A program made the translations under genes and the position numbers. The notes below the pieces were generated by a model that was not told where the DNA came from, made no database searches, and was given only the letters and a program-made list of their open reading frames with translations. Source: an uncultured Algibacter sp. (GTDB lineage Bacteria; Bacteroidota; Bacteroidia; Flavobacteriales; Flavobacteriaceae). Taken from it: 64,000 nt of DNA. The stretch lies in contig NZ_CANLGU010000002.1 in NCBI RefSeq assembly GCF_947490405.1, positions 794,455 to 858,454 of the forward strand, in the 5' to 3' direction. Shown one piece after another: positions 1 through 64,000 of this stretch (positions are counted from its first letter, which is position 1; every line of letters begins with the position of its first letter).

Positions 1-671
1 TTCCTTGTGGTGTTGCACCTACATCCTTAAATAAGATTGATATTGACTCATTAGGAGTTCAATTAGTTCTAAATACACCGTATAAATGGGGTAAGAATAA
101 ATTATTAGTCTATTTTGTTGATGTAGAGGATGAAGATTTAATGGATAAAACTGTAAAAACTGCAAATACGTGGTCAAGATATTCTAATATCAAGTTTGAA
201 TTAACATCTTCTATTTATGAATCAGATTTGAGAGTGTCTTTTTTAGCAAAGAAGGGCTATGCTTCAGCTCTTGGGATTGAAGCTGAGGAGTATAAGTTTT
301 TAGGTAAACCAACAATTTATCTTCAAAATCTACATAAAAGAACAGATACAGAATTTAAGAGAGTTGTATTGCATGAGTTTGGTCATGCTATAGGTTTAGA
401 GCATGAATTGCAGAATCCTGAAGCAATTATTAAATGGGATTCATCAAAAGTATATAAATATTACGAGAAGATTTATGAATGGGATTCAGTTAAGGTTAAT
501 AAAAACATTTTTAAGAAAATCATAACAGATGACTATAGTAAGTTTGATTCAAAATCTATTATGATATATGCTGTTCCTGATTCTCTGACTAAAAATGGGG
601 TATCAATTCCTTGGCCAAGAGAACTTTCAAAACTAGACAAGAAAACTATTAATATTTTTTATCCATTTTAA
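1..671 (+). CDS. matrixin/astacin-like zinc metalloprotease, 5' truncated by window edge
   Basis: Zinc-binding motif HEFGHAIGLEHE (HExxHxxGxxH). The listed ORF starts at 141, but the frame is open from position 3 upstream (PCGVAPTSLNKIDIDSLGVQLVLNTPYKWGKNKLLVYFVDVEDEDL-M...), so the true start is left of the window. Confidence 0.8.
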   Translation, partial: PCGVAPTSLNKIDIDSLGVQLVLNTPYKWGKNKLLVYFVDVEDEDLMDKTVKTANTWSRYSNIKFELTSSIYESDLRVSFLAKKGYASALGIEAEEYKFLGKPTIYLQNLHKRTDTEFKRVVLHEFGHAIGLEHELQNPEAIIKWDSSKVYKYYEKIYEWDSVKVNKNIFKKIITDDYSKFDSKSIMIYAVPDSLTKNGVSIPWPRELSKLDKKTINIFYPF

Positions 672-682
672 AAAGTTACACT

Positions 683-2233
683 ATGAAGAATTTAATTAAA
701 AAAATCATTACCCTAAGCTGTCTACTTATTTTAAGCTCATCATTTGCTCAAAATAAGGTAAAAGAAAAAGATAATGAAGCTAATAGTGAAAAAGAGACTT
801 CTAATGTAGAGGAAATTAAAATAGATTTTTTGTCAATTGATGATTTTGAATGGAACATTAAAGAAGTAGAACATGGCAAAAAGTATATTGTAAGGATTGA
901 AAATATCAATAGAGGCTTGTACAAAATAACTAGTGCAATTACTCAGCAGGATAATAACACAAAATTGCCAGAAATTTTTAAAGGGATTAAGATTCCTTCT
1001 TATTTGAATTTGTCTCTCCCTGAAATTGAAGATGGCTCTGTTGTTAAAGATGGTTTGAAGTCATTGCCTACTGGGTCAGGGGAAGATAATTATAAAAATG
1101 AAGTAGAGAAAATAAAAACGGAGTATATAAAATTTCAAAAGTTAGTGAATTTGAATAATGATATAAAAAATTTATATGTTTCATGTGACAAGTCTTATGC
1201 TTCAATTAATAATGAATTGATAGGGTTGCTTAAAAATTTCACAGGAGATACTTCAGATGATAAAAGTCATCAGTTGAATGAATTAAAAGAGGCTGTAAAT
1301 ACCATTATCAACTCTGTTATAACTTCATCATATAAGATTAATGAATTGTTGCCTAAGGTAATTGAAGCTATAAATGTAGAGATAGGAAAGAAAAATTTAG
1401 ACATTTACAAATGGGAAGCTAAACCTTTGCCGAAAACTCATGCAAATTATGTTAAGGCTTATGTAATTTATAAAGTGCTAATTGATGATGTGAGTAAATC
1501 AAAGGTTTATATAGAATCATTAAAATCGTTAAAGTCAAAGGCAAATGAACTTGTTGCAGAAATGCGTAAATATAAAGATGAAAATAATATACAAGTTCTT
1601 ATAGATAATTGTAACCTCATTAATGAATCAAATTTTACTTATAAGAGTAAGCCAATAAAAGTAAAAGAAGATGAAGTTAAATTTGATATCAAAATATCAT
1701 CTGATAGTCTTCTTAAATGTGATAAGAACAATGAAGTTGTTTTATTAAAAACCTTGAAAACTAAAGGAGGATGGAAAGTAGATTTCAGCTCAGGAATCTT
1801 TTTCAATGGAGGTAATGATGACTTCCTTGGTAGAGAAATACAGTACAAACCTGTTGATAGCACTACTTCAATCATACAATCTAAAGATGGAGGAGATAGG
1901 TTAATGTTATCAATAGGAGCATTAATGCATATTTACTATAGACAAGGAGAGAAGGTTAATTGGGCTATAAGCCCAGGGTTAAGTACAACATCAGAATTGG
2001 ATGGATTAAATTTTCACTTGGGAGCATCAGCTATATTTGGAAGAAAAAACAGGTTAGTTATTACAGGAGGTGTAACTATGAGAGAGGCAATAATATTAGA
2101 TAGAAATTATAAATTTGACGTAGAATATAATAAAAGTGAGTTGCCAGAATCTCCACCAACTATTAAAGCATTTCCTAAGTTTGGATGGTTTCTGAGTTTA
2201 ACTTACAATTTTTCAAAGTTCAAAACAGAATAG
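683..2233 (+). CDS. exported protein with signal peptide, coiled-coil middle and beta-barrel-like C-terminus (outer membrane candidate)
   Basis: N-terminal MKNLIKKIITLSCLLILSSSFAQ signal peptide; K/E-rich helical centre; C-terminal alternating aromatic strands ending GWFLSLTYNFSKFKTE. Starts 11 nt after the metalloprotease stop. Confidence 0.7.
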   Translation: MKNLIKKIITLSCLLILSSSFAQNKVKEKDNEANSEKETSNVEEIKIDFLSIDDFEWNIKEVEHGKKYIVRIENINRGLYKITSAITQQDNNTKLPEIFKGIKIPSYLNLSLPEIEDGSVVKDGLKSLPTGSGEDNYKNEVEKIKTEYIKFQKLVNLNNDIKNLYVSCDKSYASINNELIGLLKNFTGDTSDDKSHQLNELKEAVNTIINSVITSSYKINELLPKVIEAINVEIGKKNLDIYKWEAKPLPKTHANYVKAYVIYKVLIDDVSKSKVYIESLKSLKSKANELVAEMRKYKDENNIQVLIDNCNLINESNFTYKSKPIKVKEDEVKFDIKISSDSLLKCDKNNEVVLLKTLKTKGGWKVDFSSGIFFNGGNDDFLGREIQYKPVDSTTSIIQSKDGGDRLMLSIGALMHIYYRQGEKVNWAISPGLSTTSELDGLNFHLGASAIFGRKNRLVITGGVTMREAIILDRNYKFDVEYNKSELPESPPTIKAFPKFGWFLSLTYNFSKFKTE

Positions 2234-2341
2234 ACTATTACACCTCTTCTATTGGTGGTAAAAGGCAATTAAGTTTAGTGGTAGAAAAAAGGTGCACTTT
2301 TAGGCATACCTAAATTTAAAATAAATGTAACCTATTGATAA

Positions 2342-2385
2342 TCATAACCCGAAGGTCACTGGTTCGAGTCCAGTTCCCGCTACTA
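2342..2385 (+). other. partial tRNA-fMet (3' half), probable att site of an integrated element
   Basis: tcataaCCCgaaggtcactggttcgagtccagttcccgctacta: CAT anticodon, 3' anticodon strand with CCC, complete T-arm (ACTGG-TTCGAGT-CCAGT), 3' acceptor strand. No matching 5' acceptor, D-arm or 5' anticodon strand upstream. Confidence 0.75.
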
Positions 2386-2418
2386 AAAAAGCCTTCACAT
2401 TTTTGTGAAGGCTTTTTA
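2385..2418 (+). terminator. rho-independent terminator after the tRNA fragment
   Basis: aaaaaagccttcacatttttgtgaaggcttttt hairpin plus T-tract. Confidence 0.8.
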
Positions 2419-2517
2419 CTTTTATTCTATAAAATTATATTGATATTAGATTTTAAATAAAATATAAGAGGTTTAGTTTCTAAGTATGACATATGGCTTA
2501 GAATTTTAAAGTATAAT

Positions 2518-2682
2518 TAAATTGAAATTTATATCGTACCAGCAGATTAAGCTGCTATAAGTAGAATGTATGGCGGTATACATTATAGAGCTGCAGTTGA
2601 GGTTGGTGTAAGCCAAGGTAGAAATTTAGGCGCCTATATAGTTGATAATTTGAATATGACTGTAGAAAGTGTGCCTCAATAA
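2518..2682 (+). pseudogene. C-terminal remnant of a PAP2 phosphatase/vanadium-dependent haloperoxidase-like protein
   Basis: In-frame translation LEIYIVPAD*AAISRMYGGIHYRAAVEVGVSQGRNLGAYIVDNLNMTVESVPQ*. The GGIHYR...G...G pattern is typical of the family C-terminus; there is an in-frame TAA and no upstream gene body. Confidence 0.6.
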
Positions 2683-2776
2683 AAAGATAAAACAGGTTTT
2701 TGGAAATACTAAAGAGTATTTGTGTTGAAACTTTAGGCTTTTAAACTCAGTTTATATCCAGAACCTATTTGTGAAT

Positions 2777-3880
2777 TTACTTATGAGTTGTTTTCAATAA
2801 AATATTTGAAGATTCTCTTACTACTAATTTAGCATCTAAAATAATTTTATTCAACGTTTGTTTTATCTGTTTTTTATTAGTGTATGATAGAAATGTAAGT
2901 GCAGCTTGTTTACCTATTTCTTCACTGTGTTGATTTATACTTGTAATAGAAGGCGTTACCATAGAAGTAAAAGGTTCATCACCAAAACCCACAAGAGCTA
3001 TATCGTCAGGAATTCTAATTTTGTTTTCATTAAGTATTTGTAGCGCTCCTAATGCGGCATAATCACCAGCGACATAAATAGCATCAGGTCTATTTTCAAG
3101 CTTAAGAAGTTGTGTCATTTTTTTTCTTCCATCTTCAATTGTTAGGCTACTTTCAATAAGAAGTTCGGGCTCTATAGGAAGGTTGTGTTTTTTTAAGGCA
3201 TCAATATAGCCTCTAATTCTATTATTATAAATTCTAGTGCGTTTATAACCTCCAATATGAGCTATTCGTTGTCGTCCTTGATTAACAAGGTGCTCTACAA
3301 TTACATGGCTACTATCATAATCATTAATACCAATATAATCCACATTTAGATCATTCTCACCTCGGTCAAATAATATTAATGGAATACCTTTAGCTTTTAC
3401 TTTTTCATAGTATTCTAAGTTAATAGTTTCATTTGCCATAGAAGCAATAATACCATCGACTTGAGTGAATAATAAGGTGTCTATATTACCACATTCTTTT
3501 TTATAAGATTCGTTTGATTGGGTGATTATAATATTATACCCCTCTTTATTTAAAACTTGTTCTATGTTTTGAATAACAGAAGAGAAAAAGTTACTATTGG
3601 TTCTGGGTACGATAACACCAACCAAATGACTTTTTCCTTTTCTTAAAGCACTAGCAAGATGATTTGGTTGATAATTTAGATTTTTAGCAACCTGTCTTAC
3701 TGCCTTTTTTGTTTTTTCACTAATTCTTGGGTCGTCATGTAATGCTTTAGAAACAGCAGCAGCAGAGATATTTAACACATTTGCAATATCTTTTATTGTA
3801 GTTTTCTTTTTGATATTCAGTTTTTTTATATCTTTGCTTAATCGTTTAAGCAAATGTACTGTATTAAATAAACTAATCAA
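2777..3880 (-). CDS. LacI family transcriptional regulator
   Basis: N-terminal HTH TTIKDIANVLNISAAAVSKALHDDPRISEKTKKAVRQVAKNLNYQPN followed by periplasmic-binding-protein-like domain. The true start is probably a little inside the called ORF. Confidence 0.9.
   Translation of the reverse strand: MISLFNTVHLLKRLSKDIKKLNIKKKTTIKDIANVLNISAAAVSKALHDDPRISEKTKKAVRQVAKNLNYQPNHLASALRKGKSHLVGVIVPRTNSNFFSSVIQNIEQVLNKEGYNIIITQSNESYKKECGNIDTLLFTQVDGIIASMANETINLEYYEKVKAKGIPLILFDRGENDLNVDYIGINDYDSSHVIVEHLVNQGRQRIAHIGGYKRTRIYNNRIRGYIDALKKHNLPIEPELLIESSLTIEDGRKKMTQLLKLENRPDAIYVAGDYAALGALQILNENKIRIPDDIALVGFGDEPFTSMVTPSITSINQHSEEIGKQAALTFLSYTNKKQIKQTLNKIILDAKLVVRESSNILLKTTHK
3834..3853. promoter_or_regulatory. 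putative LacI-family operator
   Basis: ttgcttaatcgtttaagcaa: 20-bp near-perfect palindrome with central CG. Confidence 0.5.
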
Positions 3881-3923
3881 AATCTAATATTAAATCAAGG
3901 TTTTGATTTATTTTTAAAGTCTA

Positions 3924-3939
3924 GGTTAAACGTTTAACC
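3924..3939. promoter_or_regulatory. putative LacI-family operator
   Basis: ggttaaacgtttaacc: 16-bp perfect palindrome centred on CG between the divergent lacI-like gene and kdgK. Confidence 0.65.
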
Positions 3940-3973
3940 AAAACTAATATTTTATTAAATAAGATCAATTAAA

Positions 3974-5020
3974 ATGGGTAAAGTAGTAACATTTGGAGAA
4001 ATCATGTTAAGATTAGCTCCTCAAGGATTTTTAAGGTTTTCTCAAGCAAATAATTTTGATGCTATTTATGGTGGAGGAGAATCAAACGTAGCTGTTTCCT
4101 TAGCTAATTATGGAGTCGATGTAGATTTCGTAACACGTTTACCAAAAAATGATATTGGTGAGTGTGCTATGATGGAAATGCGTAAAAGAGGTGTAGGTGT
4201 CAATAAGATTGTGTGGGGTGGAGATCGTTTAGGGATTTATTTTTTAGAAACCGGAGCAGTTTCTAGAGGAAGTAAAGTCGTTTATGATAGAGCACATTCT
4301 GCAATTGCTGAAATTGAATCAGGTATGATTGACTGGGATGCTGTTTTTGATGGTGTTGAATGGTTTCATTGGACAGGTATAACACCAGCGATTTCTCAAG
4401 GTGCTGCAGATGTTTGTTTAGAAGCTTTAAAAGTTGCCAGTGCAAAAGGTATTACAATTTCTACAGATTTGAATTACCGTGCAAAACTTTGGAAATATTG
4501 TAGTGATTCTCATAGAGAAGCGGTTATGACTGAGTTAACATCATACTGTGATATTGTTTTAGGGAATGAAGAAGATGCTGAAATGCATTTTGGTATTAAA
4601 CCAGAAGGTATTACGGTTCAAACTCAAGGGCATGATGTTAAAGCAGAAGCTTTCTTATCCGTTTGTCAGCAAATGATGGAAAAATTTCCAAGGGCTAAAA
4701 AAGTAATTACAACTTTAAGAGGTTCTATTTCGGCTTCACACAATACATGGGCAGGAGTTTTATACGATGGAAAGAAAATGTACGAAACACGCCAATACCA
4801 AATTACTGATATTGTAGATAGAGTAGGAGGAGGTGATTCATTTATGGGAGGTTTAATATATGGATTATTAAAATACCCAGAAAATGATCAAAATGCCTTA
4901 GATTTTGCTGTAGCAGCCTCGTGTTTAAAACATACCATTAAAGGTGATGCTAATTTGGTAACAGTTTCTGAAGTAGAAAAATTAATGGGAGGAGATGCAT
5001 CTGGTAGAGTAGCTAGATAG
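3974..5020 (+). CDS. kdgK: PfkB family sugar kinase, probable 2-dehydro-3-deoxygluconokinase
   Basis: GGGESNVAVSLANYG and DIVDRVGGGDSFMGGLIYGLL PfkB signatures; followed by a KDPG aldolase gene. Confidence 0.85.
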   Translation: MGKVVTFGEIMLRLAPQGFLRFSQANNFDAIYGGGESNVAVSLANYGVDVDFVTRLPKNDIGECAMMEMRKRGVGVNKIVWGGDRLGIYFLETGAVSRGSKVVYDRAHSAIAEIESGMIDWDAVFDGVEWFHWTGITPAISQGAADVCLEALKVASAKGITISTDLNYRAKLWKYCSDSHREAVMTELTSYCDIVLGNEEDAEMHFGIKPEGITVQTQGHDVKAEAFLSVCQQMMEKFPRAKKVITTLRGSISASHNTWAGVLYDGKKMYETRQYQITDIVDRVGGGDSFMGGLIYGLLKYPENDQNALDFAVAASCLKHTIKGDANLVTVSEVEKLMGGDASGRVAR

Positions 5021-5110
5021 TACATAGTATTTATTAATTTGTCTTTTATGTTGTTTATTCAGCTTGCAGACAAATAAATACACATTTCAACAAAATACAC
5101 ATTTTATAAA

Positions 5111-5779
5111 ATGGCACAGTTTACAAGATTAGAAGTAGCACAAACAATGAAAGATACGGGGATGATTCCTTTGTTTTTTCATAATGATATAGAGTTAAGT
5201 AAAAAAGTATTAAAGGCATGCTATGATGGTGGAGCACGTTTAATGGAGTTTACAGCTCGAGGGGATTTTGCTCACGAAGTTTTTGGTGAGTTAACTAAAT
5301 ATGCAATAGCAGAATTACCTGGTATGATAATGGGAGTAGGTTCTGTAACAGATGCAGGTCAAGCATCTATGTATATGGCTTTGGGTGCAAACTTTATAGT
5401 AACACCAGTACTAAGAGAAGATATCGCAATAGTATGTAATAGAAGAAAAGTATTATGGTCACCAGGATGTGGTACATTAACTGAAATTACAAGAGCGGAA
5501 GAATTAGGATGTGAAATAGTAAAGTTATTTCCTGGAGATATTTATGGACCTCAATTTGTTAAGGGTATAAAAGGTCCTCAGCAATGGACGTCGATTATGC
5601 CAACAGGCGGAGTATCGCCAACAGAAGAAAACTTAAAAGGTTGGTTTGATGCAGGCGTTGCATGTGTTGGAATGGGGTCTAAGCTAATTTCAAAAGATAT
5701 TATTGCAAATCAAGATTATGCTAAGTTAGAGCAAGATGTTAAAGCTGCATTAGACATAGTAAAGTCTGTTAGAAAATAA
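5111..5779 (+). CDS. kdgA: bifunctional 4-hydroxy-2-oxoglutarate/2-dehydro-3-deoxy-phosphogluconate aldolase
   Basis: KDPG aldolase family features: GGARLMEFTARG, GVGSVTDAGQA, KLFPGDIYGPQFVKGIKGP, MPTGGVSPTEENL. Confidence 0.88.
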   Translation: MAQFTRLEVAQTMKDTGMIPLFFHNDIELSKKVLKACYDGGARLMEFTARGDFAHEVFGELTKYAIAELPGMIMGVGSVTDAGQASMYMALGANFIVTPVLREDIAIVCNRRKVLWSPGCGTLTEITRAEELGCEIVKLFPGDIYGPQFVKGIKGPQQWTSIMPTGGVSPTEENLKGWFDAGVACVGMGSKLISKDIIANQDYAKLEQDVKAALDIVKSVRK

Positions 5780-5806
5780 ATCTAAACTAAAATTTTATTT
5801 GAATTT

Positions 5807-5838
5807 AAAAAGAGTTGCCATTAAGCGACTCTTTTTTT
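5807..5838 (+). terminator. rho-independent terminator
   Basis: aaaagagttgccattaagcgactcttttttt. Confidence 0.7.
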
Positions 5839-5972
5839 GTGTAATTTTATACTTTTTCGATATAGTTAGATTAGATTTTTAATAATATTTTAACTAAGTC
5901 AAGCAATATATTTTACTTTTTTACTCACTATAAATTTGTTACATTTGGCATCACATTAAAAAAATATAAAAA

Positions 5973-6677
5973 ATGAAAATAATGAAATATTTAAGTCTTG
6001 GAACTGTGTTATTGTTGCTAGTATCATGTAACAAGAATGGCGTTGCGCAAAAACCTATAAAAACAGAATTAGATTCTGTAAGTTACGCTATTGGAATGGA
6101 TGTAGCTAAAAACGTAAAAGCGAGTTTTGATGATTTTGATAATGATTTGTTTATTCAAGGGTTTTCAAATGCTTTAGATTCTACAAATATGTTGTTAGAT
6201 GAAACAAAAGCGCAACAGGTTATTAGAGCATATTTTCAAAAGAAACAACAAGAAGAAGCATCTAAGCGTCAAGAAGAAGCAAAAGCAAACAAAGAAGAAG
6301 GGGATAAATTCTTAGCAGAGAATAAAACTAAAGACGGTGTACAAACTACAGAAAGTGGCTTACAGTATATCGTTTTAAAAGAAGGAACTGGTGCTAAACC
6401 AACAACTACATCTAAAGTAAAAGTACATTACCATGGAACTTTAATTGACGGAACTGTTTTTGATAGTTCTGTGGATAGAGGAGAGCCAACAGAATTTGGT
6501 GTTACTCAAGTAATAAAAGGGTGGACAGAAGGTTTGCAATTAATGAAAGAAGGTGCTAAATATAAATTCTTTATACCAGGGGATTTAGCTTATGGATCTA
6601 ATCCAAGACCTGGAGGTAAAATTAAGCCTAATTCTACATTAATTTTTGATGTAGAATTATTAGAAATAGTTGAGTAA
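5973..6677 (+). CDS. FKBP-type peptidyl-prolyl cis-trans isomerase lipoprotein
   Basis: Lipobox LLLVSCN; FKBP domain KVHYHGTLIDGTVFDSSVDRGEPTEFGV...IPGDLAYG...IKPNSTLIFDVELLEI. Confidence 0.92.
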   Translation: MKIMKYLSLGTVLLLLVSCNKNGVAQKPIKTELDSVSYAIGMDVAKNVKASFDDFDNDLFIQGFSNALDSTNMLLDETKAQQVIRAYFQKKQQEEASKRQEEAKANKEEGDKFLAENKTKDGVQTTESGLQYIVLKEGTGAKPTTTSKVKVHYHGTLIDGTVFDSSVDRGEPTEFGVTQVIKGWTEGLQLMKEGAKYKFFIPGDLAYGSNPRPGGKIKPNSTLIFDVELLEIVE

Positions 6678-6705
6678 ATTTACTCTAACATTTTAAATAA
6701 TTATT

Positions 6706-6737
6706 AAAACAGGAGGTTCATCTTCCTGTTTTTTTGT
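6706..6737 (+). terminator. rho-independent terminator
   Basis: aaaacaggaggttcatcttcctgttttttt. Confidence 0.75.
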
Positions 6738-6794
6738 TTTATAACCAAGTTAACCAATCAAGATTGTAACTTTACACTGTATTAAATAATCAAA

Positions 6795-7676
6795 ATGAAA
6801 CATAAATCAGGTTTTGTAAATATTATAGGAAATCCTAATGTTGGTAAATCAACTTTAATGAATGCTTTTATTGGCGAAAAACTTTCGATAATAACATCAA
6901 AAGCGCAAACCACAAGGCACAGAATATTAGGTATTGTAAATGGAGATGATTTTCAAGTGGTATTAAGTGATACACCAGGAATTATAAAACCTGCTTATGA
7001 GCTTCAAGAGTCAATGATGGGATTTGTGAAGTCTGCTTTTGAAGATGCTGATGTGCTGATTTATATGGTTGAAATAGGAGAAAAAGAATTAAAAGATGAA
7101 GCATTCTTTAATAAAATTACCGCTTCTAAAATACCAGTTTTACTTTTGCTCAACAAGATCGATAAGTCAGATCAAGTAATACTAGAAGAACAAGTACAGC
7201 TTTGGGCAGAAAAGGTACCTAATGCAGAAATATTTCCAGTATCAGCACTTGAAGGATTTAATGTCAAAGAAGTATTCAGTCGTATTTTAGATTTATTACC
7301 AGAATCACCACCATTTTACCCTAAAGATCAACTAACAGATAAACCAGAGCGGTTTTTTATAAATGAAACTATTCGTGAAAAAATTTTACTTCATTACAAA
7401 AAAGAAATTCCTTACGCCGTTGAAGTTGATACAGAAGAGTTTTTTGAAGAAGACCATATCATCAGAGTACGTTCAGTAATTATGGTTGAAAGAGAAACAC
7501 AAAAAGGAATTATAATTGGGCATAAGGGAAGTGCTTTAAAACGAGTAGGTATTGAAGCAAGAAAAGATTTAGAGAAGTTCTTCGGAAAACAAATTCATAT
7601 AGAATTATATGTAAAAGTGAATAAAAATTGGCGTAGTAACCAAAATCAGCTGAAACGTTTTGGTTACAATAACTAG
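6795..7676 (+). CDS. era: GTPase Era
   Basis: GNPNVGKSTLMNAFIG, DTPGI, NKID; C-terminal KH domain GIIIGHKGSALKRVGIEARKDLEKFF. Confidence 0.95.
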   Translation: MKHKSGFVNIIGNPNVGKSTLMNAFIGEKLSIITSKAQTTRHRILGIVNGDDFQVVLSDTPGIIKPAYELQESMMGFVKSAFEDADVLIYMVEIGEKELKDEAFFNKITASKIPVLLLLNKIDKSDQVILEEQVQLWAEKVPNAEIFPVSALEGFNVKEVFSRILDLLPESPPFYPKDQLTDKPERFFINETIREKILLHYKKEIPYAVEVDTEEFFEEDHIIRVRSVIMVERETQKGIIIGHKGSALKRVGIEARKDLEKFFGKQIHIELYVKVNKNWRSNQNQLKRFGYNN

Positions 7677-7763
7677 TAAATCCTAATAGTAGTTTCTTGA
7701 TAAATTAACATTATCGTAAAGTTGCTGTTTCATATTTGTGAATTAATTAATCAATTCAAAATT

Positions 7764-9314
7764 ATGAAACGTAACAAATTATTTAAATTACTTAGTGTAA
7801 CCCTTGTGGGAACTTTTATAGTATTCACTTCATGTGTTGAAGACGGTATGGACGGGCAAGACGGAACAAATGGTCTTGATGGACAAGATGGGGTCAATGG
7901 GCAAGACGGCATGGATGTAGCCTATTTTACTACTGAAGCTAAAATTAGCTTAGGCGACGGTGTTCCGGAAATTTCTGCTTATGATGCTGCAACTAAAACT
8001 GTGTTTTCAACAAATTCTGAAGCTAAAGAAGTTGATGTTATAAATATATCTGATTTAAACAACCCAGAGATTAAAAATCCAATTGATGTTACTTTGTATG
8101 GAGGTAATGTAAACTCTGTAGCTTGTAGAAGTGGTCTTTTGGCAATCGCAATAGAAGCAAACGAATCTACTGATAATGGTAAAGTGATTGTTTTTGAAAC
8201 AAATAATTTAACCACTCCTTATGCTGAAATTACTGCTGGAGCATTACCAGATATGGTAACTTTTACACCAGATGCAAAATATATTATAGCTGCAAATGAA
8301 GGTGAACCTAATGATGCTTATGATATAGATCCTAAAGGGTCAATAACATTAATTGAAGTAGAAACTAAAACTGCAACTCAAATTTTCTTTGATAATTTTA
8401 ATTCAGAGGAAGCCACTTTAGAGGATAATGGATTTAGAGTATTTGGTCCAGGAGCAGATTTAAGTACAGATGTTGAGCCCGAGTATATAACAGTATCATC
8501 AGACTCAAGAACAGCTTTTATAGCACTACAAGAGAATAATGGTATTGCTAAATTGGATATTGATACTAAAATAATAACAAATATTTATCCTTTAGGTACA
8601 AAAGATTATTCTGAAATAGCTTTTGATTTAAGTGATAGAGATGATGATATTGGAAATTTAAAACATTGGCCAGTACGGAGTTTTTATCAACCTGATGCTA
8701 TTGATTATTTTGAAATAGGAGGTATTGGTTATATTATTACTGCTAATGAAGGAGATGCAAGAGATTATGATGGTTATTCTGAAGAAGAAAGAGGTGATGA
8801 TTTAATTTTGGATCCGGTAGCTTACCCAAATGCAGCAATACTTCAAGAGGAAGAAAATTTAGGACGTTTAAAAGTTACCACAGCTAATGGAGATACAGAT
8901 GGAGACGGTGATATAGATCAAATATATGGCTATGGAGCACGTTCCTTTTCTATATGGAATACTACAGGTAAATTGATTTTTGACTCTGGGAATGAGTTTA
9001 CACTAGCGAGTTTGTTTGATTTTGGAAATTATCCTGAAAACAGATCAGATGATAAAGGAACTGAGCCAGAGGCTGTAACTACTTATTCTGATGGAATAAA
9101 TACATTCGCAATAATTGGACTAGAAAGAAGTGGGGATGTGCTTATTTATAATATAACAGATGTATATAATCCATTTTTCGTTCAAAGATTAAGGAATACT
9201 TCACCTGAAGGTTTATTAGTAGTAAACCCAGAAGAAAGTCCTAATGGAAAAAGATTATTAATTGTTTCAAATGAGTTTCCAAGTGACGCTACTTTAAATA
9301 TTTATTCAAAATAG
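7764..9314 (+). CDS. choice-of-anchor I-like beta-propeller lipoprotein with short collagen-like segment
   Basis: Start MKRNKLFKLL with lipobox FTSCVE; G-x-y run GMDGQDGTNGLDGQDGVNGQDGMD; propeller motifs PDMVTFTPDAKYIIAANEGEP and GTEPEAVT. The listed upstream start at 7722 is less likely. Confidence 0.75.
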   Translation: MKRNKLFKLLSVTLVGTFIVFTSCVEDGMDGQDGTNGLDGQDGVNGQDGMDVAYFTTEAKISLGDGVPEISAYDAATKTVFSTNSEAKEVDVINISDLNNPEIKNPIDVTLYGGNVNSVACRSGLLAIAIEANESTDNGKVIVFETNNLTTPYAEITAGALPDMVTFTPDAKYIIAANEGEPNDAYDIDPKGSITLIEVETKTATQIFFDNFNSEEATLEDNGFRVFGPGADLSTDVEPEYITVSSDSRTAFIALQENNGIAKLDIDTKIITNIYPLGTKDYSEIAFDLSDRDDDIGNLKHWPVRSFYQPDAIDYFEIGGIGYIITANEGDARDYDGYSEEERGDDLILDPVAYPNAAILQEEENLGRLKVTTANGDTDGDGDIDQIYGYGARSFSIWNTTGKLIFDSGNEFTLASLFDFGNYPENRSDDKGTEPEAVTTYSDGINTFAIIGLERSGDVLIYNITDVYNPFFVQRLRNTSPEGLLVVNPEESPNGKRLLIVSNEFPSDATLNIYSK

Positions 9315-9347
9315 AATTTTACAATATTTATAAAGAGTAAATAAGAG

Positions 9348-9377
9348 AACCAGAGTGTAACTTACACTCTGGTTTTA
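9348..9377. terminator. bidirectional terminator between convergent genes
   Basis: aaccagagtgtaacttacactctggtttt hairpin. Confidence 0.75.
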
Positions 9378-9875
9378 ATTTTCAGCGTTTAATATGCTGT
9401 TCATAAAATTATTAAGTAATCGCATATCACTTGTGCCAGAAGCTTTTCCTATACTCCCAGCAAAATATAGCGTTATCCAAACCAAAACCATCAGAAATGT
9501 AACACTAGCTTGAGCTGCATAACTTTCTTTTAACGACCAATTTGTGTACGTCCAAATGGCAAATGTTATAAATAGTCCAGCAACTATAAAATGAAGAAAT
9601 ATAAAAAGTGTCCAAACTGTTGGGTTTGGTCCAAATAATCCGTGAAGTTTACTTGAATTATCGTCAATTTTATTAATTTCAAGATGAAGTTGTGGCGTCC
9701 AAAATGTTTGTTTGTCTCTAGGGAATTTTATGAATACATGGTCATCTACTCGAGTTATAACAAAATCCTTTTGAGTAGTTTTTGCATTCTCGAAATCACT
9801 TAAAATGGCTTCATTATACCTAGGTATTTCCATTTTAAACCTTGGTCTTAAAACAATGTCATTACTTAGTGGCAT
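9375..9875 (-). CDS. hypothetical membrane protein
   Basis: ORF with two predicted TM segments. Confidence 0.7.
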   Translation of the reverse strand: MPLSNDIVLRPRFKMEIPRYNEAILSDFENAKTTQKDFVITRVDDHVFIKFPRDKQTFWTPQLHLEINKIDDNSSKLHGLFGPNPTVWTLFIFLHFIVAGLFITFAIWTYTNWSLKESYAAQASVTFLMVLVWITLYFAGSIGKASGTSDMRLLNNFMNSILNAEN

Positions 9876-9953
9876 TTATAGTTAAGTTTAGAACATTAAA
9901 GTACTATTTTTTCTTTAAAGTTTAAATACGCTCAATCTTTATTAAAAAAGAAC

Positions 9954-9981
9954 TTTGCGTCGTCTATATTTCCTATTTTTG
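9954..9981 (+). promoter_or_regulatory. putative Bacteroidota sigma-A promoter for der
   Basis: TTTG at 9954 and TATTTTTG at 9974 (TAnnTTTG), upstream of der at 10040. Confidence 0.4.
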
Positions 9982-10039
9982 CAAAAGTTTTCAGAATACA
10001 ACTATAAGATGTTGTTTCTGATGCATTTAATTTAAGTTT

Positions 10040-11344
10040 ATGAGTAATATTGTTGCAATTGTAGGAAGGCCAAATGTTGGAAAGTCAACGTTTTTTAATC
10101 GTTTAATACAACGACGTGAAGCTATTGTTGACGCTGTTAGTGGCGTTACTAGAGACCGTCATTATGGTAAAAGTGATTGGAACGGAAAAGAATTTTCTTT
10201 AATAGATACAGGCGGCTATGTTTTGGGGAGTGATGATGTTTTTGAAGCTGAAATTGATAAGCAAGTTGAATTAGCTATAGATGAAGCTGATGCTATAATC
10301 TTTATGGTGGATGTAGAATCTGGAGTAACAGGGATGGATGAAGATGTGGCTAGATTACTCAGAAAAGTGACTAAACCTGTATTTCTTGTTGTAAATAAGG
10401 TAGATAATGGAAAACGAGCTGAAGATGCTGTTGAGTTTTATTCTTTAGGATTAGGCGAATATTATACCGTTGCTAGTATTAACGGAAGTGGTACAGGAGA
10501 ACTTTTAGATGCTTTAATTGAAGCTTTACCCGAAAAGGAAGAGGTTATAGAAGAGGAGTTGCCAAGATTTGCTGTAGTAGGAAGGCCTAATGCTGGAAAG
10601 TCGTCATTCATAAACGCATTAATTGGTGAGGAGAGATATATCGTTACTGATATTGCTGGAACAACACGAGATTCTATTGATACAAAATACAATCGATTTG
10701 GATTTGAATTTAATTTGGTAGACACTGCTGGAATTAGAAGAAAATCTAAAGTAAAAGAAGATTTAGAGTTTTATTCGGTTATGCGAAGCGTAAGAGCTAT
10801 TGAGCATGCCGATGTATGTTTATTGGTTTTAGATGCTAATAGAGGTTTTGACGGACAAGTGCAAAATATATTTTGGTTAGCAGAGCGTAACAGAAAAGGG
10901 ATTGTGGTTTTAGTAAATAAGTGGGATTTAGTTGAAAAAGACCATAAGTCTATGAAGGAATACGAAAAGGCTATAAAAAAACAAATGGAACCATTTACAG
11001 ACGTTCCAGTAGTTTTTATTTCAGCACTAACTAAACAACGTATTTTTAAAGCTATTGAAACTGCTGTTGAGGTTTATAAAAATCGATCTAAAAAAATTAA
11101 AACTAGTCAGTTGAATGATGTATTGCTGCCTATTATAGAAAGTTATCCGCCACCAGCGTATAAGGGAAAGTTTGTGAAAATTAAATATATCATGCAATTA
11201 CCAACACCCCAACCACAATTTGCGTTTTTCTGTAATTTACCACAATACATACGAGCACCGTATAAACGTTATTTAGAAAATAAATTACGTGAAAACTTTG
11301 GGTTTAATGGCGTACCTATTAGTGTATATATGCGTAAGAAGTAA
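10040..11344 (+). CDS. der: ribosome biogenesis GTPase Der (EngA)
   Basis: Two tandem GTPase domains ([14 protein letters not shown] and [14 protein letters not shown]), KH-like C-terminus. Confidence 0.96.
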
Positions 11345-11517
11345 AATCCCCTCTGTAAATTAGGCTTTTTTTAAGAATAATCACACGAAATATGCTCTAT
11401 ATTCGTTAGTAGTTTAGCTATTAATAATATACATGAAGATTGGAAAGTGATTAATCATACTCTTTTTTGTCTTTCCATTTTTTTAAACCACAATCTTGAA
11501 ACACCAATTAAACAGTC

Positions 11518-14091
11518 ATGAAAAAAAGCGTATCAGTTATTTTATTAATGCTTATGTGCACGTTTACATTTGCTCAAAAATTTATTGAAAACCCTGAGTA
11601 CGGATTATCTAAATACCCAGGGGAAATAACAAAAATTGAAATACAGGATACTACAACTGTGTTACATTTTAAAATAAAAAAGTTGCGATGGGGTTATTTT
11701 CATATATTAAAAGAATCTTATATTCAAGATTTAAGTGGTGATAACAAACTATTTGTTACCAAAGTAACAGGTGCCAAATTTAAAAGAAATGATTTTCCAC
11801 CATCAGGAGAAGTAACGTATCAGTTATATTTCCCGCCTATTGATAAAACTGCTAAGACTATTGATTTTGGTGTAGAGAAAGAACGAGGTTGGCATGTTTA
11901 TGATATTGTGTTACAAGAAGATGAAAGTAGTTTGTCAATACCAAAAGAACTAAGGGGGAATTGGCTTTTAGCAGATGGTAGTAATCGTTGGGATTATGGA
12001 TTTAATTCTAAAAATGCCATTATAGAAAGTGCTATTTGGAATTATAAATCTATAGATAAGAAAGAGAATAAATATGCTATTTCTTTAGTAAGTAATGGTA
12101 AGACTAAAACAGTTTTTGCAAAACTAAATAAAAATGGGACGGTAGATTTTGGTAATAGTGCTAAATCTTTAAAAACCTATAGTTTAGAAAAAGTAAATAA
12201 TCCTGCTTTTAAATTAGCTTATGATGTTTTATATAGGGATACAAATTTATTTAAAATAGATTTCACTACATATTCTGGAGTCGTTAAAAACTACACACCA
12301 CGTGCTCAACAAAAAACAGGGATGATATATGTTAACGATATTTTTGTTGGAGAGCAGGTGTCTCATCTACTTAAAATAGCTGATGACGGAAGTTTCTCTG
12401 TAAAGCTTCCAATAAATTACCCGCAATCTATATTGGTTCGTATTGCTAATAGTAATACTTCTGTTTTTGTAGAGCCAGGTAAAGAAATATTTCATTACAT
12501 AGATGGTGGAGATTCATTGTTTATGGGGAGTCTAGCACAAGTAAATTCTGATTTGAATGCGTTAAATGAAATTAAATATTTCGATTACAAAATTATTAGA
12601 GATAGTATTGGAATACTATCGCCTAAAGATTATAAAGCAATTTGTTTAGATGCCCGCGATAAAGAACTTAAAGCTTTAGAGGCCTATAAAAGCTCAAGCT
12701 TTTTAAGCGTAAAAGCACACCAAATTAAGAAACTTGAAATTAATTATGGGACACTAGTAAAAGCATTTGGATACGAAATGTATAAGGGGAGTTTAAAGCG
12801 TAGTAATGAAAAAGCAAAATCTAAAAAAAAGAAAAAGGCTTATAAAGCGTTTGAAGTTGATGAATCGTATTATGATTTTCTAACAAAAGATTTTATTGAT
12901 AATAAATTAGCAGTATTATCAAACGAGTTTTATATTTTAATAAATAGAATAGCTTATGCTAAAATCTTTAAGGAAAATGAAAGGTCTGTGTATTCGTCAA
13001 CAATAGCTGATATGGGAGATTGGCTGCAAAAAAATAACAAAGAGCTTTCTGTTGATGAATTAGCTATGATAGAAATGAGTAAAGAAATTGAAACACCTGA
13101 GGTGCTAAAAAAACAAGAGGCATTTAGAAAGGTTCATGGTAAAGTTCAACAGGCATTTTATAAAAAATATATGAAGGATTATCAAGATTTTTTAAAAGAA
13201 AATAAAGATGAATCTGAAAGTGATACTCCGTTTATGTTAAGAATGGCGGATTATTCTAAGAAAAAAGGAGCTGTTTTACTAGATGAAGAAATTTTAATGC
13301 TTGAGGCTATAAAAACTTTAAAAACACCCGAAGAAGAAGAAAAAGAAAGGGGGTTCAATTCAGAATATGGTAAAGTAAGAAAGGCTTTTTATAAGAAGCA
13401 TAATCATATTATTACAGATATTGCAAGAGATAGAATGGCGTCTAAGAAGCATAACAGGATGAAGAGTTTTTTCGGTGTATCTGATGCATTTTTATTTGAT
13501 ATACTAAAATTACACGATGCAAATAAGAAGTTAAATGATTTTGAAGTATATGATTCAGGAGAATTAAAACAAGTACAAAATGAATTTAATGAGCCAATTT
13601 TTGCTGATTATTTAGCAATTGCTAATAAAAGAACAGCGGAAAAGATAGAAACCAATAGAACTAAAGGCGGCTATACAATTAATACAGTAAAGAAAAGTGA
13701 AGGTGACGAATTATTTGATGCTATGCTTAAAAAGTTTAGAGGAAAAGTAGTTTATGTAGATTTTTGGGCAACTTGGTGTGGTCCTTGTAAATTTGGAATT
13801 AAAAAAATTGAGCCTTTAAAAGAAGAAATGAAAGACGAGGATGTTGTGTTTCTATATGTTACAAATCAAACATCACCAGAAAAAACATGGAAAAATGCTA
13901 TTCCAAATATAAATGGTGAACATTTCAGAGTATCTGCTGATGAGTGGAATTATTTAGCTGATAAATTTAAAATAACAGGAATCCCACATTATACATTAGT
14001 TAACAAAAAAGGAGAGGTTGTAAAACAAAAAATGAGACACATGAATAATAGTATGTTAAAGTCGATTTTAAAGGCAGAAATAGCAAACTAA
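11518..14091 (+). CDS. large secreted TlpA/thioredoxin-like protein
   Basis: Signal peptide; C-terminal thioredoxin fold VVYVDFWATWCGPCKFGIKKIEPLKEEM. Confidence 0.85.
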   Translation: MKKSVSVILLMLMCTFTFAQKFIENPEYGLSKYPGEITKIEIQDTTTVLHFKIKKLRWGYFHILKESYIQDLSGDNKLFVTKVTGAKFKRNDFPPSGEVTYQLYFPPIDKTAKTIDFGVEKERGWHVYDIVLQEDESSLSIPKELRGNWLLADGSNRWDYGFNSKNAIIESAIWNYKSIDKKENKYAISLVSNGKTKTVFAKLNKNGTVDFGNSAKSLKTYSLEKVNNPAFKLAYDVLYRDTNLFKIDFTTYSGVVKNYTPRAQQKTGMIYVNDIFVGEQVSHLLKIADDGSFSVKLPINYPQSILVRIANSNTSVFVEPGKEIFHYIDGGDSLFMGSLAQVNSDLNALNEIKYFDYKIIRDSIGILSPKDYKAICLDARDKELKALEAYKSSSFLSVKAHQIKKLEINYGTLVKAFGYEMYKGSLKRSNEKAKSKKKKKAYKAFEVDESYYDFLTKDFIDNKLAVLSNEFYILINRIAYAKIFKENERSVYSSTIADMGDWLQKNNKELSVDELAMIEMSKEIETPEVLKKQEAFRKVHGKVQQAFYKKYMKDYQDFLKENKDESESDTPFMLRMADYSKKKGAVLLDEEILMLEAIKTLKTPEEEEKERGFNSEYGKVRKAFYKKHNHIITDIARDRMASKKHNRMKSFFGVSDAFLFDILKLHDANKKLNDFEVYDSGELKQVQNEFNEPIFADYLAIANKRTAEKIETNRTKGGYTINTVKKSEGDELFDAMLKKFRGKVVYVDFWATWCGPCKFGIKKIEPLKEEMKDEDVVFLYVTNQTSPEKTWKNAIPNINGEHFRVSADEWNYLADKFKITGIPHYTLVNKKGEVVKQKMRHMNNSMLKSILKAEIAN

Positions 14092-14152
14092 AAGTTTAGT
14101 GTTTTTAAGAAAAGAATAAGACAATATCTTATTTAATGATTAATTGCTGTAA

Positions 14153-14638
14153 TTATTTCCATTTATAAATAATGCGATTAAGAGCATTATTGATGCCATT
14201 ATAGAATTCTCCTTTTTTGAATTTTGGAACAATTGTGCTATCTATTATAATTTTACAATCATAATCTGTTAAATGTTTTTCAGTATTATAGCCAGTAGTA
14301 ATAGCAATATCTCGGTTGTATTTAGAAATTAAAATTAAAAGTCCGTTATCTTTCTCTTTTTTACCAACGCCTAATCTATTTGCTAATGTTGTTGCATAAT
14401 CATGAACTGAAACATTTTTAGGAAGCGAGTCTATTGTGTAAATACAAACTTCGTTTGTAGAAGTTATTTCGTAATCAATAATAGTATTAGATAAGGAGTC
14501 TTTCTCTGCGTAAGAAAAGAGATGTGCATAATCTTGAACTACCGCATGGTGTTTTAAAAAGTTGGGATTGGTTTTTGTTTTGCAAGAAACCAAAACTAAA
14601 ATTGTTATGTATAATAGTGTTTTTTGCATCATTACCAA
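14153..14638 (-). CDS. TPM domain-containing lipoprotein
   Basis: Lipobox LVLVSCK; TPM motifs GVGKKEKDNGLLILISKYNRDIAITTGYNTEKHLTD. Confidence 0.8.
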   Translation of the reverse strand: MVMMQKTLLYITILVLVSCKTKTNPNFLKHHAVVQDYAHLFSYAEKDSLSNTIIDYEITSTNEVCIYTIDSLPKNVSVHDYATTLANRLGVGKKEKDNGLLILISKYNRDIAITTGYNTEKHLTDYDCKIIIDSTIVPKFKKGEFYNGINNALNRIIYKWK

Positions 14639-15444
14639 CCTCCTGAAGCACCGCCCCCGCCGAAGCCACCGCCGCCAAATCCGCCACCGAACCCACCACC
14701 AGAAAATCCTCCACCGCCAGAGCTTCCGCCCCAGCCGCTTGAACCTCTACGGTAACTACCACGTCCCATATTACTTAAAATTATGGCTTCTAACAAGTCA
14801 CTTCCTGAAGATCGGTTTCCGCGATTTCCGCCACCGCCTCCACGTCTCTTTTTTGAAATAGATATGAGTATGATTATGAATATGAAAATCAAAATAAAAA
14901 TCAATCCAATAGGGAATTCACTTTGATTGGACTGACGTGTACCTTTGTATTCGCCATTCAAGACTTCAAAAACGGCATCAGTGCCTCTATTTAAGCCTCC
15001 GGGGTAATTATTTTGTTTAAAATAAGGGATAATGTCTCGCTCAATAATACGTTTAGACATCGCGTCTGTTAGTAAATGTTCGACACCATATCCAGTGTTT
15101 ATTGCTATTCTTCTGTCGTCCTTAGCCAATAATATTAAAACCCCATTATCTTCTTTCTCTTGACCAATACCCCATTTTTGTCCCCATTTCGCACCTAAAT
15201 AATTTATGCTCTCTCCATTAGTAGAATTAATTATAGCAATAACAATTTGTGTTGAGGTGGTATCGGAGTACTTAATTAACTTTCGTTCTAAACTATTTTT
15301 TTGTGATGATGATAGTAAGTTGATGTAATCATAAACAGCATCAGGATTGGCTTTTGTGGGTTTTTTGGGAATATCAAATTGAGCGTGGGTATTGCTACAA
15401 GTAAATAGTGCAATTAATAGAGTTAGCACGAATTTGCTCCTCAT
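14632..15444 (-). CDS. YgcG-family TPM domain protein with Gly-rich C-terminal tail
   Basis: KEDNGVLILLAKDDRRIAINTGYGVEHLLTD; TM segment; GGGGFSGGGFGGGFGGGGFGGGGASGGW tail. Start adjusted to MRSKFVLTLL (listed ORF begins 15483). Confidence 0.85.
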   Translation of the reverse strand: MRSKFVLTLLIALFTCSNTHAQFDIPKKPTKANPDAVYDYINLLSSSQKNSLERKLIKYSDTTSTQIVIAIINSTNGESINYLGAKWGQKWGIGQEKEDNGVLILLAKDDRRIAINTGYGVEHLLTDAMSKRIIERDIIPYFKQNNYPGGLNRGTDAVFEVLNGEYKGTRQSNQSEFPIGLIFILIFIFIIILISISKKRRGGGGGNRGNRSSGSDLLEAIILSNMGRGSYRRGSSGWGGSSGGGGFSGGGFGGGFGGGGFGGGGASGGW

Positions 15445-15490
15445 TTTAAAACATAGTAAATTACTTAGTAGTGGATATTGCATAAGAACC

Positions 15491-15931
15491 TTATCCTTTT
15501 GAAATTTCGTTAGTCAATTCGTTTGAATCTAAATCTGTGTATGGGAAATATTTTTTGAGTTGCTCACCGGATTTTAAAACCCCTTGTATTAAACCTTGTT
15601 TAAAATCTCCTTTTTTGAAATGTAATTGCATAATCTCTTTAGTGCTGTCCCAAAACTCGTTTTCAACAACGTCATTAATACCTTTGTCACCATAAATCAC
15701 AAAGGTTTTATCTTCAATAGCTAAATAAATTAATACCGCATTTTGAAGTTTGGTATTGTCCATTTTCAGAGTATGAAAAAGATCTAAAGCACGATTTGTT
15801 GAATCGCCTTCAGATGTTTTTTCAATATGTACACGAATTTCTCCAGATGTGTTTAGCTCTGCTACTCGAATAGCCTCAACAATTTCTTGTTCTTCCTCGG
15901 AAGTTAAAAAATCCTCAACTTTATTTGACAT
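15491..15931 (-). CDS. TPM domain-containing protein
   Basis: EAIRVAELNTSGEIRVHIEK...LIYLAIEDKTFVIYGDKGIND. Confidence 0.85.
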   Translation of the reverse strand: MSNKVEDFLTSEEEQEIVEAIRVAELNTSGEIRVHIEKTSEGDSTNRALDLFHTLKMDNTKLQNAVLIYLAIEDKTFVIYGDKGINDVVENEFWDSTKEIMQLHFKKGDFKQGLIQGVLKSGEQLKKYFPYTDLDSNELTNEISKG

Positions 15932-15933
15932 GT

Positions 15934-16521
15934 TTAAAATTCTACCTTAGGAGCATTTTCGCTACCAGGAGCGCTTTTAAATCGAGCCATTTCTTCAAAA
16001 CCAAATAAACTGGCTAATAATTTCCCTGGAAATTTAGTCGTGAATTTGTCGTAGATATTTACTTTTTCGTTAAAACGGTCTCTACTTACATTAATTCTGT
16101 TTTCAGTGCCTTCAAGTTGCGATTGTAATTCTAAGAAGCTTTTGTCGGCTTTTAAATCGGGATAACGCTCTACAGTTACTAATAATCTTGATAAAGCGCC
16201 ACTTAAACCTTGCTGCGCTTGCTGAAACTGAGCCATTTTTTCAGGAGTTAAATTACCAGCATCAATAGTTGTTTTTGTTGCTTCAGAGCGTGCTTTAATT
16301 ACACCTTCTAAAGTTTCTTTTTCATGTGCAGCATAACCCTTTACTGTGGCCACAAGATTTGGAATTAAATCGGCACGTCTTTGGTAAGCACTTTCAACAT
16401 TAGACCAAGCTGTTTTCGCGTCAGCTTCATATTCTACAGCTGTATTATTAAATCCTTTTGCCCAAGAGTAGATTCCTAGTACCACAATGGCAATAATAAT
16501 TAATGGTAAAAATTTCTTCAT
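15934..16521 (-). CDS. LemA family protein
   Basis: AWSNVESAYQRRADLIPNLVATVKGYAAHEKETLEGVIKARSEA; SQLEGTENRINVSRDRFNE. Confidence 0.95.
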   Translation of the reverse strand: MKKFLPLIIIAIVVLGIYSWAKGFNNTAVEYEADAKTAWSNVESAYQRRADLIPNLVATVKGYAAHEKETLEGVIKARSEATKTTIDAGNLTPEKMAQFQQAQQGLSGALSRLLVTVERYPDLKADKSFLELQSQLEGTENRINVSRDRFNEKVNIYDKFTTKFPGKLLASLFGFEEMARFKSAPGSENAPKVEF

Positions 16522-16595
16522 GATTAATTAGTTTAATTTTGTTAATGGTTATAGATAAGACACTTCTTTTAATAAAAAGTTACATAAACCTAATA

Positions 16596-16925
16596 TTAAA
16601 GATGCTGCTTAATTTTGATAAGCTGATTTTTAACATCTTCTAGCTTACTAATAATTTCAAAATTATTAAGTGCTTGTTTTTTTTCTTCTTTCAGATGTGT
16701 TTTGGCACCTTCAAGCGTGAAACCACGTTCTTTGACTAGATGATATATGAATTTAAGATTCTTTATATCTTCAGGTGTGAACTTACGATTGCCCTTTGCA
16801 TTCTTTTTAGGTTTTAAAACATCAAATTCCTTTTCCCAAAAGCGAATTAAAGACGTGTTTACATTAAACGCTTTGGCAACTTCGCCAATACCGTAATATC
16901 TTTTTTCTGGAAGTTCTATATACAT
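16596..16925 (-). CDS. MerR family transcriptional regulator
   Basis: KRYYGIGEVAKAFNVNTSLIRFWEKEFDVLKPKKNAKGNRKFTPEDIKNLKFI. Confidence 0.9.
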   Translation of the reverse strand: MYIELPEKRYYGIGEVAKAFNVNTSLIRFWEKEFDVLKPKKNAKGNRKFTPEDIKNLKFIYHLVKERGFTLEGAKTHLKEEKKQALNNFEIISKLEDVKNQLIKIKQHL

Positions 16926-17896
16926 TAATCGAGGGATTGGTTTTCTAAGGAAGCATGCTCCAATAGCTTGTTAAATTCTTCCGCAGTTAAACTACCATAG
17001 TAGAAGTTTATAGGGTTAATACGGTCTCCGTCTTTAAATATTTCGTAGTGTAAATGAGGGGCTTCAGAGCGTCCTGTACTGCCTACAAAACCAATTAAAT
17101 CGCCTCGTTTTACTTTTTGATGTTTCCTAACGTTATACTTGTAAAGGTGTGCATACAAACTCGTGTAGCCATAACCATGATTTATTCTAATGTGCTTACC
17201 GTATCCTGATGAGTTACTATCCGCACGCTCAACAACTCCATCTCCACTCGCATAAACAGGAGTGCCTCTTGGTGCTGTAAAATCCATACCCCAATGCATT
17301 TTTCGTACTTTAGTAAACGGGTCAGAACGCATCCCGTAGCCAGAAGCCATACGCGTTAAGTTTTCGTTGCTTACTGGTTGAATTGCTGGAATAGCAGTAA
17401 GTAATTTTTCTTTTTCTTCAGCAAGAATAGCTATCTCATCAAGCGATTTAGATTGCACTACAATTTGTTTTTGTAAAATATCTAAACGCTTATTGCTCTC
17501 AACAATCAATTTCGAATTATCAAACCCTTCAAAATCTTTATATCGATTTATACCTCCAAAACCAGCACGACGTTGCTCATCTGGAATAGGATTAGCTTCA
17601 AAGTAAACACGATAAATATTATTATCTCTATCAGCAATATTTTCCAATACAGCTTCGGCATGCTCCATTTTCTTGTTAAGCAATTCAAACTGTAACTTCA
17701 TATTCGCTAATTCTCGTTTTAATGCACGCTCTTTAGGAGATTCAACGTATTGACTCGCAATAAAAACAAAGATGAAAGCAAAAAAAGCAGCTGCTAAAAT
17801 AAAAATTGCAGCATATTTAAAAGTAGTACGCTTTTTACGTTCTATTTTGCGGTAAGAAAGTGATTCTTTATCGTAGTAATATTTTACCTTACTCAT
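16925..17896 (-). CDS. M23 family metallopeptidase
   Basis: TM anchor; KMHWGMDFTAPRGTPVYASGDGVV...GYTSLYAHL...VGSTGRSEAPHLHYEI. Confidence 0.93.
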   Translation of the reverse strand: MSKVKYYYDKESLSYRKIERKKRTTFKYAAIFILAAAFFAFIFVFIASQYVESPKERALKRELANMKLQFELLNKKMEHAEAVLENIADRDNNIYRVYFEANPIPDEQRRAGFGGINRYKDFEGFDNSKLIVESNKRLDILQKQIVVQSKSLDEIAILAEEKEKLLTAIPAIQPVSNENLTRMASGYGMRSDPFTKVRKMHWGMDFTAPRGTPVYASGDGVVERADSNSSGYGKHIRINHGYGYTSLYAHLYKYNVRKHQKVKRGDLIGFVGSTGRSEAPHLHYEIFKDGDRINPINFYYGSLTAEEFNKLLEHASLENQSLD

Positions 17897-18117
17897 TCCT
17901 TAAATTATACTATTTTTGCAACTACAATTAAACAGCTTAAGGTGCTGTGTTAATTAAGTAAACGAACAAACCTACGAAATTATTTTTATAGTAATTAAAC
18001 TAAAAATGTAATTGAAGGTTAACATCTCCTTTATTTTAAATAGTTTTGGAGAGTAAATATAAAAATTGTTTCTGATTAAATAGAATTTGAAAGAAGCAAG
18101 ATGCTCAATTTATATAG

Positions 18118-20730
18118 ATGAAGTCACAAAAAGTACGATCGAAATTTTTAAGTTTTTTTGAAGAAAAGAAGCACAGTATAGTGCCCTCTGCACCTATGGT
18201 TTTAAAAGATGACCCTACTTTAATGTTTGTTAATTCAGGTATGGCACCTTTTAAAGAATATTTTTTAGGAAATGCAAAGCCAAAAAATAATCGTATTACA
18301 GATTCGCAAAAATGTCTACGCGTTTCTGGTAAGCATAATGATTTGGAGGAAGTAGGATATGATACATACCACCATACGCTTTTTGAAATGCTCGGAAATT
18401 GGAGTTTTGGTGATTATTTTAAGAAAGAAGCTATTGCTTGGGCTTGGGAACTTCTTACTGAGGTTTACGGTATTGATAAAGATATTTTATATGTAACAGT
18501 TTTTGAAGGTGATGAAAAAGATGGTATTGGAATGGATACTGAGGCTTATGATATTTGGAAGCAATACATTTCTGAAGACCGTATTTTAAAAGGGAATAAA
18601 AAGGATAATTTTTGGGAAATGGGAGATCAAGGACCATGTGGACCTTGTAGCGAAATACATGTAGATATTCGTTCTGTGGAAGAAAAAGCAAAAATTTCTG
18701 GAAAAGATTTAGTAAACGAAGATCACCCACAAGTAGTTGAGATTTGGAACTTGGTTTTCATGCAATATAACCGAAAAGCAAATGGTTCGCTAGAAGCACT
18801 CCCAAATAAACATATTGATACAGGTATGGGGTTTGAGCGTCTTTGTATGGTGCTTCAAGGAGTACAATCCAATTATGATACAGATGTTTTTACACCGCTT
18901 ATAAGAGAGATTGAAACGATTACGAATAAAAATTATGGTAAAAACGAAAAGGCTGATGTAGCCATTCGTGTTATTTCAGACCATGTTCGTGCGGTAGCTT
19001 TCTCAATAGCAGATGGGCAATTGCCAAGTAATACAGGAGCAGGTTATGTTATTAGAAGAATTTTACGTAGAGCGGTACGTTATGGCTTTACGTTTCTTGA
19101 TAAAAAAGAACCTTTTATCTATAGATTAGTTGATGTTTTGAGTAAAAGAATGGGAGAGGCTTTTCCAGAACTTAAAGCTCAAAAACAACTTATTGAAAAT
19201 GTAATCAAAGAAGAAGAACAGTCGTTTTTAAGAACTCTAGACCAAGGTTTAGTATTACTAAATAGAATTGTAAATGAAACCAAAGACGATACCGTTTCGG
19301 GTGAAAAAGCTTTTGAATTATATGATACTTATGGGTTTCCAATTGATTTAACAGCGTTGATTCTTTCTGAAAAAGGATTAAAACTTGATGAAGAAGGCTT
19401 TAATGTTGAGTTACAAAAACAAAAAAGTAGATCTCGTGCAGCAAGTGAAATGTCTACAGATGATTGGACCATTTTAGTTAATGATGCTGAAGAAGAATTT
19501 GTTGGTTATGACACCTTAGAGGCTAATGTAAAATTAACACGATACAGAAAAGTAACTTCAAAAAAAGAAGGCGACATGTATCAGTTAGTATTTAATTTAA
19601 CACCGTTTTATCCAGAAGGAGGCGGGCAAGTAGGCGATAAAGGCTACTTGGAAGATACGCATGGTGATGTGGTTTATATTTTAGATACTAAAAAGGAAAA
19701 TAACGTTATTATCCATTTTGCTAAAAACTTACCTAAGCATATTAATGAATCTTTTAAAGCAGTCGTGGATTCTAAACAGCGACATAGAACAGAGTGTAAT
19801 CATACAGCAACACATTTACTACACCAAGCTTTGCGAGAAATTTTAGGAATGCATGTAGAGCAAAAAGGAAGTGCAGTACATTCAAAATATTTACGTTTCG
19901 ATTTTTCACACTTTTCAAAATTAACTGTTGAAGAAATAAGAGACGTTGAGAATTTTGTAAACAGACGTATTGAAGGTAAATTGCCTTTAGAAGAAATGCG
20001 TAATGTTCCAAAAGAACAAGCAATTGCTGAAGGTGCGATGAGTTTATTTGGTGAAAAATATGGAGATACTGTTCGAGCAATTAGATTTGGAAAATCTATA
20101 GAACTTTGTGGAGGTACACACGTACAAAATACTTCTGATATATGGCATTTTAAAATAGTTTCTGAAGGAGCTGTTGCTGCTGGAATTAGAAGAATTGAAG
20201 CGATTACTAATGATGCTGTAAAAGATTTTTATTTTGAAAATAACCGCGCTTATTTTGAAATGAGAGATTTATTAAACAATGCCAAAGAACCAGTAAAAGC
20301 ACTCCAGAATCTTCAAGAAGAAAACACCAATTTAAAAAAGCAGATAGAAAGTTTATTAAAGGATAAAGCAAAGAGTATTAAGAGTGATCTTAAAAATGAG
20401 CTAGAAGTTATAAATGGTGTGCAGTTTTTAGCAAAGAAATTGGATTTAGATGCAGGAGGCTTGAAAGATGTAGCATTCGAGTTGGGAAGCCAATTTGATA
20501 ACCTGTTTTTACTTTTAGCTACTGAGCAAAACGGAAAAGCGTTATTGTCTTGTTATATTTCAAAAGAATTAGTTTCAAGTAAAGGCTTAAATGCTGGACA
20601 AGTAGTTAGAGAATTGGGTAAATACATCCAAGGAGGTGGTGGCGGACAACCATTTTTTGCTACAGCAGGCGGTAAAAACCCTTCAGGGATAAATCAAGCT
20701 TTAGAATCTTCAAAAGATTATTTGAATTAG
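18118..20730 (+). CDS. alaS: alanine--tRNA ligase
   Basis: [58 protein letters not shown]. Confidence 0.97.
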
Positions 20731-20765
20731 TTTATCTTCCTGAGCTTATTTCAGGATTAAATTAG

Positions 20766-21710
20766 ATGGAATTGCAAACCAAAATACCATTAGAAAAACA
20801 GTCTAAAAATCTGATAGACTACAATTCTAATATTTTGCTTTTGGGCTCGTGCTTTTCAGAAAATATAGGTGAAAAACTCGATTATTTTAAGTTTCAAAAT
20901 ACGCAAAACCCTTTTGGGATATTATTTCATCCTAAAGCCATTGAGATTTTAATATCTAATGCTGTAAATGGTAAGCAGTACTCCAATCAAGATGTTTTTA
21001 ATCAAAATGAACAATGGCATAGTTTTGACGCACATTCAAGACTTAGTTCCAATTCTAAAGATGATTTGCTCAATGCGTTGAATACTCAAGTTCAATTAAC
21101 TTCAGAATCTATTCAAAAGGCAACACATGTTATTATAACTCTAGGAACATCGTGGGTATATCGATTTTTAGAATCTGATAAAGTTGTAGCTAACTGCCAT
21201 AAAGTGCCTCAAAAACAATTCAAAAAAGAATTGTTAAATGTGGAAGATATTTCAAAATCACTTCAAAATATTATAAATCTAATTGAGCGTGTTAATCATA
21301 AAGCTATAATACTCTTTACGGTATCGCCAGTACGTCATCTAAAAGATGGTTTTATAGAAAACACATTAGCAAAATCGAACTTAATATCTGCTATCCATAC
21401 ACTCTTAAATATAAAAGTTTTATACTTTCCTTCTTATGAAATTATGATGGACGAACTTCGTGATTATCGTTTCTATAATCAAGATATGATTCACCCTAGT
21501 CCATTAGCTATTAATTATATCTGGGAAAAGTTTCAAAGTATTTGGATTTCTGATGAATCTATCAAAACTATGCAGGAGGTAGAAACCATTCAAAAAGGAA
21601 ATCAACATAAACCTTTTAATCAAAATTCTGAAGCGCATCAAAGATTTCTTCAAAATCTAAATGATAAAAAAGATCAGATATCATTTCGTTTTCCACACAT
21701 TAAATTTTAG
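20766..21710 (+). CDS. GSCFA domain-containing protein
   Basis: LLLGSCFSENIGEKLDYFKF...NPFGILFHP...MIHPSPLAINYIWEKF. Confidence 0.9.
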   Translation: MELQTKIPLEKQSKNLIDYNSNILLLGSCFSENIGEKLDYFKFQNTQNPFGILFHPKAIEILISNAVNGKQYSNQDVFNQNEQWHSFDAHSRLSSNSKDDLLNALNTQVQLTSESIQKATHVIITLGTSWVYRFLESDKVVANCHKVPQKQFKKELLNVEDISKSLQNIINLIERVNHKAIILFTVSPVRHLKDGFIENTLAKSNLISAIHTLLNIKVLYFPSYEIMMDELRDYRFYNQDMIHPSPLAINYIWEKFQSIWISDESIKTMQEVETIQKGNQHKPFNQNSEAHQRFLQNLNDKKDQISFRFPHIKF

Positions 21711-21730
21711 CATCATTTATTATTCTTAAG

Positions 21731-21783
21731 TTGAAATTCGTATGTCGTAAATTCAATATACGTAATTCGTCGTATTGATTTCA
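21731..21783. repeat. short intergenic repeat (copy 1)
   Basis: atacgtaattcgtcgtattgatttca; inverted near-copy at 26725-26758. Confidence 0.4.
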
Positions 21784-21836
21784 TTTATCCATTGTTGCAG
21801 TTTTGTATCACTATTAATCAATAAAATAATTCAACA

Positions 21837-22358
21837 ATGAGAAATTTAAAACAAATTATGTTATTCGTAATGGTGGGATCATTACTAGCATTTACATCGT
21901 GTTCAAAAGATGATGATGGCGATGGAGACTCAAGTAAAGGAGGAAGTGAATTTTTAACCGTTAAAATTGATGGGGCTAGTTTTTCTGCTTCAACAGACCC
22001 AGCATCATTGATTAGTGCTGTGGTAGACAGCGGTGTGCTTGCAGTACAAGGAAGTACAAATGATGGTGAATACCTTAGGTTTAATATCCTGAATTATACT
22101 GGAACAGGAACCTATACAACTGGTGATGCCTTAACTAATTCAAATTTAATTCAGTATGGGGATATAAGTACGCCCACGGTAGCTTGGATTAGCAGTGGAA
22201 TAATATCTCTTGGGAACAGTTCTGCTACAGGAACTATTACAGTAACTTCTGATGACGGATCTACAATAGAGGGGACTTTTACTTTCACAGGCTACAATGC
22301 TAGTGACATGTCAACTAAATCCTTTACTGAAGGAGAATTTAAAGCTTCAATAGAGTAA
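21837..22358 (+). CDS. hypothetical lipoprotein
   Basis: Lipobox LLAFTSCSKDDDGDGD; beta-rich remainder. Confidence 0.75.
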   Translation: MRNLKQIMLFVMVGSLLAFTSCSKDDDGDGDSSKGGSEFLTVKIDGASFSASTDPASLISAVVDSGVLAVQGSTNDGEYLRFNILNYTGTGTYTTGDALTNSNLIQYGDISTPTVAWISSGIISLGNSSATGTITVTSDDGSTIEGTFTFTGYNASDMSTKSFTEGEFKASIE

Positions 22359-22370
22359 TAATAATTGATT

Positions 22371-22408
22371 ATCGCACGATACACCTGTATTGTGCGGTTT
22401 TCTTTTTA
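22371..22408 (+). terminator. rho-independent terminator
   Basis: cgcacgatacacctgtattgtgcggttttcttttt. Confidence 0.6.
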
Positions 22409-22420
22409 AAAAGATTAATA

Positions 22421-24262
22421 ATGAGACATTTAAAAATATTAGTTTTCTTATTAGCCTGTACGCTAATATTGAACGCGCAGAAAGCTGAAACTCCAGATTT
22501 TACTTATGATCTAGGAGGTAAGATTGAACAAATGACATTAACTAGCTCTGGTGTTATGTTAATTACTCATGGTAAAGGATTAGCAGGAATAAAACCAGGG
22601 CAAGAAGGATTAGTATTTAATTTTGATGATTATGGAAAAGTAAAACAAGAAGAAATTCACATAGTGCCAAATACGCCATATGTTATGGTGGGACAATCTG
22701 GTTTTGGAGGAATATCAGCTAAACAAAGTGTTATTGATGTTGTTTCTGGAAAACGTTTATTTGATACTAAAGCCAATGGTTGGAAAGCAGCAGGCAGGCC
22801 AACATTGTTAATGCCAGAAAATAAATTAATTGTTTCTGGCCAGCGTACAGCAAAAGAAAAATATGTACAAGCTGTCGGTATTTATGATATGGGAACAGGA
22901 AATGAGGTGAAACTTTTTAAAATGAAGGGAACAAACTCTCTTACCGGACAACCAAGTATTATAGATGGGGGTGTTATACTTCCAACATATAAGGGTGTTT
23001 ATAGAATAGATATGAATACTGGTGTAGAAAGTTGGGTTGTAGATTTAAAGAATGTAGCATATGTTATTCCAGACAAAGATGGTAAATCTATGTATGCTGT
23101 TCAAGGCAAAGGGAAGAATCATGTGATTCATAAAATTGGAGCATCAGGTTCTCAAATGTGGGGAGAGGGTAATAAACTAAAAGGTGTAGTGTCTAATTTT
23201 GAGGTAACGCCAAAGGGGTTAGCTATTGTAAGTGATGTAGCAGATACAGGAAAAAAAGGTTTGGGTAAATTGGCAGCAGCTAAAGCGCAGAGTAATATAT
23301 CTTTTTTATCATCTAGCACAGGAGAAGATTTATGGGAAAAAGCGCCAAAAACAAAGGGGTATGTTCAACACTTTTATATTATGGAAGATGGTATTCTTTT
23401 TGGCATCAGAGAAGGAGGAATAAATAAAATTTCTTTTGGCGGAAAACCACTATTTAAAAAACCATTAAAAACAGGAGAGAATATACATACTATGGCATTA
23501 ACTAAGCAAGGTATGATATATATAACAGATAGTGATGCCAATATTGTGAATTTAGATACGGGAGAATCTATTTGGAATAAGCCAATTAAATACAAGAGAG
23601 CTAATGCGGTTACTAGTGTTTATGATGAATCTCACGATAGATATTTAATCAGTACTGGTGCTGAAATGATTGCAATTGATGAAAACTCAGGAGATATAAG
23701 TACACTAGCAACCTATAAGTTTGAGGAAAAAGAATACCCTACAAATTTAGAAGTAAGAGATGGAGGGCTTTTATTAAGCGCAGATCAGAATTTAATGATG
23801 CTCGATTTTGATGGTTCAGAAAAGTATCATGAATATTTTCGTTCACCAGGGAAGAGTGCCTTAGCTGTTGCTTTATTAGCGGCAACTGCAGTAGCTTCAA
23901 CAGCAATGGCAACAAGTGCAAGTGCTAGAGCTGGTGCAAATAGAAATTATTTAGGACAATACAATCAATATGGAGCTCAAATGAAAAGAACTGCAGATAT
24001 GTTTTCAGAAATTGGTACAGCTTCTTTTAATGAGATGGCTAAGCGATTTAAAGCTACAGCAGCAACTGAAAATTCTCAATTTATTCTTACAAAACTTGAC
24101 AGTGGTGCAGGATTAGTAAAAATTAATAAAGATTCAGGGGTAGCCGAAAAAGAAATTCTATTAAAAGATAAAAAACCAACATATGAAGTTGATGAATTTG
24201 GAGGGTATTTATATTATCTAGCAAACAACAATACTATATATGCTTATAACCTTAAAAACTAA
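22421..24262 (+). CDS. PQQ-like beta-propeller repeat protein
   Basis: Signal peptide; repeated propeller blades (MNTGVESWVVDL, SSTGEDLWEKAP, LDTGESIWNKPI). Confidence 0.75.
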   Translation: MRHLKILVFLLACTLILNAQKAETPDFTYDLGGKIEQMTLTSSGVMLITHGKGLAGIKPGQEGLVFNFDDYGKVKQEEIHIVPNTPYVMVGQSGFGGISAKQSVIDVVSGKRLFDTKANGWKAAGRPTLLMPENKLIVSGQRTAKEKYVQAVGIYDMGTGNEVKLFKMKGTNSLTGQPSIIDGGVILPTYKGVYRIDMNTGVESWVVDLKNVAYVIPDKDGKSMYAVQGKGKNHVIHKIGASGSQMWGEGNKLKGVVSNFEVTPKGLAIVSDVADTGKKGLGKLAAAKAQSNISFLSSSTGEDLWEKAPKTKGYVQHFYIMEDGILFGIREGGINKISFGGKPLFKKPLKTGENIHTMALTKQGMIYITDSDANIVNLDTGESIWNKPIKYKRANAVTSVYDESHDRYLISTGAEMIAIDENSGDISTLATYKFEEKEYPTNLEVRDGGLLLSADQNLMMLDFDGSEKYHEYFRSPGKSALAVALLAATAVASTAMATSASARAGANRNYLGQYNQYGAQMKRTADMFSEIGTASFNEMAKRFKATAATENSQFILTKLDSGAGLVKINKDSGVAEKEILLKDKKPTYEVDEFGGYLYYLANNNTIYAYNLKN

Positions 24263-24283
24263 ATCTTGTTGTTGAGATTTGTT

Positions 24284-24325
24284 GATTAGGCGTGATAATC
24301 AGATTATTGCGCTTAATCTTTTTTA
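24284..24325 (+). terminator. rho-independent terminator with long stem
   Basis: gattaggcgtgataatc agattattgcgcttaatc tttttt; 17-bp stem including G-U pairs. Confidence 0.65.
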
Positions 24326-24401
24326 ATAACACTTAGTCGAAAAATTTAATCACATAACACTTTTAATTGTAGTTTTAAAATGCTATTAATCAGTTCATAT
24401 C

Positions 24402-24454
24402 AAAAAGCACCAAAGCCTTTAATCCACAAAATTTCAGGTATTTGGTGTTTTTTT
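24402..24454 (+). terminator. second terminator-like hairpin
   Basis: aaaaagcaccaaa ... tttggtgttttttt. Confidence 0.5.
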
Positions 24455-24485
24455 ATACATGTTTTTCATCATAATATAAGTTGTT

Positions 24486-24761
24486 ATGATGTTTGATTTT
24501 TTTAGCATTTTAATTGCATTATTGGTTTTATTAATTTTAGTTCTTATTATTAAAACCTATTTAAGTACAGAGTTCTTAAAAAAATCAGGAATCGAGAAAC
24601 AAGATTTGATACAAAAAACCATAGAAAAAGAAACTAAACAATTTGGAATAAGTTATGATAAATTAAAACTAATGGATGGTTTTAATTATTCTATAGTCGA
24701 CAAACTATTTTTAATTATTAATGAATTAATTTCATTACATAAACAAACATATAGTAAGTAG
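24486..24761 (+). CDS. small hypothetical membrane-anchored protein
   Basis: N-terminal TM segment then soluble helical tail; 7 bp upstream of the histidine kinase ORF. Confidence 0.55.
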   Translation: MMFDFFSILIALLVLLILVLIIKTYLSTEFLKKSGIEKQDLIQKTIEKETKQFGISYDKLKLMDGFNYSIVDKLFLIINELISLHKQTYSK

Positions 24762-24768
24762 TGCCATT

Positions 24769-26721
24769 ATGTGTAATAAATTTATCTCAACCCTATTTGT
24801 TTTATTAAGTTTTTATAGCTTCTCTCAAGATCAAGCAAAAGTAATTGACAGTTTAAAACAAATCATAAAATTAAAACCTAGTGACTCTATTAAGGCAAAA
24901 GTATACAGTGATTTGTGTTGGTATTATAGAAACACTTCTACTGATAGTGCATTTTATTACGGAGGGTTAGCATTAGGGATTTCCCAAAAAAACAAAAATA
25001 AATTAGGAGAAGCCCAGGCATATAATGATTTAGGTATTTTGCATTATGGATTAGCAGAATATTCTAAAGCTTTAGAGGTTTATGAGAAGTCTTTGAAGAT
25101 AAGGCAATCATTGAAAGATTCTTCGGGTATCGCAAGCTTGCATAATAAAATAGGTTTGGTATATCAAAATACCTTTAAGATGGATTCCGCTATCACCCAT
25201 GCCACTAAGGCTTTAAAAATCTATGAAGCAAGAAATAATATTAGATACGCTGCTGTTTTAAAAAATAATATAGCTAATATATATAAAGGATTAAAGCAAT
25301 ATAAAAAAGCTCTAGAAGCGCATTTGGAATTAGCAGAATTAAACAAAGAATTAAATGATGCTAGGGCTTTAGTAAAATCATATAATAACATTGCAAATGC
25401 CTATTTACATCTTACTGATACCGTTAACAGCACCTTGTATTATAAAAAAGGTATTGAACTTGCTAAAATCAATAACTTTAAAACTGGTTTAGCTGCTTTG
25501 TATAATAATTATGGTAGTTTATTACAGAGTAAAGGGGAGTACGGTAAAGCATTAAAATCATTAGAAGAATCGTTGCGGTTAAGACAAGAACTGGATGATA
25601 GGTTTGGAATTGCTAGCTCATCAATACGCATAGGTGGTTTATATCTTGATATGAAAGCGTTTAATAAAGTGGAACGGAATTTACGCTTAGGTTTAAAGCT
25701 TTCAGAGGAGTTTAATGCCAACGAGTTAAAGGTTGAAGCATACGATAAGCTTGCTTACTATTATGCTTACCAAAATAAAACAGATAGTGTTATTCACTAT
25801 CGTGAGTTGTTCAAGACCTTGAAAGACAGCTTGTATAGTAAACAAGTTTTAAATGAAATAGCTAATGTACAAGAAAAGTATAATGCCTCGGAACGAGAAA
25901 AAGAAATACTTGGACAACGTGCAGACATAGCAGAGAAAGAACTAAACTTAAACAAAAAAAACACCCAGTTAATAGGTTTAATTATTTTGGCAATAGCTAT
26001 CTCTCTTTTAGGTTACATGCTTTTTAAGCAGCAAAAATTAAAAAATGAGCAATTAAAAAAAGAAAGTGAATTAAAAGAAGCTTTAGTAAAGATTGAAACC
26101 CAGAATAAATTACAAGAACAACGTCTAAGAATATCCAGAGATTTACATGATAATATTGGGGCGCAACTTACTTTTATTATTTCTTCAATAGAGAATTTGC
26201 AATATGGCTTCAAAATAAAAAATAAAAAATTAAATAGTAAGCTATTGAGTATAAGTGCATTTACTAAAGATACCATTTATGAGTTGCGGGATACTATTTG
26301 GGCTATGAATAAGAATGTTATTTATCTAGAGGATTTAGAAACTCGAATTTCAAACTTTATTGATAAAGCTGATATGTTTTCTAATAATTTGACTTTTGAG
26401 TTTAAGATTGATAAATCCATAGACAAATCGGAAGCATTTACATCAGTAAAAGGAATGAATATTTATAGAATTATTCAGGAAGCCATAAATAATGCTATCA
26501 AATATGCAGAAGCATCAATGATAAAAGTTGATATACTTAAACAGGATAAAAACATACAGTTTAAAATCACCGATAATGGTAAAGGTTTTGAAAAGAATAA
26601 CCTAAAAAAAGGTAACGGGCTAAACAATATGAAAAAGCGTGCAAAGGAAATTGGGGCAGATATAGATATAGATAGTCAGTTAAATAAGGGTACAGAGGTG
26701 TTGATTATTATGTGTGTTTAG
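24769..26721 (+). CDS. tetratricopeptide-repeat sensor histidine kinase (NarL/HisKA_3 type)
   Basis: Signal peptide, multiple TPRs, TM segment, RLRISRDLHDNIGAQLTFIISSIENL, ATPase motif ITDNGKGFEKNNLKKGNGLNNMKKRAKEIG. Confidence 0.92.
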   Translation: MCNKFISTLFVLLSFYSFSQDQAKVIDSLKQIIKLKPSDSIKAKVYSDLCWYYRNTSTDSAFYYGGLALGISQKNKNKLGEAQAYNDLGILHYGLAEYSKALEVYEKSLKIRQSLKDSSGIASLHNKIGLVYQNTFKMDSAITHATKALKIYEARNNIRYAAVLKNNIANIYKGLKQYKKALEAHLELAELNKELNDARALVKSYNNIANAYLHLTDTVNSTLYYKKGIELAKINNFKTGLAALYNNYGSLLQSKGEYGKALKSLEESLRLRQELDDRFGIASSSIRIGGLYLDMKAFNKVERNLRLGLKLSEEFNANELKVEAYDKLAYYYAYQNKTDSVIHYRELFKTLKDSLYSKQVLNEIANVQEKYNASEREKEILGQRADIAEKELNLNKKNTQLIGLIILAIAISLLGYMLFKQQKLKNEQLKKESELKEALVKIETQNKLQEQRLRISRDLHDNIGAQLTFIISSIENLQYGFKIKNKKLNSKLLSISAFTKDTIYELRDTIWAMNKNVIYLEDLETRISNFIDKADMFSNNLTFEFKIDKSIDKSEAFTSVKGMNIYRIIQEAINNAIKYAEASMIKVDILKQDKNIQFKITDNGKGFEKNNLKKGNGLNNMKKRAKEIGADIDIDSQLNKGTEVLIIMCV

Positions 26722-26724
26722 CTC

Positions 26725-26758
26725 TGAAAATATACGATGAATTACGTATGGATTTCTC
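26725..26758. repeat. short intergenic repeat (copy 2, inverted relative to copy 1)
   Basis: tgaaaatatacgatgaattacgtatggatttctcaa; reverse complement matches 21731-21783. Confidence 0.4.
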
Positions 26759-26799
26759 AAGTAAAAAGTGATAGATTTCCTATGTTGAAAATCAAGTAA

Positions 26800-27450
26800 A
26801 TGAATATAAAAATAGCCATAGCAGATGATAATTCTTTTTTAATTAGAGCAGTAGAAGAGAAGCTGTCTTTTTTTGAAGATTTAAAAGTTAAATTTTCAGG
26901 AATGAATGGTTCTGATTTATTGGAGAAACTTCAGGAAGATCATAATGTAAATATCATATTGATGGATATTGAAATGCCAGTTTTAAATGGTATCGAAACC
27001 ACTGAAATTATAAAACAAAAATATCCGCACATTAAAATTATTATGCTTACTGTTTTTGATAATGATGAAAATATATTCAATGCTATAAAAGCGGGTGCTG
27101 ATGGTTATTTACTTAAAGAAGTTAATGCTAAAGATTTATATCACGGAATAAAAGATACTTTAAATGGTGGTGCAGCAATGAACCCTTCAATAGCATTAAA
27201 AACTTTAAAGCTTCTTCGGAATCCATTAGAGATTGAAAATGAATATGAAAAGGAAGATATTAAGCTAACCGAAAGAGAAGTTGAGGTTTTAGAGCAATTA
27301 AGTAAGGGACTAAGCTATAATGCCATTGCAGATAATCTTATTTTATCTGTTGGAACAGTAAGAAAGCACATAGAAAATATCTACAAAAAATTACAGGTCC
27401 ATAATAAACTAGAAGCAGTTCAAAAAGCAAAAAAGAACAAGTTAATTTAA
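26800..27450 (+). CDS. LuxR/NarL-type response regulator
   Basis: Receiver domain IILMDIEMPVLNGIE; HTH LTEREVEVLEQLSKGLSYNAIADNLILSVGTVRKHIENIYKKL. Confidence 0.94.
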   Translation: MNIKIAIADDNSFLIRAVEEKLSFFEDLKVKFSGMNGSDLLEKLQEDHNVNIILMDIEMPVLNGIETTEIIKQKYPHIKIIMLTVFDNDENIFNAIKAGADGYLLKEVNAKDLYHGIKDTLNGGAAMNPSIALKTLKLLRNPLEIENEYEKEDIKLTEREVEVLEQLSKGLSYNAIADNLILSVGTVRKHIENIYKKLQVHNKLEAVQKAKKNKLI

Positions 27451-27601
27451 ACTATGGTTAACCTTAGCATAATACGCTTAAATTACAAAACAATTATATT
27501 TGTAGTGTTAGTTTAGTTTTATAAATACATTGGTTTGGCTCTATATGTCGGAGAAACTGATGTTTTTTTTGCTTCAAAATTTAATATCACTAAATTGGTA
27601 C

Positions 27602-28216
27602 ATGCGAAAAATTCTATTCGGTGTTATAATCACTTTAATTGTTTTATTCACTTTTAAATATTGTGGAGATAAACGCGAGGATAAAATTGTACTTCAGGAA
27701 AACACAGCGCTTATTCAAGAGCAAATTAATAATGTGGGTAAACTTATTGTAACAGAAGGATATTTTAGCGAGGTATTTAATTATAAGAGTTTAAAGGATA
27801 TTTTTGGAGACTTATTATCTGTTGAAAAGAAAGCGTTAGTGGTTGTAAATGCTGAAGTTACTATTGCTTATGATTTAAGTAAAATTGAGTTTGAAATAGA
27901 TAAAACCAATAAAACATTAACGATTATAAGTATTCCTGAAGAAGAAATAAAAATAAATCCAGATTTAGAATATTATGACGTTCAAGCAGACTATTTAAAT
28001 CCTTTTGAAGCCAAAGATTATAATGATATTAAAAATACAATCAACAAATCCCTATCAATAAAAATTGATAAATCAGATTTAAAAGCAAATGCCAAAAATC
28101 GATTGATAAGTGAGCTTTCTAAATTTTATATTTTAACCAACTCACTTGGGTGGACATTGCAGTACAACGAAACACCAATTACTAATTATGAAACTCTTCG
28201 AGGTATTAAGCTGTAA
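27602..28216 (+). CDS. DUF4230-like protein
   Basis: Start MRKILFGVIITL; VEKKALVVVNAEVTIAYDLSKIEFEID. The listed start 27530 adds a poor N-terminus. Confidence 0.7.
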   Translation: MRKILFGVIITLIVLFTFKYCGDKREDKIVLQENTALIQEQINNVGKLIVTEGYFSEVFNYKSLKDIFGDLLSVEKKALVVVNAEVTIAYDLSKIEFEIDKTNKTLTIISIPEEEIKINPDLEYYDVQADYLNPFEAKDYNDIKNTINKSLSIKIDKSDLKANAKNRLISELSKFYILTNSLGWTLQYNETPITNYETLRGIKL

Positions 28217-28514
28217 GTTGTTTTAAATCTGCCATTCCACCACCATTTATAGCTTCAATTTTATAAAACTTTAAAAGTTTTGTGGCTCTGGCAGAACGAA
28301 CACCGCTTTTGCAATATGCTATTACAGGCTTATTGGTTTTCTTGATTTCTTCAATATTGTTTTTCAATTCACTTAAAGGTAAATGAATAGCATTTGGAAT
28401 ATATCCTTCATTCCATTCACGTTCAGTTCTAACATCAACAATCACTGCGCCACGATCTATGAATTCTTTAATTTGGCTGTTTTTGTTTTTAAAAAAGTAT
28501 TTTAAAAATCCCAT
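28206..28514 (-). CDS. rhodanese-like domain protein
   Basis: VIVDVRTEREWNEGYIPNAIHLPLSEL...VIAYCKSGVRSARA. Confidence 0.92.
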   Translation of the reverse strand: MGFLKYFFKNKNSQIKEFIDRGAVIVDVRTEREWNEGYIPNAIHLPLSELKNNIEEIKKTNKPVIAYCKSGVRSARATKLLKFYKIEAINGGGMADLKQLTA

Positions 28515-28613
28515 TATATTTTTTCTTTAAAATTAATAATTATTTAAATAACTAATCACAGGAACTAAGTCTTAATTTTATATTTTCGTGTATATTAAAT
28601 CCAAGTAAATACA

Positions 28614-29375
28614 ATGTTATTCATGGAAAACGCATATGTTACATTAACTATTGAAAATAAAGTAGGTTATATTGAGTTTTTTCACCCAAATAGAAATTCA
28701 ATGCCTAGTCATGTTTTATCTGAATTAGAAAAAACAATTATTGAAACAGGTAATAATAATGCTGTGAATGTTATTGTTTTAAAAAGCGGTGGAGATAGGA
28801 CGTTTTGTGCTGGAGCTAGCTTTAATGAAGTAATTGCTATTGATAATGAAACTGCTGGAAAACAATTTTTTATGGGTTTTGCTAACGTTATTAATGCAAT
28901 TAGGAAATGCCCCAAATTAATTATTGGAAGAGTACAAGGAAAAACCGTAGGTGGTGGTGTTGGTTTGGCAGCTGCAACAGATTATTGTTTGGCTACTCAA
29001 TACGCGTCCATACGATTAAGCGAGTTAAGTATAGGCATAGGGCCTTTTGTAATAGAGCCTGCAGTATCTAGAAAAATAGGGGTTACAGCGATGTCTCAAA
29101 TGACTATTGATGCGGAAACTTTTTTCACGCCACAATTTGCTAAAGATAAAGGTTTGTATGCTGATGTTTTTGAAACTACTGAAGTATTAGATGATGCAGT
29201 TAAAACTTTAGCAGAAAAGTTAGCTGCATATAACCCAGAAGCATTAAGCGAAATGAAAAAAGTATTTTGGAAAGGCACTGATCATTGGGATGATTTATTA
29301 TCTGAACGTGCTGAAATGAGTGGAAGACTTGTTTTAAGTGAGTTTACAAAACACACATTAAAGCGGTTTAGATAG
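28614..29375 (+). CDS. enoyl-CoA hydratase/isomerase family protein
   Basis: VIVLKSGGDRTFCAGASFNE; GRVQGKTVGGGVGLAAATDYCLA; start may be 28623. Confidence 0.9.
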   Translation: MLFMENAYVTLTIENKVGYIEFFHPNRNSMPSHVLSELEKTIIETGNNNAVNVIVLKSGGDRTFCAGASFNEVIAIDNETAGKQFFMGFANVINAIRKCPKLIIGRVQGKTVGGGVGLAAATDYCLATQYASIRLSELSIGIGPFVIEPAVSRKIGVTAMSQMTIDAETFFTPQFAKDKGLYADVFETTEVLDDAVKTLAEKLAAYNPEALSEMKKVFWKGTDHWDDLLSERAEMSGRLVLSEFTKHTLKRFR

Positions 29376-29409
29376 GGTTTTGTTTGTTATTTTAAGCTTG
29401 TTTTAAAAT

Positions 29410-31173
29410 TTAATGATTATTAATTTTATCATTCCTCACAATACTCAACCCATCATCAATCAAATGTCCAACTTGAGGTTTGTTTTGTTTGATTGATTCT
29501 AGGTGGTTCATGATTTTTTCGCTTAATTCTCTTTCATTTCCAATTTGGGCTAGTTCATAAAGTTCAACAGGTAACAACCAATCATTTGGATGCTCATCTA
29601 TAAGTTGCTCTAAAACTTTCGTTCTTGATATGGTTTTGTTTGTGCCTTCTCGATAATCTCTAACTTGTTGGTATAATACTTCAAGAGCCAATTGTTCTTT
29701 AGATTTTTCAATATGAATGGTGTTTGAAGAAGTTTTGTGTGTTATTAAATCAAAACTACTCAAATCAGCAGGTCCAGAAAAGGCAGAAACAATATCTTTT
29801 CCAACAGCCATATCATAATTACCCCATTCAGGTTTAAATAATATAGTTTCGTTGTGTGTAACGGCGCAGTTTTTAAAACTGATAAGTATAATTTTACCTT
29901 GAAGGTTTCGTTTTCCAGTAATAATTTCTCCAGAAACCTTAATGCCACCTTCAAATTCTAAGTTTACAATGCGTTCTTCGTAAATATTATAAGCAGCTAA
30001 ATCTCGCGGACTCATATCTTCAATAGCAAGGTTAATCCCTTTTAATTTTCCGATAGGAGAACCAAAACCCTCTAGATGTGAATGTGTACCTTGGCCAACA
30101 AGTTCTTTTTCGCGATAAGCTAAAGCAGTTTTTCCAATAGTTTGAATATAAATGGGTTTGCCTTCGTGTTCAATAGTATGATTAAAAACTCCAGAAATTT
30201 GAAGCCCTGTACTCAGTTCGATTGTTCCTAATGCGTTTGATTCTATTAGCTTATTAACTCCAGAAAGACCGCCTCTACGCAGTGCCATAGTGTTTGCATA
30301 TTCCTCCAATATCAAACTTAAATTTGCAAAATCTGGTGTTACGTATAGTTGTGGTTGTGGTTTGGTAATATCAAAATCTTTATACGTAGCATTAATATTA
30401 TAAGGTAGTTTTATAACTTCGTTGGTCATGCACCAAGCACTTTCACCTATTGATGAAAGCAGACCTGCTCCATATATTTTTGGGTTTTCAAGGCTTCCAA
30501 TTAAGCCATACTCTACGGTCCACCAATGTAAGTTTCTAATGAGTGCCATTTCACTGGGTTCTCCCATATTTTTTTGTAAAGCTTCTACTTTAGCTTCCGC
30601 GGAAGCGATATCATCTTCTTTGGAAGTTGGAGCTTCTTTTATTATGGATAAATACCTTACGGCTTCATATAATTCATAATCTTTTGCTGATGAAATCGCT
30701 TTGCTTCCAATTTCTCCAAAACGCCTTAAGTACTCAGCATACTCAGGGTTTGCGATAATAGGAGCATGTCCTGCACCCTCATGAATAATATCTGGTGCAG
30801 GGGTGTATTCAATATGTTCTAATTGTCGGATATCGCTAGCTATAACTAAAACATTGTAAGCTTGAAATTCCATAAAGGCATTTGGAGGAATAAATCCATC
30901 AACAGCAACAGCTGCCCAACCTATATCTTTTAAAATACGGTTCATGCCATACATATTTGGAATACTATCAATTGAAATACCTGTTTGTTTTAAGCCTTTT
31001 AAGTAAGAATGATGAGCAACAGTGCTTAAGAAATCTACATTTTTTCGCATAACATATCGCCATACTGCTTGATTAATAGCAGAATAATCCTCATAATTTT
31101 GAGGTTTTATAAACTGTTTCAAATGCTTTGGTAGCTTTTGAAGAATTTCGTTAGATTCAAATAATTTCGACAT
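29410..31173 (-). CDS. aromatic amino acid hydroxylase (phenylalanine 4-monooxygenase-like), long form
   Basis: Iron-ligand region PDIIHEGAGHAPIIANPEYAEYLRRFGEIG; FIPPNAFMEFQAYNVLVIASDIR; ~250 aa C-terminal extension. Confidence 0.9.
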   Translation of the reverse strand: MSKLFESNEILQKLPKHLKQFIKPQNYEDYSAINQAVWRYVMRKNVDFLSTVAHHSYLKGLKQTGISIDSIPNMYGMNRILKDIGWAAVAVDGFIPPNAFMEFQAYNVLVIASDIRQLEHIEYTPAPDIIHEGAGHAPIIANPEYAEYLRRFGEIGSKAISSAKDYELYEAVRYLSIIKEAPTSKEDDIASAEAKVEALQKNMGEPSEMALIRNLHWWTVEYGLIGSLENPKIYGAGLLSSIGESAWCMTNEVIKLPYNINATYKDFDITKPQPQLYVTPDFANLSLILEEYANTMALRRGGLSGVNKLIESNALGTIELSTGLQISGVFNHTIEHEGKPIYIQTIGKTALAYREKELVGQGTHSHLEGFGSPIGKLKGINLAIEDMSPRDLAAYNIYEERIVNLEFEGGIKVSGEIITGKRNLQGKIILISFKNCAVTHNETILFKPEWGNYDMAVGKDIVSAFSGPADLSSFDLITHKTSSNTIHIEKSKEQLALEVLYQQVRDYREGTNKTISRTKVLEQLIDEHPNDWLLPVELYELAQIGNERELSEKIMNHLESIKQNKPQVGHLIDDGLSIVRNDKINNH

Positions 31174-31336
31174 CTTTAATTTTTACATGTAAATCCTTTA
31201 TAAAAATACGAATTATTCACTATATATCGTGAAATTTAGGTTTTCTTTCAATATTAGAACCTATTAGTTTATTCTGTTTAAGAAAACCTTAAAGATTTCC
31301 ATATATTTAGAACACCTAATTTTTTAATCAAACTTC

Positions 31337-32440
31337 ATGTATACTAGACGAATATTTCCTGTAAGAGGTGTTTTAAAATGGACGCGTAGACATATTTTTT
31401 TGTTTTTATTAATTGCGCTAATACCAGTTGTATTATTTGATGTTGTTGGGCTAAAGTGGTTGCATGTGCCATGGTTACCATTAGGTGTTTTAGGTACCGC
31501 TGTGGCATTTATTGTAAGTTTTAAAAATAATGCGTCTTATGATAGGTTATGGGAGGCTCGAAAAATTTGGGGCGGTATTGTTAACGCTTCTCGTTCTTGG
31601 ACAATTATGGTTAAGGATTTTATTGATAATACACATGCAAAGAAGAAAAGAACAGACACGGAATTACAAGCTATAAAACGTAAATTGGTGCATAGGCATG
31701 TAGCTTGGTTAACAGCTCTAAGGTATCAATTAAGGCAAGATAAGCCATGGGAGATGCATTTAAAGCAAGGAAAACAAAATGCAGAATTTAGAAGCAATCA
31801 TTTTAGAGTATGTGAAGATGAAATTATAGTGGAAGATGCCATTAAAGACTATCTTTCTGAAGATGAATTCAAAGAAATATTTGCAAAAGGAAATCAAGCC
31901 TCTCAAATTTTAGGAATTCAGTCAAGACATCTAAAAACACTTATGAATGAAGGTTTAATTGAAGATTTTAGGCACATGGAAATGGCAAATATGCTTGTTG
32001 AATTTTATACCTTACAAGGAAAGAGCGAGCGCATTAAAAATTTTCCATACCCAAGGCAGTTTGCTACTTTAAATTATCTTTTTGTATGGATATTTATTAT
32101 TCTATTGCCGTTTGGAATTATGGAGGGTTTTGAATCTATTGGCGACCATATTCTAGAAGATTTAGCAAACCATCAATCTCATACTTCTCTAGGGCATTTA
32201 ATACAAGAGTTTATAGCAAAGCATTTTGTGTGGTTTTCTATACCCTTTAGTGCATTAATTTCTTGGGTGTTTCATACCATGGAAGCTATTGGAGAAAATA
32301 CAGAGAACCCTTTTGAAGGTGGACCAAATGATATTCCTATTACAGATATGAGTAGAGGTATAGAAATTGATATCAGACAACTTATAGATGATACCGATAT
32401 CCCTGAACCTTATAAATGGGAGAATGATATTGTGATGTAA
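31337..32440 (+). CDS. bestrophin-family ion channel protein
   Basis: FIVSFKNNASYDRLWEARKIWGGIVNASRSW; multiple TM segments; NPFEGGPNDIPITDMSRGIEIDI. Confidence 0.9.
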   Translation: MYTRRIFPVRGVLKWTRRHIFLFLLIALIPVVLFDVVGLKWLHVPWLPLGVLGTAVAFIVSFKNNASYDRLWEARKIWGGIVNASRSWTIMVKDFIDNTHAKKKRTDTELQAIKRKLVHRHVAWLTALRYQLRQDKPWEMHLKQGKQNAEFRSNHFRVCEDEIIVEDAIKDYLSEDEFKEIFAKGNQASQILGIQSRHLKTLMNEGLIEDFRHMEMANMLVEFYTLQGKSERIKNFPYPRQFATLNYLFVWIFIILLPFGIMEGFESIGDHILEDLANHQSHTSLGHLIQEFIAKHFVWFSIPFSALISWVFHTMEAIGENTENPFEGGPNDIPITDMSRGIEIDIRQLIDDTDIPEPYKWENDIVM

Positions 32441-32474
32441 TTACTTATACTTAAAAATTTAGTTATAAAATGTT

Positions 32475-32519
32475 AAAATTCTACTAAAAGTAGATTTTGT
32501 CTACTTTTAGTAGAATTTT
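32475..32519. repeat. 20-bp perfect inverted repeat with 5-nt loop, containing two self-palindromic CTACTnnnAGTAG units
   Basis: aaaattctactaaaagtaga ttttg tctacttttagtagaatttt. Confidence 0.8.
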
Positions 32520-32576
32520 TTTATTACTTTAGTAACATATGTAAAAATAAATATTAACCCATTAAACCTTATCATT

Positions 32577-32654
32577 ATGAAAAATTTAGTTTTATTAATT
32601 ATTGCTGGCGAACCATTACAAAAACTTAACCCTCATGAAAAACAAAAGAATTAA
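32577..32654 (+). CDS. possible 25-aa leader ORF
   Basis: MKNLVLLIIAGEPLQKLNPHEKQKN*, overlaps the start of the next ORF in another frame. Confidence 0.25.
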   Translation: MKNLVLLIIAGEPLQKLNPHEKQKN

Positions 32655-32904
32655 AGTTTACGAAAATGACTTAAAGAACATAATAAGATTATTAGAATCT
32701 GGTGGAGAAGAATCAATTTCCGAAGCGATTGAAAATTTAAAGGTGATAAGTAAAGATTATGATGTTTTTGAAACTCAAGAATATCAAAAAATTCTTTTCA
32801 GAACTATTTTAGAATTTATTATAAAATATGAAACACCAGATAATATGCCAATCGATGTTTTACTTGGTTTTGTTAATCATTTAAAAAATATATTAGGAAT
32901 TTAA
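32635..32904 (+). CDS. small hypothetical protein
   Basis: Start MKNKRIKVYENDLKNI; 14 bp upstream of the XRE-type gene. Confidence 0.6.
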   Translation: MKNKRIKVYENDLKNIIRLLESGGEESISEAIENLKVISKDYDVFETQEYQKILFRTILEFIIKYETPDNMPIDVLLGFVNHLKNILGI

Positions 32905-32917
32905 TAAAATAAATAAA

Positions 32918-33202
32918 ATGACTTACAACATAGGCAAAGTCATTAAGGGTTTAAGAGAAAGAGAAAATCTCTCAATTATTGAACTGTCTAAAAAAACAGG
33001 CATAGCTAAATCTAGTTTGTATCACATAGAAGCTGGAACTAAAAATGCTTCATTTAAAACTTTACAAACTCTATCTGTAATTTTAAACGAACCTTTACCC
33101 TTGATGATAATGACTGCATTTGCAGAAAGTAAAGAAGCTGATGATATAAAAGAATTACTAGAAAAATATTACTCTAAAGAAAAAAAAGGAATCCACTATT
33201 AA
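32918..33202 (+). CDS. XRE-family helix-turn-helix regulator
   Basis: IGKVIKGLRERENLSIIELSKKTGIAKSSLYHIEAGTKNASFKTLQTLSVIL. Confidence 0.9.
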   Translation: MTYNIGKVIKGLRERENLSIIELSKKTGIAKSSLYHIEAGTKNASFKTLQTLSVILNEPLPLMIMTAFAESKEADDIKELLEKYYSKEKKGIHY

Positions 33203-33777
33203 AGGGATTCTTTTTTTGTGTCAGGAGGATATTTCTCCATGATTTTGGTAACAAATTCTTTTATTCGGGCTTCTTTCTTATCCATATTTCTGCTTAAATA
33301 GCCTGTGCCCATACCTTGCCACACTAATTCTTTTTTATCTGCATCAATAAGATCAATATATAAGTGCCCTTGAACACTTGTGGAAACTGCTGGTTGATTA
33401 TTCCAACCCCAGCCCCAACCAGGACCAAAGCCACCCCAAGGGCCCCATCCGCCCCAGCCCCAGGCGCCAGCACCCCAGGCATTATTGTAAACATTTACAC
33501 GTTGTTGCGATTTTGTAAATAAACTTACTAAGATATCTGGTTTTTCAGATTTTGTAAAACCTTTAGCTAAAAGTTCGGCTTCAATAGCTCTTAAAATTCT
33601 GCGCTTATCTAAATCGCTAATTTCAGCTTTATCTATTCCTGTTTTAAAAAAAGCAAAGGTTTTGTAATCGTTAAAAGTTGCCTCTCTGTCGTAGTCTGCA
33701 GCTACTCTAATGGAGCTACAAGATGATACCACTATAAACAATGCTAAAAGTGGTAATGTTTTAATAATTTTTTTCAT
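33199..33777 (-). CDS. DUF4136-like lipoprotein
   Basis: Lipobox VVSSCSS; VAADYDREATFNDYKTFAFF; Gly/Trp-rich loop. Confidence 0.85.
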   Translation of the reverse strand: MKKIIKTLPLLALFIVVSSCSSIRVAADYDREATFNDYKTFAFFKTGIDKAEISDLDKRRILRAIEAELLAKGFTKSEKPDILVSLFTKSQQRVNVYNNAWGAGAWGWGGWGPWGGFGPGWGWGWNNQPAVSTSVQGHLYIDLIDADKKELVWQGMGTGYLSRNMDKKEARIKEFVTKIMEKYPPDTKKESL

Positions 33778-33902
33778 AATACAATTTTTTAGGTTGCCAT
33801 AGCTGTATAAAAAGTATATTCTTAGCAGCTTTTTTTTAATAACTTAGTATGTAAATATTATCAATAATCATACCAAGATACTTGTGTTTTTACAGGGTAT
33901 AG

Positions 33903-34067
33903 TTACTTTTTTATAGAGTTAGTCGCTTTGTTATAACCATAAGGGCAATGCCTACAACCACTTTGACAGCAATAACCACGCTTTAAATGGTATTGTTCGG
34001 TAAAACAACGATAACCTTCTGGTGTTAGGTAGTAGTCGCCTTCTTCAATGGGGATAATCTTTTTCAT
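33903..34067 (-). CDS. DUF5522-like Cys-rich small protein
   Basis: MKKIIPIEEGDYYLTPEGYRCFTEQYHLKRGYCCQSGCRHCPYGY; start adjusted from 34118. Confidence 0.8.
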   Translation of the reverse strand: MKKIIPIEEGDYYLTPEGYRCFTEQYHLKRGYCCQSGCRHCPYGYNKATNSIKK

Positions 34068-34116
34068 TATTAGCAAAGATAATGTAAATTGGATTGATTT
34101 TTGAACGTGTATAATC

Positions 34117-34455
34117 ATGGTTTTTATCTCAAAATATTTAGTGCCAAAAGGTTATACTGGAATAGCCATCTTTCCTTTTGTTTTTTTAAAATATAAAGCA
34201 TTAAAATTGAATAGTGTTTTGATTAATCACGAGAAAATTCATTTAAGGCAACAGGTAGAATTATTGCTTTTGCCATTTTATGTATTCTACTGTATAGAGT
34301 TTTTATTCAAGTTAGTGCAATATAAAAGTTGGCAAAAAGCGTATAGAAATATTTCTTTTGAAAGAGAAGCTTATTTCAATGAAGCCGATTTAGAATATCT
34401 TAATAATCGGCCTTTTTGGAGTTTTTTAAAGTACCTTCGTAGTCATGATATTTAA
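34117..34455 (+). CDS. hypothetical protein with HExxH-like NHEKIHLRQQVE motif
   Basis: Small membrane-associated ORF. Confidence 0.7.
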   Translation: MVFISKYLVPKGYTGIAIFPFVFLKYKALKLNSVLINHEKIHLRQQVELLLLPFYVFYCIEFLFKLVQYKSWQKAYRNISFEREAYFNEADLEYLNNRPFWSFLKYLRSHDI

Positions 34456-35353
34456 GCTTGAACATAGTGTTAATCAGCGGATAAATTTATCAAATAAAAC
34501 TGTTGAACTTTATATAAAACGTGAGGATAAAATTCATCCTTTTGTTTCAGGAAATAAGTACAGAAAGCTTAAATATAATCTTGATGCAGCTAAAAAACTT
34601 GGTTTTAAAACCTTACTTACTTTTGGTGGTGCATTTTCAAATCATATAGCTGCTGTGGCAGCAGCAGGGAGTTTATTAGGATTTAAAACTATTGGAGTCA
34701 TAAGGGGTGAAGAGTTAGAAGATATGGTGCCTACTAATGCCACTTTAAGTTTTGCAAAAGAAAAAGGGATGCAATTTAAGTTTGTTACCAGAGAGTCTTA
34801 TAGAAATAAAACTTCAAAAGCGTTTTTAAAGAATTTAAAGGATGAATATGGAGTGTTTTATACAATTCCAGAGGGAGGGACAAATGCCCTAGCTGTTAAG
34901 GGGTGTGAAGAAATTTTAACTCCTGATGATGAGGTGTTCAATTATGTTTGTTGTGCAGTAGGTACTGGCGGGACAATTTCGGGACTTATAAATTGTTCAA
35001 AACCCAGTCAACAAGTTTTAGGTTTTCCTGCTCTAAAAGGGAGCTTTTTGAAGGAAGATATTAGTAAATTTGTAACGAAAAACAATTGGAAGTTAATTAC
35101 TGATTATCATTTTGGGGGTTATGCTAAAATAAATGAGAAATTAGTAACGTTTATCAATCAGTTTAAAAAAGATTTTGATGTGCCTTTAGATCCTATTTAT
35201 ACAGGAAAAATGTTATTCGGGATTATGGATTTAATTGATAATAATTATTTTTCAAAGGGGTCTAAAATACTTGTAATTCATACAGGAGGATTGCAGGGTA
35301 TTGAAGGTATGAATGTTACTTTAAAAAGTAAGAAGTTATCTGTAATCATTTAA
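34445..35353 (+). CDS. PLP-dependent enzyme, ACC deaminase/D-cysteine desulfhydrase-like
   Basis: IKREDKIHPFVSGNKYRKLKYNLDAAKKLG; TFGGAFSNHIAAVAAAG; VGTGGTISGL. Confidence 0.9.
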   Translation: MIFKLEHSVNQRINLSNKTVELYIKREDKIHPFVSGNKYRKLKYNLDAAKKLGFKTLLTFGGAFSNHIAAVAAAGSLLGFKTIGVIRGEELEDMVPTNATLSFAKEKGMQFKFVTRESYRNKTSKAFLKNLKDEYGVFYTIPEGGTNALAVKGCEEILTPDDEVFNYVCCAVGTGGTISGLINCSKPSQQVLGFPALKGSFLKEDISKFVTKNNWKLITDYHFGGYAKINEKLVTFINQFKKDFDVPLDPIYTGKMLFGIMDLIDNNYFSKGSKILVIHTGGLQGIEGMNVTLKSKKLSVII

Positions 35354-35357
35354 AATA

Positions 35358-36149
35358 ATGAGTAGATTAGTTGTTGTTTTGTTTGTATCGCTTATGGTAT
35401 TTAGTTGTAAATCTAAAAAAGGAATTGTAACTAAAAAACCTAATGACACGGTAACACCTGTAAATAAAAATGAAAACGATAAAGTTGAAAAACCAACTAA
35501 AGTTTATGCCAATAATACCGAGCGTTACATAGATATACACAAAGTTACTGCACAGCAAGAAATGAGTTTGTATGGTATACCAGCGAGTATCACTTTAGCA
35601 CAAGGAATTCTAGAATCTGGCTCAGGAAAGGGTAGGTTATCTGTTGAAGCAAATAATCACTTTGGTATAAAGTGTCATGGTTGGTCTGGAAAAAAGATTT
35701 ATCATGATGATGATGAAAAACAAGAGTGTTTCAGAAAGTATAAGGATGCTAAATATTCTTTTAGAGACCATTCGTTGTTTTTATCTGAGCGAAAGCGTTA
35801 TTCGAAACTTTTTAAATTAAAAAAAGAAGACTATAAAGGTTGGGCAAAAGGTTTGAAAGCAGCTGGATATGCTACCGATAAAAAATACCCACAAAAGCTT
35901 ATTAGTTTAATTGAGCGTTATAAGTTGTATGAGTTTGATAAAGAAGTTATGGGTGATACTTATGTTAAATATAAAAGCCCCGAGGTTAATGAGGCAGTGA
36001 CTTATACAGTTGTTAAGGGTGATACTTTGTATTCTATTTCCAAACGCTATAATATTTCAGTAGAAAAACTTCAAAATATAAATGGTTTACGTGATTCAGC
36101 TTTAAGTATTGGGCAAGTATTAGTTGTAAAACCATCATCAAAAAATTAA
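35358..36149 (+). CDS. glucosaminidase domain protein with LysM
   Basis: Lipobox MVFSCKS; ITLAQGILESGSGKGRLSVEANNHFGIKC; LysM YTVVKGDTLYSISKRYNISVEKLQNING. Confidence 0.92.
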   Translation: MSRLVVVLFVSLMVFSCKSKKGIVTKKPNDTVTPVNKNENDKVEKPTKVYANNTERYIDIHKVTAQQEMSLYGIPASITLAQGILESGSGKGRLSVEANNHFGIKCHGWSGKKIYHDDDEKQECFRKYKDAKYSFRDHSLFLSERKRYSKLFKLKKEDYKGWAKGLKAAGYATDKKYPQKLISLIERYKLYEFDKEVMGDTYVKYKSPEVNEAVTYTVVKGDTLYSISKRYNISVEKLQNINGLRDSALSIGQVLVVKPSSKN

Positions 36150-36158
36150 TAAGAATTC

Positions 36159-37448
36159 ATGATTTATAAGAGAAGCAGTGCGTTGTTCGCTGAAGCAGAA
36201 AAAGTGATTCCAGGAGGAGTAAACTCTCCGGTTAGAGCGTTTAAAGGAGTTGGCGGAACTCCAATTTTTGTTGACGAGGCTAAAGGGGCTTATTTGTATG
36301 ATGCTGATGGCAATCGTTTGATTGATTATATCAATTCTTGGGGACCTATGATTTTGGGGCATGCCCACGAACCTGTTGTAAATGCAGTTGTTGAAAAAGC
36401 TAAGAAAGGAACATCGTTTGGGATGCCAACAGAAATTGAAACTCAAATTGCAGAATTAGCGGTGTCTATGGTGCCCAATATTGATAAAATTCGCTTTGTT
36501 AATTCTGGAACAGAGGCTTGTATGAGTGCGGTGCGTTTAGCAAGAGGTTTTACAGGGAAGGATAAAATTATCAAGTTTGCAGGTTGTTATCACGGGCATT
36601 CGGATTCGTTTTTAATTCAAGCAGGGAGTGGTGCAAGCACATTTGGGACACCTAATAGTCCGGGTGTTACACAAGGAACCGCTAAGGATACGTTGCTGGC
36701 TAGATATAATGATATTGATAATGTATCTGAGCTTATAAATTCTAATAAGAATGAAATAGCCTGTATTATCATTGAGCCTGTTGCCGGAAATATGGGGTGT
36801 ATTCCACCTAAAGAAGGCTTTTTGCAAGCATTAAGAGATTTATGTGATGCCAATGATATATTATTAGTTTTTGATGAGGTGATGACGGGATTTCGTTTAG
36901 CTAAAGGTGGTGCACAAGAATTGTTTGGAATACAAGCTGATATTGTATGTTTTGGTAAAGTGATTGGTGGTGGGTTGCCAGTTGGTGCCTTTGCTGCTAG
37001 AAATGAAATTATGAACCATTTAGCGCCTTTAGGGCCTGTATATCAGGCGGGAACACTAAGTGGGAATCCATTGGCAATGGCAGCTGGATTAGCTATGCTT
37101 ACAGAATTAAATACAGATACTGATGTATTTAATAGGCTTAAAGAAAAAACAGTGTATTTGCACGAAGGTATTGCTAAAGTTTTGAATGATAATAGTATCA
37201 TGCATACTATAAACAGAGTAGGTTCTATGATTTCTGTGCATTTTGATGAAGCAGATGTTATTGACTTTGATACAGCTGCAAAAGGCAATAATGATACATT
37301 TAAAAAATTCTTTCACGGTATGCTAAATGCTGGGGTATATATAGCTCCTAGTGCTTTTGAAACTTGGTTTTTAACAGATGCATTAAGTTATGAGGATTTA
37401 GATTTTACTATAGATGCTGTAGATAAAGTTGCCAAAACATTAAAGTAA
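36159..37448 (+). CDS. hemL: glutamate-1-semialdehyde 2,1-aminomutase
   Basis: [72 protein letters not shown]. Confidence 0.96.
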
Positions 37449-37484
37449 CCCTAGGATATTGTCTTATATCATTATAACTTAAGA

Positions 37485-38054
37485 ATGGATTGCTTAATTG
37501 ATTATATAAAATCTCGAACTAATATAGAACAAAACGATATTGATTTAATCAAAAAATATTTTGTTTATGAAGAAATTCCAGCGCAAACTAGTCTCCTAAA
37601 AGCAGGTAAAGTAGAACGATATGTTTATTTTTTAAGTCATGGTATTGTAAAAGGATATCAAAATATTGATGGAAAGATTGTTGTGCAACATTTAGTTGCT
37701 GAACATGATTTTTTTACATCTTTAGATAGTTTTATGACTGAAACACCCTCGTTAGATTATTTCGAAACTATTACAAATTGTAAGCTTGTAAAAATTTCGA
37801 AACCAGATTTTGATATTTTACAAAATGAGACTGAGTTTTGGAGTGCATTTGTAAAAGAAATTACCAATGAACACTTAAGTTGTAAGCTACAGCGTGTTAA
37901 AGATTTTCAAATATTAACAGCTAAAGAGCGTTACCTAAAATTTGTAAATCAACACCCGAAATTAGCTTTAAATGTTTCTATTGATAATATCGCTTCTTTT
38001 TTAGGAATGGAGCCTCAATCTTTAAGTCGTATTCGCAAACAAATCGCTTTCTAA
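37485..38054 (+). CDS. Crp/Fnr family regulator
   Basis: Cyclic-nucleotide-binding-like domain; C-terminal HTH IDNIASFLGMEPQSLSRIRKQI. Confidence 0.85.
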   Translation: MDCLIDYIKSRTNIEQNDIDLIKKYFVYEEIPAQTSLLKAGKVERYVYFLSHGIVKGYQNIDGKIVVQHLVAEHDFFTSLDSFMTETPSLDYFETITNCKLVKISKPDFDILQNETEFWSAFVKEITNEHLSCKLQRVKDFQILTAKERYLKFVNQHPKLALNVSIDNIASFLGMEPQSLSRIRKQIAF

Positions 38055-38114
38055 CAAATGTTATATTTAAATCCTTAGTAGTTTTTGAAATTTGCTCAAA
38101 TTAAATACACAAGC

Positions 38115-39128
38115 ATGAGCAGCGAAATTTCATTAGTAACAGGAGGAAATGGACATTTAGGTAACAACTTAGTTAGGCTTTTACTTTCAGAAAAACTAAA
38201 AGTAAGAACAACAGTCAGGAATCTTAGCAATAAAGAACCCTTTAAAGGATTAGATTGCGAAGTTGTTCAAGCTGATATTACCGATAGGAAATCTCTAAGA
38301 AAAGCATTTCAGGGAGTTACTAACTTATATGCAGTTGCTGCAAATTTTAGTTTGTGGGCTAAAAATCCTAAAGCAGAAATTTATGATAATAATATGCAGG
38401 GAACCCAAAATGTGTTCGATATTGCAAAAGCATGTGGTATTAAAAATATCGTATATGTAAGTTCAGTTGCTAGTTTAGATTTTACAATATTGCCAGCCAA
38501 TGTCGCTAATGGGTATAATAAAGATAGAAGAAATTGGTATTATAATTCTAAAAATGACTCAGATAAATTAGCATTAGAATTGGGAATAAAATACGCCATT
38601 AGAACTGTTCTAGTTTTACCTTCTGCTATGATTGGTTCTATAGCTTATAAATTAAGTTATTCTAATAACCTTGTGTTACAAGTTTTAAATGGAGAAATAC
38701 CTGTAGATACCAATATTACTTTAAACTGGGTAGATGTAAAAGACGTAGCTTTGGGGATGTATAGCGCAATGATGAAAGGTAAGGATGGTGAGAGGTATAT
38801 TTTATCTAACGAGATGCATACAACATTACAAGAAAGTGTAAAAATAGCTTCTGATCTGTATCCTGAACTAAAATTAAAAACTCCTAAAAAAGCACCAAAA
38901 TGGGTGTTATATTTTACTGCTAGTTTAATGGAGTTTAGTAGTAAAATTACTGGAAAAGAACCTCTATTGCAAAGGCATTACTTGGATATGTTTTATGGTT
39001 TAAAGCAAGATTATGATATAAGAAAATCAAGGAAAGATTTAAATTTTAATCCTAAGTCCTCAAAAAAGGCTTTTGAAGATGCTCTAAAATATTTAAAAAA
39101 TGATTGGAAAGAAAATAAAATATTATAG
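38115..39128 (+). CDS. NAD-dependent epimerase/dehydratase (extended SDR)
   Basis: SLVTGGNGHLGNNLVRLLL; IVYVSSVASLDF; start adjusted to MSSEIS. Confidence 0.88.
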   Translation: MSSEISLVTGGNGHLGNNLVRLLLSEKLKVRTTVRNLSNKEPFKGLDCEVVQADITDRKSLRKAFQGVTNLYAVAANFSLWAKNPKAEIYDNNMQGTQNVFDIAKACGIKNIVYVSSVASLDFTILPANVANGYNKDRRNWYYNSKNDSDKLALELGIKYAIRTVLVLPSAMIGSIAYKLSYSNNLVLQVLNGEIPVDTNITLNWVDVKDVALGMYSAMMKGKDGERYILSNEMHTTLQESVKIASDLYPELKLKTPKKAPKWVLYFTASLMEFSSKITGKEPLLQRHYLDMFYGLKQDYDIRKSRKDLNFNPKSSKKAFEDALKYLKNDWKENKIL

Positions 39129-39216
39129 AACCATACAATGATAAATAAAAACGCCTCCTAAGGCTATAGAAGGCATTTTTAACATCAATTAAACTATAAT
39201 CAAAATAATAAAATCG

Positions 39217-39681
39217 TTATTGCTTTTTCTTTCCTTTTGCTCTTTTTTCTCCTTTGTCTTTTCTTTTCATAGCCATACGAGCTTGAGCCTTTTCCCATTT
39301 TGCATATTGCTCGTCGTTTAAAATATCTTTCATTTTTGCCTTCATAGCAATTTTATGGTCTAATTTAGCATTGGCCATTTTTAAACGCTCTTCTTGTGAT
39401 GGTTTTTTAAATTCTCCATTTTCTTTTTGGGCTTTACGTGCCTCCATCATGGATTTTCTTTTGGTAGCGTTTTCTAGATTGATTTTTTGAATCTTGGCTT
39501 GTTGCGATTCGTTTAAATCTAAAAATAAGGTCATTTTTTTTGTTTGCAGTGTTGCAATTTCTTCGGCAGAAAGATTCATCATTTTATTGGCTCTTTCTCC
39601 TTTGTTTCCTTTTTTGTTATGCTGTTGCGCAGTAGCTTGCAATGCGAACATAGCTAATGCAAGAATTAAAATTTTTCTCAT
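39217..39681 (-). CDS. DUF4890/Spy-like K/M-rich periplasmic protein
   Basis: Signal peptide; LDLNESQQAKIQKINLEN, MKDILNDEQYAKWEKAQ. Confidence 0.75.
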   Translation of the reverse strand: MRKILILALAMFALQATAQQHNKKGNKGERANKMMNLSAEEIATLQTKKMTLFLDLNESQQAKIQKINLENATKRKSMMEARKAQKENGEFKKPSQEERLKMANAKLDHKIAMKAKMKDILNDEQYAKWEKAQARMAMKRKDKGEKRAKGKKKQ

Positions 39682-39934
39682 GGTATTATGTTTTTATTGT
39701 GTTTGTTCTTTGGACTTTTACTTTTTAAAAAGGTTTAATTACTATTCATATTTTAACGTGACATTAACACTATTTGAGCATTTTGAATGTGGAAACGGAT
39801 TTGCGTAAGGAGTTGATTGGTATGTTTGAAAGCCCCAATGAAAGAGAGGTTTAGTAGTGAAATATTAATCTTCACGAATTTATTAATTTAAACAGAAATT
39901 AGTTAGTAAAGCCACTCTTGCGGTAACATCAGGA

Positions 39935-41152
39935 TTACTTTAAAAAAGGGATTTTTAAATTAATACCTGTTTGTAAATCTGGAGCATTATTTACCAAAAA
40001 ATCTTGTTTTAGAAAAAGGTTGAGCAAGAATTTAGGCGTGCCGTATGTGTAGATAAAATTCCAAGTAACTAAAGGTTCGTAAAGAGTAAAAACACCGTTT
40101 TGCCATCCAGCATTAATTTCGCGCCATTTACCTAGAAGTTTAAAGTAATCGGTTTCGTCTTTTTTATTGTAACGTGATTGTGCTTGATAGTTTATGCCAA
40201 AAGCGTTGAAGTTGCCTTTTTTTGTGTATTTGGTAATTTCAACTTCTCCTTCAACAGTCCCAAGGTAGCGGTTGTTACCCAAATCAATAACATCTTTAAA
40301 ATTGATGAGATTTTTTCGAAGTATGTTGGCTCCGAAGGCAAAATTTAGCTCATAATTATTTCTCAGAGGGAGCTTTTTTATAGCATTAGCAGACAGACCT
40401 GCATCTATTGAAGCATTGAACCTAGATGTGTTCCAGCTTAAATGCGTGCCAAAATTTAGATAAATATTTTTGGTTTTATTGATGTTGAGTTTGGGGTAGT
40501 AGTAATGACTAAACTCGAAACCGCCAATAAAAAAAGCGTTGTTATTAAGGTTTAGTGTACTTCCATTTCTGTCTTGATAAGTAAAATTAACTTGATTTAA
40601 ACCGTAGTAACGTCTACCAAAAGGGTCTTCACCTCCTGCAATGTTTGAATGAAACCACTCAATGCTTTCATCACTTGTAAATAATGAAAATGGATGTTTT
40701 CCTTTGGTAATTAGGTAACTACGCATATTAATTGCTAACTCGTGTTGGTTATTTATCGGGAAAGAAGCATTTACTCTAAACTCTTTAATAACTGCATCTA
40801 TAACAATATTCATGTAATCTGCAGGAGTAATATCTTGGTCGATGAAATTAAAAGGACGGTCATGCCATTTAATTTTACTTAATTGTTGGCGAACCACTGG
40901 GTCTTTCGGTAAATAGGCTTCCACAAAAGGATGGAATGTGTTTCCGCTGGAATAGTTGAATGATAATGTTGGGGTTTTGGAAGGAATATATTTAAAATTT
41001 GTATTAATTCTAGAACTAAATATTCCAAAGTGATGTGTAGATAAAAGGCTGGGGTTTTGAATGCCATTTTTTATTGATAAGCTATCTTTTTCTTGAGCAA
41101 CGATAACGAAACTACATAAGCAGAATACAATAAAAAGTTTTTTTCTAAGCAT
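39935..41152 (-). CDS. hypothetical outer-membrane beta-barrel-like protein
   Basis: Signal peptide; alternating aromatic strands; C-terminal LNLKIPFLK. Confidence 0.6.
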   Translation of the reverse strand: MLRKKLFIVFCLCSFVIVAQEKDSLSIKNGIQNPSLLSTHHFGIFSSRINTNFKYIPSKTPTLSFNYSSGNTFHPFVEAYLPKDPVVRQQLSKIKWHDRPFNFIDQDITPADYMNIVIDAVIKEFRVNASFPINNQHELAINMRSYLITKGKHPFSLFTSDESIEWFHSNIAGGEDPFGRRYYGLNQVNFTYQDRNGSTLNLNNNAFFIGGFEFSHYYYPKLNINKTKNIYLNFGTHLSWNTSRFNASIDAGLSANAIKKLPLRNNYELNFAFGANILRKNLINFKDVIDLGNNRYLGTVEGEVEITKYTKKGNFNAFGINYQAQSRYNKKDETDYFKLLGKWREINAGWQNGVFTLYEPLVTWNFIYTYGTPKFLLNLFLKQDFLVNNAPDLQTGINLKIPFLK

Positions 41153-41188
41153 TGTGTAAAAATAGATAAAGTTTGAGTAATAAGTAAT

Positions 41189-42709
41189 TTAGGTATTGTT
41201 TAATTCTTTTTGTGCTTGAGTTATTAACTGTAATGTAGCTTTGTATAAGCCTTCATTATTCATTTTGCTTTTTAACCAGCTGTAAAAACTTATTACAAAA
41301 ATATCTTCTTTGTGTGTTTCTAACCAGTCAAAAGCATTTTCAACTTTATTTTTGAAAGCTTCTGAAGTAACTTGTTTTGGGTTCTTGTAATACATTTCAA
41401 CTAAGCCTAAATATGTTATTACTCGATCTTGTTTTATACTTTTTAAGTAAGAGTAGTAACTTCTTTTGAAGCTCCGAAATTTAGATTCAGCTAAATTTAT
41501 ATTTTGTGACTCTATATGAAGTAAAATTTCAACTAGATTTTTTTTAATAACCCACTCAATTCCTGCTTTTTCTTTATACCATTGGTCTGAATGTTTGAAT
41601 TTTGAAAGTAGATTATGTGCTTTTTTAAAATTATTTTTTTGAAAGTGAAATACAATTAAGCTTAAATGGATATCTAACAATCCCTCTGTGTCTTGATGTT
41701 TATTATCAATAATAGGTTCTAGAATTTCTATAGCATGGTCTTGTTGGTTATTGTAGTTTGCGTTTAAAGCTTTTAGTAGCAGGTGTTTTAATTTGAATAT
41801 GCTATAATACTTCTTTTTATGTAAAAGCATTTGTTGAAGCATAAGTTCTAAATAGAATAAGGATTCTTTAAATTTTTTATTTCTGAACAAGGTGTTGGCT
41901 ATAGCGTATAAAATTTGAATATGATAATAGCCTTGTTTTTCTGTGTTTTTATTTGTGAGTATAGAATGATAATTAGAAATTAAAAAGGGTTCTATTTTTA
42001 AATAATCTTTGGTTATAAATGCTGAAATACTTGAAATAGTAACTAATTGGTATAATGCTTTAAATGATATAATATCGTTTAAATTTATTTTATGTGCTTT
42101 TAAAGTATTATTTAAAATGGTTTGAAAATCCAATACTTTAGCTTGATATGAAATACTATTTAAGGTTTTCTTGATTTTAGCATAAACAATATTGAGTTCG
42201 TCTTCTAATAGACTGTTTTTCTGATTGTTTTTTAATTTTAAAGAAAGGGAGTCTATATCTACCAAAGGGTATGCATGAGCAAACTGAATTTGAGTGTTGT
42301 AAATTTCATTTAAAAACGGAAATAAATCATGTGCTTTAGCCAGTTTTTCTGCTTTGTCTAAAATCTTATAAGCTATTTTAAAATGTTTTTGTTGTAAAAA
42401 AGATTTGGCAGCTAGTATGTATTTAATGATTTGCATGTCTGTAGAATTCTCTTCTTGGAGACTTTGGTTTGCTGTAAAATCTATTAAAGATTCATATAAG
42501 CGTTTTCTTAAGGCGTGGTAAGCATCTTTTTTCTGACTGCCATAAAGTGTCTTGCAAATAGTATTTGAGTTTTGTTCTTTTTTTAATAGAAGTTTAAATA
42601 ATGCAACGTTTTTGGTGTCATTTCGTTTGTTCTTTTTTGTTAAATATGAGATGAATTTTTGTTGTTCTTCGGTAGAAAAAGTTAAAATTATTGTATTTAA
42701 TTCAGTCAT
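41189..42709 (-). CDS. alpha-helical (TPR-like) hypothetical protein
   Basis: Long repetitive helical protein without signal peptide. Confidence 0.6.
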   Translation of the reverse strand: MTELNTIILTFSTEEQQKFISYLTKKNKRNDTKNVALFKLLLKKEQNSNTICKTLYGSQKKDAYHALRKRLYESLIDFTANQSLQEENSTDMQIIKYILAAKSFLQQKHFKIAYKILDKAEKLAKAHDLFPFLNEIYNTQIQFAHAYPLVDIDSLSLKLKNNQKNSLLEDELNIVYAKIKKTLNSISYQAKVLDFQTILNNTLKAHKINLNDIISFKALYQLVTISSISAFITKDYLKIEPFLISNYHSILTNKNTEKQGYYHIQILYAIANTLFRNKKFKESLFYLELMLQQMLLHKKKYYSIFKLKHLLLKALNANYNNQQDHAIEILEPIIDNKHQDTEGLLDIHLSLIVFHFQKNNFKKAHNLLSKFKHSDQWYKEKAGIEWVIKKNLVEILLHIESQNINLAESKFRSFKRSYYSYLKSIKQDRVITYLGLVEMYYKNPKQVTSEAFKNKVENAFDWLETHKEDIFVISFYSWLKSKMNNEGLYKATLQLITQAQKELNNT

Positions 42710-42860
42710 TTAATAATCAGTAAATAATTTTTATTGTCATTAAATATAATTATTTATAGTGTATAAGTAATTTTTATATCGTCAGTTTTTTAAAAATATT
42801 GTGTTTTTATGTGCTATTGCATTTCGCAGTTTTGTATCAGAATCATTAAAAACAAAAAAG

Positions 42861-43343
42861 ATGAATTATCAAACAACAGTTTCAATAGATGAAAAATCAA
42901 AAGAAACAAAAGTTAAAAAAGAAATTAAAGTGTATGATCAAAAACCAACAGCGGCATTCATAGGAGCTTCGTGGACTGCTTTGTTAGTTGGTATGACATC
43001 GTATTGTATTGGTTTGTGGAATGCGGATATGATGCTTAACGAAAAAGGGTATTACTTTACAATATTGCTTTTTGGTTTATTCTCTGTAATCTCTGTTCAA
43101 AAAGCAGTTAGAGATAAAATGGAAGATATTCCTGTAACTGATATTTATTATAGTATTAGTTGGTTTACAACCATGGCTTCTATTGTACTTCTTGTTATTG
43201 GGCTTTGGAATGCCGATTTACTTTTAAGTGAAAAAGGATTTTATGGGATGTCTTTCCTTTTAAGTCTATTTGCCGCTATTGCTGTACAGAAAAACACTAG
43301 AGATGTGCAATATATTGAGAGGAATGATGATGAATCTAAATAG
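42861..43343 (+). CDS. YiaA/YiaB-like inner membrane protein
   Basis: Duplicated TM unit ...[35 protein letters not shown] / [35 protein letters not shown]; start adjusted to MNYQTT. Confidence 0.85.
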
Positions 43344-43405
43344 TTTAAATAAGGTCTCAAAGCAAAAAATATAATGGGTTGTTTTGATGATTGGTTAGTT
43401 AACCC

Positions 43406-43437
43406 AAAACCTCGTGGCTTTTTGGTTGCGAGGTTTT
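43406..43437. terminator. rho-independent terminator
   Basis: aaaacctcgtggctttttggttgcgaggtttt. Confidence 0.65.
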
Positions 43438-43459
43438 AAAATAAAATAATTGATGATTT

Positions 43460-44155
43460 ATGAAATCAAAACTTACTAAAGAATTGTTGAAGTTTTCTTC
43501 AGAAAATTTAATGCCTTCAGTCCCAGATACGAGAAGATTTCTTGAACTTTTAGCAGTTGTATTTACTGCATTAGGGAAATTCATTTTCATGGATTTACTC
43601 GATTACAGATTGTTTTATGTAGTATTTGCGATATTATGCTGGAGTCTTTACATTTTGGCTAGATGTAAGAAAGAAAAAGATGTTTTGAAGTATTGGGGGT
43701 TCAGATTCGATAATTTTAAAGAAACTTTAATGATGATTCTTCCTTTTGGTATTTTAGCAATAATATCTTTTCTAGTTATTGGATATAATCAAGGTACAAT
43801 CAATTTAAGTTGGCATATTTTTCCTATTTTGATTACATATCCACTTTGGGGTGTAATGCAACAATTTTTAACTATTGGTCTAATAGCAGGAAATTTAAAT
43901 CATCTCAAGAGTGTAAAAATCAATAAGGTTTTAATTATAATATTTACTGCGGTGTTATTTTCCATAGTACATTACCCTTCATTATGGCTGATGATTGGCA
44001 CATTCTTCTTAGCAATTTTTTACGGTATTGTGTATTTAAAAAATAATAACCTTTATGTTATGGGGCTTTTTCATAGTTGGTTAGGTGCGTTTTTTTATTA
44101 TACAGTTTTAGACGAAGATCCATTTAAGGATGTTTTCTTAAAGCTTTTTCTCTAA
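43460..44155 (+). CDS. CPBP family intramembrane metalloprotease-like protein
   Basis: Multi-TM; motif order FSIVHYPSLWLMIGTFFLAIFYGIVYLKNNNLYVMGLFHSWLGAFFY. Confidence 0.7.
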   Translation: MKSKLTKELLKFSSENLMPSVPDTRRFLELLAVVFTALGKFIFMDLLDYRLFYVVFAILCWSLYILARCKKEKDVLKYWGFRFDNFKETLMMILPFGILAIISFLVIGYNQGTINLSWHIFPILITYPLWGVMQQFLTIGLIAGNLNHLKSVKINKVLIIIFTAVLFSIVHYPSLWLMIGTFFLAIFYGIVYLKNNNLYVMGLFHSWLGAFFYYTVLDEDPFKDVFLKLFL

Positions 44156-44194
44156 ATTCATTTATTGTATATTAGTAATTAAACAGTTTTAGTA

Positions 44195-45073
44195 ATGCCA
44201 TATTGGTTACATATTCTTGTAATTGTTCTAATTGTGTATGTCACAATTAGTATTGCTTTGTATTATTTGCAAGATTACATGTTGTTTAAGCCTGAAAAGT
44301 TACCTAAAGACTTTGAGTTTTACTATGAAAATCAAGATATCGTAGAGTATAATCTGGAAACTAGAGATGGAGCTACTATAAATGGTATTTTGTTTAAACC
44401 CAAAATCCAATCAAAAGGCATTGTTTTATACTTAAAAGGAAATTCAAAAAGTATAAAGGGTTGGGGGAAGTTTGCAGTAGATTTTACCAGACATGGCTAT
44501 AATGTTTTGATGGTTGATTATCGTGGGTTTGGTAAAAGCACTGGTAGGCGTTCTCAAAAAGCTATAAAACGAGATTTACAAGAGGTTTATAATAAAATAA
44601 AAGAACGCACAACTGAAGATAGAATTATATTGTATGGTAGGTCGCTGGGTTCAGGTTTTGCTGCAAAATTAGCATCCATGAATGATCCAAAAATGTTGAT
44701 TCTTGATGCACCATATTATAGTTTAACCAAAGTTACGGCACGTTATGCACCGTTTATGCCACTATCACTACTTATAAAATATCCTCTACCCACATACAAA
44801 TGGTTAAAATATGTAAAGTGTCCTATTCATATCATTCATGGTACAAATGATAATTTAATTCCATATAAAACTAGTGTGAAATTATCAAAAGTAAATCCAA
44901 AACTTACCAAGTTGCATACGGTTATTGGTGGCGGACATAAAAATTTGAATAACTTTGAATCCTATCACAAAATGATTCATGAGATTTTAAATAGTAAGCC
45001 TCAAAGCATCGATTTATCAACCACAAGTATTCATGTTAAACATTCCTCAAAACCAACTAAAACAAAAGCTTAA
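44195..45073 (+). CDS. alpha/beta hydrolase (paralog 1)
   Basis: VLMVDYRGFGKSTG; GRSLGSGFAAKLAS; HIIHGTNDNLIPY; N-terminal TM. Confidence 0.88.
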   Translation: MPYWLHILVIVLIVYVTISIALYYLQDYMLFKPEKLPKDFEFYYENQDIVEYNLETRDGATINGILFKPKIQSKGIVLYLKGNSKSIKGWGKFAVDFTRHGYNVLMVDYRGFGKSTGRRSQKAIKRDLQEVYNKIKERTTEDRIILYGRSLGSGFAAKLASMNDPKMLILDAPYYSLTKVTARYAPFMPLSLLIKYPLPTYKWLKYVKCPIHIIHGTNDNLIPYKTSVKLSKVNPKLTKLHTVIGGGHKNLNNFESYHKMIHEILNSKPQSIDLSTTSIHVKHSSKPTKTKA

Positions 45074-45857
45074 AAGGGCATTTGTTGTTTTAACTACAAT
45101 TTATCTTATGGTTGCATCGGCATTGTATTTTTTTCAAGAAAAGTTATTGTTTTTGCCTACTACTTTAGAACAAGATTATCAGTATCAATTTTCTTATTCT
45201 TTTGAGGAATTATTTCTGAAGACTGATGAAACGGCTATTATAAACGCCATTCATTTTAAAATTGAAAAACCAAAGGGTGTGGTGCTTTTTTTTCATGGAA
45301 ATGCAGGAGATTTATCGCGTTGGGGTATTTTAGCTGAATATTTTGTTGAGAAGCAGTATGATGTATTGGTTATGGATTATAGAACTTACGGAAAAAGTAC
45401 AGGTAAGCTAAGTGAAGCGGCGCTTTATAATGATGCTCAATACTGTTATGATTATTTAAAGACAATGTATATTGAAGATGAAATTATTGTTTATGGACGT
45501 TCTTTGGGAAGTGGATTAGCTACAAATATTGCTTCAAAAAAAAATCCAAAACAACTTATTTTGGAAACCCCTTATTATAGTGTTTTAGATGTGGCACAAT
45601 ATAGGTTTCCTATGTTTCCTGTAAAACAACTTTTAAAATATAAACTCCTTAGTTATCAATTTATAAAAGATGTTAAGTGTCCTATTTTAATACTTCATGG
45701 TACTAAAGATCAAGTGGTGCCTTACCAGTCTGCAAAAAAACTATATGAAGCTTCTCCAAAATTAAAAACCACTTTTGTGACTATTGAAGGTGGAACCCAT
45801 GGCGACTTAAGTGCTTTTGAAATTTATCATCAGTATATGAATAAAGTATTGAAATGA
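45033..45857 (+). CDS. alpha/beta hydrolase (paralog 2)
   Basis: FFHGNAGDLSRWG; VLVMDYRTYGKSTG; GRSLGSGLATNIAS; LILHGTKDQVVPY. Confidence 0.9.
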   Translation: MLNIPQNQLKQKLKRAFVVLTTIYLMVASALYFFQEKLLFLPTTLEQDYQYQFSYSFEELFLKTDETAIINAIHFKIEKPKGVVLFFHGNAGDLSRWGILAEYFVEKQYDVLVMDYRTYGKSTGKLSEAALYNDAQYCYDYLKTMYIEDEIIVYGRSLGSGLATNIASKKNPKQLILETPYYSVLDVAQYRFPMFPVKQLLKYKLLSYQFIKDVKCPILILHGTKDQVVPYQSAKKLYEASPKLKTTFVTIEGGTHGDLSAFEIYHQYMNKVLK

Positions 45858-45862
45858 GTAAT

Positions 45863-48346
45863 TTAATCAACTTCAATGGTAGATAGATGATAAACCGGGA
45901 TTCCTGTATGTGTTATGCCTTCAATTTTTATTGCGTATCTGCTTTTTACATCACTTGTGTAGAACGAAACTTCTGCTTCAGTTGAAGCTTGGTTTAATAC
46001 AATTTTAGGTTCCCAATGTAAAGTGGTTCTTATATCTTGATAATTACTAAAATTTTCAAATTCATCACTATAATTAGGGGCATAAAACTCTCTTGTTGAA
46101 TAAAATCCTGCTACGCTAAAGTTTGTAATACCGGGGCTTCTTTTTACATTCTGATTGCTTGAAAACGAACCAGTTCTTGAGTAAATGGCTATAACACCAT
46201 TTGCGGAATTCGGAAAAATTGCTGCACGCGGGCCATCTAGTACATCAATAAAATCAACATCATCACCAGTTAAAAATAAAATATCCTCCACTTGAACATT
46301 CTGGCCATCTAGTAATATATTAGCTTGTCCTTGATTTCTGATTGAAATATTATCGTCAAAAGCCACAACAGTAGGTAATTGATTTATTAGATCCATAACG
46401 TTATAAATGCGCTGATCTTCATTTTTAGACAAATCTAATCTCTGATTTGGATTTCCATATAATGTTTTTTCTCGTATTTCTTTGTTTCGTTCTTCTTCTT
46501 CTTTTGATGTGTTTTTGGCAGTAATAACTATTTCATCTAACTTAGTTCTTGTTTTAGAGAATTCTGTATCAATTTTTAGTTTAAGTTCTGTTTGTTCTAA
46601 GTAATTTATCAATTTAGTTGAATCCTTGATGTTATTAAAGATATAGTTGTAGATTGATTTATTTATTGGAGGACTATTTTTTAACTGATCATTTAATCCA
46701 ATATCAACAAACCTATTAAGTTTTTCATGATCAGAATTAAAATCTTTTACCCGTGCTTCAAGCATAGCTTTTATTGTATCATTGAATATATAAGGTCCAT
46801 ATCTAAAACGTCCATTTGCATCTGCTTGCATACTTTCTTGATGCATATTTTTTTGCATTATTGTTAGTCGTGTTGCTGCAGAGATTTGTTTTCTAGAGCC
46901 TTTTAAAGCGGTTGTAATACCAGAGATGTAAAGTCCTTTTTCTGGTTTGAATTTTGGGTTTTTATTAGGTGTATTGTAGAGTAGTTCTTCCCATTTAAAA
47001 CGTCTCCAACCATGTGTTAACATAACTAAATCTAGAAGATACCTTCTTTTGTAATCACCCTTTTTTTGGAAAAAATAACCAGGGTCTTCTATCTTGCCTC
47101 TTAAATCAGAGTTTAATAAAAGATAGGTTTTTATGTTTTCATCTTTGGTATCATGATTAATGGCATTAATATCGGTAACGGACATGGATAAGTTACCGTA
47201 TTGCGGACTATTAATATTATCAGTTAAATTGATTTTCATGGTAACCTTATCTCGAGTTGCAGGAGTTGATTTATCAAGAGAGATGTTTACATCAACATCG
47301 TCTTCAGGATTGTCAATATAAACTAATCTTTCGCAGACAGGTTTTCCAGTGCTATCAAACAAAGTGAAATTGGAAACACCATCTTTTAGAAATTTAGTAT
47401 CTATTCTAATTCTTTGAGAGGTGGTATCTTGAGTTTGTAAATTTTCATATATTAAGTTTCCTCTTTGATGAGCTACTAAAAATGTATTTTTTAACCCAAG
47501 AGTTGTGTTTGAGGATAGTTGTACAATAATTTGCTTCCCATTATTTGAAATCTCCAGATTGTAACCAGAAGGTAGTGTCTTTGGTAATGGATATTTAACT
47601 TCATCGTCTTTGATAATAATACTAGCAAAATAACTTTTATTTGTTTCAGGTGTAAATTTTATTAAACCTAGGCCAAATTTGTAAGTTTTAAAAGTTGTTA
47701 TAATTTCATTGTCAGAATCTTTTATTACTCCCTCTAAAACATCATCATCTTTAAAGTTTTTGCCTTTTACTTTTATCGCTATTTTTGAAGGGATATTGTC
47801 TACTAAATAACCACCTTCTGGATAAAAACCAATTTCAAGATTTGATTTTATTGAGTTTTTTGATATTTCAAAATTTTTACTGGTGTCGCCATTAAAAGTT
47901 AAATTCTTTTTTGATGTATCTAGTACAGGAATATTAGTTTGAAAGAAATAGTCTTGCTCTTTATTGCGCATATAATTGCTATAAGCTCTAAGTGTATAAT
48001 TTCCGGGTTCCCAACGTTTTCTTAATTTGAAATCACCAGCAACACTTAAATCAGTAACACATAATTGTTTTTTAGAAACAATACTGTCTTTACTATTTAT
48101 TAATTCAACATAAACAACATTGCTGGTATTAGATGCTTTGTGTGATATACCGTTAACCAAATAAGAACTATACCAGATATCATCTCCTAATGCATAATAA
48201 GGTTTGTCTGTTTGTATATAAATTTTTTCCGGATAATTATTACGGTAATTTTCAAGCTTTTCAATAACAAGTTCTCTAAAATTATTTACCAGAGTGAAGG
48301 ATACGAAAATTAAAATCGAAATAAATAAGGATGCTTTTTTAATCAT
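45863..48346 (-). CDS. MG2-like domain protein with C-terminal TonB-receptor plug-like domain
   Basis: IYIQTDKPYYALGDDIWYSSYLVNG (MG2-like); QLPTVVAFDDNISIRNQGQANILLDGQNVQVEDILFLTGDDVDFIDVLDGPRAAIFPNSANGVIAIYSR (plug-like). Confidence 0.8.
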   Translation of the reverse strand: MIKKASLFISILIFVSFTLVNNFRELVIEKLENYRNNYPEKIYIQTDKPYYALGDDIWYSSYLVNGISHKASNTSNVVYVELINSKDSIVSKKQLCVTDLSVAGDFKLRKRWEPGNYTLRAYSNYMRNKEQDYFFQTNIPVLDTSKKNLTFNGDTSKNFEISKNSIKSNLEIGFYPEGGYLVDNIPSKIAIKVKGKNFKDDDVLEGVIKDSDNEIITTFKTYKFGLGLIKFTPETNKSYFASIIIKDDEVKYPLPKTLPSGYNLEISNNGKQIIVQLSSNTTLGLKNTFLVAHQRGNLIYENLQTQDTTSQRIRIDTKFLKDGVSNFTLFDSTGKPVCERLVYIDNPEDDVDVNISLDKSTPATRDKVTMKINLTDNINSPQYGNLSMSVTDINAINHDTKDENIKTYLLLNSDLRGKIEDPGYFFQKKGDYKRRYLLDLVMLTHGWRRFKWEELLYNTPNKNPKFKPEKGLYISGITTALKGSRKQISAATRLTIMQKNMHQESMQADANGRFRYGPYIFNDTIKAMLEARVKDFNSDHEKLNRFVDIGLNDQLKNSPPINKSIYNYIFNNIKDSTKLINYLEQTELKLKIDTEFSKTRTKLDEIVITAKNTSKEEEERNKEIREKTLYGNPNQRLDLSKNEDQRIYNVMDLINQLPTVVAFDDNISIRNQGQANILLDGQNVQVEDILFLTGDDVDFIDVLDGPRAAIFPNSANGVIAIYSRTGSFSSNQNVKRSPGITNFSVAGFYSTREFYAPNYSDEFENFSNYQDIRTTLHWEPKIVLNQASTEAEVSFYTSDVKSRYAIKIEGITHTGIPVYHLSTIEVD

Positions 48347-48610
48347 AATTGTTGTAAAGATTATCTTTTCTATTAATATGGATGTAGATTTTTGTATTAA
48401 TTAATTCTTAAATATTTTTGACTACATTCATCTATATTAGTTTAATTTAACGAGCTTTTTTCTTAAAAAATTAACATACAGAATTTCTAATCTTAAAGAA
48501 AGACTAAAATGTTGATAGATGTTGTTAAACATTTCTAAAATACTTTTACGGTTTAAATTAAATTCTTCTATTTGTACAGAGTTTAGTTTAAGCAATATAT
48601 GGTTAGTTAG

Positions 48611-48647
48611 AAAAAGCAGTAAAGTTAAATCTTTGCTGCTTTTTTCT
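48611..48647 (-). terminator. rho-independent terminator downstream of the minus-strand T9SS gene
   Basis: aaaaagcagtaaagttaaatctttgctgctttttt. Confidence 0.6.
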
Positions 48648-48656
48648 TGTTTGTGT

Positions 48657-50363
48657 TTATCGTTTTAAGGTGAAATAACCATTAAAAGACTTCTCTATAT
48701 TTTCATCATTGTCAATGTAATGGACGGTAAACCAATAACCAGCAGTAGGCATTGGTACATTATTAAAAGTGCCATCCCAACTGTCATTATTTTTTCCAAG
48801 TTGTTTTAATAACTTCCCATATCTGTTAAAAATAAATATTTTATTAATTATTATTGATTCAATATTTCTTATATACCAATTATCATTAATGCCATCACCA
48901 TTTGGTGTAAAGTAAGGCGAATAACCCGCTGAGATTTTTTCAATAAGAGTTTCGTTACATCCCTCAAAATCAATAATATAAAACCTATTTAAACCGAAAG
49001 GTATATTCTTGAATAGAGAGGAGGTTTGATATGCTCCGTCATTAAGTCTATATCTATAGTTATTAGGTTCAGAAATAACAATTCTGGCAGTTTGATTAGG
49101 GGAAAATTGTTTAGAAATAACAACTTTAGCATCTATTGATCCATTGGGATTTTCTCTAAAAATTTCTATGGTATCATTAATAGTGGTTGAGCAATTATTT
49201 TGTTCAATAATGAAATTAGAATATACGCCATCAGAAAGACTAGGAATAACAAAGTTTCCAAATTCATTTGTAGAATAATTTACAGCTGGTACGATGATAT
49301 TATCGTAGTTATAACTTATGGTATAAGTTTCATTAGGTTTTAAACCAGCAACAAGTATTTCGCCGCTACCAGGACCACATAAACCTTGGTCTATTCTCGA
49401 TATATTACCGATAATAGGAGGATCAAAACTTGTGTTAACATCTTCTAAAATGTAGTAATAGGTGAATTCTATATTATCGTAAGGACCTATATCTCCTAAG
49501 TTGAATGCAATAGATATAGATTGGTCTATACTCTCAGAGCGATCACCTACAGACGAATTTAAAGAAATACCATTCCAAACATCAGAAGCAGATCTATTAC
49601 TGAAGCCTCCATATGCTACTCTGGATCTTCTATCATTAGCATAAAAACTTATATGAGAACCATCAGTATCACCTATAAATGGTTCAGGAGGTTGAGATGC
49701 TTTAATTAAACTGATGTTTTCTGGTAAATCTCCTTGAGAAAATAAAAGTATATCTGTTCTAAATTCGTATGGGTGGCCAATGGCTTGATTATTATCAGGG
49801 TCTACATTATGCATAAAAAAAACATTTCTTTTTAATTCATCCGAATCATTATACAGAAATGTTGTCATTTTAATAAAAAGCCCATCTTTTGTTAAGTTAA
49901 AGAAACGTTTTATTTGCAAGTTATTTACTGATCCTTCCCAAATTAATTGAGAAGATATATCAAAACAACTAGATGTTATTGTGCTAGCAGAAGTAACCTC
50001 ACCTATAATATCGTAAGATTCTTTTTTGTTAAGGCTGTTGTTGCTGTAATTTATGCCATCTATCTCTATGGTAAAACCTTCTTCTGCATTTCCTGGAGCA
50101 AAATAATCTCCATCATAATCAAGCCAACCATCTTTTTGTGGGTTAGCAATAAACCCAAAAAGGTTATTGAAATTCATCTCCCTATTATCATGAAAACTAT
50201 TTGGTTTATTACTTGTGTTTGCTCCAAAACTACCTATGTTACTAACACCAATTTCAACAAAATCTCCTCTTGCCCAACCTTCAGCATCAATTACTACAGC
50301 TTCAACTTGGGAGAACGATAGTTTTAAACACAGTATTATAAGTATTTGGGATAATTTTTTCAA
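48657..50363 (-). CDS. secreted protein with T9SS type B (gliding motility-associated) C-terminal sorting domain
   Basis: Signal peptide; FTPNGDGINDNWYIRNIESIIINKIFIFNRYGKLLKQLGKNNDSWDGTFNNVPMPTAGYWFTVHY. Confidence 0.92.
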   Translation of the reverse strand: MKKLSQILIILCLKLSFSQVEAVVIDAEGWARGDFVEIGVSNIGSFGANTSNKPNSFHDNREMNFNNLFGFIANPQKDGWLDYDGDYFAPGNAEEGFTIEIDGINYSNNSLNKKESYDIIGEVTSASTITSSCFDISSQLIWEGSVNNLQIKRFFNLTKDGLFIKMTTFLYNDSDELKRNVFFMHNVDPDNNQAIGHPYEFRTDILLFSQGDLPENISLIKASQPPEPFIGDTDGSHISFYANDRRSRVAYGGFSNRSASDVWNGISLNSSVGDRSESIDQSISIAFNLGDIGPYDNIEFTYYYILEDVNTSFDPPIIGNISRIDQGLCGPGSGEILVAGLKPNETYTISYNYDNIIVPAVNYSTNEFGNFVIPSLSDGVYSNFIIEQNNCSTTINDTIEIFRENPNGSIDAKVVISKQFSPNQTARIVISEPNNYRYRLNDGAYQTSSLFKNIPFGLNRFYIIDFEGCNETLIEKISAGYSPYFTPNGDGINDNWYIRNIESIIINKIFIFNRYGKLLKQLGKNNDSWDGTFNNVPMPTAGYWFTVHYIDNDENIEKSFNGYFTLKR

Positions 50364-50535
50364 TAAAAGCTATTTGAGTTGAATGAAATTAATAAAAAAA
50401 TAGCTACAAAAATTATACCATTTAACTTTTGTCTTGAAGTTAATTTTCAAACTATTTAGTCTTTTAAAAGCTTTTACATCTAAGGGGTAAGGGGGTTAGT
50501 ATGGTTTTTCGATATAAAAAAATTAAAGTAAAGCC

Positions 50536-52227
50536 TTAAATTATATTAACAAATAAGCCTTCGTCAATTTTCTCAACTTTAGCTAAACTATTTTTAGTCA
50601 ATTCTTTAATGGATTTATCCCATTTTTTATTAGATAAACCAGATTGGGTTTTCAAATCTACAAGTTCAAGTTTTTTAGCTTTTTTCAAGATTTCTAAAAT
50701 GCCTTTAGCCTCATCACTTACAGCAACAGCCTTTTTTTCAGGTCGCATTTGCGGAAAGAATAGTACTTCTTGTATAGATTGGTTATTGGTTAAAAACATA
50801 ATCAATCTATCCATGCCTATTCCCATACCAGACGTAGGAGGCATACCGTATTCCAAAGCACGTAAAAAATCATGGTCTATAAACTCAGTAGCTTCATCAT
50901 CACCCTTTGCAGCTAATTTTAATTGGTGTTCAAAGCGCTCACGTTGATCAATAGGGTCGTTAAGTTCAGAATAAGCATTTGCAATTTCTTTACCACAAAC
51001 CATAAGCTCAAAACGTTCTGTTAATTCAGGATTATCTCGGTGTTCTTTACATAACGGACTCATTTCTTTCGGATAGTCCGTAATAAAAGTTGGTTGGATA
51101 TAATTGCCTTCACACTTTTCGCCAAAAATCTCATCAATCAACTTGCCTTTCCCCATCGTCTCATCAACTTCAACACTTAAATCTTTGGCAGCTTGTCTTA
51201 TTTCACTTTCACTTTTTCCAGTTATATCAAACCCAGTAAAGTGTTTTATAGAATCAGCCATGGTTACTCTGGCGTAAGGTGCTTTAAAATCGATTTCATA
51301 ATCTCCAAAAGTTGCTTTTGTAGAACCATTTACAGCAACAGCACAATGCTCAAGTAAACGCTCACAGAAATCCATCATCCAGTTGTAATCTTTATAGGCT
51401 ACATATATTTCCATAGCCGTAAACTCAGGGTTGTGGGTTCTGTCCATTCCCTCATTTCTAAAGTTTTTAGAAAACTCATAAACTCCATCAAAACCACCAA
51501 CAATTAATCGTTTTAAGTACAATTCATTAGCAATTCTCATGTACAAAGGTACATCCAAAGCATTATGATGCGTAATAAATGGGCGCGCCGCAGCACCACC
51601 AGGAATAGGTTGTAACACAGGTGTTTCAACTTCAAAATAACCAGAGTCATTAAAAAACTGGCGCATTGCATTAAACAATTTTGTACGCTTTACAAAAACC
51701 TCTTTAACATGTGGGTTTACTACTAAATCTGCATATCTCTGTCTGTAGCGCTGCTCAGGGTCGGTAAACGCATCGTAAACTTTACCATCTTTTTCCTTGG
51801 GCAAAGGCAAAGGTTTCAAGGCTTTACTAAGCAATTTAAAGTCTTTAACCATAACGGTTTTTTCGCCTACTTTAGTTGTAAATAATTCGCCTTCAATACC
51901 AATAAAATCACCATAGTCTAAAAGTTTTTTAAACACGTCATTGTATTTGCTTTTATCCTCGCCAGTGCAAATTTCATCTCTATTAAAATATACTTGTATG
52001 TTTCCTTCGGCATCTTGTAACTCAGCAAAACTTGCTTTTCCTTGTACTCTTATCATCATCAATCGTCCAGCAATCACCACCTTTTTTGCCACCTCAAAAC
52101 CATCCTTTACCTGTTTAGAGGTATGTGTTACAGGGTATAAATCCGCAGGATAAGGGTTAATCCCTAACTGGCGCAATTTTGCTAACTTCTCTCTTCTTAC
52201 AAGCTCTTGTTCAGATAATTGTGACAT
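50536..52227 (-). CDS. lysS: lysine--tRNA ligase (class II)
   Basis: [69 protein letters not shown]. Confidence 0.97.
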
Positions 52228-52310
52228 GATTTAAATTCTAAGTAAAAATTTTTAAGGCACAAAGATAAACATTTGATTTCCTTTTCTAGTTGATTGATTT
52301 ATGATTTTTT

Positions 52311-52352
52311 TGGGCGTTACCGCAAGGGTCGGGCTATTCGTTATATCTTTTT
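52311..52352 (+). repeat. probable dispersed flavobacterial intergenic repeat
   Basis: tgggcgttaccgcaagggtcgggctattcgttatatctttt; resembles GGGCGTTACCnnAAGGGTCGGGC elements recalled from other Bacteroidota; single copy in this window. Confidence 0.5.
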
Positions 52353-52525
52353 AAAACGTCATGGTGAAGAAAGAACAACCGTAACAATCTGTTAAATTTA
52401 AGTTTCTAAGTAAAATGTTTTTTCAAAGGTTTTAAAAAGGATGCCACTACTATCCCTAACGCAAAGTGTAACAAACAACAAGCTTTTACGTCAAATAGTT
52501 AATCATCAATTAAAATGAATCAAAA

Positions 52526-52684
52526 ATGAGTTTCTGGAGAGTTTTACTGTCTATTATTTGCCCACCTTTAGCCGTTATCGATAAAGGGTGTGGCTCTATT
52601 ATTATTGTCTTCTTATTATGGCTTTGTGGTTGGGTACCTGGCGTAATAGCTGCATTAGTTATACTTAACAATCCAAAAAATTAA
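52526..52684 (+). CDS. YqaE/Pmp3-like small membrane protein
   Basis: MSFWRVLLSIICPPLAVIDKGCGSIIIVFLLWLCGWVPGVIAALVILNNPKN*; PPLAV...KGCG...W.PG.I.A pattern, two TM segments; below the ORF-track length cutoff. Confidence 0.85.
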   Translation: MSFWRVLLSIICPPLAVIDKGCGSIIIVFLLWLCGWVPGVIAALVILNNPKN

Positions 52685-52713
52685 AATATAAAAATATCGT
52701 AATTTTGTAGGCT

Positions 52714-53412
52714 ATGAATAAAAAAATAGAACTACAAGATTTAGGTTTGCAAGATTACAAAGCGGCTTGGGATTACCAAGAAAAGTTGTTTAAAGGTATC
52801 GTTGATTCTAAAATTAAAAATAGGAGAGAAGGTGCTAATTTGAAAACCAATAACTATTTTTTGTTTGTAGAACATCCTCATGTGTATACCTTAGGTAAAA
52901 GTGGCAATATGTCTAACTTATTAGTTGATGAAGTTCAATTAAAAGCTAAAAGCGCAACATTCTATAAAGTAAACCGTGGAGGAGATATTACCTATCATGG
53001 GCCAGGTCAAATAGTAGGATACCCTATTTTGGATTTGGATAATTTTTTCACAGACATTCATAAATACTTGCGATTCTTAGAAGAAATGATAATCCTAACA
53101 CTTGCTGAATACGGTTTAAAAGCAGAACGTAGTTCTGGAGAAACAGGAGTTTGGCTAGATGTAGGAACACCATTTGCACGTAAAATATGTGCTATGGGAG
53201 TTCGTGCTAGCCGTTGGGTAACCATGCATGGTTTTGCATTAAATGTAAATGCAGATTTGGGTTATTTCGACTTAATGATTCCTTGCGGTATTCGAGGTAA
53301 AGCAGTAACCTCTTTAAATGTAGAACTTGGAAAAAAGCAAGTGGATGAGACTGAGGTTAAAGAAAAATTACTAAAACATTTTACAACGCTTTTCGAGGCA
53401 GAGTTTATTTAA
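52714..53412 (+). CDS. lipB: lipoyl(octanoyl) transferase LipB
   Basis: HPHVYTLGKSGNMSNLL; VNRGGDITYHGPGQIVGYPILDL; KICAMGVRASRWVTMHGFALNVN; PCGIRGKAVTSL. Confidence 0.96.
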   Translation: MNKKIELQDLGLQDYKAAWDYQEKLFKGIVDSKIKNRREGANLKTNNYFLFVEHPHVYTLGKSGNMSNLLVDEVQLKAKSATFYKVNRGGDITYHGPGQIVGYPILDLDNFFTDIHKYLRFLEEMIILTLAEYGLKAERSSGETGVWLDVGTPFARKICAMGVRASRWVTMHGFALNVNADLGYFDLMIPCGIRGKAVTSLNVELGKKQVDETEVKEKLLKHFTTLFEAEFI

Positions 53413-53413
53413 A

Positions 53414-53908
53414 ATGAGATTAAAGCGCATATTAAAAATTTCATTATTAATTATAAGTATTGCGCTAACAGGGTTTTTAGTTGCTTTAATGTATATTGTT
53501 TTCTACATTGAAAACGCTCGGTTTGAGTATAGTATGCTTATTCCTCTTTTTATGATTCCTGCTGGTGTTTTAAGTGTTGTCTATCATTTTAAAACAATGA
53601 GGTTTTATGGTTTAAAATCAAAAGCAACAGGTTTTAAAGATGTTGTATTGTGGGTAGGTAATACATTATTTGCAATATCTCAGGTTTTAACAGCTTTGTA
53701 CTTGTTGTACTCATTATATTTGCTCTATCAAACAAACCAAAATACTGAGGTTTATATAGCTTATATGGTGTGTTTACTAATGTTTGTTTTTGGTTTGTGT
53801 TTATTTCTTGAAACTTACCATCTTTATAAACGTATTATCAAAACCGATGCAGATTTATTTAAAGGCTCTATTGATGATATAACTGGCGTTGATAAAAATC
53901 AAGATTGA
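53414..53908 (+). CDS. hypothetical membrane protein
   Basis: Four predicted TM segments; directly downstream of lipB. Confidence 0.7.
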   Translation: MRLKRILKISLLIISIALTGFLVALMYIVFYIENARFEYSMLIPLFMIPAGVLSVVYHFKTMRFYGLKSKATGFKDVVLWVGNTLFAISQVLTALYLLYSLYLLYQTNQNTEVYIAYMVCLLMFVFGLCLFLETYHLYKRIIKTDADLFKGSIDDITGVDKNQD

Positions 53909-53934
53909 TTTCTCAGGCTTAATAAATCTAAGGC

Positions 53935-54477
53935 TTATCTCTTCATACCCTCCCACTCTTCTTCAGTAGCATCAGATTTCTGATATTCCATAACTCCAAG
54001 CCATTTATTGTTGCGTTTTATAAGAAGCATTTCAAAATGAACTCTATACTGTACTTCATTTTCGCCATTACTATTTGAAGATGTGTAAATGAAAATCCCC
54101 GTTTCGTGAGCTGTAGTTTTATCACCAATTCTTTGAGAAAAACGAAACTTTACATCACTTTTATTTTTACCAGATTTAGTATCTATAAATCCCTGTTTCC
54201 AACCAGCCAAAGCTTTGGCTGCAGGAATGGAAGTTTTATTTTTACCAGAAGCAAATATAACTACGGCATCCTCGTGGTAAGTAGCAGAATAACCTTCAAA
54301 ATCACCTTCACGAACTGTTCTTGCTAATTCAGTCCAAAATTTATCAAGTTCTGCAATACGTAGAGAATCTTTATTTATTTCTATAGTTGGTGTTGCGCTA
54401 TTTTTTAGTGTAAATGCAAAGGTTGTTTCAATAGTGGCAATTAGTAAAACAACCAAAGGTAGTATTGTTTTTTTCAT
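53935..54477 (-). CDS. DUF4440/NTF2-like exported protein
   Basis: Signal peptide; LDKFWTELARTVREGDFEGYSATYHEDAVVIFASG. Confidence 0.8.
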   Translation of the reverse strand: MKKTILPLVVLLIATIETTFAFTLKNSATPTIEINKDSLRIAELDKFWTELARTVREGDFEGYSATYHEDAVVIFASGKNKTSIPAAKALAGWKQGFIDTKSGKNKSDVKFRFSQRIGDKTTAHETGIFIYTSSNSNGENEVQYRVHFEMLLIKRNNKWLGVMEYQKSDATEEEWEGMKR

Positions 54478-54548
54478 GACTTTGTATAGATTTTATAATT
54501 AAAACTAATCTCTACAAGTTCGTGTATTTGAAGCAGATATTCAAAAAA

Positions 54549-55598
54549 TTAATCTTCTGCATTAAAAAACACCTTGTAATAATGCATTTTCTTCTCATTG
54601 TCATAGCCGCGTTCTAAATATTCAGCAGAAGCATCTGGTGCATCAATATCTAATTTAATTTGAATATTAGTATCTAGTTTAATATCAGTTTTAATTTTTC
54701 GTTTTTCTTTATTTAAAACGGCTTCAGCAACATCAAACTGATTTCGAATTACTAGGTTCTGCTCGCCTTCAAATTCTTTCTTATAATTTTCAAATTCTCT
54801 AATGTGCTTTTCTTCTTCAAAAAGTTCTTCTTTGAAGCGTTCAATATTTACAACTTCATTTTCTTTAAAAAAATCTATGGTTTGAGCTAAAAAAGTGTTT
54901 CGTTCTTTGGCTCCATAATTGGTTTTTAAAACCTCAGTAGAGAATTCTTTACAAAGTTCAATATATTGTTGGGTATGGTTATTAGCGTCATCAGCATACT
55001 TAATATTTAAAAAATGATTAATCCAGTATTGTGCATCGTAACTATTATTATCAACACTTAAAATAATGTTACCTTCTGTGTCGCTTTGATTTAAAATTAA
55101 ACAGCCTTTATCTACTTTTTTAGAATTTATACCTTTTTGCACCAACACATCGTAGCTATTATTTTCTAAATAGGTTTGAAAGAAATTCACTTTACTTTCA
55201 ATTTTAAAAATTCCAATGGCATTGGTAGTCATGTCTCTAAACTCGATACCTTCAAACATAACAACTAAAACATCGCCAGTTTTTATTTGTGCAGAACTAG
55301 ATTGCTCGTATAAATGCATTACAATATGTTTTGAAATATCTATAAACCCATCTTCATCATTAAATAATTGTGTGCAATAGCTATTAATTTCGTTTAAAGA
55401 GATGTTTGCATGATGATTAAAACGATAGCTTTGAACCACGCTTCCAAAAGGTTTTAAAAGAAAAGGTAACATTAAATCATAACTAGCTTCGTCAAAATCG
55501 ACTAACTTTTCTGAAAAAGCATTTTTTGTATCATTAAATTTATTACCTACTTTATGGATGATGAATTTTGAAATGGACGCGTTTTTTCTTGAAATCAT
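54549..55598 (-). CDS. nucleoid-associated protein (NdpA-like)
   Basis: SISKFIIHKVGNK...; LVVMFEGIEFRDMTTNAIGIFKIES; family-typical length and domain order. Confidence 0.8.
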   Translation of the reverse strand: MISRKNASISKFIIHKVGNKFNDTKNAFSEKLVDFDEASYDLMLPFLLKPFGSVVQSYRFNHHANISLNEINSYCTQLFNDEDGFIDISKHIVMHLYEQSSSAQIKTGDVLVVMFEGIEFRDMTTNAIGIFKIESKVNFFQTYLENNSYDVLVQKGINSKKVDKGCLILNQSDTEGNIILSVDNNSYDAQYWINHFLNIKYADDANNHTQQYIELCKEFSTEVLKTNYGAKERNTFLAQTIDFFKENEVVNIERFKEELFEEEKHIREFENYKKEFEGEQNLVIRNQFDVAEAVLNKEKRKIKTDIKLDTNIQIKLDIDAPDASAEYLERGYDNEKKMHYYKVFFNAED

Positions 55599-55720
55599 TT
55601 GTTGTGTATTATTAATGCAATACTATAAAATTATGCTGAGTTTGATATAAAAAATGAGCGCCAAAACATTACATTTTGACGCTCAAGATTCGAGGACTTG
55701 CTTTTGGTGGTTAAAAATCC

Positions 55721-56398
55721 TTATTTCTTAAAACTTGTAAGTTCAGAGTAGCCCATAAGTTTGCCATTTTTATTGTAGGATTCGTTTCTTACCATACCAA
55801 CACCTTCAGCGATCCACTCTTTAATTTTAAATTTCATTTTCATGCCCATTTTCATTTCATTATCATAGCTTAAAGCAAAACAATCAAAAGTGCCAGCAGG
55901 AGTAGTAATAGATTCTTTTTTGTCAACCTTTCTGTTAAGCATATCAATCTTCATATTCATTGTTATACCACCCATGTTTATAGCCATATTCATGTTGGCA
56001 TCTTTTAGTGATTGTCCTACTTGTAAATAATTAGGTAGTTCAATATTTGTACCTGTAATATCCATGTCCATATCTTTATATTGCTTAAGCATGTCTGGAT
56101 TTATAAGAGATTTAAAATCGATAGATACTTTATTTCCTTCACACATAACTTTGTAGTTAGATGTTGTGATTTCTTTTCCTTTGCCATCAAAAATTACTGT
56201 TTTTATAGTTGCTTCATTACCATTTACATCAGTAACTTCGTATTTTACTACACCTTCTTTTTTGCCTTTTTTGTTGTAGTTAGTAATTTCAAATTTGGTG
56301 CCTTCTTCAAATGGATAATATGCTTTACAGGCATTTTGACTCAGAGAAGAGAAGCTTATGAAAAAAACGCTAATTAGAACTATAATTTTTGTTTTCAT
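55721..56398 (-). CDS. TapB/DUF3108-like exported protein
   Basis: Signal peptide; ACKAYYPFEEGTKFEITNYNKKGKKEG; ITTPAGTFDCFALSYDNEMKMGMKMKFKIKEWIAEGVGMVRNE. Confidence 0.75.
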   Translation of the reverse strand: MKTKIIVLISVFFISFSSLSQNACKAYYPFEEGTKFEITNYNKKGKKEGVVKYEVTDVNGNEATIKTVIFDGKGKEITTSNYKVMCEGNKVSIDFKSLINPDMLKQYKDMDMDITGTNIELPNYLQVGQSLKDANMNMAINMGGITMNMKIDMLNRKVDKKESITTPAGTFDCFALSYDNEMKMGMKMKFKIKEWIAEGVGMVRNESYNKNGKLMGYSELTSFKK

Positions 56399-56403
56399 GG
56401 TAT

Positions 56404-57963
56404 TTATATTTTTATGAATTCTACACGTCTATTTTGAGCTTTTCCATCTGTTGTACTATTATCTCCAATAGGTACAGATTCTCCTTTTCCACCTGTTTCA
56501 AGTCTGTCTCCAGAAATTTTGTAAATGTTTACAAGTGCATCTTTAACCGCTGCAGCTCTTGCTTTAGAGAGTTTTAAGTTCGTTTCTTCAGTTCCGTCAG
56601 CATCAGTATGTCCAACAATATTTAATTTAATATTTTCATCCTGCATTAAGACTTGAGAAATCTGGCGTATTATGCCTAAAGATTGCGGTTGAATATTTGC
56701 TGAGCCAGAATCAAATAAAATACCATTGGTGGATATTTTGCCTTCAGAAAGTAGTTTACGTCTTAAATCAACACCGCCTTCAGCAACTTTTAAGTTTGTA
56801 ATGTATAAATGCTCTTCTCCGTCTTTTAAATTGTTAAGATGAAACTTTAAAAACTTAAGCACATTTATTTCTTCAATAAACCTAGGTATATCAATGTATT
56901 TAGTTTGGTTAATCCATAGTCTAAAGCGTTTTTTTGTAACAGATATTGCAATGTGAGGTTGGTTAAGTATAGCTTTTCTTATATCGGCTTTTATATCTGT
57001 ATTTATAGCACCACCACCTCTATTAAAATAGTTATCTGCTCTAAATGAAAAAGCTGAATACTGCCCTAGAGGTATAGATACTTTAGCAAAATGATCAGAA
57101 CCATTTTTAAATTTATCATCACCACTTAAAATAACGTTGAATCTAGCCGTAGATGAGGTTTGTTGGCTAATGCCTTTGGTTAAGATGTCGAACTCAATGG
57201 TGAAATCTTCAGGAAGATTTTTTACATCTGGAATATAAAAAACACCATATCCCGTTTTGAGTTCAAACCATTTACCTTTATTTCCAATTTTCACAACTTC
57301 TCCAGAGGCGTTAGTATTCCATTTACTTGGAAAATCTCCTATAAAATCTCGAGCAAAATCATCAAAAAATAAGAGTTTGTCTCCAGGAACAAAATCATAT
57401 TTGCTGTAAACTTCTAGATTGTCTGAAATGTTTGGATTTTCTTTAACCTCTTCAGGTTCTCCGATACTATTTGGATTGTTTCCTGAATTTGTCTTATTTG
57501 ATGATGTCTCACCTGATTCGTTTTTAGATTTTGGTTTCTCATTTTCATCACGCTTTCGCTGACCTAAAAGGAGTTCTTTTGAAGTTTTTATACTATATTT
57601 TAAAGCTTTCTTAGCTTTATTCATTTGTAGAGTGGCCTTTCCTTGTTTTAAAACACTCAATCCATCTAAGTCTCCTAAAATATCAGGTGCACTGTTACTT
57701 AAACCCTCAAGATTATCAAGAGCATCTTCAAGAACATCAATATCCTCATCTTCTAATGGGGTTCCTGATTGGGCATAACCATCGTATTTGTATACTTTAT
57801 CATAAATATCAAAAGACTCAGAAACAAAAGTATCAACACTATTAACTCCAGTTCTACTTTTTGGCCTTTTTATTTGTTTTGTTTGAGCTTCAAGGTTTGG
57901 AGTAACAAATACAAAAGCCATCCAAAAGGAGAGGATGCTTATTGCACTCTTGGGTATTTTCAT
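56404..57963 (-). CDS. OmpA family protein
   Basis: C-terminal OmpA domain LNIVGHTDADGTEETNLKLSKARAAAVKDALVNIYKISGDRLETGGKGES. Confidence 0.92.
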   Translation of the reverse strand: MKIPKSAISILSFWMAFVFVTPNLEAQTKQIKRPKSRTGVNSVDTFVSESFDIYDKVYKYDGYAQSGTPLEDEDIDVLEDALDNLEGLSNSAPDILGDLDGLSVLKQGKATLQMNKAKKALKYSIKTSKELLLGQRKRDENEKPKSKNESGETSSNKTNSGNNPNSIGEPEEVKENPNISDNLEVYSKYDFVPGDKLLFFDDFARDFIGDFPSKWNTNASGEVVKIGNKGKWFELKTGYGVFYIPDVKNLPEDFTIEFDILTKGISQQTSSTARFNVILSGDDKFKNGSDHFAKVSIPLGQYSAFSFRADNYFNRGGGAINTDIKADIRKAILNQPHIAISVTKKRFRLWINQTKYIDIPRFIEEINVLKFLKFHLNNLKDGEEHLYITNLKVAEGGVDLRRKLLSEGKISTNGILFDSGSANIQPQSLGIIRQISQVLMQDENIKLNIVGHTDADGTEETNLKLSKARAAAVKDALVNIYKISGDRLETGGKGESVPIGDNSTTDGKAQNRRVEFIKI

Positions 57964-58044
57964 TTGTAATTATTTGATTAATAGCTGCCTTAAAGATAGA
58001 AATTACTTTTTTATAGACAAAGACGAAATGTTAAATTTCGGTAT

Positions 58045-60477
58045 TCAATTAATTTGATAAAGAATAATGGCATTATTATCGCCTTTAGTTACAAACTCTA
58101 AATTTTTGTCTTTGTCAATATTATCAAGATCTATATTGGAGTTTCCGTAAACTGGAAAGTTTGGAAGTAATTTAAATTGACTATCAAACAAATATGTTTT
58201 ATGCGATTGTAAATCTGTTGTGCTAACATATATTTTGTTGTTTATGTAGAAAATTTTAGGTTTTGAATATTCCCCAAAATCTAATTCTGTAGTTTTATTT
58301 TTTATAGTAAGTTTATTTTCACTTTGGGTGACTAATGTTTTACTTGTACTTTCTATATAGTGATTTTGAGAAAGGTTCAAATTTCTTGAAGATATATTAC
58401 CTTTTGAATCAATAGAAATTAAATCGCCTAGATCTGTAGTTGTTGTAAAAGTATTATTATACAAGAAAATGGCTTGGTTTGAATAGGAATGAGATTGTTT
58501 TGGTCTTACCCTTGTTTTTCCTAACCTGTCAAGGATATAAAGTTTGTTTTTTGTTTTTATGGTAATGTAGTCTTTGTTGCCTATTCTGAAATGTTTGGGT
58601 TGCGAGATTATATCATTATTTGCTGATTTAAAAGTAAAGCCCCTAACGGTTTTTCCCTTTGTATCGTACATTAAAACATGTTTGCCTTGAGTAACTAAAA
58701 GACGATATTTTTTTCGGTTATCATAATCAAAAATAGCCAAGGGTTGTGTAATTTCGTCATTAAATTTTAAAGAAAAGGGTTTTACTTCTTTGCCATTTCT
58801 ATCCAAAACGTAAACTCGATTTGGAGTTGCAAATGCTAACTGTAATCGCCCATTTTTGTAAATATCAATTTGTTTAATTTTACCTAAAACAGCACCTTTT
58901 AATTGTTTTTTCCAAAGAATTTTACCCTTATTAGAAATTAAATATAAGTTGTTGTTTATATCTTGAACTACTATCTCTTTCTGTTTAGTAATGTGGTTTT
59001 TAACAAATTGAGGTGTGTTTAAAAGTGGCTTATCCAGTTTAATATTCAATTCTTCTGAAACAGAATTAACTGTAGCTCTTGTTTTATTCTTTTTAATGAT
59101 GCCGTTTACGTGGGCAAAATTAGTATCATAAATAAATTGAATAGCCGAAGTATTGTAGTTTTTAAATACGGAATTGGAGCTCGTTTCTATGTTTTTATTT
59201 AAAACGGTTTTTAATGTCGTAGCATTCATTACCTGTAATATAGAGGCGGCATCACTTAATTTTTCTTTAGCATTTTTGAAATTTGAAGTATTATTTAAAG
59301 TAGTTTTGTTTTGATAATTGGCTATAATATTTTGTAGCATATCAATCTTATTTGTAAACACAAAATAATCATCCAAAACACAATATAAATTCGCATCATT
59401 GTAACGTATTAGCGGATTGAATGTTTTGGCAAATAAAACAGGCTTGCTAAAATTATAGACATCGATTCCTCTGTAAGTGTCTGCAATAGTTTCCTCTGCT
59501 AAAAGTGCATCTTTAGTAGCAATAACATCAGTTGAATTTAAAACAATAGCACGGTTTTTATCTTCGTAGATAATACCAATTTCCACTATATCATTAAAAA
59601 GTTTAGTGTTATTTGTAATTGAATCTTTTTTATTGAATTTTAATAAATTCGCTTTGAAAATGTCAAAATTATCAAAAGTAAAACTGAGAAAACCATCACT
59701 ATTTGATGGAGTTATGCTTGGTAGTTTATTAACTTGAGGAGTGGTTTTTTTAAAAATATTAATTAAGCTTTCGGTAGAATCTGTTGCTTTTGTTATACCA
59801 TTAAAATAAGTTTCATTCTGATTCAAATCAACATCAACAGCAATAAACCTTGAAAGCCTATTTGAAGTCACAGAATCTTCAATAAATAATGAAGGTGAGA
59901 AATTAGTATTAGATTTTAAAATTAAAGAAAGCGTTTTGTCGTTACTTAAGGTTTTATATGTTTTCTTAAGTTCTAAATCATCATTCACAAAGTTAAAAGC
60001 ATCATCTACAATAGTTTTTGATGAAGATGCGAAAAAAGTGCTATCAATAATAACGCTATAAAATGTGTTGTTGTGTAATGTGGATTTAATAATGGACCTG
60101 TTATTATAAGTAAGTACTTCTTCTGTATAATTTGGTAATAAGTCTGTTATAAATAAGTCCGTAGAATATTTTGTAATAACTGTATATTGAAGACTATCAT
60201 TGGCTTCCTTAGAAAAGCAAATCAATAAATCGTTACTTGATTTTAGGTGAGATATAGGTTTTAATTTTTGTTCAATTTTCTCAGAGAAAGAAGCTTCAGA
60301 TATAGTGTTTAAAAAATCACTATTACTAATACTGTTACTTAAACTTTCTAGGTTTGAAGTTTTGATGATTATAGATGTGTTTTTTGGAACAAAATCTAAG
60401 AGATTCAAGTGTTCTGTATTAGATTTAGAGCAACCAAAAACTAAAATAAGCAGGAGGGTAAAGCAAAAAAATCTCAT
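58045..60477 (-). CDS. large lipoprotein with C-terminal beta-propeller-like repeats
   Basis: Lipobox LVFGCSK; repeated ILDRLGKTRVRP / VLDRNGKEVKPF / LISNKGKILWKK blades. Confidence 0.65.
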   Translation of the reverse strand: MRFFCFTLLLILVFGCSKSNTEHLNLLDFVPKNTSIIIKTSNLESLSNSISNSDFLNTISEASFSEKIEQKLKPISHLKSSNDLLICFSKEANDSLQYTVITKYSTDLFITDLLPNYTEEVLTYNNRSIIKSTLHNNTFYSVIIDSTFFASSSKTIVDDAFNFVNDDLELKKTYKTLSNDKTLSLILKSNTNFSPSLFIEDSVTSNRLSRFIAVDVDLNQNETYFNGITKATDSTESLINIFKKTTPQVNKLPSITPSNSDGFLSFTFDNFDIFKANLLKFNKKDSITNNTKLFNDIVEIGIIYEDKNRAIVLNSTDVIATKDALLAEETIADTYRGIDVYNFSKPVLFAKTFNPLIRYNDANLYCVLDDYFVFTNKIDMLQNIIANYQNKTTLNNTSNFKNAKEKLSDAASILQVMNATTLKTVLNKNIETSSNSVFKNYNTSAIQFIYDTNFAHVNGIIKKNKTRATVNSVSEELNIKLDKPLLNTPQFVKNHITKQKEIVVQDINNNLYLISNKGKILWKKQLKGAVLGKIKQIDIYKNGRLQLAFATPNRVYVLDRNGKEVKPFSLKFNDEITQPLAIFDYDNRKKYRLLVTQGKHVLMYDTKGKTVRGFTFKSANNDIISQPKHFRIGNKDYITIKTKNKLYILDRLGKTRVRPKQSHSYSNQAIFLYNNTFTTTTDLGDLISIDSKGNISSRNLNLSQNHYIESTSKTLVTQSENKLTIKNKTTELDFGEYSKPKIFYINNKIYVSTTDLQSHKTYLFDSQFKLLPNFPVYGNSNIDLDNIDKDKNLEFVTKGDNNAIILYQIN

Positions 60478-60508
60478 GTATGGAATTAATTTCTACAAAT
60501 ATAGAAAC

Positions 60509-61108
60509 TTATAAATCTAACTTTAATTGTTCGGGCAATAATCTGAATGATTTTCTGTGGTATTTTGTTATGCCGTATTTTTTTATGGCCTCCCGATGTT
60601 CTTTGGTAGGATAACCTTTATTCTGTTTCCAATTATACATCGGGAACTCTTGGTGTATTTTGTTCATATACAAATCACGATATGTTTTAGCTAAAACAGA
60701 GGCAGCAGCGATGCTTAAATATTTGCCGTCACCCTTTATAATGGTCTCAAATGGAATATTATTATAAGGTTTAAATTTGTTGCCGTCAACAATAATGAAC
60801 TCTGGTTGAGGTTTTAGAGATTCAATCGATTTGTGCATTGCTAATATGGAAGCATTTAAGATATTAATTGTATCAATTTCCTCCTGAAAAACATGAGCCA
60901 CACCAAAACACAATGCTTCGGTTTCAATAATTGGTTTTAAAATAAATCGTTTTTTTTCACTAACTTGCTTAGAGTCATTTAAGATTAAATTTTTAAAATC
61001 ATCAGGAAGTATTACTGCAGCTGCAGTAACAGGGCCAGCTAAACAGCCACGGCCAGCTTCATCTGTTCCACATTCTAACTTGTAATTTGAATGATTAAGT
61101 AATAACAT
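60509..61108 (-). CDS. rnhB: ribonuclease HII
   Basis: [57 protein letters not shown]. Confidence 0.96.
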
Positions 61109-61291
61109 AAATTAAAAACAAAGATATAATATGTCTTCAATCAAGGCCTAAATCGTCTTAACATTTATCTATCACATGCATTTTTTTTGATAAAAAATTG
61201 GTTTTTAGAAATAATATTAAGATGTTTGTTTATGACTAACTCAAATTAAATTTCGAATTATCATCTATATATTAGATGTTTAATAGTGAAA

Positions 61292-61323
61292 AGAAAGCCA
61301 GCAAAAAATGCTGGCTTTCTTTA
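61292..61323. terminator. terminator hairpin
   Basis: agaaagccagcaaaaaatgctggctttcttt. Confidence 0.75.
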
Positions 61324-61420
61324 TTTAAAATAATTACTCGCACTTTACGTTCAAATAATTACTTTTGCCTCATAAAATTTATAATTAAACAACATAGCTG
61401 AAATTGCCCAATTTACCTTT

Positions 61421-63478
61421 ATGTTTAAAGCGCACTTAATTACTAAGGACAGATATAAGATAAATCAGATTCAAAAAGTCTTATTTAGTTGTTTTCTGTT
61501 CTTTGTGTTTATACAAGTATCTGCACAAATTCAAACTGGGAGAGGTGTTTTGAATAATAATCGGAATATTCCTGGAGTTGGAATTCAAGATTCTTTACAG
61601 AATCAATCTCAAGAGTCAACAAGTATTAAAAACTTGAAAAATCCAGAAGCTAAAATTGAGAATTATTTAATAATGACTTATGAAAGAGATACTACATATC
61701 TTGATACATCATTAACAATACAAAAAGAATATAAGTTTAATTATTTGCGTAAAGACAATTTTGGATTAATACCTTTTTCAAACTTAGGACAAACATATAA
61801 TTCGTTAACTCATAACTTTGAAAACACAAGTGTTATGCCAAATTTTGGAGCTCAGGCTAGACATTTTAATTACATGGCTACTGAAGATATAAGGTATTAT
61901 CACGTTCCTACACCATTAACTGAATTGTTTTACCGTACAGCTTTTGAGCAAGGGCAATTGGCGGATTCTTTTTTTACAGTAAATACATCACCTCAATTTA
62001 ATTTTTCTATTGCATATAAAGGTATGCGCTCTATTGGTAATTATCAACACATGATAACTAGTACGGGTAATTTTAGGTTTACTTCAAATTATGTTACTAA
62101 AAATAAACGCTATCAAGTCAGAGGGCATTTTGTAACCCAAGATCTATCAAATGAAGAAAATGGAGGGCTTACAGATGAAAGTGTAGAAAATTTTGAAACT
62201 GGAGAAGATGAATTTCTTGAGCGCCCTATATTAGATGTGAATTTTGAAAATGCTGAAAATATATTGATAGGCAAGCGGTTCTATCTAGATCAGAATTATG
62301 ATGTATTTAATAAAGTAGTAGAAAAATTTCTACCTCAAACATTGAATGATTCAACATCCAAAAGTAAATTAAGTGTTAGGCATCTTATGTCTTTTGAAGA
62401 CAAATATTATCAGTACAAACAATCACAGGTAAATTCAGCAATATTTGGGGAAGCATTCCAAACCTCAGGATTGTCAGATAAAGCTACTTTGGAAAATTTT
62501 TATAATGAGGTGCAGTTAGATTATTATAATAACGTATTGGGTAATATCCAGGTTAATATCAATAATACTAATTATAATTATGGGTATAATAAATTAATAC
62601 AGTTAAATGGCGAAACCATTATAAATCGTTTAAAAGGGAACGTATTAGGAGTAGGTGGCAAGTATAGTAAGCGATACAAAGGATTTAAGCTTATTGGGGA
62701 GGCTGGAGTTAATTTAACAGGAGACTTTGAGGGTAATTATCTCAAAGCAATAGCAAGCTTTAACATAAATAACGAAATTGCAGCTTCTGCATCTATAAAT
62801 CATAGTTCAAAAGTGCCAAACTACAATACCCTACTGTATCAGAGTGACTATGTAAATTATAATTGGCAAAATAATTTTAATAATATAGAAACACAGCAAA
62901 TAGGTTTCAAATTGAAATACAAGGAACTTTTAAAATTAACGGTAGATTATTCAACCATAAACGATTACGTATATTTTAAAAAAGATGAAATTTCAGAACA
63001 GATAAGTCCATTTCAAAACAACCAAACGATAAGTTATCTCAGAGGAAAGCTAGAAAATGAAATCAAGTTTGGAAAGTTTGCTATCAATAACACCATAATG
63101 TATCAAAATGTAAAGGATGATAATAATGTTTTGAACGTTCCCGAAATCAATACAAGAAATACTTTTTACTTTACAAGTCATCTGTTTAAAAAAGCACTTT
63201 ACTTACAAACTGGTATTACGCTCAACTACTTTACTAAATATTACATGGATGCTTACAGTCCATTGTTAGCAGAATTCTATGTCCAAAACCATACTGAATT
63301 TGGAGATTTTCCACGCTTAGATTTTTTCTTAAATGCTAAAATCCGACAAACGCGTATCTTTTTTAAACTAGAACATTTTAATGCATCCTTCACTGGATAT
63401 AATTATTATTCCGCTCCAACTTATCCTTATCGAGATTTTTCAATTCGTTTTGGTTTAGTATGGAATTTCTTCTTATAA
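61421..63478 (+). CDS. putative porin
   Basis: Signal peptide; long beta-barrel pattern; C-terminal YPYRDFSIRFGLVWNFFL. Confidence 0.8.
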   Translation: MFKAHLITKDRYKINQIQKVLFSCFLFFVFIQVSAQIQTGRGVLNNNRNIPGVGIQDSLQNQSQESTSIKNLKNPEAKIENYLIMTYERDTTYLDTSLTIQKEYKFNYLRKDNFGLIPFSNLGQTYNSLTHNFENTSVMPNFGAQARHFNYMATEDIRYYHVPTPLTELFYRTAFEQGQLADSFFTVNTSPQFNFSIAYKGMRSIGNYQHMITSTGNFRFTSNYVTKNKRYQVRGHFVTQDLSNEENGGLTDESVENFETGEDEFLERPILDVNFENAENILIGKRFYLDQNYDVFNKVVEKFLPQTLNDSTSKSKLSVRHLMSFEDKYYQYKQSQVNSAIFGEAFQTSGLSDKATLENFYNEVQLDYYNNVLGNIQVNINNTNYNYGYNKLIQLNGETIINRLKGNVLGVGGKYSKRYKGFKLIGEAGVNLTGDFEGNYLKAIASFNINNEIAASASINHSSKVPNYNTLLYQSDYVNYNWQNNFNNIETQQIGFKLKYKELLKLTVDYSTINDYVYFKKDEISEQISPFQNNQTISYLRGKLENEIKFGKFAINNTIMYQNVKDDNNVLNVPEINTRNTFYFTSHLFKKALYLQTGITLNYFTKYYMDAYSPLLAEFYVQNHTEFGDFPRLDFFLNAKIRQTRIFFKLEHFNASFTGYNYYSAPTYPYRDFSIRFGLVWNFFL

Positions 63479-63857
63479 TAGTTCTATAAATTCATTTTGA
63501 AGTTTTTTAACTCCGTGAATTTATATCAGGATTTTTGTTGGACCATTTTTAGCAATTACTTGTTTCTATAAATTTTCAAACTCTGACTTAAAATATTACA
63601 TTTAGCGTTTTCAGTTTTTCACAGGTTGTTTGTTTGCATGAAATCTATTTTAATTCGAAGTTAAGAGTAAAATAAAAGGTGCAGATGCTTAATTAATATC
63701 AAGTTTTAATCAAGAATGAAACAAACATGAACATTAAAAGCTCATTTATTGCTTTTAAATTAAAAAAGTTTCAAAAAAATTCTGGTGTATAAATAGCAGA
63801 AAACAAGGCATTTAAAAGTCAGTTAAAAAAAGAATAAAAAAAAGCTTAAAAAAGTCA

Positions 63858-63887
63858 TTGTGTAATTAAAAATAGGTAGTATGTTTG
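63858..63887 (+). promoter_or_regulatory. strong Bacteroidota-type promoter, probably of an rRNA operon
   Basis: cATTG -N19- TATGTTTGc (TTTG/TAnnTTTG consensus) preceded by an A-tract-rich upstream region; followed by cacccgctaaaaacagcag...gatcgttcata leader-like sequence. Confidence 0.65.
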
Positions 63888-64000
63888 CACCCGCTAAAAA
63901 CAGCAGTAAAGTTGTAAGCGATCGTTCATATAAAGATACGGATTAGGTTAAGAAAAAGGGTTGTAAAATTTTTTTTCTAAAAAAGATTTAAAAAGTATTG

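What the first reader, a model, noticed from the sequence alone, without database searches (positions are those of the whole stretch)
2342..2385. Isolated 3' half of initiator tRNA-fMet: probable distal att site of an integrated element
Seen: anticodon CAT with the 3' anticodon strand CCCGA, a full T-arm, 3' acceptor strand and a downstream terminator, but no 5' half. The CCC run matches the GGG/CCC anticodon stem that marks initiator tRNAs. Established: tyrosine-recombinase elements integrate into tRNA 3' ends, leaving an intact tRNA at one junction and a displaced 3' fragment at the other. Inference: an element lies to the left of 2342, with the intact tRNA-fMet and probably its integrase outside the window. 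Insertion in the fMet gene is notable because an essential gene must be rebuilt.
Basis: partly seen in the sequence, partly recalled or inferred. Interest (0 to 1): 0.7.

Follow-up and report, generated by a model that had tools for sequence, protein, structure and literature searches.

The report
Island docked in initiator tRNA gene
The lone tRNA half in this window is the far end of an 18-kb mobile DNA island that a tyrosine integrase inserted into the cell's only initiator tRNA gene, bringing anti-phage restriction genes with it; this is a well-known kind of event, though the site is used repeatedly in this genus.

Summary
ARAGORN finds no tRNA in the window, but the exact 44-nt block at 2342-2385 recurs once in the genome, 18,161 bp to the left on the same contig. 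There it is the 3' half of an intact initiator tRNA-fMet gene (C1xU72, A11:U24, GGG/CCC). A tyrosine integrase of the CTnDOT type starts about 175 bp downstream of that gene, inside the element. The element also carries McrC, McrB, type III Res and Mod, DUF2779, RadC, HTH genes, a metalloprotease and a putative outer-membrane protein. The last two reach into the window at 1-2233. Two congeners show an uninterrupted tRNA plus native terminator, i.e. an empty site. Four other congeners carry their own displaced fMet 3' fragments, at least three beside an integrase from a distant branch. The closest relative of this integrase (66%, in another family) also sits beside tRNA-fMet. The displaced identity blocks nearly all begin at the anticodon loop, which suggests an anticodon-loop crossover. 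This is an ordinary tRNA-targeting genomic island: a new member of a known kind. Modest extras are the sole-copy initiator target, the element-supplied terminator, and reuse of the site by two integrase branches.

The parts
2342..2385 (+). attR core: displaced 3' half of tRNA-fMet (44 nt identical to the intact gene's 3' half)
   Evidence: Exact 44-nt repeat, second copy at G000:C2:778635-778678
2386..2417 (+). Native (pre-integration) intrinsic terminator of the tRNA-fMet gene, now displaced
   Evidence: Hairpin -20 kcal/mol; 87-92% like the sequence directly after the uninterrupted tRNA in G007 and after the displaced fragment in G001
2287..2310 (+). Subterminal repeat at the right end of the element (AAAAGGTGCACTTTTAGGCATACC), likely arm-type integrase site
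   Evidence: 87.5% identical to C2:778787-778810 near the left end; similar GGYRYAC repeats at both ends of the G026 relative (read)
683..2233 (+). Last gene of the element: 516-aa protein with apparent signal peptide, putative outer-membrane protein, no Pfam or PHROG match
   Evidence: lies inside the att repeats; outer-membrane assignment is by eye only
1..671 (+). 3' part of a 274-aa matrixin/astacin-like zinc metallopeptidase of the element (gene starts about 153 bp left of the window)
   Evidence: Pfam PF00413 2.5e-7, PF01400 1.7e-5; coordinates
1..2341 (.). Right-hand 2.3 kb of the 18.16-kb island (whole island: G000:C2:778635-796795). Left of the window, C2 coordinates: integrase 778853-780064 +; p252 780277-781035 +; McrC 781359-782618 -; McrB 782611-785361 -; Res 785377-788055 -; Mod 788065-789630 -; DUF2779 789632-791098 -; p167 791301-791804 +; RadC 791865-792305 +; HTH 792383-792619 -; p221, p179; Xis-like HTH_17 793911-794195 +
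2777..3880 (-). Right chromosomal flank (not part of the element): LacI-family regulator, followed by KDG kinase 3974-5020 and KDPG aldolase 5111-5779
   Evidence: for LacI; kinase and aldolase named by eye; same genes lie right of the tRNA-fMet or its fragment in G001, G003, G009

Best explanation
The fragment is attR of an 18.16-kb genomic island integrated by its own CTnDOT-type tyrosine integrase into the genome's single initiator tRNA gene. attP carried a copy of the tRNA 3' half, from the anticodon loop to the end, followed by a terminator. Recombination with the same stretch of the chromosomal gene left an intact tRNA (host 5' half, element 3' half, element terminator) at attL, and pushed the host's 3' half with its native terminator 18 kb away to window 2342-2417. 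Shown: repeat, intact gene, integrase position, empty sites and recurrence. Inferred: crossover within the anticodon loop, arm sites, HTH_17 protein as excisionase, and anti-phage function of the restriction cargo. Not shown: that the island still excises or transfers. No relaxase, conjugation or virion gene was recognised among its proteins, so mobilisation would need a helper.
For: Exact 44-nt repeat in only two places of the genome. Intact tRNA-Met at the other. Arm-DNA-bind_5/SAM_5/Phage_integrase protein about 175 bp downstream of the tRNA-side repeat. Excisionase-like HTH_17 near the other end. Element GC 28.5% against 31.9% in the flanks. Related integrases lie next to tRNA or tmRNA genes in 17 of 19 relatives' loci. 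The nearest, 66% identical in another family, is beside tRNA-fMet, with a trace of a displaced 3' end 22 kb away. Uninterrupted attB with like terminator in G007 and G002. Conserved LRR-tRNA on the left and LacI-KdgK on the right in congeners.
Against: The displaced fragment beside the closest related integrase (G026) keeps only about the last 21 nt of the tRNA, so an anticodon-loop crossover is not proven for this integrase branch. The two clean empty sites have other genes to the right (kdu/TRAP cluster, nagB-like). G003, which keeps LacI to the right, has 4 kb of other genes in between and a terminator of the element's type. Left- and right-flank conservation is thus shown in different genomes.
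Confidence: 0.96

Rival explanations
1. The fragment is a decayed tRNA gene duplicate or part of a former tRNA cluster, unrelated to integration.
For: Truncated tRNA copies do occur in genomes; the fragment is followed by a good terminator like a real tRNA gene.
Against: The truncation starts exactly at the anticodon loop, the fragment is 100% identical to the intact gene, in the same orientation, 18 kb away, with an integrase beside the intact copy. Congeners show the same geometry with other inserts.
Confidence: 0.02
2. The integrated element is a prophage remnant or phage satellite rather than a plain genomic island.
For: Tyrosine integrase, Cro/CI-like HTH and excisionase-like HTH match phage families.
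Against: No capsid, portal, terminase or tail gene among the proteins scanned; cargo is restriction genes, RadC, a protease and a membrane protein.
Confidence: 0.1
3. The five-gene minus-strand block (DUF2779, Mod, Res, McrB, McrC) works as one composite defence system rather than a type III R-M system that happens to sit next to McrBC.
For: Genes are 1-15 nt apart or overlapping, on one strand. DUF2779 lies close to type III Mod/Res in two other flavobacterial genomes.
Against: McrB/McrC were not found beside the best Mod-Res relative checked (G019), and the other DUF2779 loci have different partners, so the set is not conserved as a unit.
Confidence: 0.2

Closest known systems
tDNA genomic islands as catalogued in Islander (PMC4383910)
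   Same: Regenerated tRNA at one end, displaced 3' fragment at the other, tyrosine integrase inside; identity block starting at the anticodon loop fits their class A site (2083 islands there)
   Different: Only host, cargo and choice of the sole initiator tRNA gene
Integrases of the IntCTnDOT subgroup (PMC8138268), e.g. NBU1 and CTnDOT
   Same: Arm-DNA-bind_5 + SAM_5 + Phage_integrase; box I arginine absent (TGLAY), with a conserved R287-x-K289 that could hold the downstream substitute arginine, as described for IntDOT; NBU1 also targets a tRNA 3' end
   Different: Target is tRNA-fMet; no conjugation or mobilisation genes recognised in this element
ICECleSHZ29 family of Chryseobacterium (PMC12561888)
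   Different: 75-kb ICE with conjugation backbone, 17-bp repeat at the very 3' end rather than 44 nt from the anticodon loop; the passages read do not say initiator or elongator
Phage-related elements of Sinorhizobium meliloti (PMC11476347)
   Same: Phage-related elements linked to tRNA-fMet(CAT) genes
   Different: Prophages in an alphaproteobacterium
VPaI-1 / VSP-II / VVI-I islands at tRNA-Met in Vibrio (PMC1464126)
   Same: tRNA-Met as repeated island site, 45-bp repeat, a restriction gene as cargo in VPaI-1
   Different: Different bacteria and cargo; integrases were not compared here

Membership tests
tRNA-targeting genomic island (Islander definition) | Intact tRNA gene at one end and displaced fragment of the same gene at the other, same orientation | tested here: met
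   44/44 nt, 18,161 bp apart, both + strand
tRNA-targeting genomic island (Islander definition) | Tyrosine integrase gene between the two | tested here: met
   C2:778853-780064, PF00589/PF13102/PF17293
tRNA-targeting genomic island (Islander definition) | Empty site in relatives | tested here: met
   G007 and G002 match the joined attB across the junction at 92% and 89%; right-hand neighbours differ
tRNA-targeting genomic island (Islander definition) | Excision and integration in the laboratory | not testable with these tools
   needs PCR for attP circle and attB
Initiator tRNA-fMet as target | C1xN72 mismatch, A11:U24, three G-C pairs in the anticodon stem | tested here: met
   C1xU72, A11:U24, GGG/CCC read directly from the sequence; other two tRNA-Met(CAT) found match only 74-77% in the 3' half
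IntCTnDOT subgroup of tyrosine recombinases | Arm-binding domain plus core-binding and catalytic domains of the Bacteroidetes type | tested here: met
IntCTnDOT subgroup of tyrosine recombinases | Catalytic K, H, R, H, Y conserved; box I Arg may be missing, replaced by a downstream Arg | tested here: met
   R287, K289, H344, R347, H371, Y381 invariant in 8 sequences; box I position is Ala here; that R287 is the substitute is inferred
Integrative and conjugative element | Relaxase and type IV secretion genes | tested here: not met
   None found among the proteins scanned; some small or unmatched ORFs remain unassigned
Type III restriction-modification system (cargo) | Mod N6/N4 methylase and Res helicase-nuclease, adjacent | tested here: met
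   PADLOC MTase_III 6.9e-201 full length, REase_III 8.6e-71; activity not tested

The most novel reading that the evidence does not exclude
In this flavobacterial genus the sole initiator tRNA gene is a shared dock used by at least two distantly related integrase branches (about 23% identical), one placing its integrase beside the intact tRNA and the other beside the displaced fragment. Each incoming element replaces both the 3' half and the terminator of an essential gene, so that expression of the cell's only initiator tRNA comes to depend on element DNA and imprecise loss of the element is selected against.
Probability: 0.3. Interest if true: 0.45.

Novelty: new member of a known kind. Interest (0 to 1): 0.3.

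Why it matters
It gives a precisely bounded defence-carrying island with both att sites, its integrase and empty counterparts, and shows that a single-copy essential gene (initiator tRNA) is a recurrent dock in this genus. Practical use: an integrase and attB pair for inserting DNA in flavobacteria. Conceptually it is ordinary tDNA island biology.

Tried and rejected
Duplicate or decayed tRNA: rejected by the exact anticodon-loop boundary, the integrase and the repeat. G003 and G009 as clean empty sites: rejected as perfect cases because the terminator after their tRNA resembles the element's left end. A conserved five-gene defence operon: McrBC not found with the Mod/Res or DUF2779 relatives checked. 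No solved structure close to the integrase. Williams 2002 (PMC100330) is not held, so the subsite classes are cited through Islander. One paper look-up failed because of a term that was too short.

Full report
CHECK OF THE OBSERVATION. The window is G000:C2:794455-858454. At 2342-2385 it reads TCATAACCCGAAGGTCACTGGTTCGAGTCCAGTTCCCGCTACTA, followed by a hairpin with a T run at 2386-2417. ARAGORN calls no tRNA in the window, and window shuffles never produce the block even with three mismatches. In the whole genome the block recurs exactly once, at C2:778635-778678. There it is the 3' half of an intact tRNA-Met(CAT) at 778603-778676. The intact tRNA has the initiator marks: C1xU72, A11:U24 and GGG/CCC next to the anticodon loop (read). 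The other two tRNA-Met(CAT) genes typed match the block at only 74-77%, so this initiator gene looks single-copy.

THE ELEMENT. Between the two repeats lie 18,161 bp at 28.5% GC, against about 31.9% in the flanks. From left to right: a 403-aa tyrosine integrase, whose start codon lies about 175 bp after the tRNA-side repeat (PF17293, PF13102, PF00589); a 252-aa protein without matches; then on the minus strand McrC, McrB, a type III Res, a type III Mod and a DUF2779 protein with weak Cas4-like similarity, all 1-15 nt apart or overlapping. Then p167, RadC, a Cro/CI-type HTH, two unknown proteins, an excisionase-like HTH_17 protein, a matrixin-like protease and a 516-aa putative outer-membrane protein. 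The last two occupy window 1-2233. No relaxase, conjugation or virion gene was recognised. Subterminal repeats (AAAAGGYRCACTTTTAGGCAYACC) lie near both ends (one search gives 21 of 24 identical) and look like arm-type sites.

THE JUNCTIONS. At the intact tRNA the sequence after the 44-nt block is a terminator (GCAAAGAGTAATCAGAAATGGTTACTC...). At the displaced fragment it is a different one (AAAAAGCCTTCACATTTTTGTGAAGGC...). The second kind directly follows the uninterrupted tRNA in congener G007, and a joined attB (left flank + tRNA + right flank) matches G007 over positions 39-150 at 92% and G002 over 39-157 at 89%, across the junction at 118/119. So the window's terminator is the native one, and the element replaced both the tRNA 3' half and its terminator. 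The chromosomal frame is conserved in congeners: an LRR gene just left of the tRNA (G001-G005, G007-G009) and LacI-KdgK to the right of the tRNA or its fragment (G001, G003, G009). G003 has tRNA and LacI only about 4 kb apart, without integrase or fragment.

RECURRENCE. In 40 relatives and ten genus members, displaced fMet 3' fragments occur in G001, G004, G005 and G008 of the same genus, with further ones or pieces in G009, G010 and G012. Nearly all begin within tRNA positions 30-33, the 5' edge of the anticodon loop, which is what an anticodon-loop crossover predicts (Islander class A, PMC4383910). In G001, G004 and G008 an integrase of another branch (39-55% identical to the G001 copy, 22.6% between that copy and ours) lies beside the displaced fragment. 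The integrase of the present element has relatives in 42 of 100 genomes searched. Of 19 inspected loci, 17 have a tRNA or tmRNA gene close by: Asn, Ser, Pro, Asp, Lys, tmRNA, and for the nearest relative (66%, G026, another family) tRNA-fMet again. G026 also keeps RadC, p167 and the HTH gene, and about 21 nt of a displaced tRNA end preceded by a similar arm-like repeat 22 kb away. Because that fragment is so short, the crossover site of this branch remains an inference.

MECHANISM. Integrase and arm sites bring attP and the tRNA gene together. Strand exchange in the shared stretch gives attL (intact tRNA, element terminator) and attR (window 2342-2385, native terminator). The alignment of eight relatives shows K289, H344, R347, H371 and Y381 invariant, Ala or Gly in place of the box I arginine, and an invariant R287 two residues before K289. 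PMC8138268 describes such a loss and downstream substitution in the IntCTnDOT subgroup. Excision would reverse the reaction, probably with the HTH_17 protein; this is not shown.

COMPARISON. Islander (PMC4383910) describes this class in general. Targeting of fMet or tRNA-Met(CAT) is on record for S. meliloti phage-related elements (PMC11476347), Chryseobacterium ICEs (PMC12561888) and Vibrio islands (PMC1464126). The find is therefore a new member of a known kind. The cargo is not conserved as a unit: McrBC was not found beside the closest Mod/Res relative (G019), and DUF2779 relatives have other partners. Close Mod relatives were found in only 3 other genomes of 398 in the order.

Noticed in passing
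window 2566-2682: A 38-codon open remnant (MYGGIHYRAAVEVGVSQGRNLGAYIVDNLNMTVESVPQ) just right of attR, which from memory resembles the C-terminus of vanadium haloperoxidase/PAP2 proteins; no Pfam match and no other copy in the genome. Probably a gene cut off by an earlier rearrangement at this site.
   Followed up: partly
L026 (G003) 12819-12869 and L028 (G009) 6650-6683: In two congeners without integrase or fragment at this locus, the terminator after tRNA-fMet is 88-100% like the left end of this element over 34-52 nt: either a scar of a lost element or a native terminator once captured by attP.
   Followed up: partly
G026:C1:2271613-2271639: Displaced fMet fragment of the nearest integrase relative's element keeps only the last ~21 nt, whereas other fragments start at the anticodon loop; different crossover point or erosion, undecided.
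   Followed up: partly
G001, contigs C4, C37, C61, C68: One congener has at least four fMet 3' fragments, two next to integrases 55% identical to each other, suggesting stacked or tandem islands at the same site.
   Followed up: partly
L087 739-11473 and L088 4701-11473: DUF2779 genes (59-60% identical to the island's) lie within a few kb of type III Mod/Res in Tenacibaculum and Winogradskyella; in the latter a related integrase is also near. A possible recurring association of this Cas4-like protein with type III R-M.
   Followed up: partly
L004:13301-14619: p167 (no family match) and RadC recur together near related integrases at different tRNA targets (G026, with the Cro-like HTH as well, and G075), so they look like backbone rather than cargo.
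   Followed up: partly
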